The notes under the pieces are model-generated. The model was not told the origin of the DNA and searched no databases. It saw nothing but the letters and a program-made list of their open reading frames with translations. The translations under genes were made by a program, and so were the position numbers. A stretch of DNA of 64,000 nucleotides from Bacteroidaceae bacterium (GTDB taxonomy: Bacteria > Bacteroidota > Bacteroidia > Bacteroidales > Bacteroidaceae), in assembly GCA_017651245.1 (NCBI GenBank), contig JAGCDQ010000022.1, positions 62,001 through 126,000 of the forward strand. Direction: 5' to 3'. Of the stretch, positions 1-64,000 are shown in pieces; within the stretch, counting starts at the first letter, position 1, and each line of letters begins with the position of its first letter.

Positions 1-1299
1 GGTTACATGAAGCGCGTGTCGAATGCACAGGAGCGGCAGCGCAAGGGAGGCAGCGGTGTGTATTACCACCTCAGTTATCTGGGCACGCCCCACGACAACC
101 TTTGGATAGCCACCACCTCGCCAGTGCTGATGTACGAAGAGCTGAAGAAAGCCTACGATGCTGGAGCCGACCGTTACTGGTTGCTCAATGTGGGCGACAT
201 CAAGCCTATGGAGATGGAGATGCAGCACTTCTTCGATATGGCTTGGAATCTTGCTGCTTTCGACTATGAGAAGGCAAACCGCTACCAAGCCGAGTGGCTC
301 GCGAAAGTATTCCCTCTCAACTCTAAACTCTCAACCCTCAACTCGATATTGAACACTTACTACCGCCTTGCTTGGCAGCGAAAACCCGAATTTATGGGCT
401 ATGAGTTTGAGTGGGACAACAACGAGAACAACCGACTGCACGACTCCGATTTCTCCTTCGAGACAGGCACTGCCCAACAGCGATTGGCTGATTATCAAGC
501 CATCAGCGACCAAGTGGATGCCATCATGAAGCAGTTGCCACAGGCATACCGTCCTGCTTTCTTCGAGATGCTTGGCTATGCCGTCAAGGGTGCCTACCAG
601 ATGAACCGCAAGTTCCTCATGGCACAGAAGAACCACGAGACAGGCAGCGAGGAAGCGGCACGAGAGGCACAAGCCGCTTTCGACAGCATCAATGCCCTGA
701 CCCACGAATACAACACCATGCTCTCAGGCAAGTGGAACCAGATGATCTCCGAGATTCCTCCTGGCTACACCGCCAAGTATCATCAGATGCCCGAACTCGT
801 CAAGGCACCCACCACAGCCTTCCGACTGCCGAAAAATCAGGAGCGCACGGAGTTTGCCCACAAGCTTCCCCTGAACAAAGTCAAAGCCAGCACTCCTTTC
901 CGACTCATCGAAGGTATCGGCACTGACTGGCTCTCCCTCCAACTGGGTGAGCCTCTCGATCCTGTGCAGAACGCAGCCAGCCTCTCCTCTTCCCACATCG
1001 ACCTGACTTTCGATGCTGCCACCAATGTCGATTCCGTCACCCTCTGCATCTCAGCCGTTCCCTTCTGGCCTATCGCCACCGACCGCAGCAACCGCTTTGG
1101 TGTGAGTGTCGATGGTTGCGCCCCGATTGTCTGCGAAAACAAATTCGAAGAGTGGGGTTGGAGCTGGAAACTTCAGGTGATTGAGAATCGCAAGGACTTC
1201 ATCCTCACCCTCCCGATTGACCGCCAGAAGAAGCGCCACACCCTCTCCCTCATCATTGGCGACCCAGGACAGATGATTCAGAAAATCACGATGCAGTGA
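1..1299 (+). CDS. GH115 xylan alpha-1,2-glucuronidase, C-terminal part (cut by window start)
   Basis: The reading frame is open from the first base, so this is the C-terminal ~432 residues of a longer gene; an internal ATG at 7 is not a real start. It aligns by eye with the neighbouring complete GH115 protein: RKGGSGVYYHLSY, YWLLNVGDIKPMEM and the following all-helical segment match RKGGLGLYYHIDM and IWIINVGDLKPKEV there, which suggests about 375 residues are missing. GH115 enzymes remove glucuronic acid or 4-O-methylglucuronic acid side chains from xylan. The helical middle domain is followed by a beta-rich C-terminal domain (about residues 290-430) as in other GH115 proteins. A tract of repeated CTCAAC words at 317-347 encodes a loop in the helical domain. 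Family assignment is firm; substrate is from the family. Confidence 0.88.
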   Translation, partial: GYMKRVSNAQERQRKGGSGVYYHLSYLGTPHDNLWIATTSPVLMYEELKKAYDAGADRYWLLNVGDIKPMEMEMQHFFDMAWNLAAFDYEKANRYQAEWLAKVFPLNSKLSTLNSILNTYYRLAWQRKPEFMGYEFEWDNNENNRLHDSDFSFETGTAQQRLADYQAISDQVDAIMKQLPQAYRPAFFEMLGYAVKGAYQMNRKFLMAQKNHETGSEEAAREAQAAFDSINALTHEYNTMLSGKWNQMISEIPPGYTAKYHQMPELVKAPTTAFRLPKNQERTEFAHKLPLNKVKASTPFRLIEGIGTDWLSLQLGEPLDPVQNAASLSSSHIDLTFDAATNVDSVTLCISAVPFWPIATDRSNRFGVSVDGCAPIVCENKFEEWGWSWKLQVIENRKDFILTLPIDRQKKRHTLSLIIGDPGQMIQKITMQ

Positions 1300-1674
1300 T
1301 TCAACCGCCCCCATTTTTGCTTTGCCGTCGGCTCTTTTGCCTTTTGCCGTCGGCAAAACCATGCTTTGCCGCCGCCTCTTTTGGGTTTCCCCGTCGGCTC
1401 TTTTCGTGTTTGTTTATCGCTCTAACGAGGGAATTTTTGCGGCCCCTAAGGGTAACAAATTTTTCCTAGTGAGGCAGCAAAAACGATGACACCGATGACG
1501 ATGACACCGATGACACTGAGGGCATTTATTTAGAAATAAATGTAACAAGTAACATACGCACAAATATATGAAACACGTTGCAAAGTGGGTTTCCACGGAA
1601 ATCTCTAACTTTGCAACGCGTTTGTGTGGGGATGCGCCTTCACACTTTCTATTTACTAACAAGATAAAACCGAT
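1300..1674. other. Gene-free 375-bp spacer with short repeats
   Basis: No credible gene is seen. Just after the stop there is a GC-rich stretch with repeated GCCGTCGGCTCTTTT words (near 1324 and 1392) and a perfect small palindrome TTTTGCCG-T-CGGCAAAA at 1342-1358, which could end transcription of the upstream gene. A 15-bp unit GATGACACCGATGAC is tandemly duplicated at 1485-1514. The promoter of the next gene lies at its right end. Confidence 0.6.
1576..1618 (+). promoter_or_regulatory. Promoter with an 11-bp inverted repeat, upstream of GH115
   Basis: TAACTTTG at 1606-1613 fits the Bacteroidetes -7 element. It sits inside the right arm of a perfect 11-bp inverted repeat, CGTTGCAAAGT (1576-1586) and ACTTTGCAACG (1608-1618), separated by 21 bases. 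No TTTG lies at the usual -33 distance, which would fit a promoter needing an activator. The inverted repeat is a candidate operator; this is inferred. Confidence 0.5.
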
Positions 1675-4155
1675 ATGAGAATAATACTGTCATTGTTGTT
1701 GTGCGTATGGTCTGCATCGTGTATGTGGGCAACCGAATCTTTTGTCACGTTTTCCAGAGAGAATGCGACTCAGTTGTGTCTCACAGGGAGTGCTGACACC
1801 ATCCTTTATGATCCTGCTGATTGGGAGGGAGTGAGGATTGCGGTCGGCAATCTCCGTAAGGATTTGGTGGCGGTGACGGGCAGTGAATGTGCTCCTATCG
1901 TGGTGGGTACGGTTGGAAAGAGCCAGTGCGTGAAGAAATACAAGCAGTTGGCAAAGCAGTTGCAAGGCAAGTGGGAGCAGTATATCATCACCACAGATGG
2001 CAATAAGCTTGTCATTCTTGGTAGTGACAAGCGTGGCACTATCTACGGTATTTATGAATTCTCCCGCCAGATTGGTGTCAGTCCTTGGTATTGGTGGGCA
2101 GATGCACCGATAGCGAAGCATGAACAGATATTTGTCAATCAGGGTGAATACACCGATGGTGAACCAAAGGTGAAGTATCGTGGCATCTTTATCAATGACG
2201 AATGGCCCTCGTTTGGTGGTTGGGCAACGGAGCATTTCGGAGGTGTCAACTCCAAGATGTATGCTCATATGTTCGAACTTCTCTTGCGCCTCAAGGCAAA
2301 CTATCTTTGGCCAGCCATGTGGGCGACTGCCTTTAACGAGGATGATGAGGAGAGTCCTCGGTTGGCTGATGCATACGGCATTGTGATGGGCACTTCGCAC
2401 CACGAACCGATGATGCGGGCTCATCAGGAATATCTGCATCGCAAGGAGCAGGTGGGTCCTTGGGATTATGCCACCAATAAGGAGCGGATTGATCAGTTCT
2501 TCTTGGAGGGCATGCAGCGTAACAAGAATTATGACAACCTCGTGACCATCGGTATGCGTGGTGACGGCGACGTGGCAATGGGTACTGGCGACGATGCTGA
2601 CAATATGAAGACGCTCGGCGAGGTCATCAAGGGGCAACGAAAGATTATCAAGAAACTGTATGGACGTGAGGATGCCGTGCCACAACTCTGGGCCATCTTC
2701 ACGGAGGTGCAACGTTATTATGACGCAGGTTTCACTGTGCCTGATGATGTAACCCTGCTTTTTTGTGATAACAACTGGGGCTATCTCCGTCGTATCGGTC
2801 GTGATTTCGAACGCAAGCGGAAGGGCGGTCTCGGTCTTTACTATCACATCGACATGAATGGCGGTCCTTGGAACGACCGATGGGTGAACACCACCACCAT
2901 TCCCAAACTCCGTGAACAGCTGAATCTTGCCTACCAGACAGGCATTGACCGCATCTGGATTATCAATGTGGGTGACCTGAAACCCAAGGAAGTGCCCATC
3001 GACTTCATCATGCACTATGCCTGGAATCCCGAGACCGTCAAGGTGGGTGAAGAACAGACGTGGCTTGAGCAATTCGCTGGCTCTGTATTTGGTGAGGAAC
3101 ATGCTGTTGAAATCGCTGACCTGATTGCCAAATATTCCAAATACAACCTTTGGCGCAAACCTGAGGTGCAGGTGCCAGGCATCTTCAACAACGAAGAGAT
3201 GTCCTATATCGACAGCCTTTGGCTTTCCCTCTCTGCTCGTGCTGAGGCGTTGCGCACGAAGATTCCTGCTGAAGCACAGGATGCTTACTACCAGTTGGTG
3301 TATTATCCCGTGGTGGCAAGTGCAGGGGTGGCGATGATTTACAATGCTTCCACTCGTGGCAACTCAAACCTTGTGGAGCAGTTGATGGCGCGCGACCAGC
3401 AACTCAGCGACTTTTATCATCGGATAGCAGGCGGAAAGTGGAACAAGATGATGCTGGACAATCACATTGGCTATACGAGGTGGTCGATTCCCGACAAAAA
3501 TGTCAATCCCACAACCCTCGGATTCAAGGTTGACCATATCGCCAGCAGTGCGACACCAACCAGTGAGTATAGCATTCCTGCTTTTAAGTATAGCCGTAAA
3601 AGTGGTGGCTCAGGTGCTTCATGGATGTTCCTGCCCAATCTTGGACGTGGTGAGGGTTGCATGGGTAGTGACAACGTTTTGGCAGAGAATAGTGGTGCCG
3701 TGTTGGAATATGACATCGACAATTCTCCACTCAACGCTCAACTCTCCGTCGCCATTGGTATCCTTCCCACCCAAGACATCTATCCTGCCCGTGGTCTTCG
3801 TTTGGGTGTGCAACTGGACGACCAACCCATGCAGACCATTGATGCCCGAAGGGGATTGAATGATGTGTTTCAGGAATACACACCTCAGAATCTTGCACGC
3901 TCTAAGGTGCTCAAACCACTGCCTCCTCAAGGTCGTCTCGCATTAAGCGGTTTTTGGAATGGTAGGAAGCTTCCCCGTCGCGACGAAGTGTTTGACAACC
4001 TCCGCTGGCTTGATGCGACCTTCTCGAATGTCACAGCAGGCAAGCATACCTTGAAAGTTGTGATGATAGATCCAGAGATAGTGGTGGAGCAAATTGTGGT
4101 CAATCCAGACAACAATCATTATAGTTATTTTGGAACTAGCAGTTCTACGAAGTAA
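1675..4155 (+). CDS. GH115 xylan alpha-1,2-glucuronidase, complete
   Basis: The 826-residue protein begins with a signal peptide (MRIILSLLLCVWSASCMWA). An N-terminal alpha/beta domain (about 25-150, with VILGSDKRGTIYGIYEFS) precedes the TIM-barrel region (about 165-450, with KYRGIFINDEWPSF, RLKANYLWPAMW, MGTSHHEPM, GMRGDGDVAM), a helical domain and a beta-sandwich C-terminus, the usual GH115 layout and length. It should release (4-O-methyl)glucuronic acid from xylan or xylo-oligosaccharides in the periplasm or on the surface. It is a paralogue of the truncated upstream gene; the two may differ in preferred chain length or decoration. The next gene (GH30) follows after 25 bases, so the two are probably cotranscribed. 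Confidence 0.93.
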   Translation: MRIILSLLLCVWSASCMWATESFVTFSRENATQLCLTGSADTILYDPADWEGVRIAVGNLRKDLVAVTGSECAPIVVGTVGKSQCVKKYKQLAKQLQGKWEQYIITTDGNKLVILGSDKRGTIYGIYEFSRQIGVSPWYWWADAPIAKHEQIFVNQGEYTDGEPKVKYRGIFINDEWPSFGGWATEHFGGVNSKMYAHMFELLLRLKANYLWPAMWATAFNEDDEESPRLADAYGIVMGTSHHEPMMRAHQEYLHRKEQVGPWDYATNKERIDQFFLEGMQRNKNYDNLVTIGMRGDGDVAMGTGDDADNMKTLGEVIKGQRKIIKKLYGREDAVPQLWAIFTEVQRYYDAGFTVPDDVTLLFCDNNWGYLRRIGRDFERKRKGGLGLYYHIDMNGGPWNDRWVNTTTIPKLREQLNLAYQTGIDRIWIINVGDLKPKEVPIDFIMHYAWNPETVKVGEEQTWLEQFAGSVFGEEHAVEIADLIAKYSKYNLWRKPEVQVPGIFNNEEMSYIDSLWLSLSARAEALRTKIPAEAQDAYYQLVYYPVVASAGVAMIYNASTRGNSNLVEQLMARDQQLSDFYHRIAGGKWNKMMLDNHIGYTRWSIPDKNVNPTTLGFKVDHIASSATPTSEYSIPAFKYSRKSGGSGASWMFLPNLGRGEGCMGSDNVLAENSGAVLEYDIDNSPLNAQLSVAIGILPTQDIYPARGLRLGVQLDDQPMQTIDARRGLNDVFQEYTPQNLARSKVLKPLPPQGRLALSGFWNGRKLPRRDEVFDNLRWLDATFSNVTAGKHTLKVVMIDPEIVVEQIVVNPDNNHYSYFGTSSSTK

Positions 4156-4180
4156 ATACTAACATTTGGACAATCGAAAA

Positions 4181-6604
4181 ATGAAATATATGAAGAAAAC
4201 TTTACTGAAAATGATGCTTGTGGCCGGGCTGTTCGGTATGAGTGGTGCACAGAGTATGGCTCAGACGAAGGCTACGGTACGTTTTGACACACAAAGTACA
4301 CACCAACGCATTACGGGCTTTGGCGGCTTTGTTTGTTCGCCTCAGTTTACTTACAACCACATGTCCAGCACCGAGATTGAGAAGGTGTGGGGCAAAACGA
4401 GTACTGTGGGATGTAACATCATGCGTCTGTATATTCCTGTCGGCAAGAATGCGTGGGGACAGTCGTTGGAAACTGCGAAGAAGGCCAAGAAGATGGGACT
4501 CATTGTGTTTGCCTCGCCTTGGGGACAACCTGCAGAGTGGAAGACCAACGGCACGATCAACGCCAAGAACAGCGACGGAACAAAAGGCTATCTGAAGAGG
4601 GAAAACTGGGATGACTACGCGAAGTATCTGGATGATTATGTGAAATACCTGCGCCAAAATGGTGTGGAACTGGATGCCATCTCCATTCAGAACGAGCCTG
4701 ACTGGGATGCCACGTATGCGGGGTGCTTGTGGTCAACAAGTGAAATGGCGGAGTTTCTGAGGACCTATGGCCGCACCATCAGTTGCAAGATTATGGCACC
4801 AGAGTCGATAGGTTGTTCTGATGGTTATGCCAATGCGCTGAACAACTCCAATGTGCTCAACTGCTTCGATATCTATGGCGGACACCAATATGGCGGCATC
4901 CAGTCGGCTTACAAAAACCTCGCCACAAAGGGGAAAGAAATCTGGATGACGGAATATCTCATCAACTGGAACGAGAATAAGGAAGAGAGTCAGTGGCGCA
5001 ACTATGATTTTTCTCAGGATTTCTTTAATTTCTTCCGTGCCATTAACACCTGCATGTTGGGCGACTTTAATGCATGGATTCACTACGCTGCCAAGCGTTT
5101 TTATGCCATGATAGGTGATGGAAAGTGTGGTCTGTCGAATGGTGCCATTACCAAACGCGGTTACATCATGGCTCATTTTGCTAAGTTCGTGACGGGCATG
5201 ACGCGCATCGATGTCACGTTTGGCGGCAATATAGAAGGTTCTGCCTATCTGTCACAGTCGGGCGACACGCTGGTGGCGGTGATGGCGAATGCCACTGACA
5301 ATGCCATCGACCTGACTTTCGATCTGCCATTCTATACCCAGAAGGGAGAAATTCGTACGACGGGTAAGAACCAAAGCTTCAAGAAGACGGAACTGACACC
5401 AGAGACAGAGACCTGCCGTCCTGTGGCTTCCGTTGCGGCTCAGAGTGTTGTGACGGTGATGTTTGTCAAGTCACGTGAACGTCAAGCCTCCGACATGAAG
5501 GGCGAAATCACCTATTTCGAGCGTAAACTGCTGGATGACATGACGACCACCAAAACCACATTCGGCAGCACTTACAAAATGTCGAACAAGACGGGCAAGA
5601 AGTTTGATAGCGACAATCCCCTCATCTCCAGTCGCAAGACGGTTGCCATTGGCTATATCCAATTGGACGCCAATTATGAACAGCTGGTGATGCAAATCAA
5701 GAAGGTGACAACGACGGGTTCCTTGACTGCTGGTAAACCGACTCTTTACTATGTGAATGCTGCAGGGAAGGCCGTCTCTCATGAGTATGACCGTCTGGAT
5801 CTGAGCCAGGGTGAGAATTTTGAGGTCATCTTCGATCTTTCTTCTGCCACGCTTTCTGATGGTTGTATCGGTCTGTTGTCGTTGACCTGCGACAACACTT
5901 ATTCGCATTTGACCATCGACTTCAATGATGTCTATCTGACCAATAAAAACGCTTCATACGCAGGTACGTTGAGTGGTGCCTATGTGGCTGATGATGGTTA
6001 TGTGCTTGATTTCTCAGCAGATCCCTCTTGCACCAGTATCGACATGACGGCAGTCACAGGCTTGCCTACCGCCCTCCCGTGGATGGAAGGTACTAATCGT
6101 GTGGTCTATGTGTCTGGCGACAGCGAGTTGTCAGGGACGAACGTGGTGAAGGAGGGTGTGTGTGCTTCGCTGGCGATTGATGAAAGTTTCGGTGCCTTCC
6201 ACCCAGCTCAGTCATTTACGGCTACCCAAGCTTCTTACACCTGCACCGTCAATGGTCAGCACATCGTGCAGCTTCCTTTCCAAGCCACAGTGCCTGAAGG
6301 TGTGAATGTTTATACGCTGACGGACGACTTGACTCCTGTGGCTGTCACTACCATACCTGCAAACCAACCGCTGTTGGTGGAGGGACAAGGTGAAGTGACG
6401 TTTTTGGGTTCAGGCGATGTGGTATATATTGCTTGTCCGATTTCTGACGATGTCCTGCCTATTGCGACACCAACGGCTATCACCAGCCTGACTCAACAGT
6501 CAACAATCAACGCTCAACGTTTCTTCAACCTTCAAGGTCAAGAAGTGGAACATCCTACTCGTGGTCTCTATATTTCTCAGGGAAGAAAGGTGTATGTGCG
6601 CTAA
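4181..6604 (+). CDS. GH30 glucuronoxylanase-like secreted hydrolase with C-terminal surface motif
   Basis: The start is taken at ATG 4181 (a second ATG at 4190 is also possible); the longer frame would begin with TTG at 4166. A signal peptide ends near SMAQ. The catalytic barrel shows ITGFGGF near the N-terminus, the acid/base Glu in ISIQNEPDWD (about residue 170) and the nucleophile Glu in IWMTEYLINW. The NEPDW..Y.GC.W segment resembles GH30 subfamily 8 enzymes, which cut xylan next to glucuronic acid branches; that matches the GH115 neighbours. After the barrel and its beta-domain come about 330 residues of beta-rich sequence of unknown function, ending in a motif (NLQGQEVEHPTRGLYI..GRKV) shared with the CotH protein at 38423. 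The subfamily call is tentative. Confidence 0.85.
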   Translation: MKYMKKTLLKMMLVAGLFGMSGAQSMAQTKATVRFDTQSTHQRITGFGGFVCSPQFTYNHMSSTEIEKVWGKTSTVGCNIMRLYIPVGKNAWGQSLETAKKAKKMGLIVFASPWGQPAEWKTNGTINAKNSDGTKGYLKRENWDDYAKYLDDYVKYLRQNGVELDAISIQNEPDWDATYAGCLWSTSEMAEFLRTYGRTISCKIMAPESIGCSDGYANALNNSNVLNCFDIYGGHQYGGIQSAYKNLATKGKEIWMTEYLINWNENKEESQWRNYDFSQDFFNFFRAINTCMLGDFNAWIHYAAKRFYAMIGDGKCGLSNGAITKRGYIMAHFAKFVTGMTRIDVTFGGNIEGSAYLSQSGDTLVAVMANATDNAIDLTFDLPFYTQKGEIRTTGKNQSFKKTELTPETETCRPVASVAAQSVVTVMFVKSRERQASDMKGEITYFERKLLDDMTTTKTTFGSTYKMSNKTGKKFDSDNPLISSRKTVAIGYIQLDANYEQLVMQIKKVTTTGSLTAGKPTLYYVNAAGKAVSHEYDRLDLSQGENFEVIFDLSSATLSDGCIGLLSLTCDNTYSHLTIDFNDVYLTNKNASYAGTLSGAYVADDGYVLDFSADPSCTSIDMTAVTGLPTALPWMEGTNRVVYVSGDSELSGTNVVKEGVCASLAIDESFGAFHPAQSFTATQASYTCTVNGQHIVQLPFQATVPEGVNVYTLTDDLTPVAVTTIPANQPLLVEGQGEVTFLGSGDVVYIACPISDDVLPIATPTAITSLTQQSTINAQRFFNLQGQEVEHPTRGLYISQGRKVYVR

Positions 6605-6659
6605 TAAGAGACAAAAAATGGGGGAAATGTTACAAAGTTTGAAATAAAAGATACATTCG

Positions 6660-6694
6660 GCAAAGTTGTTCCAATAAAAAAAGAGTAACTTTGC
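6660..6694 (+). promoter_or_regulatory. Promoter upstream of GH95
   Basis: TAACTTTG at 6686-6693 fits the -7 consensus. A partial inverted repeat, GCAAAGTT (6660-6667) and AACTTTGC (6687-6694), overlaps it. This is the same arrangement seen in front of the GH115 gene at 1675. It suggests that GH95 starts a second transcription unit. The 124-bp gap after GH30 agrees with that. Confidence 0.55.
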
Positions 6695-6728
6695 AGCATG
6701 TTTTTTTACTAATCATGAATTATTGTAT

Positions 6729-9128
6729 ATGAGAAAAATTATTGTTTGTGTCTGTATGACTGTCTTGGCTTGCATGGGTGGGCTGACAGAGATGCAGGCA
6801 GCGGTTTCGACAAAATCTGTTGATAACGACCAGAGAATGTGGTATGACCGTCCAGCTACCGTGTGGCTCGAGGCATTGCCTTTGGGCAACTCTCGTATGG
6901 GTGCTATGGTGTATGGTGGTACGGAAACCGAGGAAATCCAGTTGAATGAAGAAACTTTCTGGAGTGGTGGTCCTCACAACAACAACAGCACCACATCCCT
7001 ACAACATCTCGCAGAGGTGCGCAACTTGATTTTTGATGGCAAGGAAAGGGAAGCGGAGAACATTATCAACAAAGAGTTCATCAAAGGCCCTCATGGTATG
7101 CGTTTCCTCACGGTGGGCAGCCTCTGTTTGGAGTTTGGACACAAGGAAGTGAAGGACTATGTGCGTGAGCTGGATTTGCAGACAGCCATCAACACGACTT
7201 CCTATACCTATAACAATGTGACGTACACTCGTCGTGTCATTGCCTCGTTGGCTGATGGTGTGGTGGTGGTGAATGTGAAGGCAAGCCAGAAAGGCGCACT
7301 CAGTTTCACGGCTTCGCACAAGTGCCAGTTCCCACTTACTGTAAAAGCAGAAGGAAAAATGCTCGTTGCCACTATTCAGGGTGTGGAACAGGAAGGAATT
7401 CCTGCCGCGTTGACCGCACAATGTCGCACCGATGTGAAGGCTGACGGCGTCGTGAAGGTGGATGGTGAGACGATTAAAGTGGAAGGAGCGACTGAAGCCA
7501 CGCTTTATATCTCTGCTGCCACCAACTTTGTGAACTACCATGATGTGAGCGGCGATGCGGCAAAGAAGAATGAACAATTCCTGGCTGCTGCTGAGAAGAT
7601 GAAATTTGACCAGCTTCTTAAGCGTCATCTGGCTGAGTATCAGAAACAATATGGTCGTGTGAAGCTTTCTTTGACTTCATCGGACAATCAGAAACTTCCC
7701 ACCGACCAGCGTCTGGACAAGTTCTACAATAGCACCGACATGGGAATGGTGGCATTGCTTTTCAACTATGGTCGTTATCTGCTCATCTCATCTTCTCAGA
7801 AAGGTGGTCAGGCAGCGAACTTGCAAGGTGTGTGGAACGACAAGCGTAATGCTCCTTGGGACAGCAAATACACCATCAATATCAATGCGGAGATGAACTA
7901 CTGGCCTGCTGAGGTGTGCAACATCTCTGAGACGGCTGAACCACTCTTCACGATGACGAGAGACCTGAGTGAGACGGGTGCAGAGACAGCCCGTGTGATG
8001 TATGGTTGCGGTGGTTGGGTGGCTCATCACAATACAGACCTCTGGCGTATTGCTGGTCCTATCGATGGTGCCACATGGGGTATGTTCCCCAATGGTGGTG
8101 GTTGGTTGACTACGCATCTGTGGGAGCACTACCAATACACCCTCGACAAGGCTTTCTTGCGTGAATACTATCCCGTGATGAAGGGAGCAGCTGAGTTCTA
8201 CCTTGACTATATGGTGGAGCGCGATGGTGAATTGCTTGTGGTGCCCAGCACTTCTCCAGAACATGGGGGAAGGGGCAAGCAGTCAACGGTTTGTGCCGCT
8301 TGTACAATGGACAACCAGATTGTCCGTGACGTGCTTACGCAGGCATTGGCGGCTGCAAAGATTCTGAATGTAGATGCTGATTTCCAGCAGAAACTCATGA
8401 AGGCAATCCCTATGATTCCACCAATGAAGGTGGGTCAGTATGGCCAGTTGCAGGAGTGGCGTGAGGATTTGGATGACCCACGTGACGAGCATCGCCACAT
8501 CTCTCACCTCTATGGTTTGTATCCTTCTAATCAGATTTCTCCATACACCACTCCTGAATTGTGGAAGGCGGCTGGTGTGACGCTTCAGCAACGTGGTGAC
8601 CAAGCTACAGGATGGAGTTTGGGTTGGAAGACTAACTTCTGGGCACGCATGCTCGATGGTAATCATGCATTCAAGATCATCAGCAATATGCTGCGTCTGT
8701 TACCTAACGAGGGCAGAGAACGCGAATATCCCAACGGACGTACATTCCCGAATCTTTTCGATGCACATCCACCTTTCCAGATTGATGGTAACTTCGGAGT
8801 CACCGCTGGTATTGCTGAGATGCTGATGCAGAGTGACCCCATCACGGCAGAAAAGCCTGCCATTCATTTGTTACCTGCCTTGCCCGATGCATGGGGAGAG
8901 GGTAGTGTGAGTGGTCTCAAGGCTCGTGGCGGTTATGAAGTGAGCATCGCTTGGGCAAATGGAACCTTGAAGACTGCGACCATCAAGGCACAACAGAATG
9001 GCACGCTTCGCATTCGTTGCAAGGACACGCTTGCTGCCAAGGGATTGCAATTCGTCAGCACCCACGATGGGGTGAATGAGTACGAAATGTCGGTGAAAGC
9101 AGGACAATTGGTTCAACTCAACCACTAA
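6729..9128 (+). CDS. GH95 alpha-L-galactosidase / alpha-L-fucosidase
   Basis: Start is ATG 6729 (the frame extends two codons up to a TTG). A signal peptide covers about residues 1-25. The N-terminal GH95 signature LPLGNSRMGAMVYGG and EEIQLNEETFWSG is followed by the (alpha/alpha)6 barrel with INAEMNYWPAEVCN, HHNTDLWR, RHISHLYGLYPSNQIS and FQIDGNFG, all typical of the family. The length (about 800) is normal. GH95 enzymes cleave terminal alpha-L-fucose or alpha-L-galactose; in the Bacteroides ovatus complex-xylan locus the GH95 member is an alpha-L-galactosidase, and the company of GH115/GH10/GH43 genes here, plus an L-galactose operon at 50-54 kb, favours that reading. Specificity is inferred from context. 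Confidence 0.9.
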   Translation: MRKIIVCVCMTVLACMGGLTEMQAAVSTKSVDNDQRMWYDRPATVWLEALPLGNSRMGAMVYGGTETEEIQLNEETFWSGGPHNNNSTTSLQHLAEVRNLIFDGKEREAENIINKEFIKGPHGMRFLTVGSLCLEFGHKEVKDYVRELDLQTAINTTSYTYNNVTYTRRVIASLADGVVVVNVKASQKGALSFTASHKCQFPLTVKAEGKMLVATIQGVEQEGIPAALTAQCRTDVKADGVVKVDGETIKVEGATEATLYISAATNFVNYHDVSGDAAKKNEQFLAAAEKMKFDQLLKRHLAEYQKQYGRVKLSLTSSDNQKLPTDQRLDKFYNSTDMGMVALLFNYGRYLLISSSQKGGQAANLQGVWNDKRNAPWDSKYTININAEMNYWPAEVCNISETAEPLFTMTRDLSETGAETARVMYGCGGWVAHHNTDLWRIAGPIDGATWGMFPNGGGWLTTHLWEHYQYTLDKAFLREYYPVMKGAAEFYLDYMVERDGELLVVPSTSPEHGGRGKQSTVCAACTMDNQIVRDVLTQALAAAKILNVDADFQQKLMKAIPMIPPMKVGQYGQLQEWREDLDDPRDEHRHISHLYGLYPSNQISPYTTPELWKAAGVTLQQRGDQATGWSLGWKTNFWARMLDGNHAFKIISNMLRLLPNEGREREYPNGRTFPNLFDAHPPFQIDGNFGVTAGIAEMLMQSDPITAEKPAIHLLPALPDAWGEGSVSGLKARGGYEVSIAWANGTLKTATIKAQQNGTLRIRCKDTLAAKGLQFVSTHDGVNEYEMSVKAGQLVQLNH

Positions 9129-9168
9129 TCAAGCATAAACATATTATAAAACCTAAACATATTGTTCA

Positions 9169-11220
9169 ATGAAAAAGTTATTTTCGATTCTTTTCTCGTT
9201 CTGTGCCCTGACAGCATCGGCTCAGAACCCTTATCTTCCCCTTTGGGAGCACTTGCCAGATGGTGAGCCTCGTGTATTCGAAGATCCTGACAATCCTGGC
9301 AAGTATCGTGCTTACATCATTGGTTCGCACGACGTGACTTACACCGCTTATTGTGGTAACGACGTGCGTATGTGGTCTGCTCCTGTTGAAGACCTCAGCC
9401 AGTGGCGTGATGAAGGTCCTATCTTCTCTCATTATGTGGATGGCAGATGGGACACGATGTATGCTCCAGACCTCGTGGAGGTGAAGGACAAGGCAACCGG
9501 TAAGAAGACTTACTGGCTCTATCCTCACTCTCGTGGCTGGCGTCGTACTCCAATGGTTTGTAAGGGTGACCGTCCCAATGGTCCTTTCACTCCTGTCAAC
9601 CTGACCCCTGACGGTCGTCAGTGTGTGGAGGGTTCACTCATCGACTTCGACCCTTCTGTGTTCATTGAGAATATCACAGACAAGAAAGATCCTGACTACG
9701 ACAAGGGCTTCCGTGCTTATGTGTTCTATGGTTTCCAGCACTCTACTGCTTGTGAGCTTGACCAGAACACGATGTACAGCAAGCGTCAAGGTACAGACCT
9801 GATTGACCCATTCATTCCAGCCAGCAGTGCCGATGGCCGTCTGCTCGATAGGGCTGGTAGCGAGTACAAGGCACTCTACAAAGGTCAGAACCCTCTCGAT
9901 TTCAACTTCTTCGAGGCATCTTCTATCCGTCAGGTGGGCAACAAATACGTGATGGTGTTCTCTGGCTATAGCGGTAAGGAATATGGTTTGGGTAACACCA
10001 ACTCTGCACTCCGCTATGCTTATGGTGACTCTCCACTGGGTCCTTGGCGTTCTGGTGGTGTGTTGGTTGACTCTCGTGGCGTGGTGGTGAATGAGGATGG
10101 TTCTAAGCTCATTACAACCAATGCAGGTCACAACACGCATGGTTCTTTGCAAGAGATCAATGGTCAGTGGTATGTGTTCTATCACCGTCCTCCACGTGGC
10201 TTCGGTAATGCACGCCAGGCAATGGTGGCTCCTGTGAAGATTGAGTGGGACAAGAAGTCTGTAGCTGATGGCGGCAAGGTTCGCATCGTTGGTTACGATC
10301 CCTATACAAAGAATAATGAATGGACAGCAAAGGCAAGCGACGGTAATGAATATACTGGTGCAGAGGTGACTTCTGAAGGTTTCCAGATTTATGGCCTTCC
10401 TCCTTACGCTTACTACTCTGCAGGTCTTGCTTGTTACATGTATGGTCCTAACAGTAACCAGTGGATGCAGGATAACCACGACGTATGGAACAACTCAATG
10501 GATCTCGCAGGTATCCAGAATGGTGGCATCGTCGGCTTCAAGTATTTCGGCTTTGGCGGTTTGGCAAAGGATTCAAAAGGCTGTAAGGCTTTTGAGGGTA
10601 CCAAGAAAGGCGACGGAACGACGTTGGAATTGACCATGACGCCAAGCGGCAAGGGCAACTTCAAGATTCACGTCAAGTTGGATGATCCTTGGAAGGGTCA
10701 GGAAATCGGTGTCATCGACGTTCCAGCTTCTGCGAATAATAAGAGAACGTATGGTGTGGATGTTCCTGCAGTTGAAGGACTCACTGGCAAGCATGCCATC
10801 TATCTCGTGGTGGAAGGCGACGAAATCAAGCAGCCAGAACAGCCACAAGGTCGTCCTCAGTTTGGCGGCGGTGGCAGACAGCAGCAGGGTCAGCAGCGTC
10901 CACAGGGTCTCTTCGACCTTCATGGACTCTGTTTCAGCAAGGGGCCTGCAAGCATCAAGGCTCCTGTTGTGCCAACTGTGACCATTACGGTTGATGGCAA
11001 GGAAATCAAATTGCCTACAGCACCTATGTTCTCCACCAACGACAATGGTTTCATGATGGCGAACAACTATCAGGCATACGCACCACTCAAGGATAACTCT
11101 GTCATCAAGGCTACAGCTTCCGATCCTGCTGTCACCTTCCAGATTGGCAGTATTTCCAATGGTCGTGCGACCGTGAAGTGCACCTACAAAGGTCAGACGA
11201 AGAACTACTTCATCAACTAA
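9169..11220 (+). CDS. GH43-family glycosidase with C-terminal carbohydrate-binding domain
   Basis: A signal peptide (MKKLFSILFSFCALTASAQ) precedes a five-bladed propeller of GH43 type (about 20-370). EPRVFEDPDNPG carries the likely catalytic base Asp, and NFFEASSIRQVGNKYVMVFSG the likely acid Glu. A CBM6-like beta-sandwich follows (about 380-555: YYSAGLACYMYG, GFKYFGFGG, AIYLVVEG). Then a Gln/Gly/Pro-rich insertion at about 557-582 (QFGGGGRQQQG) and a short final beta-domain. It starts 40 bases after GH95, so it is probably in the same transcript. Expected activity is arabinofuranosidase or xylosidase on xylan decorations; the subfamily was not recognised. Confidence 0.82.
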   Translation: MKKLFSILFSFCALTASAQNPYLPLWEHLPDGEPRVFEDPDNPGKYRAYIIGSHDVTYTAYCGNDVRMWSAPVEDLSQWRDEGPIFSHYVDGRWDTMYAPDLVEVKDKATGKKTYWLYPHSRGWRRTPMVCKGDRPNGPFTPVNLTPDGRQCVEGSLIDFDPSVFIENITDKKDPDYDKGFRAYVFYGFQHSTACELDQNTMYSKRQGTDLIDPFIPASSADGRLLDRAGSEYKALYKGQNPLDFNFFEASSIRQVGNKYVMVFSGYSGKEYGLGNTNSALRYAYGDSPLGPWRSGGVLVDSRGVVVNEDGSKLITTNAGHNTHGSLQEINGQWYVFYHRPPRGFGNARQAMVAPVKIEWDKKSVADGGKVRIVGYDPYTKNNEWTAKASDGNEYTGAEVTSEGFQIYGLPPYAYYSAGLACYMYGPNSNQWMQDNHDVWNNSMDLAGIQNGGIVGFKYFGFGGLAKDSKGCKAFEGTKKGDGTTLELTMTPSGKGNFKIHVKLDDPWKGQEIGVIDVPASANNKRTYGVDVPAVEGLTGKHAIYLVVEGDEIKQPEQPQGRPQFGGGGRQQQGQQRPQGLFDLHGLCFSKGPASIKAPVVPTVTITVDGKEIKLPTAPMFSTNDNGFMMANNYQAYAPLKDNSVIKATASDPAVTFQIGSISNGRATVKCTYKGQTKNYFIN

Positions 11221-11246
11221 TGTAGCCTTGTAGGATAAACTTTTTT

Positions 11247-11289
11247 CCACCGTACTGCTGTTTTTGCTGCAGTGCGGTGGAATTTTTTT
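11247..11289 (+). terminator. Intrinsic terminator after GH43
   Basis: CCACCGTACTGC (11247-11258) pairs with GCAGTGCGGTGG (11269-11280) with one U-G pair, followed by a run of nine T. Degenerate copies of the right arm (TCTCCGCAC words) recur to about 11345. Confidence 0.8.
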
Positions 11290-11351
11290 TTCTCCGCACT
11301 CGAACAATTTTTTCTCCGCACAGTAAAAATATCTCCACCGCACTCACACAC

Positions 11352-11440
11352 AAAAAAACGAGGTTCCCCTTCATCACGAAGAAAAACCTCCCAGTTGAAT
11401 ACTAAACTTTTTTTACTAACCTATTTATTATCAATTTTTC
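11352..11440 (-). ncRNA. Candidate small RNA, copy A (about 88 nt)
   Basis: On the minus strand a -7 element TAACTTTG (complement of 11446-11453) is followed after about 50 bases by a hairpin (11360-11390; stem GAGGTT/AACCTC with an inner CTTC/GAAG) and a run of seven T (complement of 11352-11358), so a short transcript would start near 11440 and stop near 11352. No open frame of note lies inside. The promoter and 5' part match a second unit at 23723-23817, and both terminal hairpins carry the loop word TTCGTGA. It lies opposite the leader of the GH43 gene at 11671. No -33 TTTG is present, so expression may need an activator. Confidence 0.5.
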
Positions 11441-11631
11441 TGCTGCAAAGTTACGGACTTTTTACGACATAGGCTTTCTCGTATGTTTCAACAATTTTAT
11501 GAGGTGTTACAAATCGCTTTTTTGTGAAAAATAGTGGGTAAGACAGGGAAATATAGGGACTTATAAGAACGAATGTAACAAAAATGAAAAATTATGGAAC
11601 GCCAAAGAAAGTATTATCTTGGCATTTTCCG

Positions 11632-11639
11632 TACCTTTG
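11632..11639 (+). promoter_or_regulatory. -7 element of the GH43/GH10 unit
   Basis: TACCTTTG lies 31 bases before ATG 11671 and inside the longer open frame that begins at 11584. This argues that translation starts at 11671, where a signal peptide begins. No good -33 element is seen. Confidence 0.55.
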
Positions 11640-11670
11640 CACCCAATGCTATTCCAAAACTTATCAATAT

Positions 11671-13314
11671 ATGAGAAAATTACTATCTATTATTGGCTTT
11701 TTTGTGACCGTCTCAATGGCGGCACAAACAGCAAGTACAGCTGAGTCAAAGGTACAAGTCAAGAATCCTTTTATCTGGGCAGATGCTCCTGACCCAGACA
11801 TTATTCGTGTGGGTGACTATTACTATCTGGTGACTACCACGATGCATCTTTTCCCAGGTGCTCCTATTATGCGAAGCACGGATTTGGTGCATTGGGAGAC
11901 TATATCTTATCTGTTTGACGAGATTAAGGACACGCCTCGTTACGATTTGAAAGAGGGAACCGTGTATGGTCGTGGTCAGTGGGCAACTTCCCTCCGTTAC
12001 CACAAGGGCACGTTCTGGGCGCTCTTTGTAGCAAATGATGATCCTCACAAGTCCATGGTGTTCAAGACAGAAGACCCTGCCAAAGGTTGGAAATTGCATA
12101 GCCGTCTGCCTGCATACCATGATTCATCACTCTTCTTCGATGATGACGACCGTGTGTATGTGTTCTCTGGCAGTGGTGACATCAATCTTGTGGAATTGAC
12201 AGCTGACCTTACCGCTGAAAAGCCAGGTGGAATCCGTAAGAGATTGCAACTCAATGGCCGTCCTCAGGGTCTGCACGAGGGTAGCCGTGTCATCAAGCAT
12301 GACGGCATGTACTACTTGCTCTGCATCTCTTGGCCCAACACAGGACGTCAGGAGATTGCTTACCGTAGCAAGAACATTGAAGGTCCCTATGATTCGAAGG
12401 TGATTCTGAAGAGCAAATTGGGCGGATTCAACTTCGCAGGTCAAGGTACGATTGTGGATGGCAAGCATGGTGAGTGGTATGGTGTGATGTTCCAGGACCG
12501 TGATGGTGTCGGTCGTGTGCTCACTGTTGAACCCTGCTCATGGATTGATGGTTGGCCTATGCTTGGTACGAATGGTGACGGCGTCATTCCTGAGGTTGTC
12601 TCGCTCGACGGCAATTGTGAGTGCCACAAAGAACCTCAATATGCTGTGATTGAGAAGGATTACCAGTGGAATCACAACTATATCAAGGCTGATATTGCTC
12701 CTCTGCCCAAGAAAGGTGAAAGCATCAGTTTCGGTAAGCCAATGCGCGATCCAGCCACTTATCGCCAGACTTCTTCATGGGAAGGCATGGTGCTGAAGAC
12801 TTCGGTTCTTTGCAAAAACATCTTTGATGCCCGTAATACATTGACTTGGCGCACATGGGGCCCAACCTGTTCAGACACTATTTGCATCGATGCTCGCAAG
12901 ATGAAAGATGGCGATTGTGCAGGTTTTGCGGCATTTAATGGAGATTCTGGTCTCTTGACAATTAAACTTAATGGTGGTCAGTATAGTCTAACCATGAGCG
13001 AGGAAAGCGTGAGCTTGTCGAACGACACCAAGGAAATCACGAAAGTGGATGCGAAAGAGGTGGAGACCGTCAAGTTGCCAAAGGGCAAAGTGGGTAAGAT
13101 TTATCTCCGTATTGACGGCGATTTTGGCGACTTCAGTCCTAAACGTGACACGGCAAACTTCTACTATAGCTTGGATGGTAAGACCTTCACGCAGATTGGC
13201 ACTGCTGACTATAAGATGCGCTTCGACTATCGCCGCCTTTTCATGGGCACTCGCTATGCTGCTTTCTATTATTCAACGAAGCAGGTGGGTGGTCAAGTGA
13301 GCGTGGAACTGTAA
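11671..13314 (+). CDS. GH43 beta-xylosidase/arabinofuranosidase (subfamily 12-like) with C-terminal beta-sandwich
   Basis: The frame is open from 11584, but ATG 11671 begins a clean signal peptide (MRKLLSIIGFFVTVSMAAQ) downstream of a -7 element, so it is preferred. The propeller domain (about 25-320) carries the catalytic base Asp in WADAPDPDIIRVGD, the pKa-modulating Asp in YHDSSLFFDDDD and the general acid Glu in LHEGSRVIKHDG, all present. The C-terminal part (about 335-545) is the concanavalin-like domain typical of beta-xylosidases. It should release xylose or arabinose from xylo-oligosaccharides. It is 58 bases upstream of the GH10-CE1 gene and very likely cotranscribed with it. Subfamily is by resemblance only. 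Confidence 0.9.
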   Translation: MRKLLSIIGFFVTVSMAAQTASTAESKVQVKNPFIWADAPDPDIIRVGDYYYLVTTTMHLFPGAPIMRSTDLVHWETISYLFDEIKDTPRYDLKEGTVYGRGQWATSLRYHKGTFWALFVANDDPHKSMVFKTEDPAKGWKLHSRLPAYHDSSLFFDDDDRVYVFSGSGDINLVELTADLTAEKPGGIRKRLQLNGRPQGLHEGSRVIKHDGMYYLLCISWPNTGRQEIAYRSKNIEGPYDSKVILKSKLGGFNFAGQGTIVDGKHGEWYGVMFQDRDGVGRVLTVEPCSWIDGWPMLGTNGDGVIPEVVSLDGNCECHKEPQYAVIEKDYQWNHNYIKADIAPLPKKGESISFGKPMRDPATYRQTSSWEGMVLKTSVLCKNIFDARNTLTWRTWGPTCSDTICIDARKMKDGDCAGFAAFNGDSGLLTIKLNGGQYSLTMSEESVSLSNDTKEITKVDAKEVETVKLPKGKVGKIYLRIDGDFGDFSPKRDTANFYYSLDGKTFTQIGTADYKMRFDYRRLFMGTRYAAFYYSTKQVGGQVSVEL

Positions 13315-13369
13315 AATTGACACATTATATATATAATTATTAGTAATTACTAAATCTTTTAAAAACTAA

Positions 13370-15544
<2,175 letters not shown>

Positions 15545-15573
15545 GCCAAATTTACTTATAAATATGTAACATT

Positions 15574-15609
15574 GCCTCGAAGGTCAATCCTGACTTTCGA
15601 GGCTTTTTT
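15574..15609 (+). terminator. Strong intrinsic terminator after GH10-CE1
   Basis: A 13-bp stem GCCTCGAAGGTCA / TGACTTTCGAGGC with loop ATCC (15574-15603) is followed by six T. It closes the GH43-GH10 unit and separates it from the next gene. Confidence 0.9.
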
Positions 15610-15717
15610 ATGTAACATGACCTGCGCAAACCATTGTTTTTCAGCTGATTTTGTTTGTTTGTAACCTATTCTAAAATTTGTGTAACCTAAAGAAAAACAT
15701 GTTTCCTAAAGGTTTGC

Positions 15718-15725
15718 TACCTTTG
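15718..15725 (+). promoter_or_regulatory. -7 element with a long leader, upstream of the 1213-aa protein
   Basis: TACCTTTG at 15718-15725 implies an untranslated leader of about 130 bases before ATG 15865. The leader is A-rich and shows no strong hairpin. The rest of the 15545-15864 spacer holds only the terminator upstream. Confidence 0.55.
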
Positions 15726-15864
15726 CAACGAAAATTGACTTGTGAAACAAGGCGATGCACATTATTTATAATAGAAAGGAAACAAACCCCAATATTATAT
15801 TTAATCAAAAACTTAATTAAAACAAAACATTAATCAAATTCAATTAACCAAAAACAAATTAGTT

Positions 15865-18800
15865 ATGAAGAAAATTAACTTATTGATTGCAGCTGGTCTG
15901 ATGTGTACTGCATCTATGCAGGCACAGACTGTTGTGGCATCACTTGGTTTTGAATATGATTCTGAGGACAAATCTAAAGTTGAAGCCTACAAAACAGACT
16001 ACGCTTTGGATAAAGATCATGGAATCTATGGAGACTGGGTGAATTACAAAGAGTCCGACACTTGGGATGAAATGTGTACGGATGACCCACATAGTGGTGA
16101 GTACTGCTTTATGGCAGCCAACACTGGCGATGTCGGTCAGACTTGGGATCGCGGTTTCAAGTTGAGTTTCCCAATGAAGTTGGAGACTCCTTATCGTGTT
16201 AGCTTCTGGGCAAAGGTCGATCCATCATATTCAGGACCTGATGGAACAGGCAACAGAACCATAGAAAGTACTGAGCTTACTTCTTGGCTTTCTAAGGGTA
16301 TGGAAATGTATGACAAGTCCATCTTGAGTTATGGTATGGATCACATGACCGGTCCAAGCGCTGACGTTAAGTTCAATGGCGAATGGCAGCATGTTTCTTA
16401 TGTGGTTTACAACCCAACAGCAGAAGCAATGGATGCAACCATCCCAGATTGGCAGGGTACTAGTACATTCCCTGTATCAATGGGTGGTGATGGTGAAGAA
16501 TCTTATAGAGATCATTTCGGTGCCAAGCTCCCAGAAGTTTACTTCTTCATTGCCAACATGTTCTGCCCTGTTACCTACTATCTCGATGATATCGTGATTG
16601 AGGAAGGCGTGACTGTAAGGGAAGTGACTTACAGTGATGAGATCATCAAGGTGGACTTTGGCTATGCTACCAACATTGCTGATTTGGCAAAGGGTGTCAA
16701 TGGTACTGCATCATTTGATCCTTCTTGCGTGACGGTGACTCAGGATGGTGAGGAAGTGCCTGTTTTGTATGTGGAAGGTAAGAGCGATGGCTACCTTTAT
16801 ATCTTCGTTGATGAACAATTGTATGATGATTCAGAGGTGATTGTGAACTTCACGGGTGCTGAAGGCATGCTTTATGGCAATGGCGATGCTTCAAAACGCC
16901 CAAGTTCTGAAACTGGTGAAGTTGCCGTGTTTGGTTTCCAGAATGAAAAGGCATACTGGGATGAAACAGTGTATGCAGAGGCTGCGGCATACGGAACGCC
17001 TGCCATGAAGAGATCTGTTCCTGTAAACAACTCATTCAACCTGAAGCCAGAAGAAGTGCAGGAAGTTTCTATCACTTACACTTCAAAGGTGCAACTCACT
17101 AAGAATGCAAAGGCTGTGCTGAAGCATGGTGGCAAGACAACAGACTTTACTGAGGGAATGAAACTGTCTTCAGATGCTTTGACCGTTACAGTTCCTGTTT
17201 CTGGTCTGGAAGATGGTGCTTACACTTTGGTTGTAACTGGTCTCAAGAACGAAACTGGTACAGAAACTGCAAACGATGCAGAGGTATCCTTCGAGATTGG
17301 TGAGGTTCAGGGTGAAACTTCTGCACAGGTGGTTTATCAGTCTGATTATACCATTGCAGGGTCAAATGTTCCTTACGGATTCAGTGGATATGGTAAAGGT
17401 GCTTGGCAAAAGAGTACCCGTGAAGCTCCTTATAGCGGTAATCAATCTGCTCCTCGTTTGATGTCAAGCGGTACATCTAAGGGTATTTATATGTGTGCCC
17501 GTCCAGAAGGTGACAAAGTGTCTCTCGAATTTGGTAAATATGCTGCCGTAGCTGCTGCAGAGAATGGCGGAACGATCACTAATCTTTACGATGAAGAAAC
17601 TAATCCAACAGGTATCGATCCAGCTACTGAAGCACTTTATCTGGAACCAGGCGATTATCTTCTTCGCTTCGTCATGCCAGCATGGGATGTTACCCGTACA
17701 GCTAAGGTCTTCAAGTCTGGTATCTATTCTGTTAATATAGATAATACTCAGGATGATCCATATGTTGATGTTCCTGTAGCGGATGCGGTATGGGAAGAGC
17801 CTGCACCTCATTCGGTTATTGGTGATGTAGGTGTTTTCGATACAAACGATCTTACCAGTGAAGATGTAACCACACATGAGTTTACCATCACTGAGCCTGG
17901 TTACTATTATGTGAAATTCACAGGTACAGATTTGGGCTATGAGGCATGGCTGTTGGTATCTCTTGCAGTCTCTGCTAAGCCTTCTTCTACTGGAGCATAC
18001 GTATTGGCTCAACTGAAGGAAGACATTGAGAAGGCTGAAGAAATGTTCAATACTACAGACGAGAAGTACAACGGCACTGCAAAGAATGCTTTGCAAGCAA
18101 CTATTCAGGAAGCAAAAGAAACCCGCTTCACAAATGAAGAAGAGGTGAATGCAATGGCGAAGAAGCTGACTGCTGCTAAGCAGGCGCTGACTGACCGCAT
18201 GACAAACTATGACAACTATGTGAAAGCTTACGAATCTGCTGTCACTGCTCTCGAGGGACTTACAGATAAGTACAAGACAAATGAAAGGCTGAAGGGTAAT
18301 CTGAAAGAAGCTCAGGATCTCGTTGAGAAGTATCAGGATGTTAATCCAACCAACTATTCTGACGAAGAACTGGCTGCAGCAATTACCGATGTGAATAATG
18401 TAAATACTATCTTGAATGGTATCAAGTCTGTTGTTGACGTTCTGACTTACCGTGCTACACAGGCATCGAATTTGGCTAAGAAGTTGATGCTTGTAGAAGA
18501 GGATGTGATTGCCGCTTTGGATGCACTTTCAAATGACGCTCCTGGTACAATTGATGCTGCTAACAAGCACAATACGCTTGCACTCTATCAGCTGATTGCT
18601 TCAGAGTATCCTCTCGACGAATTGATGGAGAAGGTTTGGAGTACTGAAACTTATCCAGATGAGGATATTGAGAATGATCCTAATTACGATGATCAAGGTC
18701 ACAAACTCTTGCGTTCTGGTATCAACCTGACGGGTTATATCAATAATCCAAACTTCTATACAACGAGGGCTAAAGAGAATATTGCTGATGGCACATTCTA

Positions 18801-19506
18801 CGCTTGGCAGTGTACTCAAAATACAGAAGATCTTGTCACTTATCAGGATCCAGGCGTGACAGGTTCAAACTTTGTGACGGATAGCAAGCTGCTATCTTAT
18901 GGTGAGGCTGTAGATTATGACCTCTATCAGATTTTGACAGACCTTCCTGTCGGTGTCTATACCGTAGAGCTTGGCTCTCGTCTCGCCACCTACGATTATG
19001 ATTACGATGGTGATGGCACAAAAGAGACCAACGAATACAACGGCTTCGACGAAAACACTGGTCTTTGGGACAAGTATGTGTATGCTCAGGTGGATGACAC
19101 CAAGCTGGATGAAACCAACACCGCTAAGTTCTCAGTTGGTGGATATGGCTCTCCACAGCCTACATACGTTTACAACGTGGTTGTGAACGAAGGTCAGCGG
19201 CTTCGCATCGGTGCCGTTGAGCACTACACTTCTGGCTTGGCTATGAAGAATGGTGAAGCAACGTCTTTCTGGGACACTACTACTTTTGTGGACAATGCTC
19301 GCATTTACTTCTCTGCTCCTCTCGAGGGCTATGACTATGCAGCTGCCGCTCAGAAGTTGGAGAACGAAATCGCAACAGAGATCAAGACTGTTGACGCAGC
19401 TCCAGCTCAGCAGAACAATGTCATCGTCAACCTCGCTGGCCAGCAGGTGGATGAGAACTACAAGGGCATCGTGATCAAGAACGGTGTGAAGTACCTGCAG
19501 AAGTAA
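15865..19506 (+). CDS. Large secreted protein of unknown function in the xylan cluster
   Basis: I do not recognise the whole protein. It has a signal peptide (MKKINLLIAAGLMCTASMQAQ). About residues 25-255 look like a carbohydrate-binding beta-sandwich (SFWAKVDPS, HVSYVVYNP, YYLDDIVIEEG). Ig-like repeats resembling SbsA-type domains follow (about 260-340 and 395-480), then another beta-domain (485-700), a helical coiled section (about 715-900, AKKLTAAKQALTD, FIVAR-like) and a final beta-domain. The C-terminus (VNLAGQQVDENYKGIVIKNG) is a variant of the terminal motif in the GH30 and CotH proteins. It has its own promoter, long leader and terminator. A surface substrate-binding role is a guess from position and domains; no catalytic motif was seen. 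Confidence 0.65.
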   Translation: MKKINLLIAAGLMCTASMQAQTVVASLGFEYDSEDKSKVEAYKTDYALDKDHGIYGDWVNYKESDTWDEMCTDDPHSGEYCFMAANTGDVGQTWDRGFKLSFPMKLETPYRVSFWAKVDPSYSGPDGTGNRTIESTELTSWLSKGMEMYDKSILSYGMDHMTGPSADVKFNGEWQHVSYVVYNPTAEAMDATIPDWQGTSTFPVSMGGDGEESYRDHFGAKLPEVYFFIANMFCPVTYYLDDIVIEEGVTVREVTYSDEIIKVDFGYATNIADLAKGVNGTASFDPSCVTVTQDGEEVPVLYVEGKSDGYLYIFVDEQLYDDSEVIVNFTGAEGMLYGNGDASKRPSSETGEVAVFGFQNEKAYWDETVYAEAAAYGTPAMKRSVPVNNSFNLKPEEVQEVSITYTSKVQLTKNAKAVLKHGGKTTDFTEGMKLSSDALTVTVPVSGLEDGAYTLVVTGLKNETGTETANDAEVSFEIGEVQGETSAQVVYQSDYTIAGSNVPYGFSGYGKGAWQKSTREAPYSGNQSAPRLMSSGTSKGIYMCARPEGDKVSLEFGKYAAVAAAENGGTITNLYDEETNPTGIDPATEALYLEPGDYLLRFVMPAWDVTRTAKVFKSGIYSVNIDNTQDDPYVDVPVADAVWEEPAPHSVIGDVGVFDTNDLTSEDVTTHEFTITEPGYYYVKFTGTDLGYEAWLLVSLAVSAKPSSTGAYVLAQLKEDIEKAEEMFNTTDEKYNGTAKNALQATIQEAKETRFTNEEEVNAMAKKLTAAKQALTDRMTNYDNYVKAYESAVTALEGLTDKYKTNERLKGNLKEAQDLVEKYQDVNPTNYSDEELAAAITDVNNVNTILNGIKSVVDVLTYRATQASNLAKKLMLVEEDVIAALDALSNDAPGTIDAANKHNTLALYQLIASEYPLDELMEKVWSTETYPDEDIENDPNYDDQGHKLLRSGINLTGYINNPNFYTTRAKENIADGTFYAWQCTQNTEDLVTYQDPGVTGSNFVTDSKLLSYGEAVDYDLYQILTDLPVGVYTVELGSRLATYDYDYDGDGTKETNEYNGFDENTGLWDKYVYAQVDDTKLDETNTAKFSVGGYGSPQPTYVYNVVVNEGQRLRIGAVEHYTSGLAMKNGEATSFWDTTTFVDNARIYFSAPLEGYDYAAAAQKLENEIATEIKTVDAAPAQQNNVIVNLAGQQVDENYKGIVIKNGVKYLQK

Positions 19507-19538
19507 TCAAATTACTCAGAATATTATTTTTTAACCGT

Positions 19539-19568
19539 GGTGGCTGTACCTCAATAGGTGCAGCCACC
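19539..19568 (+). terminator. Intrinsic terminator after the 1213-aa gene
   Basis: GGTGGCTGTACCT (19539-19551) pairs with AGGTGCAGCCACC (19556-19568), loop CAAT, with one U-G pair, followed by TGTTGTTTT. It isolates the regulator gene from the xylan enzymes. Confidence 0.85.
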
Positions 19569-19609
19569 TGTTGTTTTATGCCTTTATTCCGAAAAACTTT
19601 GTCTTTTTC

Positions 19610-19640
19610 TTTGTATTGTGCTCGCTTATCCGTAACTTTG
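19610..19640 (+). promoter_or_regulatory. Promoter of the hybrid two-component regulator
   Basis: TTTG (19610-19613) and TAACTTTG (19633-19640) are spaced by 19 bases, the canonical Bacteroidetes arrangement, so constitutive basal expression is likely. Transcription would start near 19647, which puts ATG 19656 almost at the 5' end and favours ATG 19686. Confidence 0.75.
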
Positions 19641-19685
19641 TCCCCTGAAACGTAAATGAATATACTAAACTTGACTAACTGTTTA

Positions 19686-22600
19686 ATGAGAGTCTTTTTC
19701 CTTTCCATTTTGTTCCTATTCATGGGAGCACTTGGTGTGGGTGCTCAGAATGTGATGTTCTTCAGCTCGAAGCAGGGGCTGTCCAACTCGCGTGTGCGTA
19801 ACATCACGGAGGATAGCCGGCACAACATCTGGGTGACTACACAGAATGGTCTGAACCGCTACGATGGTGTGAAGATGAATGTGTATCACCATGAGCTTGG
19901 CAATTCTTCTTCGTTGCTGCATGACGAGTCGGTCTGTGTGTTTGAATACGAGAAGGATAAGATGCTGGTGGGCACGGCTGCTGGTGCACAGTTTTATGAT
20001 TATGCGACAGACCGATTCACCAACATTCCATTCATCCGCGAGGGTGGCGATACGGTCAGGGCACGTGTGGTGACCATCAACCGCATTTTGAAGAATCGCC
20101 TGATTGTGTGCTATGCAGGATATGGTTGTGGCGAATTGAAGAAGGAAAAGAATGGACAGTTCACGATCAGACGTACGACGGAATTCGATATTGATGGGGC
20201 AAGCCCTGTGAGTTTCTATGAAGACACGAAGGGTGCAATGTGGATTATCAATGGAAAGGATAATTTGTACAAGCGAACATCGAAGGGCTATCACCCCTAT
20301 CCTGACTTGAAGATTATCACAAGATTGAGAGAAACGTCATCGGGCACGCTCTATGCCGCCACCTATAATCAGGGGGTCTATGTGTATGACCGCGATGCCG
20401 ATGAATTCAAGATGCTTGCCACGAAGGAGGAACTGGGGGGCGCCATTCTGGGCATCAGCCCTTGGACGAATGGAAGGCTGTTCATCAGTACGGATGGCGG
20501 CGGCGTGTGCGTGTATGATGAACAAATGAAACGACTGGTGCGGAATGTCATCTCCGTGAAGGATTTCGACATGGCGACGAGCAATGTGACGAATGCCATG
20601 TGTGATTCCTTCGGCAATGTGTGGGTGGCTGTCTATATGAAGGGAGTGGTGATGAAACCCTTTAACCAGTCAGCGTTTTCCTATATTGGGCAAAATTCCA
20701 TTCCGAAGAACACCATTGGCAAGAACTCTATCTTTGCCATTGCCAAAGCGCAGACGCCTGCTCCTTATCAAAAGGGAATCTGGGCAACGGCGGATAATGA
20801 TGGTCTCTATCTGGTATCGGCAGACGGTATGACCTCGAAGCACTGGAGTGTGGAGACTAACCCAGGGATGCCGCATGCTTTCACCACCATGTATGATGCG
20901 TCACCTTCCCCCTTGCTGCTGGGTACGTTCTACGACGGATTGTGGCAGATGAAGGATGGACGATTTTCTTGTCTGACCAAGGATATTGGCAAAGTATTTG
21001 AGATTCGTCCGACCAGCCAGAAGGATTGCTACTGGATTGCGTCTATCGGCGAGGGTTTCTTCTATTATAATTACGCCACTGGCAAGTATCTCACCTATGA
21101 TAATAATTCGGGGAATGACATCATTGGCAATCCGTATGTCTATACGCTGCTGCCTGTGAAGGATAAACTGTTTGTGGGTACGGCTGACGGTATGTTGGTG
21201 GCATATCCTGACAAGCAGGGTGTCATCACCAAGAAGAGCACCCGCATTCCAGGACACAGTGCTGTGCGCCATTTTGCATCCTCTGCGGATGGAAAGACGG
21301 TGTGGGCAGCCACGAATGAGGGACTGGTGAAGATTGATTATTCGTCTCTGGACACGCGTCTCTACACGACGACGGATGGATTGCCTGTCAACAGCATCAC
21401 ATCGGTGTGTGTGGATGGCACAGATTTGTGGATTGGCACGGACTTCGGACTCTCATGCCTGGACACGAAAAAGGATTCATTCACCAACTTCTTTGTGGAT
21501 GACGGTTTGCAGGACAATGAGTTCAGTCGTGGTGCTGTGCTGATGAGGGACGGAACTCTGTATCTCAGTGGTATTGGAGGCATCACCTATTTTGACACGA
21601 AGTCGTTGAAGGCTTGGCGAGGCAGTCAACGTTCTTTGCGGCTGCGTCTTGTGGATGTTCTGCTGGATGACAAACCCATGCATCAAGGGGATATGTCGGG
21701 ACGTTATGAAATCTTGCAGGGACTGATTGACGAATGTGGTAGGATTGACCTCTCCCATACTGACAATCACTTTACGTTGGAAATGTGCATTGAGGGGCTG
21801 AACAATCAGCACGTGACGTATGAATACAGCATTAACGACGGCAAATGGATGGATCAGGGTGGCAACAATGCCCGCATCATCTTTGACAACTTGCAGCCAG
21901 GTACTTATCATATCAAGGTGCGTGCGCATGCATTGGGCTCTGTGAGTGAAGAACGCGAGTTAGTGGCAGTGGTGCATCCGGCATGGTACGCTTCTGTATG
22001 GGCAAAGATTGTCTATTTCTTGCTCTTCCTCGGACTTTGCTGGTTTGTCTATGAGTATGTGAAGCGCCAAGTCAGATTGCGCCGCATCATGGCGCGCAAC
22101 CGCCAGCAACGTGAATTGAATGAGGCGCGAATACAGTTCTTCATGAACATCAGTCATGAGATTCGCACCCCTATGACCTTGATTATAGCTCCGCTGGAGA
22201 AATTGATCGGTCGCGACAAGGACCCTGAGCGTCAAAGGAACTATCAGCTGATGAAGCAGAACTCCAACCGTATCTTGCGCCTGATTAACCAGATGATGGA
22301 TGTGAGAAAGATTGAGCAAGGCAAGTTCTTGCTGGATTATCATCCTGTGGAGTTGGTGGACTTTGTACAGAACATCTACGACGTGTTCGTGACAAATGCA
22401 CAGAGCCGCAACATCACCTATGAATTTGTGCATGATATGGACAGAATGCAGGTGTATGTCGATCCAGACAATATGGACAAGATTGTGATGAACCTGCTTT
22501 CCAATGCCTTCAAGTTCACACCAGATGGAGGGAAGATTGTCTTGCAACTGAAGGAGAAGGGTGCAGATTTCGAGGTCAAGGTGATAGATTCGGGCGTTGG

Positions 22601-23678
22601 CATACCTGATAATGAAAAGCAGAAAGTGTTTGAACGCTTCTATTCAGCCAAACATCAACATGGTTACATGGGCACGGGTATCGGTCTGAATCTGACTTCT
22701 ATGTTGGTGCGTCTGCACAAGGGCAACATCATGGTGGAGGACAATCCTGAGGGACAAGGTACCGTGTTCACTGTGAATATGCCTATTGGAGATGAATCGT
22801 TGCGTTCCATCAAGCCTGAATCCGTTGTCAATGTCGTGGATGGCATGGATGCCGCTAACGTGGACACAGAAGGGTTGTTGGCCACCCAACCTACAGAAAC
22901 GCATCGTAAGAGAGCGCTTTTGGTAGAGGATGATGAGGCGATACGCCAATATGTGGAGAGTGAACTGTCTTCTGAGTTGTCTGTGCATCTGTGTGGCAAT
23001 GGTCAGGAGGCGTGGGATTATATCGTGTCCCATCCTGGCAAGGTGGATGTTGTGGTGAGCGACATCATGATGCCAGTGATGGACGGCATGACGCTGTGTC
23101 AGAAGCTGAAGGCAAACTTCAACACTAATCATATACCTGTTGTGCTGATGACGGCGTTAGGTAGCGATGCCGATCGTATTGCAGGTCTTTCCAATGGTGC
23201 CGATGCCTACGTGTCCAAGCCGTTTAATATTGATGTGCTTCGTACGACCATCATGCAGTTGCTGAAGACTCGTCAACTCTTGCAAGGCAAATACAAGGGA
23301 GACAAGCAGCAGGAAGAGAACATTGAGAAGGTGGAGATGGAATCGCCTGATGAGCATTTGATGAAACGTGTCATGAAGGTCATCAATGAGAACATGGACA
23401 ATCCAGAACTCTCCGTTGAGATTATAGCCGACAAGGTGGGAATCAGCCGTGTGCATTTCTATCGCAAGATGAAAGACCTGACAGGGCAATCTCCACGCGA
23501 TTTTGTGAAGTATGTGCGTTTGAAAGAAGCAGCACGGATGTTGAGCGACAAGGATTACGACATCACGGGCGTCAGCATCGCCACTGGCTTCAAATCCCTT
23601 TCGGCATTCTCCACCAGCTTCAAAGCGCTGTATGGCTTGACGCCTTCTGAATGGATGAAACAGCAAGAAAAGGAATAA
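19686..23678 (+). CDS. Hybrid two-component system regulator (HTCS) of the xylan cluster
   Basis: The frame is open from 19656, but ATG 19686 starts a better signal peptide (MRVFFLSILFLFMGALGVGAQ). A periplasmic sensor with two seven-bladed propellers (about 25-690; WVTTQNGLNRYDG-type blades) and a Y_Y_Y domain (about 700-765) leads to one membrane helix (about 775-795). Next are HisKA with the phosphorylated His in NISHEIRTP (about 823), HATPase (NLLSNAFKF, GTGIGLNL), a receiver with VEDDE and the phosphorylated Asp in VVSDIMMP (about 1126), and a C-terminal AraC-type DNA-binding domain. All key residues are present. HTCS proteins bind oligosaccharides in the periplasm and activate adjacent loci, as XynR does for xylan in Prevotella. 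Xylan specificity is inferred from position. Confidence 0.94.
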   Translation: MRVFFLSILFLFMGALGVGAQNVMFFSSKQGLSNSRVRNITEDSRHNIWVTTQNGLNRYDGVKMNVYHHELGNSSSLLHDESVCVFEYEKDKMLVGTAAGAQFYDYATDRFTNIPFIREGGDTVRARVVTINRILKNRLIVCYAGYGCGELKKEKNGQFTIRRTTEFDIDGASPVSFYEDTKGAMWIINGKDNLYKRTSKGYHPYPDLKIITRLRETSSGTLYAATYNQGVYVYDRDADEFKMLATKEELGGAILGISPWTNGRLFISTDGGGVCVYDEQMKRLVRNVISVKDFDMATSNVTNAMCDSFGNVWVAVYMKGVVMKPFNQSAFSYIGQNSIPKNTIGKNSIFAIAKAQTPAPYQKGIWATADNDGLYLVSADGMTSKHWSVETNPGMPHAFTTMYDASPSPLLLGTFYDGLWQMKDGRFSCLTKDIGKVFEIRPTSQKDCYWIASIGEGFFYYNYATGKYLTYDNNSGNDIIGNPYVYTLLPVKDKLFVGTADGMLVAYPDKQGVITKKSTRIPGHSAVRHFASSADGKTVWAATNEGLVKIDYSSLDTRLYTTTDGLPVNSITSVCVDGTDLWIGTDFGLSCLDTKKDSFTNFFVDDGLQDNEFSRGAVLMRDGTLYLSGIGGITYFDTKSLKAWRGSQRSLRLRLVDVLLDDKPMHQGDMSGRYEILQGLIDECGRIDLSHTDNHFTLEMCIEGLNNQHVTYEYSINDGKWMDQGGNNARIIFDNLQPGTYHIKVRAHALGSVSEERELVAVVHPAWYASVWAKIVYFLLFLGLCWFVYEYVKRQVRLRRIMARNRQQRELNEARIQFFMNISHEIRTPMTLIIAPLEKLIGRDKDPERQRNYQLMKQNSNRILRLINQMMDVRKIEQGKFLLDYHPVELVDFVQNIYDVFVTNAQSRNITYEFVHDMDRMQVYVDPDNMDKIVMNLLSNAFKFTPDGGKIVLQLKEKGADFEVKVIDSGVGIPDNEKQKVFERFYSAKHQHGYMGTGIGLNLTSMLVRLHKGNIMVEDNPEGQGTVFTVNMPIGDESLRSIKPESVVNVVDGMDAANVDTEGLLATQPTETHRKRALLVEDDEAIRQYVESELSSELSVHLCGNGQEAWDYIVSHPGKVDVVVSDIMMPVMDGMTLCQKLKANFNTNHIPVVLMTALGSDADRIAGLSNGADAYVSKPFNIDVLRTTIMQLLKTRQLLQGKYKGDKQQEENIEKVEMESPDEHLMKRVMKVINENMDNPELSVEIIADKVGISRVHFYRKMKDLTGQSPRDFVKYVRLKEAARMLSDKDYDITGVSIATGFKSLSAFSTSFKALYGLTPSEWMKQQEKE

Positions 23679-23722
23679 ATAGGGAAGAATGCAAATACTG
23701 CCCATGCGCATTCTAATCATCC

Positions 23723-23817
23723 AAAACAAAAAGTGCCCGTTCTCACGAATGGGCACTTTCTTGACTAATTAACTAACTAACTAATTATTAACCTATTTAT
23801 GCTTTACTAACTTTTTC
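23723..23817 (-). ncRNA. Candidate small RNA, copy B (about 95 nt)
   Basis: On the minus strand, TAACTTTG (complement of 23823-23830) lies about 65 bases before a strong terminator hairpin: AAAGTGCCC / GGGCACTTT (23730-23738 and 23751-23759), 12-base loop, then TTTTTGTTTT. The T-rich tail is on the minus strand only, so it is not mainly a terminator for the regulator on the plus strand. The words AAAAGTCCGTAACTTTGCA, CAGAAAAA and ATAAATAGGTTA occur in the same order as in copy A at 11.4 kb, and the hairpin loop has TTCGTGA in both, although the stems differ. No open frame is inside. Confidence 0.52.
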
Positions 23818-24010
23818 TGGTGCAAAGTTACGGACTTTTCACGAGCTGCCATTCCTCTAATGTTCCAATTGCTTCTATTTATGATACAAGTGCATTTTTT
23901 TTGAAATGTATCAAAATTGAAAGAAAATGTATCAAAATTGAAAGGAGGAATATACAAAAGAAAAATCCTCTGTAAACGGCTTGTTTACAGAGGATTGAGT
24001 TAAATTGAAG

Positions 24011-24094
24011 TACCGGAAGCGGGGCTCGAACCCGCACGGGCGCAATGCCCAAGGGATTTTAAGTCCCTCGTGTCTACCATTCCACCATTCCGGC
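24011..24094 (-). tRNA. tRNA-Leu (anticodon TAA)
   Basis: The 84-base minus-strand sequence folds as a class II tRNA: acceptor GCCGGAA / TTCCGGT, a long variable arm (TTGGGCATTGCGCCC), T loop GTTCGAG and anticodon loop CTTAAAA, which reads UAA. CCA is not encoded. It is downstream of tRNA-fMet on the same strand and probably shares its transcript. Confidence 0.93.
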
Positions 24095-24115
24095 ACGGTA
24101 GGATTTTAATCGAAA

Positions 24116-24204
24116 ATTGATAATTGAAAATTGATAATTTTTAGCCCTTGGGCTTGGGGGTTTCTTGCATCCCGTTGGTCAATTATCAACTATCAATTAT
24201 CAAT
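24116..24204. repeat. Long imperfect inverted repeat between two tRNA genes
   Basis: A 24-base arm at 24116-24139 is the reverse complement of 24181-24204 with two mismatches. Both arms are made of ATTGATAATTG words and flank a 41-base loop containing AGCCC-TT-GGGCT. It could be a processing signal between the tRNAs or a small non-autonomous element; this is inference. Confidence 0.6.
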
Positions 24205-24213
24205 CTGAATTGG

Positions 24214-24286
24214 TTGCGGGGGCAGGACTCGAACATGCGACCTCCAGGTTATGAGCCTGGCGAGCTACCAACTGCTCCACCCCGCG
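24214..24286 (-). tRNA. tRNA-Met, probably initiator (anticodon CAT)
   Basis: The 73-base sequence gives a standard cloverleaf with anticodon loop CTCATAA. The first base C faces A at position 72 while the following six acceptor pairs are intact; an unpaired C1-A72 is a hallmark of bacterial initiator tRNA. The anticodon stem ends AGG/CCT and not GGG/CCC. CCA is not encoded. Confidence 0.9.
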
Positions 24287-24336
24287 ATATGATGTTTTGC
24301 AACATAAAAGAGCAACCTCTTTCTCATTTGCGAGTG

Positions 24337-24367
24337 CAAAGGTACGGCAAATTTCGGACAATACAAA
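24337..24367 (-). promoter_or_regulatory. Promoter of the tRNA unit
   Basis: On the minus strand TTTG (complement of 24364-24367) and TACCTTTG (complement of 24337-24344) are 19 bases apart. Transcription would begin about 45 bases upstream of tRNA-fMet. Confidence 0.75.
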
Positions 24368-24448
24368 ATAAAACGGGAGTTTTTTGAGGAAAAAGTTGTG
24401 AGAGTGCAGATTTTTCCTTTCCTTTGCAAATGTAACACTACCTAAATC

Positions 24449-24883
24449 ATGATGTTTATGTTCAAATACCTCCTTCGAGTTCTGATCGTCATCTTGTGTT
24501 TCAGCTGCCCGATCTATGGCATGGGACAGACACAAAAAGCCACCGCCTCCGCCACTACAACGGCTGGGGTGGATACGACACAATGGAAATTGTATGAGAC
24601 AGGGCAAGCCACCTATTATTCTGCGCGTACGCACGGGCGCATGATGGCTTCAGGCGAACGATATGACAAGAATGGACTCTTTTGTGCCCACAAGAAATTG
24701 CCTTTTGGCACGAAGATACATGTGGTGAATAAGAAGAATGGCAAGGAAGTCATTGTTGTGGTGAAAGATCGTGGACCCTTTGCCAAAGGCCGTGTGATAG
24801 ACTTGAGTAACAAGGCAGCCGAAACCATCGGAATGTTGAGGGATGGGGTGGTGCCTGTGGAACTGTGGGTTGAGAAAAATTGA
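24449..24883 (+). CDS. rlpA: RlpA-like double-psi beta-barrel protein
   Basis: The 144-residue protein has an N-terminal hydrophobic signal (MFKYLLRVLIVILCFSCP; the start could be 24449, 24452 or 24458) and an RlpA-type double-psi beta-barrel (about 50-140) with GQATYYSARTHGRMMASGERYD, FGTKIHVVN and VVVKDRGPFAKGRVIDLS. The Asp in KDRGPF is the conserved family residue. RlpA proteins act on peptidoglycan at the septum. No SPOR domain is present, so this is the short form. The gene converges on the ABC-F gene. Confidence 0.85.
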   Translation: MMFMFKYLLRVLIVILCFSCPIYGMGQTQKATASATTTAGVDTTQWKLYETGQATYYSARTHGRMMASGERYDKNGLFCAHKKLPFGTKIHVVNKKNGKEVIVVVKDRGPFAKGRVIDLSNKAAETIGMLRDGVVPVELWVEKN

Positions 24884-24886
24884 AAG

Positions 24887-24950
24887 ATTGAAGAATTGAA
24901 GTTCCATGCGGCATGTGCACATCGCGTTAGCCAAACTTCAATTCTTCAAT
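24887..24950. terminator. Bidirectional long hairpin between convergent genes
   Basis: A perfect 17-base inverted repeat, 24887-24903 and 24934-24950, of ATTGAAGAATTGAAGTT type lies between rlpA and the ABC-F gene, with T-rich sequence following on the plus strand. The arms are built of TTCAATTC words like those between the tRNAs. A termination role is inferred from position. Confidence 0.55.
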
Positions 24951-24953
24951 TCT

Positions 24954-26987
24954 TCAATTTTTCAATTCTTCCAACTTCTCGCTTGCTTCTGTCCACTCAT
25001 CTTCTGCTGCTGAGAGTTGCGTTTTCAGTTCTCCATATTGGGTGAAGAGGGTGGTGTCGCTGGCACCTTCGGGGGTGGCGAGTTTCGTTTCGATGGCGGC
25101 GATTTTCTTCTCCAGTTTCTCAATTTTCTGTTCTGCCTGTTCAACCGCTTTCTCTGCTTTCTTGATGACTTTGTTGCGTTCCTTCAGTTCTGCGTAGGAG
25201 AGGAGGGATTGGACTTTGGTGCCTAAATCTGGAGGGGTTTGAGGTTTGAGGTTTGGCTCCGCCGAGCTGAAGGTTGAGGTTTGAGATTTGAGGAGGGAGT
25301 TGGAGGTTGGAGAGTTGGAGGGTTGAGATGGGGCGGAGGGACTTCCTGCGCTGTTTAGGTTCTTGCCCAGTTCGTTCAGGCTTTCGATTTGTTTCTTTTG
25401 GAGGAAGTCGTAGATGCCGCCGAGGTGTTCACGCACTTTTCCGCCGCCAAATTCATAGACCTTGTCCACGAGTCCGTCGAGGAAGTCGCGGTCGTGGCTC
25501 ACGATGATGGCAGTGCCGTCGAACTCCCTGATGGCTTGTTTCAGCACATCCTTCGACTGCATGTCGAGGTGGTTGGTCGGCTCGTCGAGAATGAGCAGGT
25601 TGACGGGTTCGAGCAGGAGGCGAATCATGGCAAGTCGGCTCCGTTCACCACCTGAGAGCACCTTCACGTATTTGTCCGATGCCTCACCGCCAAACATGAA
25701 GGCACCCAGAATATCCCTTATCTTCAGGCGGATGTCACCCTTTGCCACGCGGTCGATGGTGTCAAACACCGTGATGTTGCCATCCAGCAACTGGGCTTGG
25801 TTCTGGGCAAAGTAGCCAATCTGCACGTTGTGACCAATCTTCAGGTTGCCCTCATAGGGAATTTCGCCCATGATACATTTGACCAGCGTTGATTTACCTT
25901 CGCCGTTGTTACCCACAAACGCCACCTTCTCGCCACGCTTGATGGTCAGGTTCACATCGGCAAACACAACGTGCGCGTATTCCTTCTTGACATCCTCGCA
26001 GATGATGGGGTAGTCGCCACTTCGGAGGCAGGGAGGAAACTTCAGGTGCAGGCTGCTGGTGTCCACCTCATCCACTTCGATGGGCACGATTTTCTCCAGC
26101 ATCTTGATGCGCGACTGCACTTGGTTGCTCTTCGTGGGTTTGTATCGGAAGGTCTCGATGAACTGCTTGATCTCTGCAATCTCCTTCTGCTGGTTCTCGT
26201 AGGCACGCAGTTGCTGTTCGCGGCGTTCGTCACGCAGTTTCACGTATTCGTCATACTTCACCTTGTAGTCGTTGATGCGATGACAAGTGATTTCGATGGT
26301 TCGGTTGGTCACGTTGTTGATGAAGGCACGGTCGTGGCTCACCAGCATGACGGCATTGGCACGCGTTGCCAAAAACTGCTCCAGCCATTGGATGGAACCG
26401 ATGTCGAGGTGGTTCGTCGGCTCGTCGAGCAACAGCAGGTCAGGTTTCTGCAAGAGCAACTTTGCCAGTTCGATTCGCATGCGCCAGCCACCCGAGAATT
26501 CCGCTGTGGGGCGGTCGAAGTCCGTGCGTTGGAAACCCAGACCTTGCAAGGTGCGTTCCAGTTCGGCATGATAGTTCGTGCCGCCCATCATGGTGAAACG
26601 GTCATTCTCGTGGGTGAACTTCTCGATGAGAGCCATGTACGACTCGCTTTCATAGTCCGTCCTGCGGGCAATCTCCTCGTTCATCTTGTCCAGACGCTCC
26701 TGCATCTCGCTGATGTGGGCAAACGCCGTCTCCGCCTCCTCCATCACCGTCCGGCTGTCCGAAAGCACCATCACCTGAGGCAGATACCCGATGGTGATGT
26801 CCTTCTGTCGCGACACCTGTCCGTAGGTGGGTTCCTGCAAGCCCGCAATGATTTTCAGCATCGTGCTCTTGCCAGCCCCATTCTTGCCCACGAGGGCGAT
26901 GCGGTCTTTGGGGTTGACCACGAAACTGGCATCCAAAAAGAGGGGAGTGGCTGAAAATTCCACACCCAGTTTATCAATCGAAATCAT
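24954..26987 (-). CDS. ABC-F family ATPase
   Basis: Start is ATG 26987 (MISIDKLGVEFSA); the frame is open to 27020. Two ABC domains are complete: Walker A GKNGAGKST (about 39) and GNNGEGKST (about 360), signatures FSGGW and LSGGER, and Walker B LLLLDEPTNHLD and LLILDEPTNHLD. A linker helix lies between them. There are no membrane segments. The C-terminus has a Ser/Pro-rich low-complexity linker (about 545-600) and a coiled coil rich in Glu/Lys. ABC-F proteins act on the ribosome as translation factors or protect against antibiotics; the Uup/YdiF-like coiled tail favours a housekeeping role. It overlaps the upstream ferredoxin gene by 14 bases, so the genes are cotranscribed. Confidence 0.9.
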   Translation of the reverse strand: MISIDKLGVEFSATPLFLDASFVVNPKDRIALVGKNGAGKSTMLKIIAGLQEPTYGQVSRQKDITIGYLPQVMVLSDSRTVMEEAETAFAHISEMQERLDKMNEEIARRTDYESESYMALIEKFTHENDRFTMMGGTNYHAELERTLQGLGFQRTDFDRPTAEFSGGWRMRIELAKLLLQKPDLLLLDEPTNHLDIGSIQWLEQFLATRANAVMLVSHDRAFINNVTNRTIEITCHRINDYKVKYDEYVKLRDERREQQLRAYENQQKEIAEIKQFIETFRYKPTKSNQVQSRIKMLEKIVPIEVDEVDTSSLHLKFPPCLRSGDYPIICEDVKKEYAHVVFADVNLTIKRGEKVAFVGNNGEGKSTLVKCIMGEIPYEGNLKIGHNVQIGYFAQNQAQLLDGNITVFDTIDRVAKGDIRLKIRDILGAFMFGGEASDKYVKVLSGGERSRLAMIRLLLEPVNLLILDEPTNHLDMQSKDVLKQAIREFDGTAIIVSHDRDFLDGLVDKVYEFGGGKVREHLGGIYDFLQKKQIESLNELGKNLNSAGSPSAPSQPSNSPTSNSLLKSQTSTFSSAEPNLKPQTPPDLGTKVQSLLSYAELKERNKVIKKAEKAVEQAEQKIEKLEKKIAAIETKLATPEGASDTTLFTQYGELKTQLSAAEDEWTEASEKLEELKN

Positions 26988-27678
26988 GTACCTTCTGTCC
27001 TTTGTTTTTAGTGAATGCACCGAACTCTATGGCTTCGCAGGGGCATCGGTGGTAACATCTCAGGCAGCCCGTGCAATGCTCGTGCTTCCACACAATCTTG
27101 CCCTTCTCGTCGGTCGTGATGTTGTTCAGCGGACAACCTCTCACGCAGCGTTTGCATTGGATGCAGTTCTTGTTCGTGTGGAAATATTTGTCGGTCACGA
27201 GGAAGCGGTTGAACAGCGGGCGCAACACGTAGGTCTTCACCCAGGCGAAGTTGCCCCTCACCACTTCCGTTTTCTTATCCTTGTTCTTGATGGCCTCGGC
27301 AATGTCGGGCAGTCGCTTGCGCGTCTCCTGCACCTTCGCCGTAGCCACTTCATCCTTATCTACATCGAAGCCGGGCAGGCACACATACGTGTTGGGCATC
27401 TGCACAGAGAAGACCGTGTCTGCCTCCCGACCCATCACTTTGTTCAGCACCCTGTCCGCATAGCCGATGTCGTCGCCACAGGTCATCACCACCCACACAT
27501 ACTGTGCCGCCTTGATCTCCTCCTGATGCTCTCTCACATATTCCTCCACCACCTTGGGGATGCCCCAGCCATACACAGGGAACACCATGCCGAAGACACC
27601 TTCCTCGTCATCTAGCAGACCTTCCAACTTGTCTGCCACCCATTGGCTGTTGCCCGTTCCAGAAAAACAATACCTCAT
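26974..27678 (-). CDS. EFR1-family flavodoxin-ferredoxin
   Basis: The N-terminus MRYCFSGTGNS matches the FMN-binding loop of flavodoxin-like proteins. The flavodoxin part covers about 1-150. Two 4Fe-4S clusters follow: CIQCKRCVRGCP (about 172-183) and CTGCLRCYHRCP (about 202-213). This is the EFR1 layout, a cytoplasmic electron-transfer protein with unknown partner. It overlaps the DUF1460 gene by ATGA and the ABC-F gene by 14 bases. Confidence 0.88.
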   Translation of the reverse strand: MRYCFSGTGNSQWVADKLEGLLDDEEGVFGMVFPVYGWGIPKVVEEYVREHQEEIKAAQYVWVVMTCGDDIGYADRVLNKVMGREADTVFSVQMPNTYVCLPGFDVDKDEVATAKVQETRKRLPDIAEAIKNKDKKTEVVRGNFAWVKTYVLRPLFNRFLVTDKYFHTNKNCIQCKRCVRGCPLNNITTDEKGKIVWKHEHCTGCLRCYHRCPCEAIEFGAFTKNKGQKVHDFD

Positions 27679-28547
27679 TTCTCCACAAATCTGAACACGC
27701 GGATGCCCGTGTGCTTCGGTTGTTTCATCTCATACTCATAGAAAGTCTCCTTGCTCATCAGCACCTTCTTGTACAGGCTCGAAGCGTGGAGCAGATGCAA
27801 CTTCCCCTTTTGCCAGAACGCGATGCCGATGTGGCGCGTGTCCAGCCCGTCGCTGTCCGTCAGCATCGCCACGATGTCACCATCCCTCACCATGCTCAAG
27901 GGCGTTCCAGCCGCCCACGACAAGTCTTGTTTCAGGATGTAGTTAAACTGCCGTCCCTCCGTCTCCTGCTCATACTTCCTGATGACAGGCACGAACTGCG
28001 GATGGTTCTTCAACTGCTTGTACAGGTTCGGATGCTGCGACATATAGTTGATGTGTATCGTCTGCTTGCCCAGGAAAGGGGCATCCTCGATGCTGATGTC
28101 CTTCACGATGCCCAGCCGCTCGTTGTCCTCTGCCCACCACGTGAAATAGTGCAGGCGTGAGGTGTAATCCGTCATCTTGCCCTCACGGAAACGAATCTTC
28201 GTGAGGTTCTGGCAGAAGTCGTCAAACGTGCGCTTGTTCTGCTGGTCGCACATCGAGAGCGCCACCACCGTCTCCACGAACGTGGTGCAGTCCAGTCCGT
28301 GCAAGTTCACGATCAGGTGTTCCTTGTCGCCCAGTTCCAGCGTGTGTGCCACGTAGGGGATGCCCAGGAACTTCTTGCCGAAATAAAAAATGGGGTTTTC
28401 GTTGCCTCGCTGGTTCTTCGCCTCCTTCAGGAGTTTCACCACCAAGGCGCTGTCCGACTGGGTATATTCCACACCTTGTGCGTGCATGCCCAGGGCAATC
28501 ACCCAGGCAAGCACCATCATCATCCATCTGTATGTCATTCCTTTCAT
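27675..28547 (-). CDS. DUF1460 family, N-acetylmuramoyl-L-alanine amidase-like
   Basis: Start at ATG 28547 gives a signal peptide (MKGMTYRWMMMVLAWVIALGMHA) and overlaps the upstream stop by ATGA; an upstream ATG at 28568 is less likely. The core has GIPYVAHTLE, LDCTTFVETVVAL with the probable catalytic Cys, and HIGIAFWQKGKLHLLHAS with the probable His, as in DUF1460 proteins, a NlpC/P60-like fold acting on cell-wall peptides. Length (290) is normal for the family. Periplasmic or lipid-free secreted location is inferred from the signal peptide. Confidence 0.87.
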   Translation of the reverse strand: MKGMTYRWMMMVLAWVIALGMHAQGVEYTQSDSALVVKLLKEAKNQRGNENPIFYFGKKFLGIPYVAHTLELGDKEHLIVNLHGLDCTTFVETVVALSMCDQQNKRTFDDFCQNLTKIRFREGKMTDYTSRLHYFTWWAEDNERLGIVKDISIEDAPFLGKQTIHINYMSQHPNLYKQLKNHPQFVPVIRKYEQETEGRQFNYILKQDLSWAAGTPLSMVRDGDIVAMLTDSDGLDTRHIGIAFWQKGKLHLLHASSLYKKVLMSKETFYEYEMKQPKHTGIRVFRFVEK

Positions 28548-28735
28548 TGATGCTTTTCTTCCTTCCATCTTTCTTTTGCCGCCAGTTCGGCAGAGAGATC
28601 ATGTGCACCACGATAGTCAAATCTCGCATTCACAAGATTCTGCATAAAGTCGTTGGCACGATTCAAAAGCTCGTTATCATCCGCAATAAGCTGTACGAGC
28701 CGTTCCAGTTGGTCAAGTTGTGTTTTTTGTTCCAT
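28544..28735 (-). CDS. Small protein of unknown function, first gene of the DUF1460 operon
   Basis: The 63-residue protein is highly charged and helical (DQLERLVQLIADDNELLNRAND), with no signal or membrane segment. Its stop overlaps the DUF1460 start by ATGA, which supports it as a real gene. I do not recognise a family. Upstream on the minus strand TAACTTCG (complement of 28765-28772) is a weak -7 element. Confidence 0.6.
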   Translation of the reverse strand: MEQKTQLDQLERLVQLIADDNELLNRANDFMQNLVNARFDYRGAHDLSAELAAKERWKEEKHQ

Positions 28736-29647
28736 AGCAAGAAAAGTTTTTGGGGTTTATGGTGCGAAGTTAGCACAAAAGTTCGAATTATGCGAGGAAA
28801 ACAAGAAAAAAATGTCAATTGGATAGAAAAATTGTGAAAAACGTGTTCGTTTAGCGTTCAACAATTAGCGGTTAAAACAACACCGTTGTATCATCAAAAC
28901 ATCGGTGTAGGAAAGGCAAAACAACGATGTTGTTTTAAAGCGAGTACGTCTGAGGTGTTTTTGTGGACTCACGAGGATACACTTGCAACCTCCTCGTAGT
29001 AACAAGTGCAGGCTCGGGGAGGGTGCAAATGTAGGTTCAAAGGGACAATTATTAGCAATTAACCCTCGCTTTTTGCGTTGAGAGGAGCCATTTGAGTATA
29101 AATACTCCTCCAAATGAGGTGTTGATGCTGATTTTTTGGAAAGCCTTTGTGTGCAGAAAGTATAGGGTGAAGCATCTAAAGTGTAGGATTTTGTGCCTTT
29201 ATTACGCTTTAAAGGGAAGTATTTTGATGCAATCTGTCCCTTTTCTAAGGTTTGGCATCATAAGAATAGAAGACTTTGTAATATCGTATGTCATTGATTT
29301 ACTGATTATTAGATGAAATTTACTCTGGCAAAATCTATCACTTTCAGTTCTATCAGTTAGTTTTTGAGGGGGTGTCAATTTCATCTTATTATTATATAAC
29401 TTATTAATTATTAATTAGTTATATATTATAATATAGGTGGATTTGATACATAACTGACCCTTTGAAAGCTAACTGAAACTGATAGAACTGATAGATTTGT
29501 CTTGGTTGGAACAATTTGTAAACATTGTATATTATCGACTTACAGCCTTTTAGATGAATCACTGATGGTCATCTGTCACATTTTGATTTTTTCTCTACAA
29601 GGCTCCAAATCGGATACCTCCCCTTGTTATATATCAATGTGTTCGTG
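28736..29647. other. 0.9-kb gene-free, palindrome-rich region
   Basis: No open frame here looks like a gene. It holds: an imperfect 17-bp inverted repeat with one mismatch, TAAAACAACACCGTTGT (28873-28889) against 28921-28937, with an inner ACACCG/CGGTGT pair; a stretch near 28960-29020 with CACTTG/CAAGTG and CTCCTCG/CGAGG words; a hairpin at 29089-29116 around GAGTAT-AA-ATACTC; and an AT-rich part in which 29329-29360 is an imperfect inverted copy of 29469-29499 (CTGATAGAACTGATAG words). It may be the remains of a mobile element or hold structured RNA; nothing was recognised. Confidence 0.5.
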
Positions 29648-30232
29648 TTATTTTTTTTCTTCCTTCATCAACCGTTTCCACTTGAAGTAGCCCATGATGG
29701 CGATGATGACATAGAGGGCGTAGAGGGATGCCTTGAAGGGGATGTCTTTGTAGAAGTAGAGGGCGGAGGTGACGACATCGACGGCTATCCAGATGAACCA
29801 TTGCTCCAGATACTTGTGGGCGAGTGCCCAGATGCCGATGATGCTCAGGGCTGTGGTGAAGCTGTCGGCAAGGGGGACGTTGGAGTCGGTGAAAGTGACG
29901 AGCAACCAGTAGATGAGTGCCCATACGGCACAGATGATTGCCACCCAGGGAAGGATGAGTCGGGTGGGGAAGTGGCGAATGGGAAGCGCCGTTTTTTTGT
30001 GCGTGCCACGCGCCCAGCAGATGCTTCCGTAGATGGTCATGGAGAGATAGTAGAACTCCATGCCGCAGTCGGCGTAGAGTCCTTTCTGGTAGTAGAGCAC
30101 GATGCCCAAGACTTGCATGAGGAATCCAACTGCCCACATCCAAAGACTGGCACGATACTCGAACCAGATGTAGAGTAGTCCGAGTATCGTGGTCAGTATG
30201 TCAAGCCAATGGGCTGTGAGAAAATCTTGCAT
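29648..30232 (-). CDS. pnuT: PnuC-family transporter, probably thiamine (PnuT)
   Basis: The 194-residue protein has about seven hydrophobic segments and PnuC-family features (WFEYRASLWMW, FYYLSMTIYG, WFIWIAVDVVTSALYFYKD). PnuC proteins carry nicotinamide riboside or other vitamins across the inner membrane by facilitated diffusion; in Bacteroidetes the member beside a TPP-riboswitch-controlled TonB receptor is the thiamine carrier PnuT. It follows that receptor here, separated by a short hairpin spacer. Thiamine is thus inferred from the operon. Confidence 0.88.
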   Translation of the reverse strand: MQDFLTAHWLDILTTILGLLYIWFEYRASLWMWAVGFLMQVLGIVLYYQKGLYADCGMEFYYLSMTIYGSICWARGTHKKTALPIRHFPTRLILPWVAIICAVWALIYWLLVTFTDSNVPLADSFTTALSIIGIWALAHKYLEQWFIWIAVDVVTSALYFYKDIPFKASLYALYVIIAIMGYFKWKRLMKEEKK

Positions 30233-30244
30233 AGTCAGAACAAG

Positions 30245-30271
30245 AAAAACGCCCAGCGCGTGGGCTGGTTA
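30245..30271 (-). repeat. Intercistronic hairpin repeat, copy 1
   Basis: Read on the minus strand, the stop codon TAA of the receptor gene runs straight into CCAGCCCACGCGCTGGGCG and TTTTT. GCCCA/TGGGC pair around CGCGC, giving a terminator-like hairpin between two genes of one operon. Two further copies are at 52478-52504 and 53399-53426. Confidence 0.8.
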
Positions 30272-32524
30272 GAAGTTAAGTGACATGTGTGCCATGAAGT
30301 GGAAGGGTGCCTGTGGGGCGAATCCGCTTTCGTAGAGGTCGGTTGTCCAAGCGTAGGGGTTGCCGTTGGCATCCTTTCCAATCTCGCAGTATGCCCATCC
30401 GTTGTTGTCGTACTTTCGCGAGGTGAGGTTGTAGAGGGTGCCTCCGATGGTGACGCTCTTGATGCTCTTCAGCTTGAAAGTGTAAGAGAGGTCGAGGTCG
30501 TTGGTCAGGTAGTCGGAGAGGAAGAGACGGATGTTTTCGTCGCCCACCTTGGCGTAGCGGAAACCTGTGTTGGTCATATACTGACGGCTGATGTACTTGC
30601 TCAAGAGTTGTGCCTTGAAGCCGCGCCACTTGAAGGTGAGGATGTTTTTGGCGATGATTTCGGGCGAGAAGGAAATCTTTGTCTCGCCAAGGTCGAGCAT
30701 GCCCTGATTAGCCCAAGTGTCCTCCTCAGTTGCATTCACCTTCCATTCCTTGTTGCGATTGCGGCTGAAGGTGGCGTTCACGTCCCAGCGGAACCAATCT
30801 ACGGGCTGCCATGCGGCTTCCAGTTCCACGCCCGTGCGGTACGACTTGCCGCTGTTTTCGTTGGAGGCAATCATCTCACCGATGTCGTTCAGCTTGCCGG
30901 TCAGCACGAACTGGTTGTCATAGCCCATATAATAGAAGTTGAATCCTGCTGAGAACTTCTTGCTCTGGTAGCGGTAGCCCAGTTCCCAGTCGTTCAGCCG
31001 TTCAGCCTTCAGATCCACACCAATGTGCTCCTCGAAGTCGTTGCGAGTCGGTTCGCGATGTGCCACAGAGAAGTTGCCATACACCTGATGGTTGGGCGTG
31101 ATTTGGTAGAAGAGGCCGAACTTGGGATTGAAGAAGTTGTAGGCGTAGCGCTCTTGGAAGTTGATTTGATTGTAGTTCTCGTCGTAGTCGTCGGTCAGTC
31201 CGTTCATGTGGATGCTGGCGTGGCGGTACTGCAGGTCGATGAAGGCACTCAGTCCACGGAGGAACTCGTAGTTCACCTTGCCGTAGAAGTTGCCGTCATA
31301 CTTCTTTGCGTTGTTGTCGTAGTAGGTGAAGTCAGGTTGAATCAGCACATCCTTTGCCCAGATGACCTTGCCGATGTGATCGCCGTCGTACACGGTCCAG
31401 CCACCGCCCAGCGAGGCTTTGAGTCCCTTCTTGTTATCGAAGTTGAGCGAACCCACCACGCCCATGAAGTCATTGTCCAGCTTCTTCTGGTTGATGAGGT
31501 CGCCTTTTGTCTTATGGTCGCCTGGTTCTGCGATGTTGAACTGGTAGAGATTCTTGCCAGCCTTGTATTGCTCGTAGTATCCGTCGCCCTTGGTCAGGTG
31601 CAAACCTACGTTGAGCGACAGCATCTTACCCAGACCCTGGTTCCAGTGCAACTGATAGTGCTGCTGGTGATAGTTGTCCGTCTGATTGTCGTAGTAGTGG
31701 CGATTGCCGTCCGCATCGTAGTATTCGCCGCAGGAGTTGTAGGTGCGTCCGTAGAGGCTCTGCTCATACTTGCTTGTGTAGTTCCAGGCATGATAGGTCT
31801 TCTCTTTGCCGTTGAAGGTGATGAACTTCACCACCGTGTTGTTGCCGTAGTAGGCAGCCTGAAGGAAGTAAGAGTTGAGGCGTACGGAGGCACGGTCAAT
31901 GTAGCCGTCTGTGGCGATGTTGGAGAGCCTTCCCTGCACAGCCCAATGATTGCCCAGCAATCCCGATGTGAAGCGGAACGTTTCCTTGTGTGTGCCAAAG
32001 CTGCCTGCCGACATGTCGTAGCCGAACGAAGGCTTCAGGTCGAGGTTGGCCGTCTGGATGTTCACGGTGGCGCCAAACGCTCCCGAACCATTCGTCGATG
32101 TGCCTGCACCACGCTGAATCTGGATGTTCTCAGCCGAAGATGCAAAGTCGGGAATGTTCACCCAGAACACCTGAGCACTCTCCGCATCGTTCAAGGGGAT
32201 GCCGTTTGTCGTCACGTTGATGCGGCTTGGATCCACACCGCGTACTCTCATGCTCGTGTAGCCCATGCCGTTGCCCGCATCGCTCGTCATTGTCACGCTG
32301 GGGGTGAGCGAAAGCAAGTAGGGGAGGTCTTTGCCCGTGTTCATCTCGGCAATCTGCTCCTTGCTCACGTTGGTGTGAGCCACAGGAGTCGTTGCTCCCA
32401 CACGGGTCGAAACCACGTTCACTCCATCGAGGTTGATTACTTTCAGAGAGTCAGCTTTCCGACTCTGCGCCATCATGCCCATAGAACTCAGAAAGAGGCA
32501 TGCAGCTAAAAATCTTTTTACCAT
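30269..32524 (-). CDS. TonB-dependent outer-membrane receptor, probably for thiamine
   Basis: The 751-residue protein has a signal peptide (MVKRFLAACLFLSSMGMMAQ), a plug domain (about 35-160, with INLDGVNVVSTR as TonB-box region, VRGVDPSRINVTTNGIPLND and NIQIQRGAGTSTNGSGAFG) and a beta-barrel ending in a C-terminal Phe (HMSLNF). It lacks the N-terminal carboxypeptidase-like extension of SusC proteins. A TPP riboswitch sits in its leader and a PnuC-type transporter follows, the arrangement of the Bacteroides OMthi-PnuT thiamine uptake operon. The ligand is inferred from the riboswitch. Confidence 0.9.
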   Translation of the reverse strand: MVKRFLAACLFLSSMGMMAQSRKADSLKVINLDGVNVVSTRVGATTPVAHTNVSKEQIAEMNTGKDLPYLLSLTPSVTMTSDAGNGMGYTSMRVRGVDPSRINVTTNGIPLNDAESAQVFWVNIPDFASSAENIQIQRGAGTSTNGSGAFGATVNIQTANLDLKPSFGYDMSAGSFGTHKETFRFTSGLLGNHWAVQGRLSNIATDGYIDRASVRLNSYFLQAAYYGNNTVVKFITFNGKEKTYHAWNYTSKYEQSLYGRTYNSCGEYYDADGNRHYYDNQTDNYHQQHYQLHWNQGLGKMLSLNVGLHLTKGDGYYEQYKAGKNLYQFNIAEPGDHKTKGDLINQKKLDNDFMGVVGSLNFDNKKGLKASLGGGWTVYDGDHIGKVIWAKDVLIQPDFTYYDNNAKKYDGNFYGKVNYEFLRGLSAFIDLQYRHASIHMNGLTDDYDENYNQINFQERYAYNFFNPKFGLFYQITPNHQVYGNFSVAHREPTRNDFEEHIGVDLKAERLNDWELGYRYQSKKFSAGFNFYYMGYDNQFVLTGKLNDIGEMIASNENSGKSYRTGVELEAAWQPVDWFRWDVNATFSRNRNKEWKVNATEEDTWANQGMLDLGETKISFSPEIIAKNILTFKWRGFKAQLLSKYISRQYMTNTGFRYAKVGDENIRLFLSDYLTNDLDLSYTFKLKSIKSVTIGGTLYNLTSRKYDNNGWAYCEIGKDANGNPYAWTTDLYESGFAPQAPFHFMAHMSLNF

Positions 32525-32579
32525 AAAAACTGTAATTTAACTAAAGATTAAACATCCTAAAAGGGCATGTCCCGTTTAA

Positions 32580-32652
32580 TCGTCCCTACGGCAGCATTAC
32601 CTGCATCAGGTTCATGGGTATCATCTCAGCCCGCCATAGCGAGCACCCCTTT
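32580..32652 (-). promoter_or_regulatory. TPP riboswitch (thi box)
   Basis: On the minus strand the conserved thi-box words occur in order: GGGGTGC, GGCTGAGATGATACCC, GAACCTGATGCAGGTAATG and CGTAGGGA. It lies between the promoter at 32668-32698 and the receptor start at 32524. A small GGG-ACATG-CCC hairpin with TTTT follows at about 32560-32572 and could be part of the expression platform. Thiamine pyrophosphate should turn the operon off. Confidence 0.95.
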
Positions 32653-32667
32653 AGTTAAAATCGGGTG

Positions 32668-32698
32668 CAAAGGTACGAAGAAGTGAGCAAAATACAAA
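32668..32698 (-). promoter_or_regulatory. Promoter of the thiamine uptake operon
   Basis: TTTG (complement of 32695-32698) and TACCTTTG (complement of 32668-32675) are spaced by 19 bases. Transcription would start just before the thi box. Confidence 0.8.
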
Positions 32699-32856
32699 GA
32701 GAAAAGGCTTTTTTTTACTCTTATTGTCGAACGAAAGTACCTTCGGCATAGCCAACAGTACGACTTTTTTCTATTTTTTTGTAAATTTGTGCCGTTTTTC
32801 AACTTAAGTATTTCCTTTTTCTTACGTAAAGAGGGTAAAAGCAACTCAAAACCAGC

Positions 32857-33366
32857 ATGGATAGAACCACATTTGAACAGACCGCAGCGCGACTGCGTCC
32901 TCTGATTCTCCGCATCGGACGAAACTTTTTCGGTTCAGCGGATGATGCAGAGGACGTGGCACAAGAGACGCTCTTACAATTGTGGAGATACTGTCAGCAA
33001 CTGGACGAAAACCGAAACGTGGAGGCGTTGGCGGTGAGGGTGGCAAAAAACTGCTGTGTGAACATGAAACGACGGCAACACCTCACACTGATGAGGGAGA
33101 CGGACAGCATGAGCGAGACTCATCCAACGCCACATCTCTCCCCGCACGAGGAAGCGGAACGGCAGGAAGGTCTGAAAGCCCTGGATGAAGCCATCGGTCA
33201 GTTGCAACCCCGTGAACGCCAACTCTTCGAGATGCGACAGCAAGACGGACTCTCAACCGAAGAAATCGCCCAACAGACGGGCATCCCGAAAGCCTCAGTG
33301 CAAAGCATGGTGGCAATGGCGAGAAAGAAAGTGTTTAACGAAATGAAAAGGAGAATGAACTTATGA
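32857..33366 (+). CDS. ECF-type RNA polymerase sigma factor
   Basis: The 169-residue protein has a sigma region 2 (about 10-75, SADDAEDVAQETLLQLWRY) and region 4 (about 110-165, LQPRERQLFEMRQQDGLSTEEIAQQTGIPKASVQSMVAMARKKV). It lacks regions 1 and 3, as ECF factors do. Its end overlaps the next gene by ATGA; that gene encodes a single-pass protein likely to be its anti-sigma factor. A possible promoter, TAAATTTG, lies at 32782-32789. The stimulus is unknown. Confidence 0.92.
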   Translation: MDRTTFEQTAARLRPLILRIGRNFFGSADDAEDVAQETLLQLWRYCQQLDENRNVEALAVRVAKNCCVNMKRRQHLTLMRETDSMSETHPTPHLSPHEEAERQEGLKALDEAIGQLQPRERQLFEMRQQDGLSTEEIAQQTGIPKASVQSMVAMARKKVFNEMKRRMNL

Positions 33367-34025
33367 CTCAGAAAGACGTCAATAGACTCATCGATAAATA
33401 TATGGAAGGCGAGACCTCACCACAGGAGGAACGCCAGCTTTCCATCGAGGTGAATCGCCCTGATGCTCCTGCCGAGTGGAAAATCATCGCTGAGATGCTG
33501 GGCGACCTCACGTTGGGTGAAGCCCTCTACGACCAGACAATGGCTGAGCGCAAACGCATCAAGATCCGTCGCTATGTGGGGTGGGGTGTTGCAGTGGCTG
33601 CCTGCCTGACTTTGTGGTTCGTCCTCGGCAAGCTCGTTCCTGAAACTCCTCAGCAAGACACTACCCCTCAGATTGCCCAACGACCAACAGTCGTGAAGCC
33701 TGAAGAGAAAGAAGCGACTCCTGTGATGGCACCTGCATCCCCTGCGTTGGAACAAGTGGCATACACGACTCCTACCAAACGTATGAAGCGCAAGCATCGC
33801 CGACAAGCGACTCCTGTGATGGTAGAAACCATCGAAACGGAGGTGATGCCTGAATTGCCACAAGTGAGCGAGGAAGAACTGGCGCAGGTGGAGAAAGACT
33901 ACCAGATGTGGCAGCTTAAACAAGCCATCCTGATGGAGAAAATCGAAATGGATGCCGCAACGATGGCGTTGAATAAAAAGTATGAAGCTTATCTCGAAGA
34001 ATATAGTAATTGTATTGAAATTTAA
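33363..34025 (+). CDS. Probable membrane anti-sigma factor
   Basis: The 220-residue protein has a cytoplasmic N-terminus (about 1-70; MTQKDVNRLIDKYMEGETSPQEERQL as in short anti-sigma domains), one membrane helix (about 75-93, WGVAVAACLTLWFVLGKLV), and a Pro/Thr-rich then charged periplasmic part with a coiled C-terminus. It starts within the sigma gene (ATGA overlap). Binding to the sigma factor is inferred from this layout; the sequence itself is not a strong family match. Confidence 0.75.
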   Translation: MTQKDVNRLIDKYMEGETSPQEERQLSIEVNRPDAPAEWKIIAEMLGDLTLGEALYDQTMAERKRIKIRRYVGWGVAVAACLTLWFVLGKLVPETPQQDTTPQIAQRPTVVKPEEKEATPVMAPASPALEQVAYTTPTKRMKRKHRRQATPVMVETIETEVMPELPQVSEEELAQVEKDYQMWQLKQAILMEKIEMDAATMALNKKYEAYLEEYSNCIEI

Positions 34026-34045
34026 TCACTAAAAGAAGAAGGAAT

Positions 34046-35164
34046 ATGAAAACAAGAAACATCCGCTATGCAGCATTGTTGCTGGCAGCAATCGTGAGCC
34101 TGAACATGTCGGCTCAGAAGAATGTGCTCAAGGCATTTGAGAAGTTCAAGAACTCAAAAGGTGTGACCATCACGAACACCGTTCGCGAACAGGGCAAGAC
34201 CAGTGCGCTCGATCCCTGGCGATGCAACATCGTGGAATTCAAAGTGATTCCAGGCGCAGGATATGTCACGATGACGAAGGAACTGCGAGATGCGTTCGAG
34301 CAGGACAGTCAAGACGCAGACGTGACCTACTACGGCCAGATGAAGGGACTTTCGGAGAATGCCACGGAGGAGGAGAAGGCGAAGTACAAGAAGACCATCG
34401 TGCGCTACAATGACCAAGATGACCCCATCGTGATTGGCGAGAACACGACCTACGATGTGCTGGTGCTCCGCAGCAACTCCAAGGAGAATACCCAGAACCG
34501 TATCGTGGTGGCTGTGGAGTGGAAACTGGAAGGCAAGTCTGGCAGCTGGAGGGGTAATCTGTTCGAGATTGAAGGACCCAACGACTTTGTGAGAACTTCC
34601 ACCGCATCCCCAACAGGCGAAAAGGTGCTGGTTGATGACTTCGTCACCCGCATGACCTTCTATCGCGATCACTACAAGTACTCGGACAGCGCCGAAGACA
34701 AGGCTCTGCTGGTGAGCATGCTCGACTATCTGACTTTCTATGCCCCCACCGTGTCGGAGAATGAGAAGGCGATTGCGCGCAACATCCTCAGAGAGATGGA
34801 ACAGGGACAAGATGGCGCTGTGTCACCTGGCATCGTCATGAACCAAAATCTGATTGCACAGGGTTTCCAGGTGTTGGATCCGAATGGTGCGGGTAGGGTG
34901 GATGGCGCCTTGGTGCTGGAACGACTGGACAGCTATTACAAGGAATTCAGGAGAGAAACCATCATATCCATGCAGCAACAGGTGCTGAATCGTATGGCGG
35001 AATATATCCGTGCCCAGCAGGAAAAGGGCATGAGTGACGCCATCTTCAACAAAGTGGTCAAGATTCTGGGCGATTGGAAAAGCGCATGTACCATCATCGC
35101 ACATAAACAATACATCTCTAATATTCTCCTGAACATGGAAAGGAAACAAAACGGTGTGCATTAA
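34046..35164 (+). CDS. Secreted protein of unknown function, third gene of the sigma operon
   Basis: A signal peptide (MKTRNIRYAALLLAAIVSLNMSA) is followed by 350 residues that I do not recognise. Residues about 25-200 are mixed alpha/beta (KAFEKFKNSKGVTITNT, TTYDVLVLRSNSKEN, IVVAVEWKLEGKSGSWRGNLFEIEG) and the rest is helical. It begins 20 bases after the probable anti-sigma gene, so it is likely cotranscribed and may be a sensor or target of the sigma system. No catalytic motif was seen. Confidence 0.7.
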   Translation: MKTRNIRYAALLLAAIVSLNMSAQKNVLKAFEKFKNSKGVTITNTVREQGKTSALDPWRCNIVEFKVIPGAGYVTMTKELRDAFEQDSQDADVTYYGQMKGLSENATEEEKAKYKKTIVRYNDQDDPIVIGENTTYDVLVLRSNSKENTQNRIVVAVEWKLEGKSGSWRGNLFEIEGPNDFVRTSTASPTGEKVLVDDFVTRMTFYRDHYKYSDSAEDKALLVSMLDYLTFYAPTVSENEKAIARNILREMEQGQDGAVSPGIVMNQNLIAQGFQVLDPNGAGRVDGALVLERLDSYYKEFRRETIISMQQQVLNRMAEYIRAQQEKGMSDAIFNKVVKILGDWKSACTIIAHKQYISNILLNMERKQNGVH

Positions 35165-35165
35165 T

Positions 35166-35196
35166 TTTGTACTTTCTTCAATTATTCGTAACTTTG
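35166..35196 (+). promoter_or_regulatory. Promoter of the M13 peptidase gene
   Basis: TTTG (35166-35169) and TAACTTTG (35189-35196) with a 19-base spacer, directly after the preceding stop codon. The peptidase is therefore separately transcribed. Confidence 0.8.
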
Positions 35197-35215
35197 CCGC
35201 CTAATTGAAAAAGAA

Positions 35216-37243
35216 ATGATGAAAACTAAAAACATTTTGATGATGATGACAATGGTAGCATCGACGATGGCGAATGCCCAGACGATGGGCATCAAGTTGG
35301 AGAATATGGACATGACCGCCAAGCCTGGCACGGACTTTTATCAATATGCCTGTGGCGGATGGTTGAAGAACAACCCCTTGCGTCCTGAGTTTTCAAGGTA
35401 TGGAAGTTTCGACGTGGTGGCGGAAGAGAACCAGAAACGCATCCGTGAGATTATCGAAGGACTGGCGGCTCAGCCACAGGAGAAGGGTTCACTGGGACAG
35501 AAGATTGGCGACCTCTATGCCCTAAGGATGGATTCCGTGCGCCAGAACAAGGATGGCGTGACGCCTGTAATGGTGGACTTGAAACGTGTGGCGGCTGTGA
35601 AAACCAAAGCTGAACTGAAGGAGTTGATCAACCAGATGAACGTGGAAGGTGTGGGCTTTGGAGAGCTGTGGGGCAGCTATGTGGGTGCCGACATGATGGA
35701 ATCCACACAAAACATATTGGAACTCTCACAAGGTGGCTATTCGTTGGAACGTGACTACTACGTGAAGGAAGATGAGGAGAACAAGAAAATCTTGGATGCC
35801 TACAGGAAACATATCGTGAAGATGTTCCAGTTTGTGGGCGAGACGCCAGCCGATGCTCAAAAGAAGATGGAGAACGTGGTGGCGTTGGAGATGAGGATGG
35901 CAAAGGCTGGACGTGACAATGTGGCGTTGCGTGATGTTGCCTCAAACTACCATAAGATGTCTTTTGCTGACTTTACAAAGGAGTATGCAGGCTATGATTG
36001 GAAGACATACTTTGACGTGCAGGGTCTCACAGAGATTGACTCCCTTTCCGTGGGTCAGCCTGAAGCCATCAAGGAGGCGTTGAAGGTGTGGGAAGACACA
36101 TCTGTGGAAGTGCTGAAAGACTGGTTGCAATGGCAGATACTGGATTCGGCTGGTTCCATGCTGGGTGATGAAGTGTATGAGGAGGTGTTCGACTTCAATG
36201 GTCGCATCCTGACAGGTGCCAAAGAACCACGTCCTCGTTGGAAGCGCAGTGTGAGCATTGTGAACAGCGTGTTGGGCGAGGCTGTGGGACAAATCTATGT
36301 GGAGAAATACTTTCCACCAGCCAACAAGGCACGTATGGAGCAACTGATCAAGAACCTCCAGATTGCGCTGGGAGAACGCATCGACGCACAGGAATGGATG
36401 AGCGAATCGACCAAGAAGGCTGCCCACGAGAAACTGGATGCCTTCTATGTGAAGGTGGGTTATCCCAACAAGTGGCGTGACTATTCGAAGATGAACATCG
36501 ACCCCGAGAAGACACTCTACGAGAACATGAAGGAGGTGGCGAAGTGGGCTCATGCCGATATGCTGGAACGCAAGTGGAAGAAGCCTGTGGACAGGGATGA
36601 GTGGTACATGAACCCACAGACGGTGAATGCCTATTACAACCCCACAACCAACGAGATTTGCTTCCCTGCTGGTATCCTTCAATACCCATTCTTTGACATG
36701 GACGCAGATGATGCCTTCAACTATGGAGCAATTGGTGTAGTGATTGGTCATGAGATGTCGCATGGCTTCGACGACCAAGGTCGCCAGTTTGATAAGGATG
36801 GTAACTTCCGTGATTGGTGGGCAGAAGGGGATGGAGACCAATACAACGAGCGTGCTCAGGTCATCAAGGACTTCTTTTCTGCCATCAAGGTGCTGCCCGA
36901 CTTGAATGCAAATGGTGATCTCTGTTGTGGCGAGAACTTAGGTGATCATGGTGGTCTGAAGTTTGCATATACTGCTTTCAAGAATGCCACCAAGGAACAT
37001 CCGCTGCCTGTGAAGGACGGTTTCACGCCTGAACAACGCTTCTTCTTGGCATACGCAGGGGTGTGGGCAAGTAACATCACAGAGGAGGCCATCCGCAACC
37101 TCACCACTTCTGACCCGCATTCATTGTGCAAGTGGCGCGTGAATGGTGCCCTTCCTTTGGTCGATGCTTGGTATGAGGCATTTGGCATCACAGAAAAAGA
37201 CCCCATGTTTGTTCCGAAAGAGAAACGTGTGAAAATTTGGTGA
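35216..37243 (+). CDS. pepO: M13-family zinc metallopeptidase (PepO-like)
   Basis: The 675-residue protein has a signal peptide (start at 35216 or 35219) and then the M13 N-terminal domain (DFYQYACGGWLKNN). The zinc site is complete: GHEMSHGFD with HExxH at about residue 512 and the third ligand Glu in GENLGDHGG (about 573). NAYYNPTTNEICFPAGILQYPFF and the C-terminal W are family features. The family cleaves peptides, here in the periplasm or outside. There is no N-terminal membrane anchor, unlike mammalian neprilysin. Normal length for the family. Confidence 0.94.
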   Translation: MMKTKNILMMMTMVASTMANAQTMGIKLENMDMTAKPGTDFYQYACGGWLKNNPLRPEFSRYGSFDVVAEENQKRIREIIEGLAAQPQEKGSLGQKIGDLYALRMDSVRQNKDGVTPVMVDLKRVAAVKTKAELKELINQMNVEGVGFGELWGSYVGADMMESTQNILELSQGGYSLERDYYVKEDEENKKILDAYRKHIVKMFQFVGETPADAQKKMENVVALEMRMAKAGRDNVALRDVASNYHKMSFADFTKEYAGYDWKTYFDVQGLTEIDSLSVGQPEAIKEALKVWEDTSVEVLKDWLQWQILDSAGSMLGDEVYEEVFDFNGRILTGAKEPRPRWKRSVSIVNSVLGEAVGQIYVEKYFPPANKARMEQLIKNLQIALGERIDAQEWMSESTKKAAHEKLDAFYVKVGYPNKWRDYSKMNIDPEKTLYENMKEVAKWAHADMLERKWKKPVDRDEWYMNPQTVNAYYNPTTNEICFPAGILQYPFFDMDADDAFNYGAIGVVIGHEMSHGFDDQGRQFDKDGNFRDWWAEGDGDQYNERAQVIKDFFSAIKVLPDLNANGDLCCGENLGDHGGLKFAYTAFKNATKEHPLPVKDGFTPEQRFFLAYAGVWASNITEEAIRNLTTSDPHSLCKWRVNGALPLVDAWYEAFGITEKDPMFVPKEKRVKIW

Positions 37244-37355
37244 AAAATCGGGGGAAAAGTCATGTAAAATGGACTTTCTCCCCCTTTTTTTGTGTTTTTT
37301 TAAGAAAAAAGTAAAAAAAATCCCTTAAATGTGAATGTTGTATTGAAAAAATCTG

Positions 37356-37363
37356 TACCTTTG
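37356..37363 (+). promoter_or_regulatory. -7 element upstream of the Pro/Gly/Arg-rich protein
   Basis: TACCTTTG lies 68 bases before ATG 37431. TTG at 37338-37340 is nearer than the ideal -33 position. Confidence 0.5.
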
Positions 37364-37430
37364 GGACACTAAAACCAAATAACACTAAACCAAATCACTT
37401 TATTACAAACCTATCAAACTCTATATGCTT

Positions 37431-38186
37431 ATGAAAAAGTTATTCTTCTCGTTCATGATGTTGGCAATGGGCTTCTATGCTCAGGCACAGCAGTTGGATG
37501 TGTGTACCAAGCCATATGGTGACAATGGCAGCGAAGTCACGGTCATCAAGCCCACAGTCGCCAATTTCCTTCAGTTGCTCTCCATGAATGAGGAGCAATT
37601 CAAGGCAGTTATGGAGGCAAACAAGTACGGTCCACAAATGCCACGAGGCAATGCGATCTCCTATTGGAATGGCGGTCCAGACAACTTCCAGTTTGCCAAG
37701 TGTGTGAACTCTTTCATTTACAACAGGGACACGAAAGAGGTGCATTTCGCTGTGGGTAATGACATGATCTATCCACAAGGTTCCCTCATGGCACTCTATC
37801 GTGAATTGCAACCTTATCGTAAGGAGGGGGCAGAGAATGCACGCCCAGGTTTTCCAACTCCACCTGCTGCACAGCCCGGTCAGGTGACTCCACCTACAGT
37901 ACAGCCCGGTCAGGCAACGCCTCCAACGGCACAGCCTGGTCAGGTGACTCCTCCAACAGTACGTCCTGGTGCGGGATTTGGTCAAGGTCCTCGTCAGGGT
38001 GCAGGACCTGGCAGAAACAGAATGGGTAGAGGCAGAGGAGGCATGGGACGTGGCGGTGCCTTTGGCAGAGCACGTACTGACACCTTCGAAGTGAAGAACG
38101 ACGATGGTTCCATCTACACCTTTACCATCACAGCTAACCCACGTTTCTTCTACGTGACGGCAAAGAAGCAGGAGGCTGCCAAGTAA
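37431..38186 (+). CDS. Secreted protein with Pro-rich repeats and Gly/Arg-rich segment
   Basis: Start at ATG 37431 (or 37425) gives a signal peptide (MKKLFFSFMMLAMGFYAQA). A folded domain covers about 20-135 (ending in FAVGNDMIYPQGSLMALYREL). A proline-rich section (about 145-185) has four copies of a 10-residue unit of QPGQVTPPT type, followed by a Gly/Arg-rich segment (about 185-215, GRGRGGMGRGG) and a conserved final beta-hairpin (DGSIYTFTITANPRFFYVTAKK). I do not recognise the family. A truncated copy of its 3' end with the same terminator lies at 40850-41083. Confidence 0.75.
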   Translation: MKKLFFSFMMLAMGFYAQAQQLDVCTKPYGDNGSEVTVIKPTVANFLQLLSMNEEQFKAVMEANKYGPQMPRGNAISYWNGGPDNFQFAKCVNSFIYNRDTKEVHFAVGNDMIYPQGSLMALYRELQPYRKEGAENARPGFPTPPAAQPGQVTPPTVQPGQATPPTAQPGQVTPPTVRPGAGFGQGPRQGAGPGRNRMGRGRGGMGRGGAFGRARTDTFEVKNDDGSIYTFTITANPRFFYVTAKKQEAAK

Positions 38187-38208
38187 AGGAATCTCCCAGA
38201 AATAGAAA

Positions 38209-38240
38209 CAGGCTACTCTCGATGAGGGTGGCCTGCTTTT
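38209..38240 (+). terminator. Terminator after the Pro/Gly/Arg-rich protein
   Basis: CAGGCTAC (38209-38216) pairs with GTGGCCTG (38228-38235) with one weak pair, followed by CTTTT. A perfect copy of this hairpin is at 41049-41083. Confidence 0.7.
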
Positions 38241-38365
38241 ATTCAGATACATTAGGTATCCTGTTTGACGGGGTATAGATGCCATTTTCTCCTATCCGGA
38301 ATCATAAAGTCACATTTCTTGTAACTATTCCATAAGTTTTTGTAACGTCACGGAAAGGCGCTCAA

Positions 38366-38386
38366 GCAAGATTCTTGCTAACTTTG
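38366..38386 (+). promoter_or_regulatory. Promoter with palindromic operator candidate, upstream of CotH protein
   Basis: TAACTTTG (38379-38386) is directly preceded by a perfect palindrome, GCAAGA-T-TCTTGC (38366-38378). No -33 TTTG is seen. The palindrome would fit a dimeric regulator touching the promoter. Confidence 0.5.
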
Positions 38387-38422
38387 CAACACCAATTCGT
38401 GATACAACCAAAACTGATAGAT

Positions 38423-40750
38423 ATGTTCAAGAAACTAATGGCAGGCATCGCCTTGCTCATCATGGGGCCCATCGGTGTGATGGCTCAACAGGTCACACTG
38501 AGCAAGCCTCACGGCTTTTGCGATGCACCCTTCACCCTGACAATGGCAATAGAAGCGGGAAAATATGCGGAAGGATGGGATATCCGCTACACCTTGGACA
38601 GCAGTACACCCACTGCCGCCAGTCCTGCTTACACAAAACCGATATCCATCCATGGCAGCACCATCGTGCGTGCGGCAGCCTTTGATGGAGAGGGACAGAT
38701 GACGGACATCACTACCGCCACCTACTTGTTTGTGGATGATGTGATGAATCAAAGCGACACCCCCGAGGGCTATCCGACCGAATGGGGACAATACATCCAG
38801 ATGGGCGGAATAGCACCAGCTGACTATGGTATGGATGCCGAGATGACGAAGGATGCTATGCTGGCTCCGAAGATTCGTGAAGGCCTACAGTCTTTGCCTG
38901 TGCTGAGCATCGTGACCGACAAGGAAAATCTCTTCTCTCATGAAAATGATGAAGAGACAGGTGGCATCTACATCTTCACGGGTCCTCCTGTGGGTGATGC
39001 CACAGGACACGGCTGGACACGTCCTGCCAGCATTGAGTTGATGGGGGGTGAACAGGCACACAACCTCAGTGCCACTTGTGGACTGCGTCTGCATGGTGGT
39101 CATGGTCGTCTGGCAGAGAAGAATCCCAAACACTCGTTCCGTCTGGTCTTCAAGAGTAATTACGGGTTGAAGAAACTGGAATATCCTCTTTTTGGTGAGG
39201 ACGAGCCAGACGAGTTCGACCAGCTTGTGCTGCGTTGTCACTTTGGCAATGCTTGGCAGCACTGGCTCGAGTCCAACCGTCAGAAGGCACAATACACCCG
39301 TGATGTGTGGGCGCGTAGGATGCAGAAGAAAATGGGACAAACCAGCGTGAATGCACTCTACGTGAACCTTTTCATCAACGGCATGTACTGGGGACTCTAC
39401 AACATCGCTGAACGAGTGGACGACCAGTTTGGCAAAGACCATCTGGGTGGCAAGAAGAGCGACATTGACGTGATCAAGGTAGAAGAGGATGGTGGCATTC
39501 ACCTCGAAGCTGCAGAGGGTGACATGGAGGCATGGAACCTGATGGTGGAGACCGCTGCCCGTGCTGCCGATGATGATGCTTACGAACAGTTGGATTCGCT
39601 GCTCGACATCGACAGCTTCATTGACTACATGCTCATCAACCAATATGGGGGCAACACCGACTGGGATTACCACAACTGGTATGCCATCCGTCGGAGAGGA
39701 CTGGACAGCGAGGGGTTCCGTTTCCTTTGCTGGGACACTGAACTCATCTTCGACAATGTGGATGAAAACGTGCTGAGCAAGGACAATGGTGACGCTTACC
39801 CCACAGGTATCTTCCACCACCTGATGGAGAACGAACAGTTTGTGCGTCAATACCTCCGTCGAGCCAAGCAAGTGTTGGTAGATGACGGCTTTTTAGGTGA
39901 AACGTCCGTCGTGGCGGTTTGGGACAGCCTTTACCACAACATCGAGACAGCCCTCTATGCCGAAGCGGCTCGCTGGGGTGACTACCGACGCGATGTGCAT
40001 CCCTATTCCACCAGAGGCAATCTCTACACGGTGGATAACCAATACTTGAAGGAGCGTGACCGACTCCTAACGCAGTACTTCCCCTACAGGAGCGAGAAGG
40101 TGCTGCAGAGCATCGTGAGACTGGCTGACATTGACGACTTCGAAGCACCTGATGGATGGGAACGTCTCACCGCTTCCATGTTCCACGAATGGGATGGCAC
40201 CGATGCTGATGCACAACCGCTTGACAAGCAGGTCAAGGTGGATTGGAACATGAACAAGGAGGCACAGGGTGGTACCGCCATAGCAGGTTTCTCGAATGTG
40301 GACCACAACCAATATGCCGACATCAGCCAATATGAAAAACTCGTGATTCGAGGTTCAGGCAGTGAAATCCGTATCTTGGCAAACCGACTGGTGGCTCATG
40401 GCGAATGGAAACAGATTACGGTCTCCCTCAACAGCAATGATCCCTATTGGGATGACGAAATCGAGGCGATTGTCCTGCCGCTGGAGGACTTGCGCACCAC
40501 TCGCACCAGCAGTGGCAATGTGCGTGACGACGATTTCTTGCACCTGCATGTGCTGAAAGTGGATTGGAATAAGACCGCCAACGTGCGCAGCGTCTACCTC
40601 GTACCGTCCGAAGAGACGCTTGCTGTCACCCGTCCTGCCACCACTCCTGTCTATGATGACCAGTATTACAACCTCCAGGGTCAACCCGTGGAACATCCAA
40701 CCCATGGCATCTACATCTATCATGGCAGAAAAGTCATGATCAAGCCCTGA
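38423..40750 (+). CDS. Secreted CotH-domain protein with N-terminal chitobiase-like domain
   Basis: The frame is open from 38375, but that would start with TTG inside the promoter; ATG 38423 begins a signal peptide (MFKKLMAGIALLIMGPIGVMAQ). Residues about 25-100 resemble a chitobiase/hexosaminidase C-terminal domain (DIRYTLDSSTPTAASPAYT). The CotH kinase-like domain follows (about 150-560) with GLRLHGGHGR, KHSFRLVFKS, YVNLFINGMYWGLYNIAERVDD and FLCWDTELIFDN. The last 120 residues end in NLQGQPVEHPTHGIYI..GRKV, nearly the same terminal motif as the GH30 protein at 4181. CotH proteins in spore formers are protein kinases; what this secreted one modifies is unknown. Confidence 0.85.
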   Translation: MFKKLMAGIALLIMGPIGVMAQQVTLSKPHGFCDAPFTLTMAIEAGKYAEGWDIRYTLDSSTPTAASPAYTKPISIHGSTIVRAAAFDGEGQMTDITTATYLFVDDVMNQSDTPEGYPTEWGQYIQMGGIAPADYGMDAEMTKDAMLAPKIREGLQSLPVLSIVTDKENLFSHENDEETGGIYIFTGPPVGDATGHGWTRPASIELMGGEQAHNLSATCGLRLHGGHGRLAEKNPKHSFRLVFKSNYGLKKLEYPLFGEDEPDEFDQLVLRCHFGNAWQHWLESNRQKAQYTRDVWARRMQKKMGQTSVNALYVNLFINGMYWGLYNIAERVDDQFGKDHLGGKKSDIDVIKVEEDGGIHLEAAEGDMEAWNLMVETAARAADDDAYEQLDSLLDIDSFIDYMLINQYGGNTDWDYHNWYAIRRRGLDSEGFRFLCWDTELIFDNVDENVLSKDNGDAYPTGIFHHLMENEQFVRQYLRRAKQVLVDDGFLGETSVVAVWDSLYHNIETALYAEAARWGDYRRDVHPYSTRGNLYTVDNQYLKERDRLLTQYFPYRSEKVLQSIVRLADIDDFEAPDGWERLTASMFHEWDGTDADAQPLDKQVKVDWNMNKEAQGGTAIAGFSNVDHNQYADISQYEKLVIRGSGSEIRILANRLVAHGEWKQITVSLNSNDPYWDDEIEAIVLPLEDLRTTRTSSGNVRDDDFLHLHVLKVDWNKTANVRSVYLVPSEETLAVTRPATTPVYDDQYYNLQGQPVEHPTHGIYIYHGRKVMIKP

Positions 40751-40776
40751 CGACAATCATTCTTAATGGCATCAGA

Positions 40777-40852
40777 TTCAGGTCGCCGTTCTTGCGCTGG
40801 GTGAGTCGGAAGTAGATGGGCGACACCCCGAGGTTCTGCTTGATGAACCGGC
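40777..40852 (-). pseudogene. Fragment of an AraC-family regulator 3' end
   Basis: These 76 bases match the last part of the regulator gene at 44228-44698 (its bases 44244 to about 44319) with only about three differences; the encoded residues [14 protein letters not shown] are kept. The match stops at a GGC junction where it joins a piece of another gene. The frame runs on past the homology (to about 40743) and has no start. It is a non-functional remnant. Confidence 0.85.
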
Positions 40853-41025
40853 AGAAACAGAATGGGAAGAGGCAGAGGAGGCTTCGGACGTGGTGGTGCG
40901 TTTGGCAGAACCCGTACTGACACTTTCGAGGTGAAGAGTGAAGATGGCACCATCTACACGTTCTCCATCGGTGCTTTCCCACGTTTCTTCTATGTGACGG
41001 CAAGCAAGAAGGAGGCTGCCAAGTA
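40850..41025 (+). pseudogene. Fragment of the Pro/Gly/Arg-rich protein gene, 3' end
   Basis: This is a truncated second copy of bases 38010-38186: GRNRMGRGRGG, RTDTFEVK and PRFFYVTA are still readable in frame up to a TAA stop. No start codon or signal remains. The following terminator is also copied. The join with the AraC fragment is at a shared GGCnGAAA word, which suggests a microhomology-driven rearrangement. Confidence 0.87.
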
Positions 41026-41048
41026 AAAGAATCTCCCGGAAATAGAAA

Positions 41049-41083
41049 CAGGCTACGCTCAGATGAGGGTAGCCTGCTTTTTT
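41049..41083 (+). terminator. Copied terminator of the gene fragment
   Basis: CAGGCTAC (41049-41056) and GTAGCCTG (41069-41076) pair perfectly and are followed by CTTTTTT. It is now placed to end plus-strand transcription in front of the convergent GH2 gene. Confidence 0.8.
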
Positions 41084-41112
41084 ATATATATGTGTCGTGT
41101 TTGCGATGGTTC

Positions 41113-44698
<3,586 letters not shown>

Positions 44699-44722
44699 TT
44701 CTTTTTTGTTATAAATCCGGCG

Positions 44723-44754
44723 CAAATATAGCAATTTATTTTGGCAATAGCAAA
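44723..44754 (-). promoter_or_regulatory. Promoter of the AraC-GH2 unit
   Basis: TTTG (complement of 44751-44754) and TATATTTG (complement of 44723-44730) with a 20-base spacer on the minus strand. Confidence 0.7.
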
Positions 44755-44783
44755 CCGACGGACGATTTTTATTGTCATATGCC

Positions 44784-45002
44784 TGCAATGCTATCTCCCT
44801 GACGGTGGCATATCCTCCCTTTTTTGCAATGCTATCTCTTTCATGGTGGCATATCTTTCCATTTTTTTCGATGCTATATCCCTGTCTCGGACATATCTTC
44901 TATTATCATTTGATGTTATTTTCCAATGTCGGACATATCCTCCCATCTCATTTGAGGCTATTCTCTTATGTTGGATATATCCTCTAATTTCATTTAAGGC
45001 TA
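44784..45002. repeat. Degenerate 42-bp tandem repeat array
   Basis: Five diverged units of 42 bases plus a partial sixth run from 44784 to the GH29 stop codon. The most conserved words are GATGCTAT or GAGGCTAT near the start of a unit and ACATATCCTCC in its second half. The GH29 stop codon itself (complement of 45000-45002) is part of the last unit. Unit length is a multiple of three, but the frame of the GH29 gene is closed after its stop. Confidence 0.8.
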
Positions 45003-46733
45003 TTTCTCGGTCAGTACTTCCACATCACTGTACCCCATACGTTCGCCTTGTGCCAGACGGAGACCGTCCACACGGATGACTTTGGCACGGGTGGGCTTGC
45101 AGCGGATGGTCTGCCAGATGGGGTTGTTGACGATGTTGGAGAACTCGCCCTCGCCCAGTGTCTCCCAGGTCTTCCAGTCGGTGGTGGCAGAAATGCGGTA
45201 GTGGGTGATAAGGCCTTCCTTCGAATCCTGTGGTGGCAGATAGCGGAAACCTGTAACATCCGCCTCGTCGTTGAGAGTCACAAACATCACCTTGTCGGTG
45301 CCAAAGAAAATATAATAATCCGATGAATGTTTCTCGCCTGCATCTGGTGTGTCCTGGGTGATGTCTGGTGCCAGATAGACACCTGTTTTCTTGATGATAG
45401 GCTCGCACTTAGCATCTGTGATGGTGAATCTCAGACGGGTGGCTGTGACATTGGGGAAGCAGATGATACGGCGATGACCGATGGTGGTCAGACCATCTCC
45501 ATGATCCACCAGCTCGTCTTTCAGCGGCTGCCACTTTCCATCGACCTCAGCCTCCAGCGAGAACTTCTTCACTCGCTGTCCATAACGAATGTCTTCTTCA
45601 GCTACAAAACGATTGAAAGTGGTGGGTTTCTTGAAGGTGATCATGGTTTCGTTTCCCTGAGTCTTTTTCTTGCCTTTCTTCGCCAAGTCGGTCTTGAACA
45701 CCTCATCAATCATCTTCTTAAAGGCGATGCCACGAAGAGAGTCCGTCGGATGAATGCGTCCATTGGGGGCAATGGGGAAGTTCAGCAACAGTGTGGAATT
45801 GCGTCCCACCGATTTATAATAGGTGTCCATCAGTTTCGACAGGCTCTTCACGTTCTCATTCTCCGTCTCGTGGTAGAACCAACCTGGACGGATGCTGGTA
45901 TTCGTTTCGCCCGGGCACCATACGTTACCGTTCTCCAGTCCGTAGTGCAACTGCTCGTAAGGCACATCGCCTGTTTTGTTCAACAGACTCCAGTTGGTCT
46001 CGCCGATGTTGCCAGCCTCTGTGCCCACCCATCGCAGGTCGCCTCGGTCGCTGCCGTCGTTCCAGATGAGGCATTGGGGCTGTAACTCGCGAATCATCTT
46101 GTAAGTCTCAGGCCATTCATAGTAGGTCGTGCGGTCAATGCGACGGATTTCATTGGCTCCGCCATACCAGCCATCACCACCATTGGCACCATCGAACCAC
46201 ACCTCGAACATGTCGCCATACTCCGTCAGCAACTCGCGCAGCTGGTTGCGAAAGTAGGTCACGTAAGCAGGTTTACCATATTCTGGATGGTTCCTGTCCC
46301 AAGGCGAGAGATAGACGGCATATTCCAGTCCCTCTTCTTTGCAAGCCTCAGCCAGCTCGCGCACCACGTCGCCCTGCCCGTTCTTCCAAGGCGAGTTCTT
46401 CACCGAGTACTCCGTATATTTCGACGGCCACATGCAGAAACCGCAGTGGTGCTTGGCGGTGAAGATGATGCCCTTCATGCCTGCCTGTTTGCAGACACGT
46501 GCCCATTGACGGCAGTCAAGATTGCTGGGGTTGAACAGCTTCGGGTCTTCGTTACCAAAACCCCATTCCTGGTCGGTGTAGGTGTTCAGCGAGTAGTGGA
46601 TGAAGGCATACATCTCCATGTCCTGCCACCGTAGTTGGTTCTCCGATGGCACTGGACCGCATGGTTTTTGTGTTTGCGCTTGACAACTCAGCAACGAGAG
46701 GGCAAGCAGTGTGGCTATTGTCTTAATCTTCAT
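45000..46733 (-). CDS. GH29 alpha-L-fucosidase (first copy)
   Basis: The 577-residue protein has a signal peptide (MKIKTIATLLALSLLSCQAQ; LLSC could also be a lipoprotein site). The GH29 barrel (about 25-340) shows MYAFIHYSLNTYTDQEWG, FTAKHHCGFCMWPSKYTEYS and the nucleophile Asp in FEVWFDGANGGDGW. A C-terminal domain follows, with RVIRVDGLRLAQGE resembling a discoidin-like sandwich. The NTYTDQEWG loop is typical of GH29-B enzymes acting on branched alpha-1,3/1,4-fucose. It lies in the same run of minus-strand genes as the L-galactose operon, so alpha-L-galactoside or fucoside substrates are both possible. Confidence 0.9.
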   Translation of the reverse strand: MKIKTIATLLALSLLSCQAQTQKPCGPVPSENQLRWQDMEMYAFIHYSLNTYTDQEWGFGNEDPKLFNPSNLDCRQWARVCKQAGMKGIIFTAKHHCGFCMWPSKYTEYSVKNSPWKNGQGDVVRELAEACKEEGLEYAVYLSPWDRNHPEYGKPAYVTYFRNQLRELLTEYGDMFEVWFDGANGGDGWYGGANEIRRIDRTTYYEWPETYKMIRELQPQCLIWNDGSDRGDLRWVGTEAGNIGETNWSLLNKTGDVPYEQLHYGLENGNVWCPGETNTSIRPGWFYHETENENVKSLSKLMDTYYKSVGRNSTLLLNFPIAPNGRIHPTDSLRGIAFKKMIDEVFKTDLAKKGKKKTQGNETMITFKKPTTFNRFVAEEDIRYGQRVKKFSLEAEVDGKWQPLKDELVDHGDGLTTIGHRRIICFPNVTATRLRFTITDAKCEPIIKKTGVYLAPDITQDTPDAGEKHSSDYYIFFGTDKVMFVTLNDEADVTGFRYLPPQDSKEGLITHYRISATTDWKTWETLGEGEFSNIVNNPIWQTIRCKPTRAKVIRVDGLRLAQGERMGYSDVEVLTEK

Positions 46734-46751
46734 TGGAAATAGGTATTCTGA

Positions 46752-48422
46752 TTACTTCTTAATCTTCAGCACGGGCATGATGTTGTTCTGCTTCTCAGGA
46801 AGGGTGACGATGAGGGCTTCTTTCGTGCGGGTGAACTTCACCTTGCCATAGCCCAGCAGCTCCACAGACTTGATGGCGGCAGGGTAGAGGTCGGAACCAT
46901 CTGCCAAAGACTTGACGGTGATGGTTTTGTTCTCAGGCCATGCAAGGGCGGTGATGTAGAGCGCCTTCTCGGTCTGTGTGAAGCGGATTTCGTCGGCACC
47001 AGCCTTGGTATATTGCCCGTCGTTGAAACCTTGGGCATTGATTTTGATGTCAGCATTGGCGATGGGACCTTCACCAAAGATTTTCCAAGGACGCGTCTTG
47101 ACAATGCTCTCGCTGTTGATTTTCATCCAGGCACCGAACTCTTTCATAATCGCCAATTCCTTCTCGTCGGGTGTGCCGTCGGCTCTCAATGGTACCGATA
47201 GTAACATGTTACCGTTCTTGCTGACGATGTCCACGAGGAGTTTGGCCACTGTGGCAGCACTCTTGTAACCATTGCGTTCGTAGGTGCCGGTGTTGTAGTG
47301 CCAGTCGCCAATGCAGTTGCAGCATTGCCAAGGACGTTCCATAATCTTATTAGGGGCACCACGTTCCACATCCCAGACAAGGGCATCTTTCATGTCTTCC
47401 TCCAAAATCTTGCCAAACACGACCGCCTCGTTCTTTCCCTTGTGGGTGGCTGCGCTGTGGTTGTACATGTGGGCAGCGATTTTCATCCCTGCATCGCTGA
47501 CAGGATAGAAGGGAAGTACCGTCACATCGAAATAGATGAGGTCAGGGTTGTAACGGTTGATGGCATCGAGGGTGCGATTGTAGAAGTTGGTCACAAACTC
47601 TTGTGTGGGAATGTTGGCTCCACCTTCCCAACCCCATTGGCGATGAATGGCACCATTGTCCCAGGTGTTGTCAGAGAAATCATGGTTCTGAGCATAGAGC
47701 TTCTGGGGGTCAAGTCCCTTCCACCACTTCTCTGTGCCGTCAGCATTGGGCTTGTAGCCATCCTCCTTGGTCAGCCAACCGTCGTACTTCACACCACGCT
47801 TTTCACCCTTCAAATCGAAACGTCGGGATGGTTCGTACCAAGTCCATGCGCGGTCGGCATGGAAGGAAATACCGAATGGAAGTCCTGCTTTCTTGGCAGC
47901 CTTTGCCCAACCGTCGAGGATGTCCTTGTGAGGACCGATGTTTTTCGAGTTCCATTCCTGATATTGGGAGTCCCACAGGTCGAAATTGTCGTGGTGATTG
48001 CCAAGGGCAAAAAAGTATTGTGCCCCACATTCCTCTTTATAGAATTTCACCAGTTCCTCTGGCGTCCAGTTCTCTGCCTTGAAGAGAGGAAGAATGTCCT
48101 TGAAACCCACTTCGCTGGGATGTCCGTAGTGGTCACGATGATAGTTATATTGGTGTCCTCCCTCGAGGTAGAGACCACGCGCCATCCAGTCGCCAGAGCC
48201 TTCCACACATTGAGGTCCCCAATGTGCCCAGATGCCAAACTTCGCATCGCGAAACCACTCAGGTACTTCATAGGTGCGTAGCGAAGACCAATCGGGGGTG
48301 AAGGGACCTGTTGCCATGGGTTCATCATTCTCCAATACAGGCACTTTGTAGTTTTGTGCGCTCATGGTGGTGGCGATGGCCAGGAGGCACGCTACCATTG
48401 TCTTAGGGGATAGGTTCATCAT
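46752..48422 (-). CDS. GH29-family alpha-L-fucosidase (second copy)
   Basis: A signal peptide (MMNLSPKTMVACLLAIATTMSAQ) precedes a GH29 domain (about 35-400): FGIWAHWGPQCVEGSGDW, FFALGNHHDNFDLWDS, GISFHADRAWTWYEP and the probable nucleophile Asp in DLIYFDVTVLPFYP. The C-terminal beta-domain (about 440-556) has ALAWPENKTITVKSL. It is quite divergent from the neighbouring GH29 gene (GH29-A-like wording), so the two probably split substrates. It starts 18 bases upstream of the other GH29 and should be cotranscribed. Confidence 0.88.
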   Translation of the reverse strand: MMNLSPKTMVACLLAIATTMSAQNYKVPVLENDEPMATGPFTPDWSSLRTYEVPEWFRDAKFGIWAHWGPQCVEGSGDWMARGLYLEGGHQYNYHRDHYGHPSEVGFKDILPLFKAENWTPEELVKFYKEECGAQYFFALGNHHDNFDLWDSQYQEWNSKNIGPHKDILDGWAKAAKKAGLPFGISFHADRAWTWYEPSRRFDLKGEKRGVKYDGWLTKEDGYKPNADGTEKWWKGLDPQKLYAQNHDFSDNTWDNGAIHRQWGWEGGANIPTQEFVTNFYNRTLDAINRYNPDLIYFDVTVLPFYPVSDAGMKIAAHMYNHSAATHKGKNEAVVFGKILEEDMKDALVWDVERGAPNKIMERPWQCCNCIGDWHYNTGTYERNGYKSAATVAKLLVDIVSKNGNMLLSVPLRADGTPDEKELAIMKEFGAWMKINSESIVKTRPWKIFGEGPIANADIKINAQGFNDGQYTKAGADEIRFTQTEKALYITALAWPENKTITVKSLADGSDLYPAAIKSVELLGYGKVKFTRTKEALIVTLPEKQNNIMPVLKIKK

Positions 48423-48538
48423 ACTTTTGTGTTGTTTTAAGCGGTTTAATAATAGTTAGTCAGTCAATTAGCCCTTTCTAAAAAACAATAATTGAAAAGA
48501 TGTAGAGAAAAGATTATGTGATTTATGTGAGTTAATCG

Positions 48539-48895
48539 TTAGTCGTAGAGGTAGAACATACGTTCCATCATCTGCCATTTTTCGTCGCTTCTGGCATCGG
48601 TGCGACAGCCTTGCAATCGTGCCACGAAGGCTTCCCATTCGGCTTGCCGAGGCAGAGTGGCGAGTTTGTCCATCGCTGCCTGCCAGTCGAAGTCCTCGGG
48701 TGCATCGACAATCATCACCAATCGTGTGCCGAGGATGTAGATTTCCATCTGGAGAATACCGACAGCCCTGATGCCATCGCGTATCTCCTTCCAATGGAAC
48801 TCCTCCGAGTGCCATTTGCGGTACTCCCGAATCATGTCGGGGTCATTGCGTAGGTCCAGGGTCTGGACGTATCGTTTTGTCGTTGTCTTGCTCAT
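48539..48895 (-). CDS. L-rhamnose/L-fucose mutarotase family protein
   Basis: The frame is open upstream, but ATG 48895 (MSKTTTKRYVQTLDLRND) overlaps the stop of the kinase-fusion gene (ATGA) and is the natural start, giving 118 residues. YVQTLDLRNDPDMIREYRKWH, GILQMEIYILGTRLVMIVD and EKWQMMERMFYL match the RhaM/DUF718 mutarotase family, which interconverts the alpha and beta forms of 6-deoxyhexoses. L-galactose has the same ring configuration as L-fucose, so a role on it is plausible. A 116-bp spacer without clear signals separates it from the GH29 genes. Confidence 0.88.
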   Translation of the reverse strand: MSKTTTKRYVQTLDLRNDPDMIREYRKWHSEEFHWKEIRDGIRAVGILQMEIYILGTRLVMIVDAPEDFDWQAAMDKLATLPRQAEWEAFVARLQGCRTDARSDEKWQMMERMFYLYD

Positions 48896-50088
48896 TGCCG
48901 TCTGATGATTAGGGGAATAGCCTCTTCGTGCTGCTGGCAGAAAGTGGGGGTGTCTTTCACCACGAGGGCGAGATAGCCACCGCCGCCTGCGCCTGGCATT
49001 TTCCATGCCAATACATCGGGGAGAACGGCGTATTGATCAATATATTCTTGTACGCCAGGCTGTATCATGGCGGGGAAGAGGGTTATTTGTGCATTGAACG
49101 AGGCTTGATATGCTTGGGCGAATCTGTCAAGATCTGTGTGCATGATGGCATCCCAACAGTCTTCAGCGGCTTTTGCCAAAGCCTTGACATGAGGTCCATT
49201 GATGTCTTTCCCTTCTACCACTGAACAGCCAGGACGGCGTGGAAACATTGGTATGAGGCATAGGTGGTTCTCCAACCAGTGGAGGATGGGTTCCTCTTGG
49301 CATTGCTCAATATTTTTAGGCCAGTAATGGGAGTCGTAATAGTGACGACAGAGTCCTGGAATGCAGATGCCGATGGCGTCTTGTGCACCGCTGATGATGC
49401 CGTCTGTACGTTCAGGATCATTCTCGAAACAGAAGACGAGTTTGGCGAGCATCTCGGGATCCATGTCTGGAAGGTGGACTGGCCAGATGCGTTGTATCTG
49501 TTTGCGTGTGGAAGTGGAAAGTCCGCAACGTTCCCGAATTTCGAATGTGGGTTGTAATGAGATGGTGATAGCCCATCCTGGTGCATAGGCGCTGACATAG
49601 GGCTGGTCAATCCATGTGCCAGCAAGGTCAAGACGGGTAGGAATGCCTTCGAAGTGATGAGAGGTTTCAGTGGGTTTGTTGATGAGAGTCTCTTTGATGC
49701 TCGTGCTGCTTCTTGCCTCTAACCCATCAGCAGGGATACGGTCGAGTACGATGTATTCGATGCCGTGTTCCTTGCAGAATTGGCGCTTCTCTTCACTCGA
49801 ACCATCTGCATTGACCACAAAACGGTCGGGCTTCAAGGCTTCTACCGTCGGGATGAAGTCCATGATGCCAGAGCCCTGATTGATGAAAGCGTCTTTCACA
49901 TAACGAATGCTTTTCACCATGAAGAGTCGTTCCTGTTCAGGATAGAGTGTCTTGTGGTGCTTATAGTGGAGGATGGTTTCGTCTGATCCGATGCCCACAT
50001 ACAAGTCGCCATACTGACTCGCCTGCCGGAAGAATTCCACATGACCGCTGTGGAGCAGGTCGTAACAACCACTGACAAAGACTTTCAT
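48892..50088 (-). CDS. Cytidylyltransferase domain fused to a GHMP-kinase-like domain
   Basis: Residues about 1-137 are a complete nucleotidyltransferase of the TagD/RfaE type: GCYDLLHSGH (7-16) and RSSTSIK (about 128-134). Residues about 150-398 look like a GHMP sugar kinase: RLDLAGTWIDQPY at the start and MPGAGGGGYLALV near the end. The usual ATP loop (GLGSSA type) is replaced by GIISGAQDAIG, so the ATP site is altered. It overlaps the mutarotase gene and follows the L-galactonate dehydrogenase gene by 36 bases. It might phosphorylate and nucleotidylate L-fucose or L-galactose, but it differs from the known fucose enzyme Fkp in order and fold of the transferase. Function is not established. 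Confidence 0.75.
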   Translation of the reverse strand: MKVFVSGCYDLLHSGHVEFFRQASQYGDLYVGIGSDETILHYKHHKTLYPEQERLFMVKSIRYVKDAFINQGSGIMDFIPTVEALKPDRFVVNADGSSEEKRQFCKEHGIEYIVLDRIPADGLEARSSTSIKETLINKPTETSHHFEGIPTRLDLAGTWIDQPYVSAYAPGWAITISLQPTFEIRERCGLSTSTRKQIQRIWPVHLPDMDPEMLAKLVFCFENDPERTDGIISGAQDAIGICIPGLCRHYYDSHYWPKNIEQCQEEPILHWLENHLCLIPMFPRRPGCSVVEGKDINGPHVKALAKAAEDCWDAIMHTDLDRFAQAYQASFNAQITLFPAMIQPGVQEYIDQYAVLPDVLAWKMPGAGGGGYLALVVKDTPTFCQQHEEAIPLIIRRQ

Positions 50089-50124
50089 AGGGGTGTCACC
50101 TTTCTTTCTGTTGATGAAATATGC

Positions 50125-51144
50125 TTAGAAGTTTACTAGAATCCTGAACACTTTGCCTGGGTTCTCGCTCCACCATTGCATGGTTTTCAGTGCTTCCTCT
50201 GGTCGGATAACCTTTGTGATGAGTTTGTCGATAGGTGCTGTGCCACGCTCCAGGTAGCGGATGACACCACGGAAGTCCTCAGGTGTGGCATTGCGTGAGC
50301 CGCGGATGTCAAGTTCCTTCTGTACAAAGAGTTTAGTCTGGAAGGTGACATCTGATTTTGCATAACCGATGCATGCCACACGACCAGTGAATGCTACTTC
50401 GTTAACAGCCATCTGGTAGGTGAATGGGTTACCTACGGCTTCGATGATGACATCGGGACCGAATCCGCCTGTGATGTCGGCGAGACGTTGATGTACATCC
50501 TCGGTCTTGGTGTTGATAGCGAATGATGCTCCCATTTGTTTTGCCAGTTCCAACTTCTCGTCATCGAGATCGGCGGCTATGACGGTGGCACCGCGGGTAA
50601 CGGCCCGCACGATGGCACCCATGCCGACCATGCCACAGCCGATGACCATCACCACGTCAACGTCGGTCACCTGTGCACGGCTTACGGCGTGGAAGCCCAC
50701 AGACATCGGTTCGATGAGTGCGCTGGTTTTGGCCGACAGTGTGCCAGCGGGGATGATTTTCTCCCAAGGCATCACGATGTATTCCTTCATGGCTCCGTTA
50801 CGCTGCACGCCAAGGGTCTCGTTGTGCTGGCAGGCGTTCACCCGCCCGTTGCGGCACGAAGCGCAGTGGTTGCAATTGGTGTAGGGGTTGCAGGTTACGA
50901 CCATGCCCACCTTGAGGCTTTCAGGCACTTCGCTGCCTACCGCTTCAATCACGGCACCAATTTCATGTCCTGGAATGACAGGGTTTAGGGCCATCGTGTT
51001 ACGTCCCAAGAAAGTATTGAGGTCGGAGCCACAAAAACCCACATATTCCAATTTCAACAATACCTCACCAGGCCTCAGTGTGGCAGGCTTTTCCATTTCA
51101 ATGATGCTCAACTCTTGAGAGTGAGTGATTTGAATAGCTATCAT
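50125..51144 (-). CDS. Zinc-type medium-chain dehydrogenase, probably L-galactonate dehydrogenase
   Basis: The 339-residue protein is a classic medium-chain dehydrogenase: catalytic zinc ligands in GFCGSD (Cys about 38) and GHE (His about 59), the structural zinc Cys set CNHCASCRNGRVNAC, and a nucleotide-binding GCGMVGMGA. In Bacteroides vulgatus a gene set of the same order (L-galactose dehydrogenase, lactonase, transporter, dehydrogenase) converts L-galactose to D-tagaturonate, and this enzyme does the last step. The substrate here is inferred from that gene order. Confidence 0.82.
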   Translation of the reverse strand: MIAIQITHSQELSIIEMEKPATLRPGEVLLKLEYVGFCGSDLNTFLGRNTMALNPVIPGHEIGAVIEAVGSEVPESLKVGMVVTCNPYTNCNHCASCRNGRVNACQHNETLGVQRNGAMKEYIVMPWEKIIPAGTLSAKTSALIEPMSVGFHAVSRAQVTDVDVVMVIGCGMVGMGAIVRAVTRGATVIAADLDDEKLELAKQMGASFAINTKTEDVHQRLADITGGFGPDVIIEAVGNPFTYQMAVNEVAFTGRVACIGYAKSDVTFQTKLFVQKELDIRGSRNATPEDFRGVIRYLERGTAPIDKLITKVIRPEEALKTMQWWSENPGKVFRILVNF

Positions 51145-51156
51145 ATCTTTTGTTGT

Positions 51157-52458
51157 TTAATATCTTCTTTTATATGCTCTGTATCCATACACAATGATGA
51201 ACAAGAAGCAAGCCAATGGCAACATGAACGACATATTCACAGCTGGCATGCCCCAAATGATTTCTTGGTCAATCATCAAACCCTGCAATGGTGGCATCAG
51301 TGCACCGCCCACAATTGCCATCACCAAGAAAGCAGCACCCAGATGGGTGTCTTTCGTGTCCACATTCTCCAGAGCGATTCCATAGATGGAAGGGAACATG
51401 ATAGACATGAAAAGGCTGATGGCGACAAGGCTGTACAATCCCCACATGCCTTCGATGCAGATGGCACCCAAAGTACAGATGGAAGCACCGACGCCAAAGA
51501 TGGTGAGCAATTTGCGTGTGTTCACGAAGCGCATGATGTAAGTACCGAGGAAACGTCCCAAAAGGTTCATGGACATTGCCACGATGTTATACATTTGAGC
51601 AGTTGCCTTGTTGATACCCAAGTGGTCGGCATACTGGATGATGAATGTCCACACCATGATTTGTGCTGCCACGTAGCAAACTTGTGCAAAGACACCTTCA
51701 CGGTAGATGGTGTTGTGCCAGAGGTTGTGCATGGTTTCGCTGAATGTGTGGGTCTGACCAGCAGCTTTCTGCTCTTCACTCTCCGTTTTTGGCATCTTAG
51801 TAATGGCGATAATCACCAACACAGCCACAACCACCAAGCCAATAGCTACATAGGGATTGCGTATGACAGCCAAATCGTGCAGACGGATGTCCGCTTTCTC
51901 TGCTTCAGACAAAAGAGGGAAAATGATTTGTCCTGCTTCATCACGTTTGTCTGACAACAAGTGTGGCAACACGATGAACGATGCCACAGCCATACCGCTA
52001 AGAGAACCTACAGGGTTGAAAGCCTGAGCCAAGTTCAATCGGCGAGTGGAAGTCTCTTTGTCGCCCAACGAAAGAATGAACGGATTGGCGGTTGTCTCCA
52101 AGAATGCCAAACCGAAAGTGAGGATGTAGAGCGAAATGCAGAAGAAGGAGAACTCCTGCCACTCAGCAGCTGGGATGAACAGGAAGGCTCCAATGGCATA
52201 GAGTGCCAAGCCGAGGAGGATACCGCTCTTGTAGGAATACTTGCGGATGAATAATGCGGCTGGAATCGCCATCGTGGCATAACCGCCATAGAAGGCAAAC
52301 TGAATCAGCGATGCTTTCGCTGCTGAAAGTTCCATCACGGTTTGGAAGGCTGCCACCATCGGGTTGGTGATATCGTTGGCAAAGCCCCACAAGGCAAACA
52401 GCGACGTAATCAGGATAAAGGTGAAGAGATATTTCTTCGATACTAAAGGTTTCTTCAT
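51157..52458 (-). CDS. FucP-family sugar:proton symporter
   Basis: Start at ATG 52458 (MKKPLVSKKYLFTFIL) is preferred because the longer frame overlaps the hairpin repeat and the upstream gene. About 12 membrane segments and the FucP features WGFANDITNPMVAAF and FLETTANPFILSLG are present. FucP carries L-fucose and also L-galactose, its hydroxylated analogue. The position between the lactonase and the dehydrogenase genes fits an L-galactose importer. It is 12 bases from the dehydrogenase gene. Confidence 0.88.
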   Translation of the reverse strand: MKKPLVSKKYLFTFILITSLFALWGFANDITNPMVAAFQTVMELSAAKASLIQFAFYGGYATMAIPAALFIRKYSYKSGILLGLALYAIGAFLFIPAAEWQEFSFFCISLYILTFGLAFLETTANPFILSLGDKETSTRRLNLAQAFNPVGSLSGMAVASFIVLPHLLSDKRDEAGQIIFPLLSEAEKADIRLHDLAVIRNPYVAIGLVVVAVLVIIAITKMPKTESEEQKAAGQTHTFSETMHNLWHNTIYREGVFAQVCYVAAQIMVWTFIIQYADHLGINKATAQMYNIVAMSMNLLGRFLGTYIMRFVNTRKLLTIFGVGASICTLGAICIEGMWGLYSLVAISLFMSIMFPSIYGIALENVDTKDTHLGAAFLVMAIVGGALMPPLQGLMIDQEIIWGMPAVNMSFMLPLACFLFIIVYGYRAYKRRY

Positions 52459-52477
52459 GATTGTTATTTGTGAATTG

Positions 52478-52504
52478 AAAAACGCCCAGCGCGTGGGCTG
52501 GTTA
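52478..52504 (-). repeat. Intercistronic hairpin repeat, copy 2
   Basis: On the minus strand, stop codon TAA of the lactonase gene is followed by CCAGCCCACGCGCTGGGCG and TTTTT, identical to copy 1 at 30245-30271. It lies 19 bases before the permease start. Confidence 0.8.
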
Positions 52505-53386
52505 TTCTGACATATTCTTAATGTATGGTAATTCGGGTAAGTTCTTGAATCCGTAGAACTGTTCGGCATTTCCTCCGAGGAAGGCTGTCTTCTCTTGGTC
52601 GGTCAGTTCCTTCGACTTGCAAACGAAGTCGTACGACATCTTGTAGGTGATGGCGGTGATGGTTCTTGGGTAGTCGCTACCCCACATCAGTTTGTCCATG
52701 CCCACCCATTCTGCAGCCTGCTTAATGCTTCGGATGGCACTTGGGTAAGGGTAGAACTCTGCATTGAAGAGCCAAGTGATGCCGCCCGACTCCACCATCA
52801 CGTTCTTGCCTTCCCTCGCCAGTTTCACCTGACTCTCGAAAGCATCTGTGGTGACCATGCCGAAATGTCCAATCGCCACTTTCAGCTGGGGACACTCTTG
52901 GATCACTTCCTTCATCTCACCAATTTGTGCCTCACTTTCACCCAGACACATCGACAGCACCATGCCTTTCTCCTCCATATATTTAAATATAGGTATAAGG
53001 GTCAGCAATGATTCGTGCATGCGATGTCCTGGGAAAGCGATGCCTTTCAGCCCTGCTTCCTGCACAGCCTTCGCTTCTTCGAGCGTCCAAGCCATACCCA
53101 TACAGAAGAACCGCTCTAGGTATTTCTTCTGCACTTCAGCCAGATAGGTGTTCTGATTGCCGTCAATGACTTCCTGCACCACCACGGCACCGCCCACTTG
53201 GGCATAGTCCATGTTGGAGAGGAACACCTCAGCCGAGTTCACGCCATCAATGAGCCAAGGCGGTAGCATCTGCACCTCCTCGTCCATGAAGATGCTCCTG
53301 CCGTTCTTCAACGACAGGATTCTCTTTCCGTCCACCCAAGTGTCTTGTTTCTTCCACAGGTGGGAATGTGCATCTATAATTGTCAT
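52502..53386 (-). CDS. Amidohydrolase-family lactonase, probably L-galactono/L-fucono-1,5-lactonase
   Basis: Start at ATG 53386 (MTIIDAHSHLW) is chosen since the HxH motif is always next to the N-terminus; the frame is open to 53461. The 294 residues fit the amidohydrolase-2 (cog3618) group: DAHSHLW, GIAFPGHRMHES, VAIGHFGMV and the metal Asp in WGSDYPRT. Members hydrolyse aldonolactones, and the one in the Bacteroides vulgatus L-galactose set hydrolyses L-galactono-1,5-lactone. Same operon order here. Confidence 0.86.
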   Translation of the reverse strand: MTIIDAHSHLWKKQDTWVDGKRILSLKNGRSIFMDEEVQMLPPWLIDGVNSAEVFLSNMDYAQVGGAVVVQEVIDGNQNTYLAEVQKKYLERFFCMGMAWTLEEAKAVQEAGLKGIAFPGHRMHESLLTLIPIFKYMEEKGMVLSMCLGESEAQIGEMKEVIQECPQLKVAIGHFGMVTTDAFESQVKLAREGKNVMVESGGITWLFNAEFYPYPSAIRSIKQAAEWVGMDKLMWGSDYPRTITAITYKMSYDFVCKSKELTDQEKTAFLGGNAEQFYGFKNLPELPYIKNMSE

Positions 53387-53398
53387 AACTGTTGAGAG

Positions 53399-53426
53399 AA
53401 AAATCGCCCAGCGCGTGGACTGGTCA
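53399..53426 (-). repeat. Intercistronic hairpin repeat, copy 3
   Basis: Stop codon TGA of the aldo/keto reductase gene is followed on the minus strand by CCAGTCCACGCGCTGGGCG, A and TTTTT. The single change C to T keeps the hairpin through a T-G pair, which suggests that structure matters. Confidence 0.78.
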
Positions 53427-54371
53427 AGAGTTTGCCCATGATACTCGTTTCTGATCACCAATGATGTCTTGTACTTCTTTCACGAGTTGCCAGTCAGGTT
53501 CTTCGTTTGCCCACTCGATGTTGCGTTTCACGTTGGCAGGGTTGGCTGAGGAGAACAGCGTTCCAGCGATGCGTGTGTTGCTGGCAGAGTACTGGATGGC
53601 AAGACGTTCGATAGGGTAGTTCTTGTCAGCACAAAGCTTGGCAGCCTTCGCACAAGCTTCCACCAAAGGTTTGGGTGCAGGATGCCAATCTGGCACACCA
53701 CGAACGGTCAGTAGTCCCATGCTCAGTGGGGAGGCGTTGATGACGCCGATGCCCTTGCTCTCGAAGTAGTCGAGGAAGTCGTTCAGCTTATCGTCGTTCA
53801 GGCAGTAGTGGCAGAAGTTCAGGATGCTCTCCACTGTGCCAGGCTCTGAATGATCAATCACCCATTTGAGGTTTTCCAGCTGCAGGTCCGTGATGCCCAC
53901 ATGTCCCACCACACCTTTCTTCTTCAGTTCCACCAATGCTGGCAGGGTTTCGTCCACCACCTTCTGCAATCCGCCTTCCATCGCAGCCTGAAACTCGATG
54001 TCATGCACGTTGATGAGGTCGATATAGTCGATGTTGAGACGCTCCATGCTCTCATACACACTTTCTGTGGCACGTTTGCCAGAATAGTCCCAAGTGTTCA
54101 CGCCATCCTTACCGTAGCGTCCCACCTTGGTGCTCAGAAAATATTTATCTCTGGGAATGCGTTTCAGTGCCTTGCCCAGCACGGTCTCAGCCTTGTAGTG
54201 GCCATAGTAAGGGCTCACGTCGATGAAGTTGATGCCGCCCTCAATCGCTGTTTCCACTGCCTCGATACTCTCAGTCTCTTTCGTCTCGTGAAATACGCTA
54301 CCCAGCGATGATGCGCCGAAACACAAATGGGAGATTTTCATCCCCGTCTTTCCTAATTCTGTATATCTCAT
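53424..54371 (-). CDS. Aldo/keto reductase, probably L-galactose (L-fucose) dehydrogenase
   Basis: The 315-residue protein is an aldo/keto reductase with the catalytic set visible: Asp and Tyr in FIDVSPYYGHYKAE, Lys in FLSTKVGRYG and His in INVHDIEF. The N-terminus MRYTELGKTGMKISHLCFGASSLG and the overall pattern are like L-galactose dehydrogenases of plants and Bacteroides. It would oxidise L-galactose or L-fucose to the 1,5-lactone, the first step for the next gene's lactonase. It is first in the operon, with a promoter at 54397-54404. Confidence 0.86.
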   Translation of the reverse strand: MRYTELGKTGMKISHLCFGASSLGSVFHETKETESIEAVETAIEGGINFIDVSPYYGHYKAETVLGKALKRIPRDKYFLSTKVGRYGKDGVNTWDYSGKRATESVYESMERLNIDYIDLINVHDIEFQAAMEGGLQKVVDETLPALVELKKKGVVGHVGITDLQLENLKWVIDHSEPGTVESILNFCHYCLNDDKLNDFLDYFESKGIGVINASPLSMGLLTVRGVPDWHPAPKPLVEACAKAAKLCADKNYPIERLAIQYSASNTRIAGTLFSSANPANVKRNIEWANEEPDWQLVKEVQDIIGDQKRVSWANS

Positions 54372-54396
54372 GATGGTTTTGGTTTGATTTGCGTTG

Positions 54397-54404
54397 CAAA
54401 GTTA
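54397..54404 (-). promoter_or_regulatory. -7 element of the L-galactose operon
   Basis: TAACTTTG (complement of 54397-54404) lies 26 bases before the dehydrogenase start. There is no TTTG at -33, which fits an activator-dependent promoter; an AraC-type gene is directly upstream. Confidence 0.6.
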
Positions 54405-54424
54405 CAGCGTTTTCTCCCGAAACC

Positions 54425-54483
54425 ATCGGACGATAAAACACAATGATAGGACAAAGTTTACAATTAGTTGTTCATCGTCCGAT
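54425..54483. promoter_or_regulatory. Candidate operator: 10-bp inverted repeat around the regulator gene end
   Basis: ATCGGACGAT (54425-54434) is the perfect reverse complement of ATCGTCCGAT (54474-54483), 39 bases apart. The first arm lies just upstream of the operon promoter and the second within the last codons of the AraC-type gene. It could be a bipartite regulator site; this is inference. Confidence 0.4.
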
Positions 54484-55333
54484 ACTCCTGAGGTGTTCTG
54501 CCTGTAATTTTCTTGAAGAGTCGGATGAAATAGGAGTGGTCGTTGAATCCCAACGCGAATGCCACTTCCTTCACGGTCAGGTCTTCCGTCAACAGCAACA
54601 ACTGTGCTCTTTCCATCTTCTTGTGGTTGATGTATTGCAAAGGTGACATTCCGAAGTGTTGCTTGAAGATGCGGATGAAATAAGGCTTTGTTACACACAC
54701 CAATGCCGCCAAGTCGTCAATGTTGATGTCCTCGTAGATGTTTCCATGGATGTGGCTCAGCACATTTGCCATACGCTCATCCTTTGCCCACACCTTTTCG
54801 GATGCTTCCAGCATGAATCTTGAGAAAAGAATCAGGATGCTGCCTCGCAGTTGCATCTTTTCGTGCAAGGGCAGGGCATTGTAACGACGCACGTAGTTGG
54901 TGAACTTCGTGGTGTTGTCATACGACCGAGGGTCACTCTCGGGCAGTTGTGCCTCAGGGTGTCGACGACACATGTCTTCCATCAACCATTCGTCACCCTC
55001 TTGGGCAACCACTTCGGTGGGGAGTTCGTATCGTTCAAACACATCCGTTTCCTTCTTGAAGCCCTCATACACATGGAGGTAGTAATGACAAAACACCCCG
55101 TCACACTCGTAGCTGTGTACGGTGTAGGCAGGGATGATGTAGAGATGGTTGGGGCGTAGGTTGATGACCGTCTGTCGGGGACTTTCCAAGTGCAGTCGCG
55201 CACTCCCTTCCGTCACATAGTAGATACGTGTGAAGGGGGAGTGAACCCGCTGCCAGTTCCAGTCGCCGTCGTGGTGTGCCAAGCCCACGTTCAGCATCTG
55301 CAGGTTCAGGCTTTCAATCGGAAACTGTTTCAT
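54464..55333 (-). CDS. AraC-family transcriptional regulator with cupin sensor domain
   Basis: The 289-residue protein has an N-terminal cupin-like domain (about 15-110; RIYYVTEGSARLHLESP, HLYIIPAYTVHSYECDG) and a C-terminal pair of helix-turn-helix units (about 190-289; IDDLAALVCVTKPYFIRIFK and KEVAFALGFNDHSYFIRLFK). It ends 92 bases before the L-galactose operon on the same strand, so it is the likely sugar-responsive activator of it. It follows the HD-domain gene by one base. Confidence 0.9.
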   Translation of the reverse strand: MKQFPIESLNLQMLNVGLAHHDGDWNWQRVHSPFTRIYYVTEGSARLHLESPRQTVINLRPNHLYIIPAYTVHSYECDGVFCHYYLHVYEGFKKETDVFERYELPTEVVAQEGDEWLMEDMCRRHPEAQLPESDPRSYDNTTKFTNYVRRYNALPLHEKMQLRGSILILFSRFMLEASEKVWAKDERMANVLSHIHGNIYEDINIDDLAALVCVTKPYFIRIFKQHFGMSPLQYINHKKMERAQLLLLTEDLTVKEVAFALGFNDHSYFIRLFKKITGRTPQEYRTMNN

Positions 55334-55334
55334 G

Positions 55335-56198
55335 TCAGTCCTTCACAACACTCGTTCCCAACGCAAATGCTTTCTCCAAGTGACCTGTGGAAACAAAGAT
55401 GTCCGCCTTTGCCGAAATGTTGTCAATGTAGTTCAGCAGTTGCGCCTCAGGAATGCAGGGAAGCACGGGACTTCCAAACTCCAGCTGACCATGGTGCGCC
55501 AGCACACAATGTACGATGAAATTGATTTCACGCTTGTCCACATCCAGTTCGCGCAACAGGTTGTTCAGGTAGTTGGCAGACATATAGATGTGTCCCAGCA
55601 GATAGCCGTTCTCCAGCTTCTCGCCTTCCACGTTGTACTCGCACAGCTTGCCCCAGTCGTGGAACAGGATGCTGATGATGATGCGCTCCACCTTGATGTC
55701 CTCTGGGTAGGGATAGACAGGGTAGATGCCCTCCAGCAGGTGCAACATCTGCCAAGTGTGGTTCAGCAGGCCGCCGGGGAATGCATGATGCACGCTCGTG
55801 GCGGCAGGGTACTTGCTATATTGTGGAAAGAGAATGTCTGCCTGTTCGCGGATGAATCCGATGAGTTTCTCATCCTTGCAGAAGCCGATGAGCGCCTCGA
55901 TGGTGGCATCCCACACCTCCTTCTTCACAGGGCGTGGCACCAGGTTGTAGAGCGGGTGCTCTTCCGTGGGGAACGTGCCGACAATCATGTCCATGTTGGT
56001 GGCAGACTTCTTGCCCTGATTGTCGCGAATGTTGAGGAACCTCACTAGTTGTCCCACCTTGGGTCCACTGGTCTTTGGCACGTCGAACACGCAGATGTTC
56101 TCCACTTCCTCGTTGTTCGCAATCTTCAAGTTCACATAGGGTGAATTGTTGCGCGCCACAGCATCTTGACGGCTCAATACGATGAATTCTTTGTTCAT
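55335..56198 (-). CDS. HD-domain protein, YhaM-like 3'-5' exoribonuclease family
   Basis: Start at ATG 56198 (MNKEFIVLSRQDAV) gives 287 residues. The N-terminal part (about 10-90) is OB-fold-like, and the HD domain (about 130-280) shows HHAFPGGLLNHTWQM, SILFHDWGKL and HCVLAHHGQLEFG, with all metal-binding His/Asp present. This is the YhaM/CBF1 arrangement seen in 3'-5' exoribonucleases. A promoter TAACTTTG (complement of 56226-56233) is close upstream. Its link to sugar use is unclear; it may only share a transcript with the AraC gene. Confidence 0.85.
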   Translation of the reverse strand: MNKEFIVLSRQDAVARNNSPYVNLKIANNEEVENICVFDVPKTSGPKVGQLVRFLNIRDNQGKKSATNMDMIVGTFPTEEHPLYNLVPRPVKKEVWDATIEALIGFCKDEKLIGFIREQADILFPQYSKYPAATSVHHAFPGGLLNHTWQMLHLLEGIYPVYPYPEDIKVERIIISILFHDWGKLCEYNVEGEKLENGYLLGHIYMSANYLNNLLRELDVDKREINFIVHCVLAHHGQLEFGSPVLPCIPEAQLLNYIDNISAKADIFVSTGHLEKAFALGTSVVKD

Positions 56199-56225
56199 GG
56201 CGATAGTAAAATATTGTTTTGGGTG

Positions 56226-56233
56226 CAAAGTTA
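56226..56233 (-). promoter_or_regulatory. -7 element of the HD-domain gene
   Basis: TAACTTTG on the minus strand (complement of 56226-56233), 27 bases before ATG 56198. Confidence 0.6.
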
Positions 56234-56298
56234 GTGAATAATTGGGAATCTTTTTGTGAAAAGTGCTGATTTTTCTTTTCGCAAAACGAAAAAATACT

Positions 56299-56306
56299 TA
56301 CCTTTG
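56299..56306 (+). promoter_or_regulatory. -7 element of the second GH30 gene
   Basis: TACCTTTG at 56299-56306, 22 bases before ATG 56329, in the divergent spacer. It lies inside the upstream-extended open frame, so it supports the start at 56329. Confidence 0.6.
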
Positions 56307-56328
56307 TGCCAATCAACGCAAACATGAC

Positions 56329-57933
56329 ATGAAAGGCTTTACTAACACAATTCTCATGAGTGCAGCATGGTTCTGCCTGGCAGGGCAGATGAGCGCACAA
56401 AACGTGACTCAATTCCGTGTGACCAATCACGAACAGCAGACCATCGATGGCTTTGGAGCCAGCGATGCGTGGAGCATGTGGCAAATAGGGCAGTGGGAGG
56501 ACTCCCTCCAAACCCAAGTGGCTGATTGGCTCTTCTCGTCTGAGAGTAATGCAGATGGTTCCCCAAAGGGCATAGGACTGAGTATCTGGCGATTCAATGC
56601 TGGAACAGGTAGCGCAGCACAGGGCGATGCTGCACAAATCAATCGTGACACCCGTACCGAAGTCTATGCCAAGCAGACAGGCCAGCGTCAGTTCCTGAAG
56701 TTGGCAAAGGAACGTGGAGTGCCCACCTTCTTGGCGTTCTACAACTCGCCTCCAGTTCATCTCACTCAGAACGGACTCGCCACCAACACTGGTCGTGACG
56801 GCACTTTCAACCTGAAACCAGACGCCTACGATGACTTTGCCGCCTACATTGCCGAGATGCTCCAAACGGCAGAGAAAGAGGATGGCATCCATTTCGACTA
56901 TGTGTGTCCTGTGAACGAACCCGACGGACATTGGAACTGGCAAGGTCCTAAGCAAGAAGGTTCTCCTGCCACGAATCGGGAGGTGGCACATATCGCTCGC
57001 GAGATGAGCAAGGAGTTTGTCTGTCGTGGCATCACCACCAAAATACTGATCAACGAATCCAGTGATTTCCGTTGTATGTTTGCCACCCATCAGACCGATT
57101 GGCAACGTGGCTACGAGATTCAAGCCTTCTGGAATCCCGATTCCACCGACACCTACGTGGGCAATCTCCCCAACATCGCTCCTGTGATGGCTGGACACTC
57201 CTATTGGACCAACACCCCCATCCTCAAGCCAGGCACCAGAGGCTATGAACGCACAGGATTGTACGGCTTCCGTAAACGCCTGAAAGATGCCTTTGATAAG
57301 GTGGGTCTCGATTTTTGGATGACTGAACTCTGCATCATGTCCAACGACGAAGAGATTCATGGGGGTGGCGGTTTCGACTATTCGATGGAGGTAGCCCTCT
57401 ATGTGGCGCGTGTCATGCACTACGACCTGACCGTCGCCAATGCCCGTTCGTGGCAATGGTGGCGAGCTGCTGGTGGCAACTATAAGGACGGATTGATTTA
57501 CATGAGTAACAGAAGACCTACACGCCGAACGGCTCTCCCCATAGAAGGGGAGAAGTCCGCAGGACAAAGGGGGTCTGGTCATTTCGTGCGTGACTCCAAA
57601 CTTATGTGGACGTTGGGCAACTTCTCCCGTTTCATTCGTCCTGGAGCCGTGCGTATTGATGTAGAGGGCACGATGGAAATCGATGGACTCATGCTTTCAG
57701 CCTATAAGAATACAGATGGAACCCTCGCCATTGTCGCCATCAACTACAGCAAAGATGATCGCCCCATCAGCATCAACCTCCAACCTCAAGTCTCCAATCT
57801 CAAACCTCGAACCACCACCGCCTATCGCACTTCCGACGTGGAAGGTGAGAATCTCAAGAACATCGGCAAAGTGGACTTGAAGAATGCGCTCTTGCCAGCA
57901 CGCTCTGTTACCACTTTTGTGGTTGAAAAGTAA
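56329..57933 (+). CDS. GH30-family glycosidase, possibly endo-beta-1,6-galactanase
   Basis: Start at ATG 56329 gives a signal peptide (MKGFTNTILMSAAWFCLAGQMSAQ). The barrel shows IDGFGASDAWSMW, the acid/base Glu in CPVNEPDGHWNWQG and the nucleophile Glu in DFWMTELCIMS. GGFDYSMEVALYVARVMHYDL resembles the GH30 subfamily with endo-beta-1,6-galactanases, different from the xylanase-like GH30 at 4181. A stretch of about 20 residues (near residues 398-420: RRPTRRTALPIEGEKSAG) is encoded by a palindromic repeat and looks like an insertion; the frame is kept. Substrate is uncertain; galactan would fit the neighbouring GH2 and L-galactose genes. Confidence 0.82.
   Translation: MKGFTNTILMSAAWFCLAGQMSAQNVTQFRVTNHEQQTIDGFGASDAWSMWQIGQWEDSLQTQVADWLFSSESNADGSPKGIGLSIWRFNAGTGSAAQGDAAQINRDTRTEVYAKQTGQRQFLKLAKERGVPTFLAFYNSPPVHLTQNGLATNTGRDGTFNLKPDAYDDFAAYIAEMLQTAEKEDGIHFDYVCPVNEPDGHWNWQGPKQEGSPATNREVAHIAREMSKEFVCRGITTKILINESSDFRCMFATHQTDWQRGYEIQAFWNPDSTDTYVGNLPNIAPVMAGHSYWTNTPILKPGTRGYERTGLYGFRKRLKDAFDKVGLDFWMTELCIMSNDEEIHGGGGFDYSMEVALYVARVMHYDLTVANARSWQWWRAAGGNYKDGLIYMSNRRPTRRTALPIEGEKSAGQRGSGHFVRDSKLMWTLGNFSRFIRPGAVRIDVEGTMEIDGLMLSAYKNTDGTLAIVAINYSKDDRPISINLQPQVSNLKPRTTTAYRTSDVEGENLKNIGKVDLKNALLPARSVTTFVVEK
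57533..57575 (+). repeat. Palindromic repeat inserted in frame in the GH30 gene
   Basis: Two small hairpins lie side by side: TCTCCCC/GGGGAGA around ATAGAA (57534-57553) and GTCC-GCA-GGAC (57555-57565). The segment has no counterpart in the protein's family pattern and looks like an intergenic repeat that has landed inside a gene. Confidence 0.6.
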
Positions 57934-57948
57934 ATAATGTGGAAAAAG

Positions 57949-57980
57949 TTTGGCTGAAACAAGAAAAGATTGTATCTTTG
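57949..57980 (+). promoter_or_regulatory. Promoter of the leu operon
   Basis: TTTG (57949-57952) and TATCTTTG (57973-57980) with a 20-base spacer; the leader ORF begins 40 bases downstream. Confidence 0.78.
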
Positions 57981-58020
57981 CAGCCGATTCTGCAATAGCA
58001 GATGAAAGAATTGAAAGAAA

Positions 58021-58116
58021 ATGGCAAATTATAGCAACACACTGCGACTTAACCTTTTGGCACTACGACTTACTGGGTCGGAGGTGAGAAAGGTGCGTGT
58101 GTGCTGTCAGGCATAA
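58021..58116 (+). CDS. leuL: Leucine-rich leader peptide of the leu operon
   Basis: A 31-codon frame, MANYSNTLRLNLLALRLTG followed by SEVRKVRVCCQA, has six leucine codons within codons 8-17 (CTG, CTT, CTT, TTG, CTA, CTT). It lies between the promoter and a hairpin set typical of transcription attenuation. Ribosome stalling at the leucine codons when leucyl-tRNA is scarce would allow the antiterminator to form. It is too short for ordinary gene calling. Attenuation follows from the arrangement; it was not tested. Confidence 0.88.
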   Translation: MANYSNTLRLNLLALRLTGSEVRKVRVCCQA

Positions 58117-58171
58117 CGATATAAAAAGTATGTTTAACCTTTCTCACAACTGTGGGGAAGGTTTTGCTTTT
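58084..58171 (+). terminator. Attenuator of the leu operon
   Basis: Terminator: ACCTTTCTCACA with TGTGGGGAAGGT (58137-58162; 12 bp with three G-U pairs) followed by TTTTGCTTTT. Antiterminator: GTGAGAAAGGT at 58084-58094, inside the leader frame, is perfectly complementary to 58137-58147, the left arm of the terminator. The two folds exclude each other. Confidence 0.88.
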
Positions 58172-58223
58172 ATATGGGCTTATGCTTGTGCCTCATGGTG
58201 GTGAGAACTAAAAACTAAAAAAT

Positions 58224-59726
58224 ATGGCAGATAGATTATTTATTTTTGACACAACGCTCCGCGATGGCGAGCAGGTGCCAGGATGTCAGCTCAACACTGT
58301 TGAGAAGATTCAGGTGGCTAAGCAGCTGGAGGCGCTGGGTGTCGATGTCATCGAGGCTGGTTTCCCTATCTCCAGCCCTGGCGATTTCAACAGTGTGGTG
58401 GAAATCTCGAAAGCGGTCACTTGGCCTACCATCTGTGCGTTGACCCGTGCAGTGGAGAAGGACATTGACGTGGCTGCCGAGGCACTTCAGTATGCAAAGC
58501 ACAAGCGTATCCACACGGGTATCGGCACATCGCCTTCACACATCAAGTACAAGTTCAACTCCACTCCAGAGGAAATCATCGAACGTGCTGTGGCTGCTGT
58601 GAAATATGCCAAGCGGTACGTGGAGGATGTGGAGTTTTATGCTGAGGATGCAGGTCGTACGGACAACGAGTATCTGGCTCGTGTGATTGACGCTGTGACC
58701 AAGGCTGGTGCAACGGTTTGTAACATCCCCGACACGACGGGCTTCCGTGTGCCAAACGAATATCACGAGAAAATCAAGTACCTCTATGAGCACGTGGATG
58801 CTTTTGCTGCAGGCAAGTCCATCCTCTCTACTCACTGCCACAATGACCTCGGCATGGCTACTGCCAACACGGTGGCTGGTGTGCTGGGTGGTGCCCGTCA
58901 GGTGGAGGTGACCATCAACGGTATCGGTGAACGTGCTGGTAACACGTCTCTCGAAGAGGTGGCGATGATCTTCAAGACACATCCTGACCTCGGCATCGAG
59001 ACGAACATCAATACGACGAAGATTTATCCGACAAGCCGTATGGTGTCTTCGTTGATGAACATGCCTGTGCAGCCTAACAAGGCGATTGTGGGTAAGAATG
59101 CCTTTGCTCATTCTAGCGGTATCCATCAGGATGGTGTGCTGAAGAACGCATCTACTTATGAGATCATGGACCCAAGGGATGTGGGAATCGACGATAACGC
59201 TATCGTGCTGACGGCTCGTTCAGGTCGTGCTGCCTTGAAGCATCGTCTGAGCGTGAATGGCGTGGAAGTGGAAGGCGAGAAGCTTGACCAGATTTATGAG
59301 GAGTTCCTGAAACTGGCTGACAAGAAGAAGGAAGTGACGGACGACGACATCCTCGTATTGGCTGGTGCAGAGCGTAGTGCTGCCCACAACGTGAAACTGG
59401 ATTATCTGCAGGTGACCACTGGTAAGGGCGTTCGCTCTGTAGCTTCTATCGGTTTGCAGGTGGCAAACGAGCATTTCGAGGCTGCTGCATCGGGCAATGG
59501 TCCTGTAGATGCTGCCATTAATGCCTTGAAGTGCATCATCAAGCGCAAGATGACTCTCAAGGAATTCACCATCCAAGCCATCTCGAAGGGTTCCGACGAC
59601 ATGGGTAAGGTGCACATGCAGGTGGAGTACAACGGTCACCTCTACTATGGTTTTGGTGCCAACACCGACATCGTCACCGCTTCCGTCGAGGCATATATTG
59701 ACTGTATCAATAAATTTAGAGGCTAA
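58224..59726 (+). CDS. leuA: 2-isopropylmalate synthase
   Basis: The 500-residue protein condenses acetyl-CoA with 2-ketoisovalerate, the first step of leucine synthesis. [15 protein letters not shown] and the metal-binding [14 protein letters not shown] are present in the catalytic barrel (about 1-275), [16 protein letters not shown] in the linker, and a C-terminal leucine-sensing domain (about 365-500), so it should be feedback-inhibited. It follows the attenuator. The stop overlaps the leuC start by one base (TAATG). Close paralogues (citramalate or homocitrate synthases) cannot be fully excluded, but leuC and leuD next to it support LeuA. Confidence 0.96.
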
Positions 59727-61117
59727 TGGGAAAGACATTATTTGATAAGATTTGGGATGCCCACGTGGTGCAGAACGTGGAGGATGGTCCCACACAATTG
59801 TATATCGACCGCTTGTATGCGCATGAGGTGACGAGTCCGCAGGCGTTCGACACATTGAGAGACAAGAACATCAAAGTGTTCCGTCCTGATCATGTGGTGG
59901 CTATGCCCGACCACAACACACCTTCTGACCAGCAGGAAGTTATCAACGACCCTGTAGGTCGCAAGCAGGTAGAGACCTTGAAAGCCAATTGTGAGGAGTT
60001 TGGCATCAAGCACTTTGCAATGGGTACAAAGGACAATGGTATCATCCACGTGGTGGGTCCTGAGAAGGCACTGTCGTTGCCAGGCATGACCATCGTGTGT
60101 GGCGACTCTCACACTTCCACACATGGTGCTGTGGGTGCCATCGCGATGGGTATCGGTACCAGCGAGGTGGCTCAGGTTTTGGCTTCACAATGCATCTTGC
60201 AGAGCAAGCCCAAGACCATGCGCATCAACATCGAAGGCACGCTGCCTGAGAAGACCACTGCCAAGGATGTGGCACTCTATATCATGGCTCAGATGACCAC
60301 TTCGGGTGCGACAGGCTATGCCGTGGAATATGCAGGTTCAGCTATTCGCAACATGAGCATGGAGGGACGTCTGACGCTCTCTAACCTCTCTATCGAGATG
60401 GGTAGCCGTGCAGGTCTGATTGCGCCTGATGAAACCACTTTCGCTTATCTGAAGGGTCGCGAGTATGCGCCTAAGGGTGAGGATTGGGACAAGGCTGTGG
60501 AAGAGTGGAAGAAACTTTACTCTGACAAGGATGCCGTGTTCGACAAGGAGGTGACTTATCGTGCCGAAAACATCGCCCCACGTATCACCTACGGAACAAA
60601 CCCCGGTGCTGGTATTGCCATTGATGAGGCGATTCCTACGCTCGAAGAGATTCCAGAGGCTGACCACGTTCAGTTCCTCAGCATGTTGGAATATATGCAA
60701 TTCAAACCTGGTCAGAAACTTGAAGGCGTGCCAGTGGATTACTGCTTCCTCGGTGCTTGCACCAATGGTCGCATCGAAGACTTCCGTGCTTTCGCCTCTG
60801 TGGTGAAGGGCAAGAAGAAGGCTGACAATGTGGTGGCTTGGCTCGTACCTGGTTCTTGGCTCGTTCGTCAGCAAATCATCGACGAGGGCATCGACAAGAT
60901 TCTGGAAGAGGCAGGTTTCGAACTCCGTCTCCCATCTTGTTCTGCTTGTCTTGCCATGAATCCCGACAAGGTGCCAGCAGGTAAGCTTGCCATCTCTACC
61001 AGCAACCGCAACTTCGTCGGTCGCCAAGGTCCTGGTGCTCGCACTATCCTTGCTTCACCACTGGTTGTGGCAGCATCAGCAATCACAGGAGTAGTAACTG
61101 ACCCAAGAAAGATGTAA
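59726..61117 (+). CDS. leuC: 3-isopropylmalate dehydratase large subunit
   Basis: The 463-residue aconitase-type protein isomerises 2- to 3-isopropylmalate together with LeuD. The 4Fe-4S cysteines are present: Cys345 in [11 protein letters not shown] and Cys405 and Cys408 in [32 protein letters not shown] is the family's signature. It starts inside the leuA stop and ends four bases before leuD. Confidence 0.97.
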
Positions 61118-61121
61118 GATT

Positions 61122-62300
61122 ATGGCTAAAGAGAAATTTGACATTATCCAGTCAACCTGTATTCCTATCCAGATTGACAATTGCAATACCGACCTCATCA
61201 TCCCTGCCCGCTACTTGGCAAGCACCACTCGTGATCCCAAGTTCTTCGGTGATGCCTTTATGCACGACCTCCGTTTTGATGCAGAAGGAAATCCTGTGGC
61301 AGACTTTGTGATGAACCAACCTGAGTATGCAGAGGCACCTCGTAAGGGTGTGCACGAGATTATCGTGGGCGGTCAGAACTGGGGTTCTGGTTCCAGCCGT
61401 GAACATGCTGCATGGGCGATTGCTGGTTATGGCGTTCGTGTCGTCATCTCCAGTTCGTTTGCCGACATCCATCGCAACAACCTCCTCAACTGCTTCGTGC
61501 TTCCTGTCATCGTGAGCAAGGAGTTCCAGCAGGAGTTGTTCGACAGCATTGCTGCCAATCCTCAGACGGAGGTGAAGGTGGATGTGCCTAACCAAACAGT
61601 GACCAACCTCGCCACTGGCAACGCTGAGCACTTCGACATCAACTCCTATAAGAAGTACTGCCTCATGAATGCCTACGATGACATCGATTTTCTCCTTTCC
61701 AATAAGGACAAGATTGAGGCATACGAGGGACAGGGTGTAGCTTCTGCAGAGGATGCCGCTGTAGTGGAGGAAACTGATTTTCAGGAGCCAGCTGCCCCGA
61801 CATACGTTGAGGCTACCAACGAGGCTCCTGTAGAAGAGCCGGCTGAGGAGGTTGCTCCCATCGAAGTGACTACGCATCATGAGAGTGAGCCTTTCGTACC
61901 CAAGAAACTTCTGCCCATCAATCGTGGATTGGCAAAGTTCTTCTTGTTGAGTATGGTCACGTTAGGTATTTATGGCATTGTTGTGCTTACTCAGATCTCG
62001 AGTGAAATCAACACCGTCGCCACCCGATATGATGGCCGTAAGACTACTAACTATCTGTGGTTCTTCTTCCTTTGGGGATGGCTTACTGGTGGCATCGCAT
62101 TCCTCGTGTGGTTCCACAATCTTAGCAATCGCATCGGCAATGAACTTCAACGCCGTCAGATTCCTTACTCTTTCGGTGCTTCTGACTACTGGCTCTGGTG
62201 CGTTCTGGGTTCTTTTGTGGGTTTCCTTCCATTGATTTACACCTACAAACTGCTGAGTGCGACGAACCAGCTGAATGCTGACTACAATCAGAAAGGATAA
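61122..62300 (+). CDS. leuD: 3-isopropylmalate dehydratase small subunit fused to a three-helix membrane domain
   Basis: Residues 1-200 are an ordinary LeuD with NTDLIIPARYL and GSGSSREHAAWAIAGYGVR. LeuD proteins normally end there. This one runs on with an acidic Glu/Ala/Pro linker (about 205-262) and a DUF4234-like membrane domain (about 264-390) with hydrophobic segments at about 271-291, 310-331 and 356-378. There is no stop or frameshift between the parts in the given sequence. The fusion would tie the leucine isomerase, a soluble enzyme elsewhere, to the inner membrane. leuB is not downstream; the next genes face the other way. The LeuD call is firm, the role of the tail is unknown. Confidence 0.93.
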   Translation: MAKEKFDIIQSTCIPIQIDNCNTDLIIPARYLASTTRDPKFFGDAFMHDLRFDAEGNPVADFVMNQPEYAEAPRKGVHEIIVGGQNWGSGSSREHAAWAIAGYGVRVVISSSFADIHRNNLLNCFVLPVIVSKEFQQELFDSIAANPQTEVKVDVPNQTVTNLATGNAEHFDINSYKKYCLMNAYDDIDFLLSNKDKIEAYEGQGVASAEDAAVVEETDFQEPAAPTYVEATNEAPVEEPAEEVAPIEVTTHHESEPFVPKKLLPINRGLAKFFLLSMVTLGIYGIVVLTQISSEINTVATRYDGRKTTNYLWFFFLWGWLTGGIAFLVWFHNLSNRIGNELQRRQIPYSFGASDYWLWCVLGSFVGFLPLIYTYKLLSATNQLNADYNQKG

Positions 62301-62321
62301 TGATATTTTTATAGATGAATA

Positions 62322-62351
62322 AAGGGGAATGCTTCATTGGGCGTTCCCCTT
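62322..62351. terminator. Bidirectional terminator after leuD
   Basis: AAGGGGAATGC (62322-62332) pairs with GCGTTCCCCTT (62341-62351) with one T-G pair. It lies between the convergent leuD and DUF4298 genes and covers the stop of the latter. Confidence 0.75.
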
Positions 62352-62621
62352 AATGATTTCATCGAGCCTTCTGCTTTCTTCCAGCACATTCCAGATGCCA
62401 TCCTCCGACAGCACGCCTCGCTTCAGGTCCTTTGGTAACTTCCCTTCTTCGTCCGCCTTGCAATCCTGTTTCCATTGCTTGCTGCCCAGATACTTATCCA
62501 GCTTTTCGATAGCCTCCCGAGCCTCATCATATTGCTCTAGAGCTGCCGACAGTTCCTTCACTGCCGCCGATGCTCGCTCCAGACACGCCTCCATCTGTTT
62601 GATTCTTTCAATTCGTTCCAT
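62334..62621 (-). CDS. DUF4298 family protein
   Basis: ATG 62621 is preferred over 62720 because GGAGGAAGG lies about eight bases upstream and DUF4298 proteins start like MERIERIKQME. The 95 residues are helical, with the family's C-terminal KLPKDLKRGVLSEDGIWNVLEE. It is a soluble protein of unknown function. A 7-bp hairpin (62670-62687, GCGGAAA/TTTCCGC) lies between it and the upstream gene. Confidence 0.78.
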   Translation of the reverse strand: MERIERIKQMEACLERASAAVKELSAALEQYDEAREAIEKLDKYLGSKQWKQDCKADEEGKLPKDLKRGVLSEDGIWNVLEESRRLDEIIKGNAQ

Positions 62622-62701
62622 TATGTTCCTTCCTCCTCCACGATTCATATAATACCAAGAAGCTTTCTTGCGGAAAGAGTTTTCCGCCTTCACGTGTATG
62701 A

Positions 62702-62986
62702 TTATATCACGTTCAGCCATACCTCTTTGTCGTGCATAACTACATCATTTGACATCGCAGGATTTTCTTCGTCCGACTCGTCAAACCAATCTTCTTCTGG
62801 TTCTTCGTATGGGAAGGGTCGATTTTCCATAAAGTCCATATTCTCAAGAAACTCCACAGTGGAAGGATGCAGATTCTTTTTAAGGTAATCTGCTTTCTCT
62901 TTCTGTGAAGCACCCTGCCATTTGTATGCTACAGCAGGTTCTTTCACCCTGCTCTGAGCTTCATCATGTTCAAAGTTATATTCCAT
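62702..62986 (-). CDS. Small acidic protein of unknown function
   Basis: ATG 62986 (MEYNFEHDEAQ) is 21 bases after a good promoter -7 element, so it is chosen over the frame start at 63049. The 94-residue protein is acidic (EEPEEDWFDESDEENP) and has no membrane segment. I do not recognise a family. It may form a unit with the DUF4298 gene downstream. Confidence 0.65.
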   Translation of the reverse strand: MEYNFEHDEAQSRVKEPAVAYKWQGASQKEKADYLKKNLHPSTVEFLENMDFMENRPFPYEEPEEDWFDESDEENPAMSNDVVMHDKEVWLNVI

Positions 62987-63006
62987 AGCTATATTATTTG
63001 ATGCCA

Positions 63007-63037
63007 CAAAGGTATATAAAAAGAAACTACCCACAAA
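63007..63037 (-). promoter_or_regulatory. Promoter of the small acidic protein gene
   Basis: TTTG (complement of 63034-63037) and TACCTTTG (complement of 63007-63014), 19-base spacer. Confidence 0.75.
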
Positions 63038-63175
63038 GAGTTCTCGCATTTTTTTTGCTGAACCCAGGGTTATTCTTCAAAACCCCCATTTTTTGCAAAG
63101 CAGAAAGGTCACGTTCAATGGTGCGTTTGGCTCACCGACAAGTCTTCGACATTTGTTTGCCTCTGCACTTTAAAA
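63027..63175 (-). pseudogene. Broken helix-turn-helix fragment
   Basis: The minus strand reads AKRTIERDLSALQKMGVLK in one frame, the wording of winged-helix domains at the end of RecG-like/AAA-4 or Fic-type proteins. The preceding EDLSVS lies in another frame, and a stop is in the first frame directly before the match, so a frameshift has broken it. It ends at a stop at 63027. Only about 50 codons remain. The promoter of the next gene is inside it. Confidence 0.5.
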
Positions 63176-63229
63176 AACACCTAACAACCTAACATTCGCT
63201 TTCAAATGGGTTGTGGTTCAGTGAGTTGT

Positions 63230-63262
63230 CTATGTTAGGTCTCGCACGAAGACCTAACATAG
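63230..63262. repeat. 13-bp perfect hairpin with repeated CCTAACAT words
   Basis: CTATGTTAGGTCT (63230-63242) and AGACCTAACATAG (63250-63262) are perfectly complementary around CGCACGA. Further CCTAACA words flank it from 63180 to 63270. It lies just downstream of the VirE-like gene and may end its transcript or mark an element border. Confidence 0.65.
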
Positions 63263-63278
63263 ACCTAACATTTGCTAA

Positions 63279-64000
63279 TCAGGCAGCAGTTAGAGGAATC
63301 ACCTTGTAGAAGGGAATGTTGCTGCGATTGGCATGCTCGAATCCCAATTCCCGCATGGCAACACCCAGATGAACCCTCGTGCCGTGATTGATTTTCACTT
63401 GTGGGTACTCCTGCTGAATCACCTGCAACAACTGAGTGCTGTTCATCGCTCTCGGCGTTTCTCCATCCAATGGCTTTCTGAAGCAGACAGCCACAATCTC
63501 AGCCATATCCTTTTGTTCCATATAACCCAAGTTGATCTCTTGAATGCGAGCCACCTCCAGGTTGTTGAACCAATAAGGCGCCTTTGCCACATTCAGTTCA
63601 TGCAGCACTTGTGCATACAACTGGTCATAGTCAATCTCACCCGTGTTGTCGATGAACTGCCCCTGAGGAATCGTCAGGCAGATATAGCGACGGCTACCCG
63701 TTGCATCCGTCAAGGGGTGCGGATTGTTCGTCGAAGCCACGAACGAGGCATAACGAGGCCTGTCTTCCTGCGAGGCACCATAGATGGGGCGTCCGTTCAC
63801 CTTGTTCTTCGAAAGTGTCTGCTTCAGGGCAGGGTGCTGGCTCGGACGGATGGCATCCAACTCATCGAGGTTCACCAAGAGGTTGTTCGTCAGCGCCATC
63901 TCCTTGTCGAACTTGTTCGAGAGGTTCAGGTGATCCAGATAGTACTGGCGCAGATGTGGAGGGAGCAACCTCAGCAAGAAGGTCGTCTTTCCACATCCCT
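63279..64000 (-). CDS. VirE-like P-loop protein, 3' part (cut by window end)
   Basis: The frame is open to the end of the window, so the N-terminus is missing; a TTG at 63977 is not the start. The first visible residues, GCGKTTFLLRLL, are a Walker A loop, and LLVNLDELD is a Walker B-like strand. ASTNNPHPLTDATGSRRYICLTI matches the VirE/DUF3874 group of helicase-like ATPases found on Bacteroidetes mobile elements, usually with a primase-like N-terminal part. The C-terminal 90 residues (ARAMNSTQLLQVIQQEYPQV-type) form a small helical domain. It suggests that an integrated element begins here and runs to the right. Confidence 0.8.
   Translation of the reverse strand, partial: GCGKTTFLLRLLPPHLRQYYLDHLNLSNKFDKEMALTNNLLVNLDELDAIRPSQHPALKQTLSKNKVNGRPIYGASQEDRPRYASFVASTNNPHPLTDATGSRRYICLTIPQGQFIDNTGEIDYDQLYAQVLHELNVAKAPYWFNNLEVARIQEINLGYMEQKDMAEIVAVCFRKPLDGETPRAMNSTQLLQVIQQEYPQVKINHGTRVHLGVAMRELGFEHANRSNIPFYKVIPLTAA

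Follow-up and report, generated by a model that had tools for sequence, protein, structure and literature searches.

Isopropylmalate isomerase is an oxygen-sensitive iron-sulfur enzyme that is treated as soluble. Its small subunit LeuD, represented among solved structures by PDB entries 2hcu and 3q3w, is known in bacteria as a soluble chain of approximately 200 residues. Proteins of the DUF4234 family (PF14018) carry a three-segment membrane domain, for which the PDB contains no solved relative at E values up to 1, and in the one paper found to name it the family is just a table entry for another protein, with no function given. Two further systems resemble features described below. In Thermus thermophilus dnaX, transcriptional slippage at a run of nine adenines (A9) is reported to be highly efficient and to yield a second product with another C-terminus (PMC1088944). 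In Escherichia coli, as described in PMC11148124, prophage e14 is inserted in the 3' part of the metabolic gene icd, the frame of which is kept with small changes, and a partial copy of the old icd 3' end (icdC, 165 bp) lies beyond the insert.

Here, we describe a gene, present in a group of gut and rumen bacteria and studied in a Bacteroidaceae genome, in which LeuD continues without a stop into a DUF4234 domain. It lies in a stretch of 64,000 nucleotides, hereafter the window (G000:C13:62001-126000), which belongs to a draft genome of 2.83 Mb that is 86% complete. Like known LeuD proteins, the product has a full-length domain with the GSGSSREHAAWAI motif, is encoded directly after leuC and is the only copy found, but it adds an acidic and membrane tail of 188 residues. 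Like DUF4234 proteins, it contains the same three-segment domain, scoring above the Pfam cut-off. Operon neighbors have also merged in two other Bacteroidales loci, a LeuC-LeuD protein of 717 aa (L187) and LeuD joined to an HMGL-like enzyme (L188), the junction in one of them being at the LeuD C-terminus. However, both of these join one soluble enzyme to another, and of the three arrangements only LeuD-DUF4234 includes a membrane part.

Architecture of the fusion and its operon

The fusion gene occupies positions 61122..62300 on the plus strand and is open from its ATG to a TAA, encoding 392 amino acids. An earlier note, made from the letters of the window, had described LeuD joined without a stop to an acidic linker and a DUF4234-like domain in a chain of this length, and had named a stop or frameshift in the linker as grounds for abandoning the idea; the description is borne out, as neither is present, the frame is open throughout and both domains exceed their Pfam cut-offs. 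The LeuD domain comprises residues 1-204 (61122..61733, plus strand), with Aconitase_C at residues 6-132 (84.3 bits against a cut-off of 22.8). When a profile of 16 fused proteins was compared with solved LeuD chains, 2hcu covered positions 4-204 and 3q3w positions 4-206, and the LeuD part is therefore full length; standalone LeuD proteins of relatives likewise end near residue 204. The linker, delimited by alignment, charge count and a motif, spans residues 205-262 (61734..61907, plus strand) and contains 15 aspartate and glutamate residues against two lysine and arginine residues. The DUF4234 membrane domain follows at residues 263-392 plus the stop (61908..62300, plus strand), the Pfam match covering residues 268-339 (61.6 bits against a cut-off of 25.3). 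Kyte-Doolittle hydropathy predicts transmembrane segments at residues 270-288 (61929..61985), 312-330 (62055..62111) and 356-378 (62187..62255), all on the plus strand, in agreement with the three segments proposed earlier.

Positive charges precede the first segment and sit between the second and third, which is compatible with a topology in which the N-terminus is inside, although the bias is weak, as the presumed outside loop has three lysine and arginine and two aspartate and glutamate residues, the same as the presumed inside loop. Given that charge and hydropathy are both compatible with a cytoplasmic LeuD, anchoring is plausible. An AlphaFold model of the whole fusion (mean pLDDT 46, shallow alignment) gives the topology no support. 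A search of the genome found a single LeuD match, the fused gene, and so leucine synthesis would rely on the fusion unless the missing part of the genome holds another copy. Literature searches on LeuD with membrane or fusion, and on leu operon attenuation in Bacteroides, found no such fusion. The LeuD-DUF4234 architecture is real, conserved (see below) and not found in print.

Directly upstream of the fusion gene are leuA (58224..59726, plus strand), encoding a 2-isopropylmalate synthase of 500 aa with Pfam HMGL-like and LeuA_dimer domains, and leuC (59726..61117, plus strand), encoding the isomerase large subunit of 463 aa (Pfam Aconitase, 534 bits). Reading of the sequence ahead of leuA shows a leucine-rich leader peptide, MANYSNTLRLNLLALRLTGSEVRKVRVCCQA (58021..58116, plus strand), and in the gap between leader and leuA a terminator-like hairpin with 12 pairs and a T-rich tail (58136..58163, plus strand). 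The hairpin match alone proves nothing, as the scan returned two such sites overall against a mean of 4.0 in shuffled sequence, and Rfam gave no match between 57500 and 64000. A leader with the pattern LxLRL[ST] is present in 33 of the 40 leuA upstream regions examined in the genus. Leader and hairpin together probably constitute a Bacteroidales leu attenuator, in line with the leucine attenuation control that the earlier note envisaged, and this would probably place the tail under leucine control, whether it tethers the enzyme or is a mere passenger.

Distribution and history of the fusion

In order to determine how widely the fusion occurs, we searched 45 genomes of the genus and examined the leuD region of each of the 43 that gave a match; G013 and G028 gave none. 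LeuD and DUF4234 share one frame in 17 of the 45 genomes, the window's own included, and a search for conserved chains of this kind, as had been suggested, therefore shows that the fusion is not unique to one assembly. Fifteen other full-length fused proteins were aligned and are 76-98% identical to that of the window; the fused gene of G020 has lost its first 20 LeuD codons at a contig end, residues 1-66 being found on another contig. In two genomes, G009 and G015, a DUF4234 frame directly follows leuD but is one frame off (hereafter the split genes). In 23 genomes LeuD stands alone, ending at approximately residue 203-224 with no adjacent DUF4234; G001, which is among these 23, carries a distant standalone DUF4234 gene on a separate contig. 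In G039 (L075), LeuD is in three frame-shifted pieces that may reflect a pseudogene or assembly errors.

Beyond these 45 genomes, a scan of named genomes returned 105 DUF4234 loci, of which the best 80 comprised 15 LeuD fusions, one record that is that of G009 and 64 others. The fusion records derive from metagenome-assembled genomes (MAGs) of several projects. The 64 standalone loci, from records titled Clostridia, Oscillospiraceae, Bifidobacteriaceae, Paludibacteraceae and others, differ from the fusion in that none includes LeuD, and their frames are mostly about 130-310 aa from the first ATG. No neighbor recurs in more than four of these 64 loci, and neighborhood was dismissed as evidence. 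DUF4234 matches occur in 25 of 399 genomes of the family, including 10 from outside the genus, in which the open frames are at most 262 aa and too short for a fusion except in G124, the 366-aa frame of which was read and lacks LeuD; several of these loci on the minus strand were uninformative. In 295 genomes of the order, LeuD was found in 118, and beyond the window's own gene three had an open frame exceeding 300 aa around LeuD: the LeuC-LeuD fusion, LeuD with an HMGL-like (LeuA-like) enzyme, and an ordinary LeuD that is open upstream by chance. A 462-aa frame in L114 was considered as a second DUF4234 fusion and rejected; the stretch contains stops and a one-base difference from relatives.

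A tree of 43 rows was built from LeuA, LeuC and LeuD. All genomes with fused or split genes fall within one group of 28 rows that also holds nine genomes with LeuD only, on a branch with weak support (85/56). The nine occupy about seven places in the tree, and because they sit among fused genomes the tail appears to be dispensable for LeuD. Explaining the state "fused" requires five changes on the tree, and "fused or split" six. This is consistent with one gain and several losses of the fusion, the order of events being beyond the reach of the tree. In a separate tree of DUF4234 domains, the 19 linked to LeuD form one clade against 30 standalone domains (26 of the 64 loci above and four others), with support of 100/95 and recovery in 100% of 200 bootstrap trees. 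Of 18 pairs compared, 13 allowed dS of the tail to be estimated, and in these the ratio of nonsynonymous to synonymous change (dN/dS) was 0.034-0.170; for the LeuD part it was 0.014-0.081 in all 18. These values place the DUF4234 tail under purifying selection. Depending on the pair, the synonymous distance is larger for LeuD or for the tail, for example 0.77 versus 0.24 and 0.54 versus 1.38, a hint that the tail has recombined.

The linker retains what may be traces of the join. All but one of the 17 fused genes, and both split genes, share a conserved linker half beside DUF4234 (YVEA...EEVAPIEV); the half beside LeuD varies freely in length and sequence. In G010 and G012, an ATG approximately ten codons past the usual LeuD end (METTNEQ..., ATG GAA ACA ACT AAT GAA) looks like an old DUF4234 start. 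The linker of G038 reads through a palindromic repeat that also follows leuD in the unfused G025 and G001, where it is untranslated save for the last few LeuD codons in G025. In addition, the N-terminal region of the standalone DUF4234 protein in G001 is itself acidic and rich in proline, from which we infer that at least part of the acidic stretch came with the DUF4234 protein as its N-terminal region. The two linker halves, the ATG of G010 and G012, the repeat of G038 and the N-terminus of G001 together point to fusion with an operon neighbor through loss of the leuD stop. A phage origin of the tail found no support: 67 stretches of viral contigs matched a pattern, none encoding a relative, and the gene's 3' segment had no match in a phages collection. 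A palindromic repeat of the kind seen in the G038 linker occurs elsewhere in the window, at 57534-57555 on the minus strand, inside the frame of a GH30 glycosidase (…LPIEGEKSAGQRG…).

The downstream island and the position of leuB

The absence of leuB downstream had earlier been taken as a hint that the end of the operon was rearranged when the fusion arose. The absence is confirmed, but leuB lies elsewhere in unfused relatives too. In 39 genomes, fused and unfused, both leuD and leuB were found, on different contigs in 38 and approximately 40 kb apart on the same contig in G002; some contigs are short, such that distant linkage stays possible, yet in none of the 39 is leuB within 20 kb of leuD on one contig. 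We therefore reject loss or rearrangement of leuB as the cause of the fusion.

The unusual region downstream has a different explanation. Immediately downstream of the fusion in G029 and G026 come a cytidylate-kinase-like gene, then genes for a sodium symporter and a porin, and a LeuA-like gene, whereas in G000 these genes lie approximately 23 kb further on, past an island. The island, defined by comparison with these uninterrupted neighbors, is approximately 22.9 kb and extends to C13:147207, its left part occupying 62301..64000 of the window. It encodes a VapE-like helicase, two CHAT proteins, TPR proteins, a caspase-like protein and a TmtA homologue (811 bits in PADLOC), and is defense-like. 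Because the fusion is present but the island absent in G029 and G026, the fusion is the older of the two, which also tells against the proposed rearrangement. The younger insertion accounts for the odd region downstream and is unrelated to leuB.

The island is flanked by the 3' end of the fusion and by a second, partial copy of that end, 221 bp in length: the segment at 62080..62300 (plus strand) recurs beyond the island at G000:C13:147208-147428 with 22 mismatches in 221. The far copy keeps the old end, as its last 84 nt are identical to G029 at 82 positions and identity to G029 is 99.0% over the following 1498 nt, whereas the last 84 nt of the window's gene (62217..62300, plus strand) match G029 at 67. 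Given that the far copy matches G029 and the window's end does so less well, we conclude that the incoming DNA rebuilt the reading frame with changed codons. With its uninterrupted target in close relatives, duplicated 3' end and rebuilt frame, the arrangement resembles e14 in icd (PMC11148124). A point of difference is that no PF00589 integrase is present on contig C13; two are found elsewhere in the genome. G032, a close relative, has island-type sequence after the stop and has retained most of the old 3' codons, a mixed end which indicates that the history of the island involved more than one step.

Two further features of the region were observed. The island contains two copies, 96% identical, of a 502-bp stretch that has a 162-aa ORF (L003:14959-15460 and L004:1823-2323); the ORF belongs to no Pfam family and has one PHROG match of unknown function. 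The gap between leuD or DUF4234 and the symporter ranges from approximately 0.1 to 9 kb between species (L037, L044, L047, L054, L055), which is like an insertion hotspot.

The split genes and possible roles of the tail

G009 and G015, which belong to different lineages in the LeuA, LeuC and LeuD tree, each have an A9 run where leuD gives way to DUF4234. The run in G009 is at LeuD nt 608-616, inside a two-frame overlap at 606-633, and that in G015 is at nt 631-639, straddling the start of the overlap at 633-645; the runs thus differ in position. In both genomes DUF4234 is in the -1 frame relative to LeuD. Runs of at least nine A or T number 11 in 45 loci of the 43 genomes (735,767 bases), and these are the only two inside ORFs of at least 100 aa (642,783 coding bases). 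Approximately 0.003 such runs are expected per 200 nt, a figure that does not discriminate between slippage and mutation, such runs being prone to frameshifts. A conserved slippery site is not a feature of the fused genes, as none of the 17, as read, has a single-base run of seven or more.

The split may be a plain frameshift or a phase-variable tract, with DUF4234 either off or started from a codon of its own, and we regard this as quite possible, if somewhat short of an even chance. Poly-A tracts are slippery for DNA polymerase too (PMC3711429), and in both genomes the conserved YVEA site contains an in-frame GTG, approximately 59 and 11 nt past the leuD stop. The same GTG is present in three of the 16 fused genes with the motif, but as a hint of separate initiation it is weakened by GTG being the commonest valine codon of the fused genes (250/475). 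Against a tail that is simply off, the DUF4234 frame is intact to the conserved C-terminal LNADYN motif in both genomes. More tentatively, the A9 runs could be sites at which slippage of RNA polymerase, or a ribosomal -1 shift, yields a mixture of free LeuD and LeuD-DUF4234. Their placement at the two-frame overlap with DUF4234 in the -1 frame, their rarity in coding sequence and their occurrence in different lineages all favor such slippage, as does the precedent of Thermus dnaX, which obtains two products from an A9 run that, as in G009 and G015, is in the 3' part of the coding region, where a shift would give another C-terminus. Unlike in dnaX, slippage here is merely possible and concerns two relatives and not the window's gene. 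Furthermore, homopolymers also attract indel mutations and assembly errors, so that the placement of the runs is by itself no proof that they are used, and each run is seen in a single MAG (the public record of G009, L092, is the same MAG). The GTG codons, together with an ATG at nt 702 in G015, could start DUF4234 separately, and no stimulating RNA structure follows either run (z scores of 0.88 and -0.47). Given the lack of such a structure, transcriptional slippage would be likelier than a ribosomal shift, if either occurs.

For the fusion itself, we favor a model in which leuD and a DUF4234 gene that immediately followed it in the leu operon became joined once, through loss of the leuD stop, and in which the product tethers the isomerase to the inner membrane. 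The LeuD domain would remain cytoplasmic, paired with LeuC and isomerizing isopropylmalate as usual, and the flexible linker and three membrane helices, with the N-terminus inside, would hold the LeuCD complex at the inner membrane. As the upstream leader would control the operon, the tail would be made together with the leucine enzymes. It would be useful yet dispensable, related lineages having LeuD alone, and in G009 and G015, where the join is broken by one frame at the A9 run, slippage could give both free and anchored LeuD. Judged from sequence comparisons, this operon-neighbor fusion and the proposed tethering are reasonably probable.

Alternatively, the tail may be a passenger that simply came to share one frame with leuD, the halves acting independently, perhaps after cleavage in the linker, and the tethering having no role. 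That the first half of the linker is unconserved and includes read-through repeat sequence would fit such a passenger, as would the existence of DUF4234 as a standalone protein in other bacteria, the LeuD-only state of 23 of the 45 genomes, and the other fusions of LeuD with operon neighbors in Bacteroidales, LeuC-LeuD in G699 and LeuD with a second LeuA-like enzyme in G585. However, separate genes could re-form at any point through a stop or a shift, and the fused frame has nevertheless been kept across many species, with its tail under purifying selection as part of the fusion. We consider a passenger tail possible but doubtful, carrying about half the weight of tethering. An origin of the fusion in sequencing or assembly error, or its restriction to the window's genome, is extremely improbable in view of its presence in 17 of 45 genomes, the 76-98% identity of 15 other proteins and the several MAG projects from which the fusions derive.

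The boldest form of tethering holds that the whole clade moved isopropylmalate isomerase to the inner membrane by means of a permanent DUF4234 tail, and that the join became, independently in two lineages, a slippage site setting the ratio of soluble to anchored enzyme; as a whole we consider this unlikely. If tethering is correct, a conserved membrane-anchored form of the isomerase would be a first clue to the role of DUF4234, the tail being tied to a known reaction, and it would raise the question of why leucine synthesis should take place at the membrane in rumen bacteria. The two genomes with A9 runs would then serve as a natural test for a division of labor between free and anchored enzyme.
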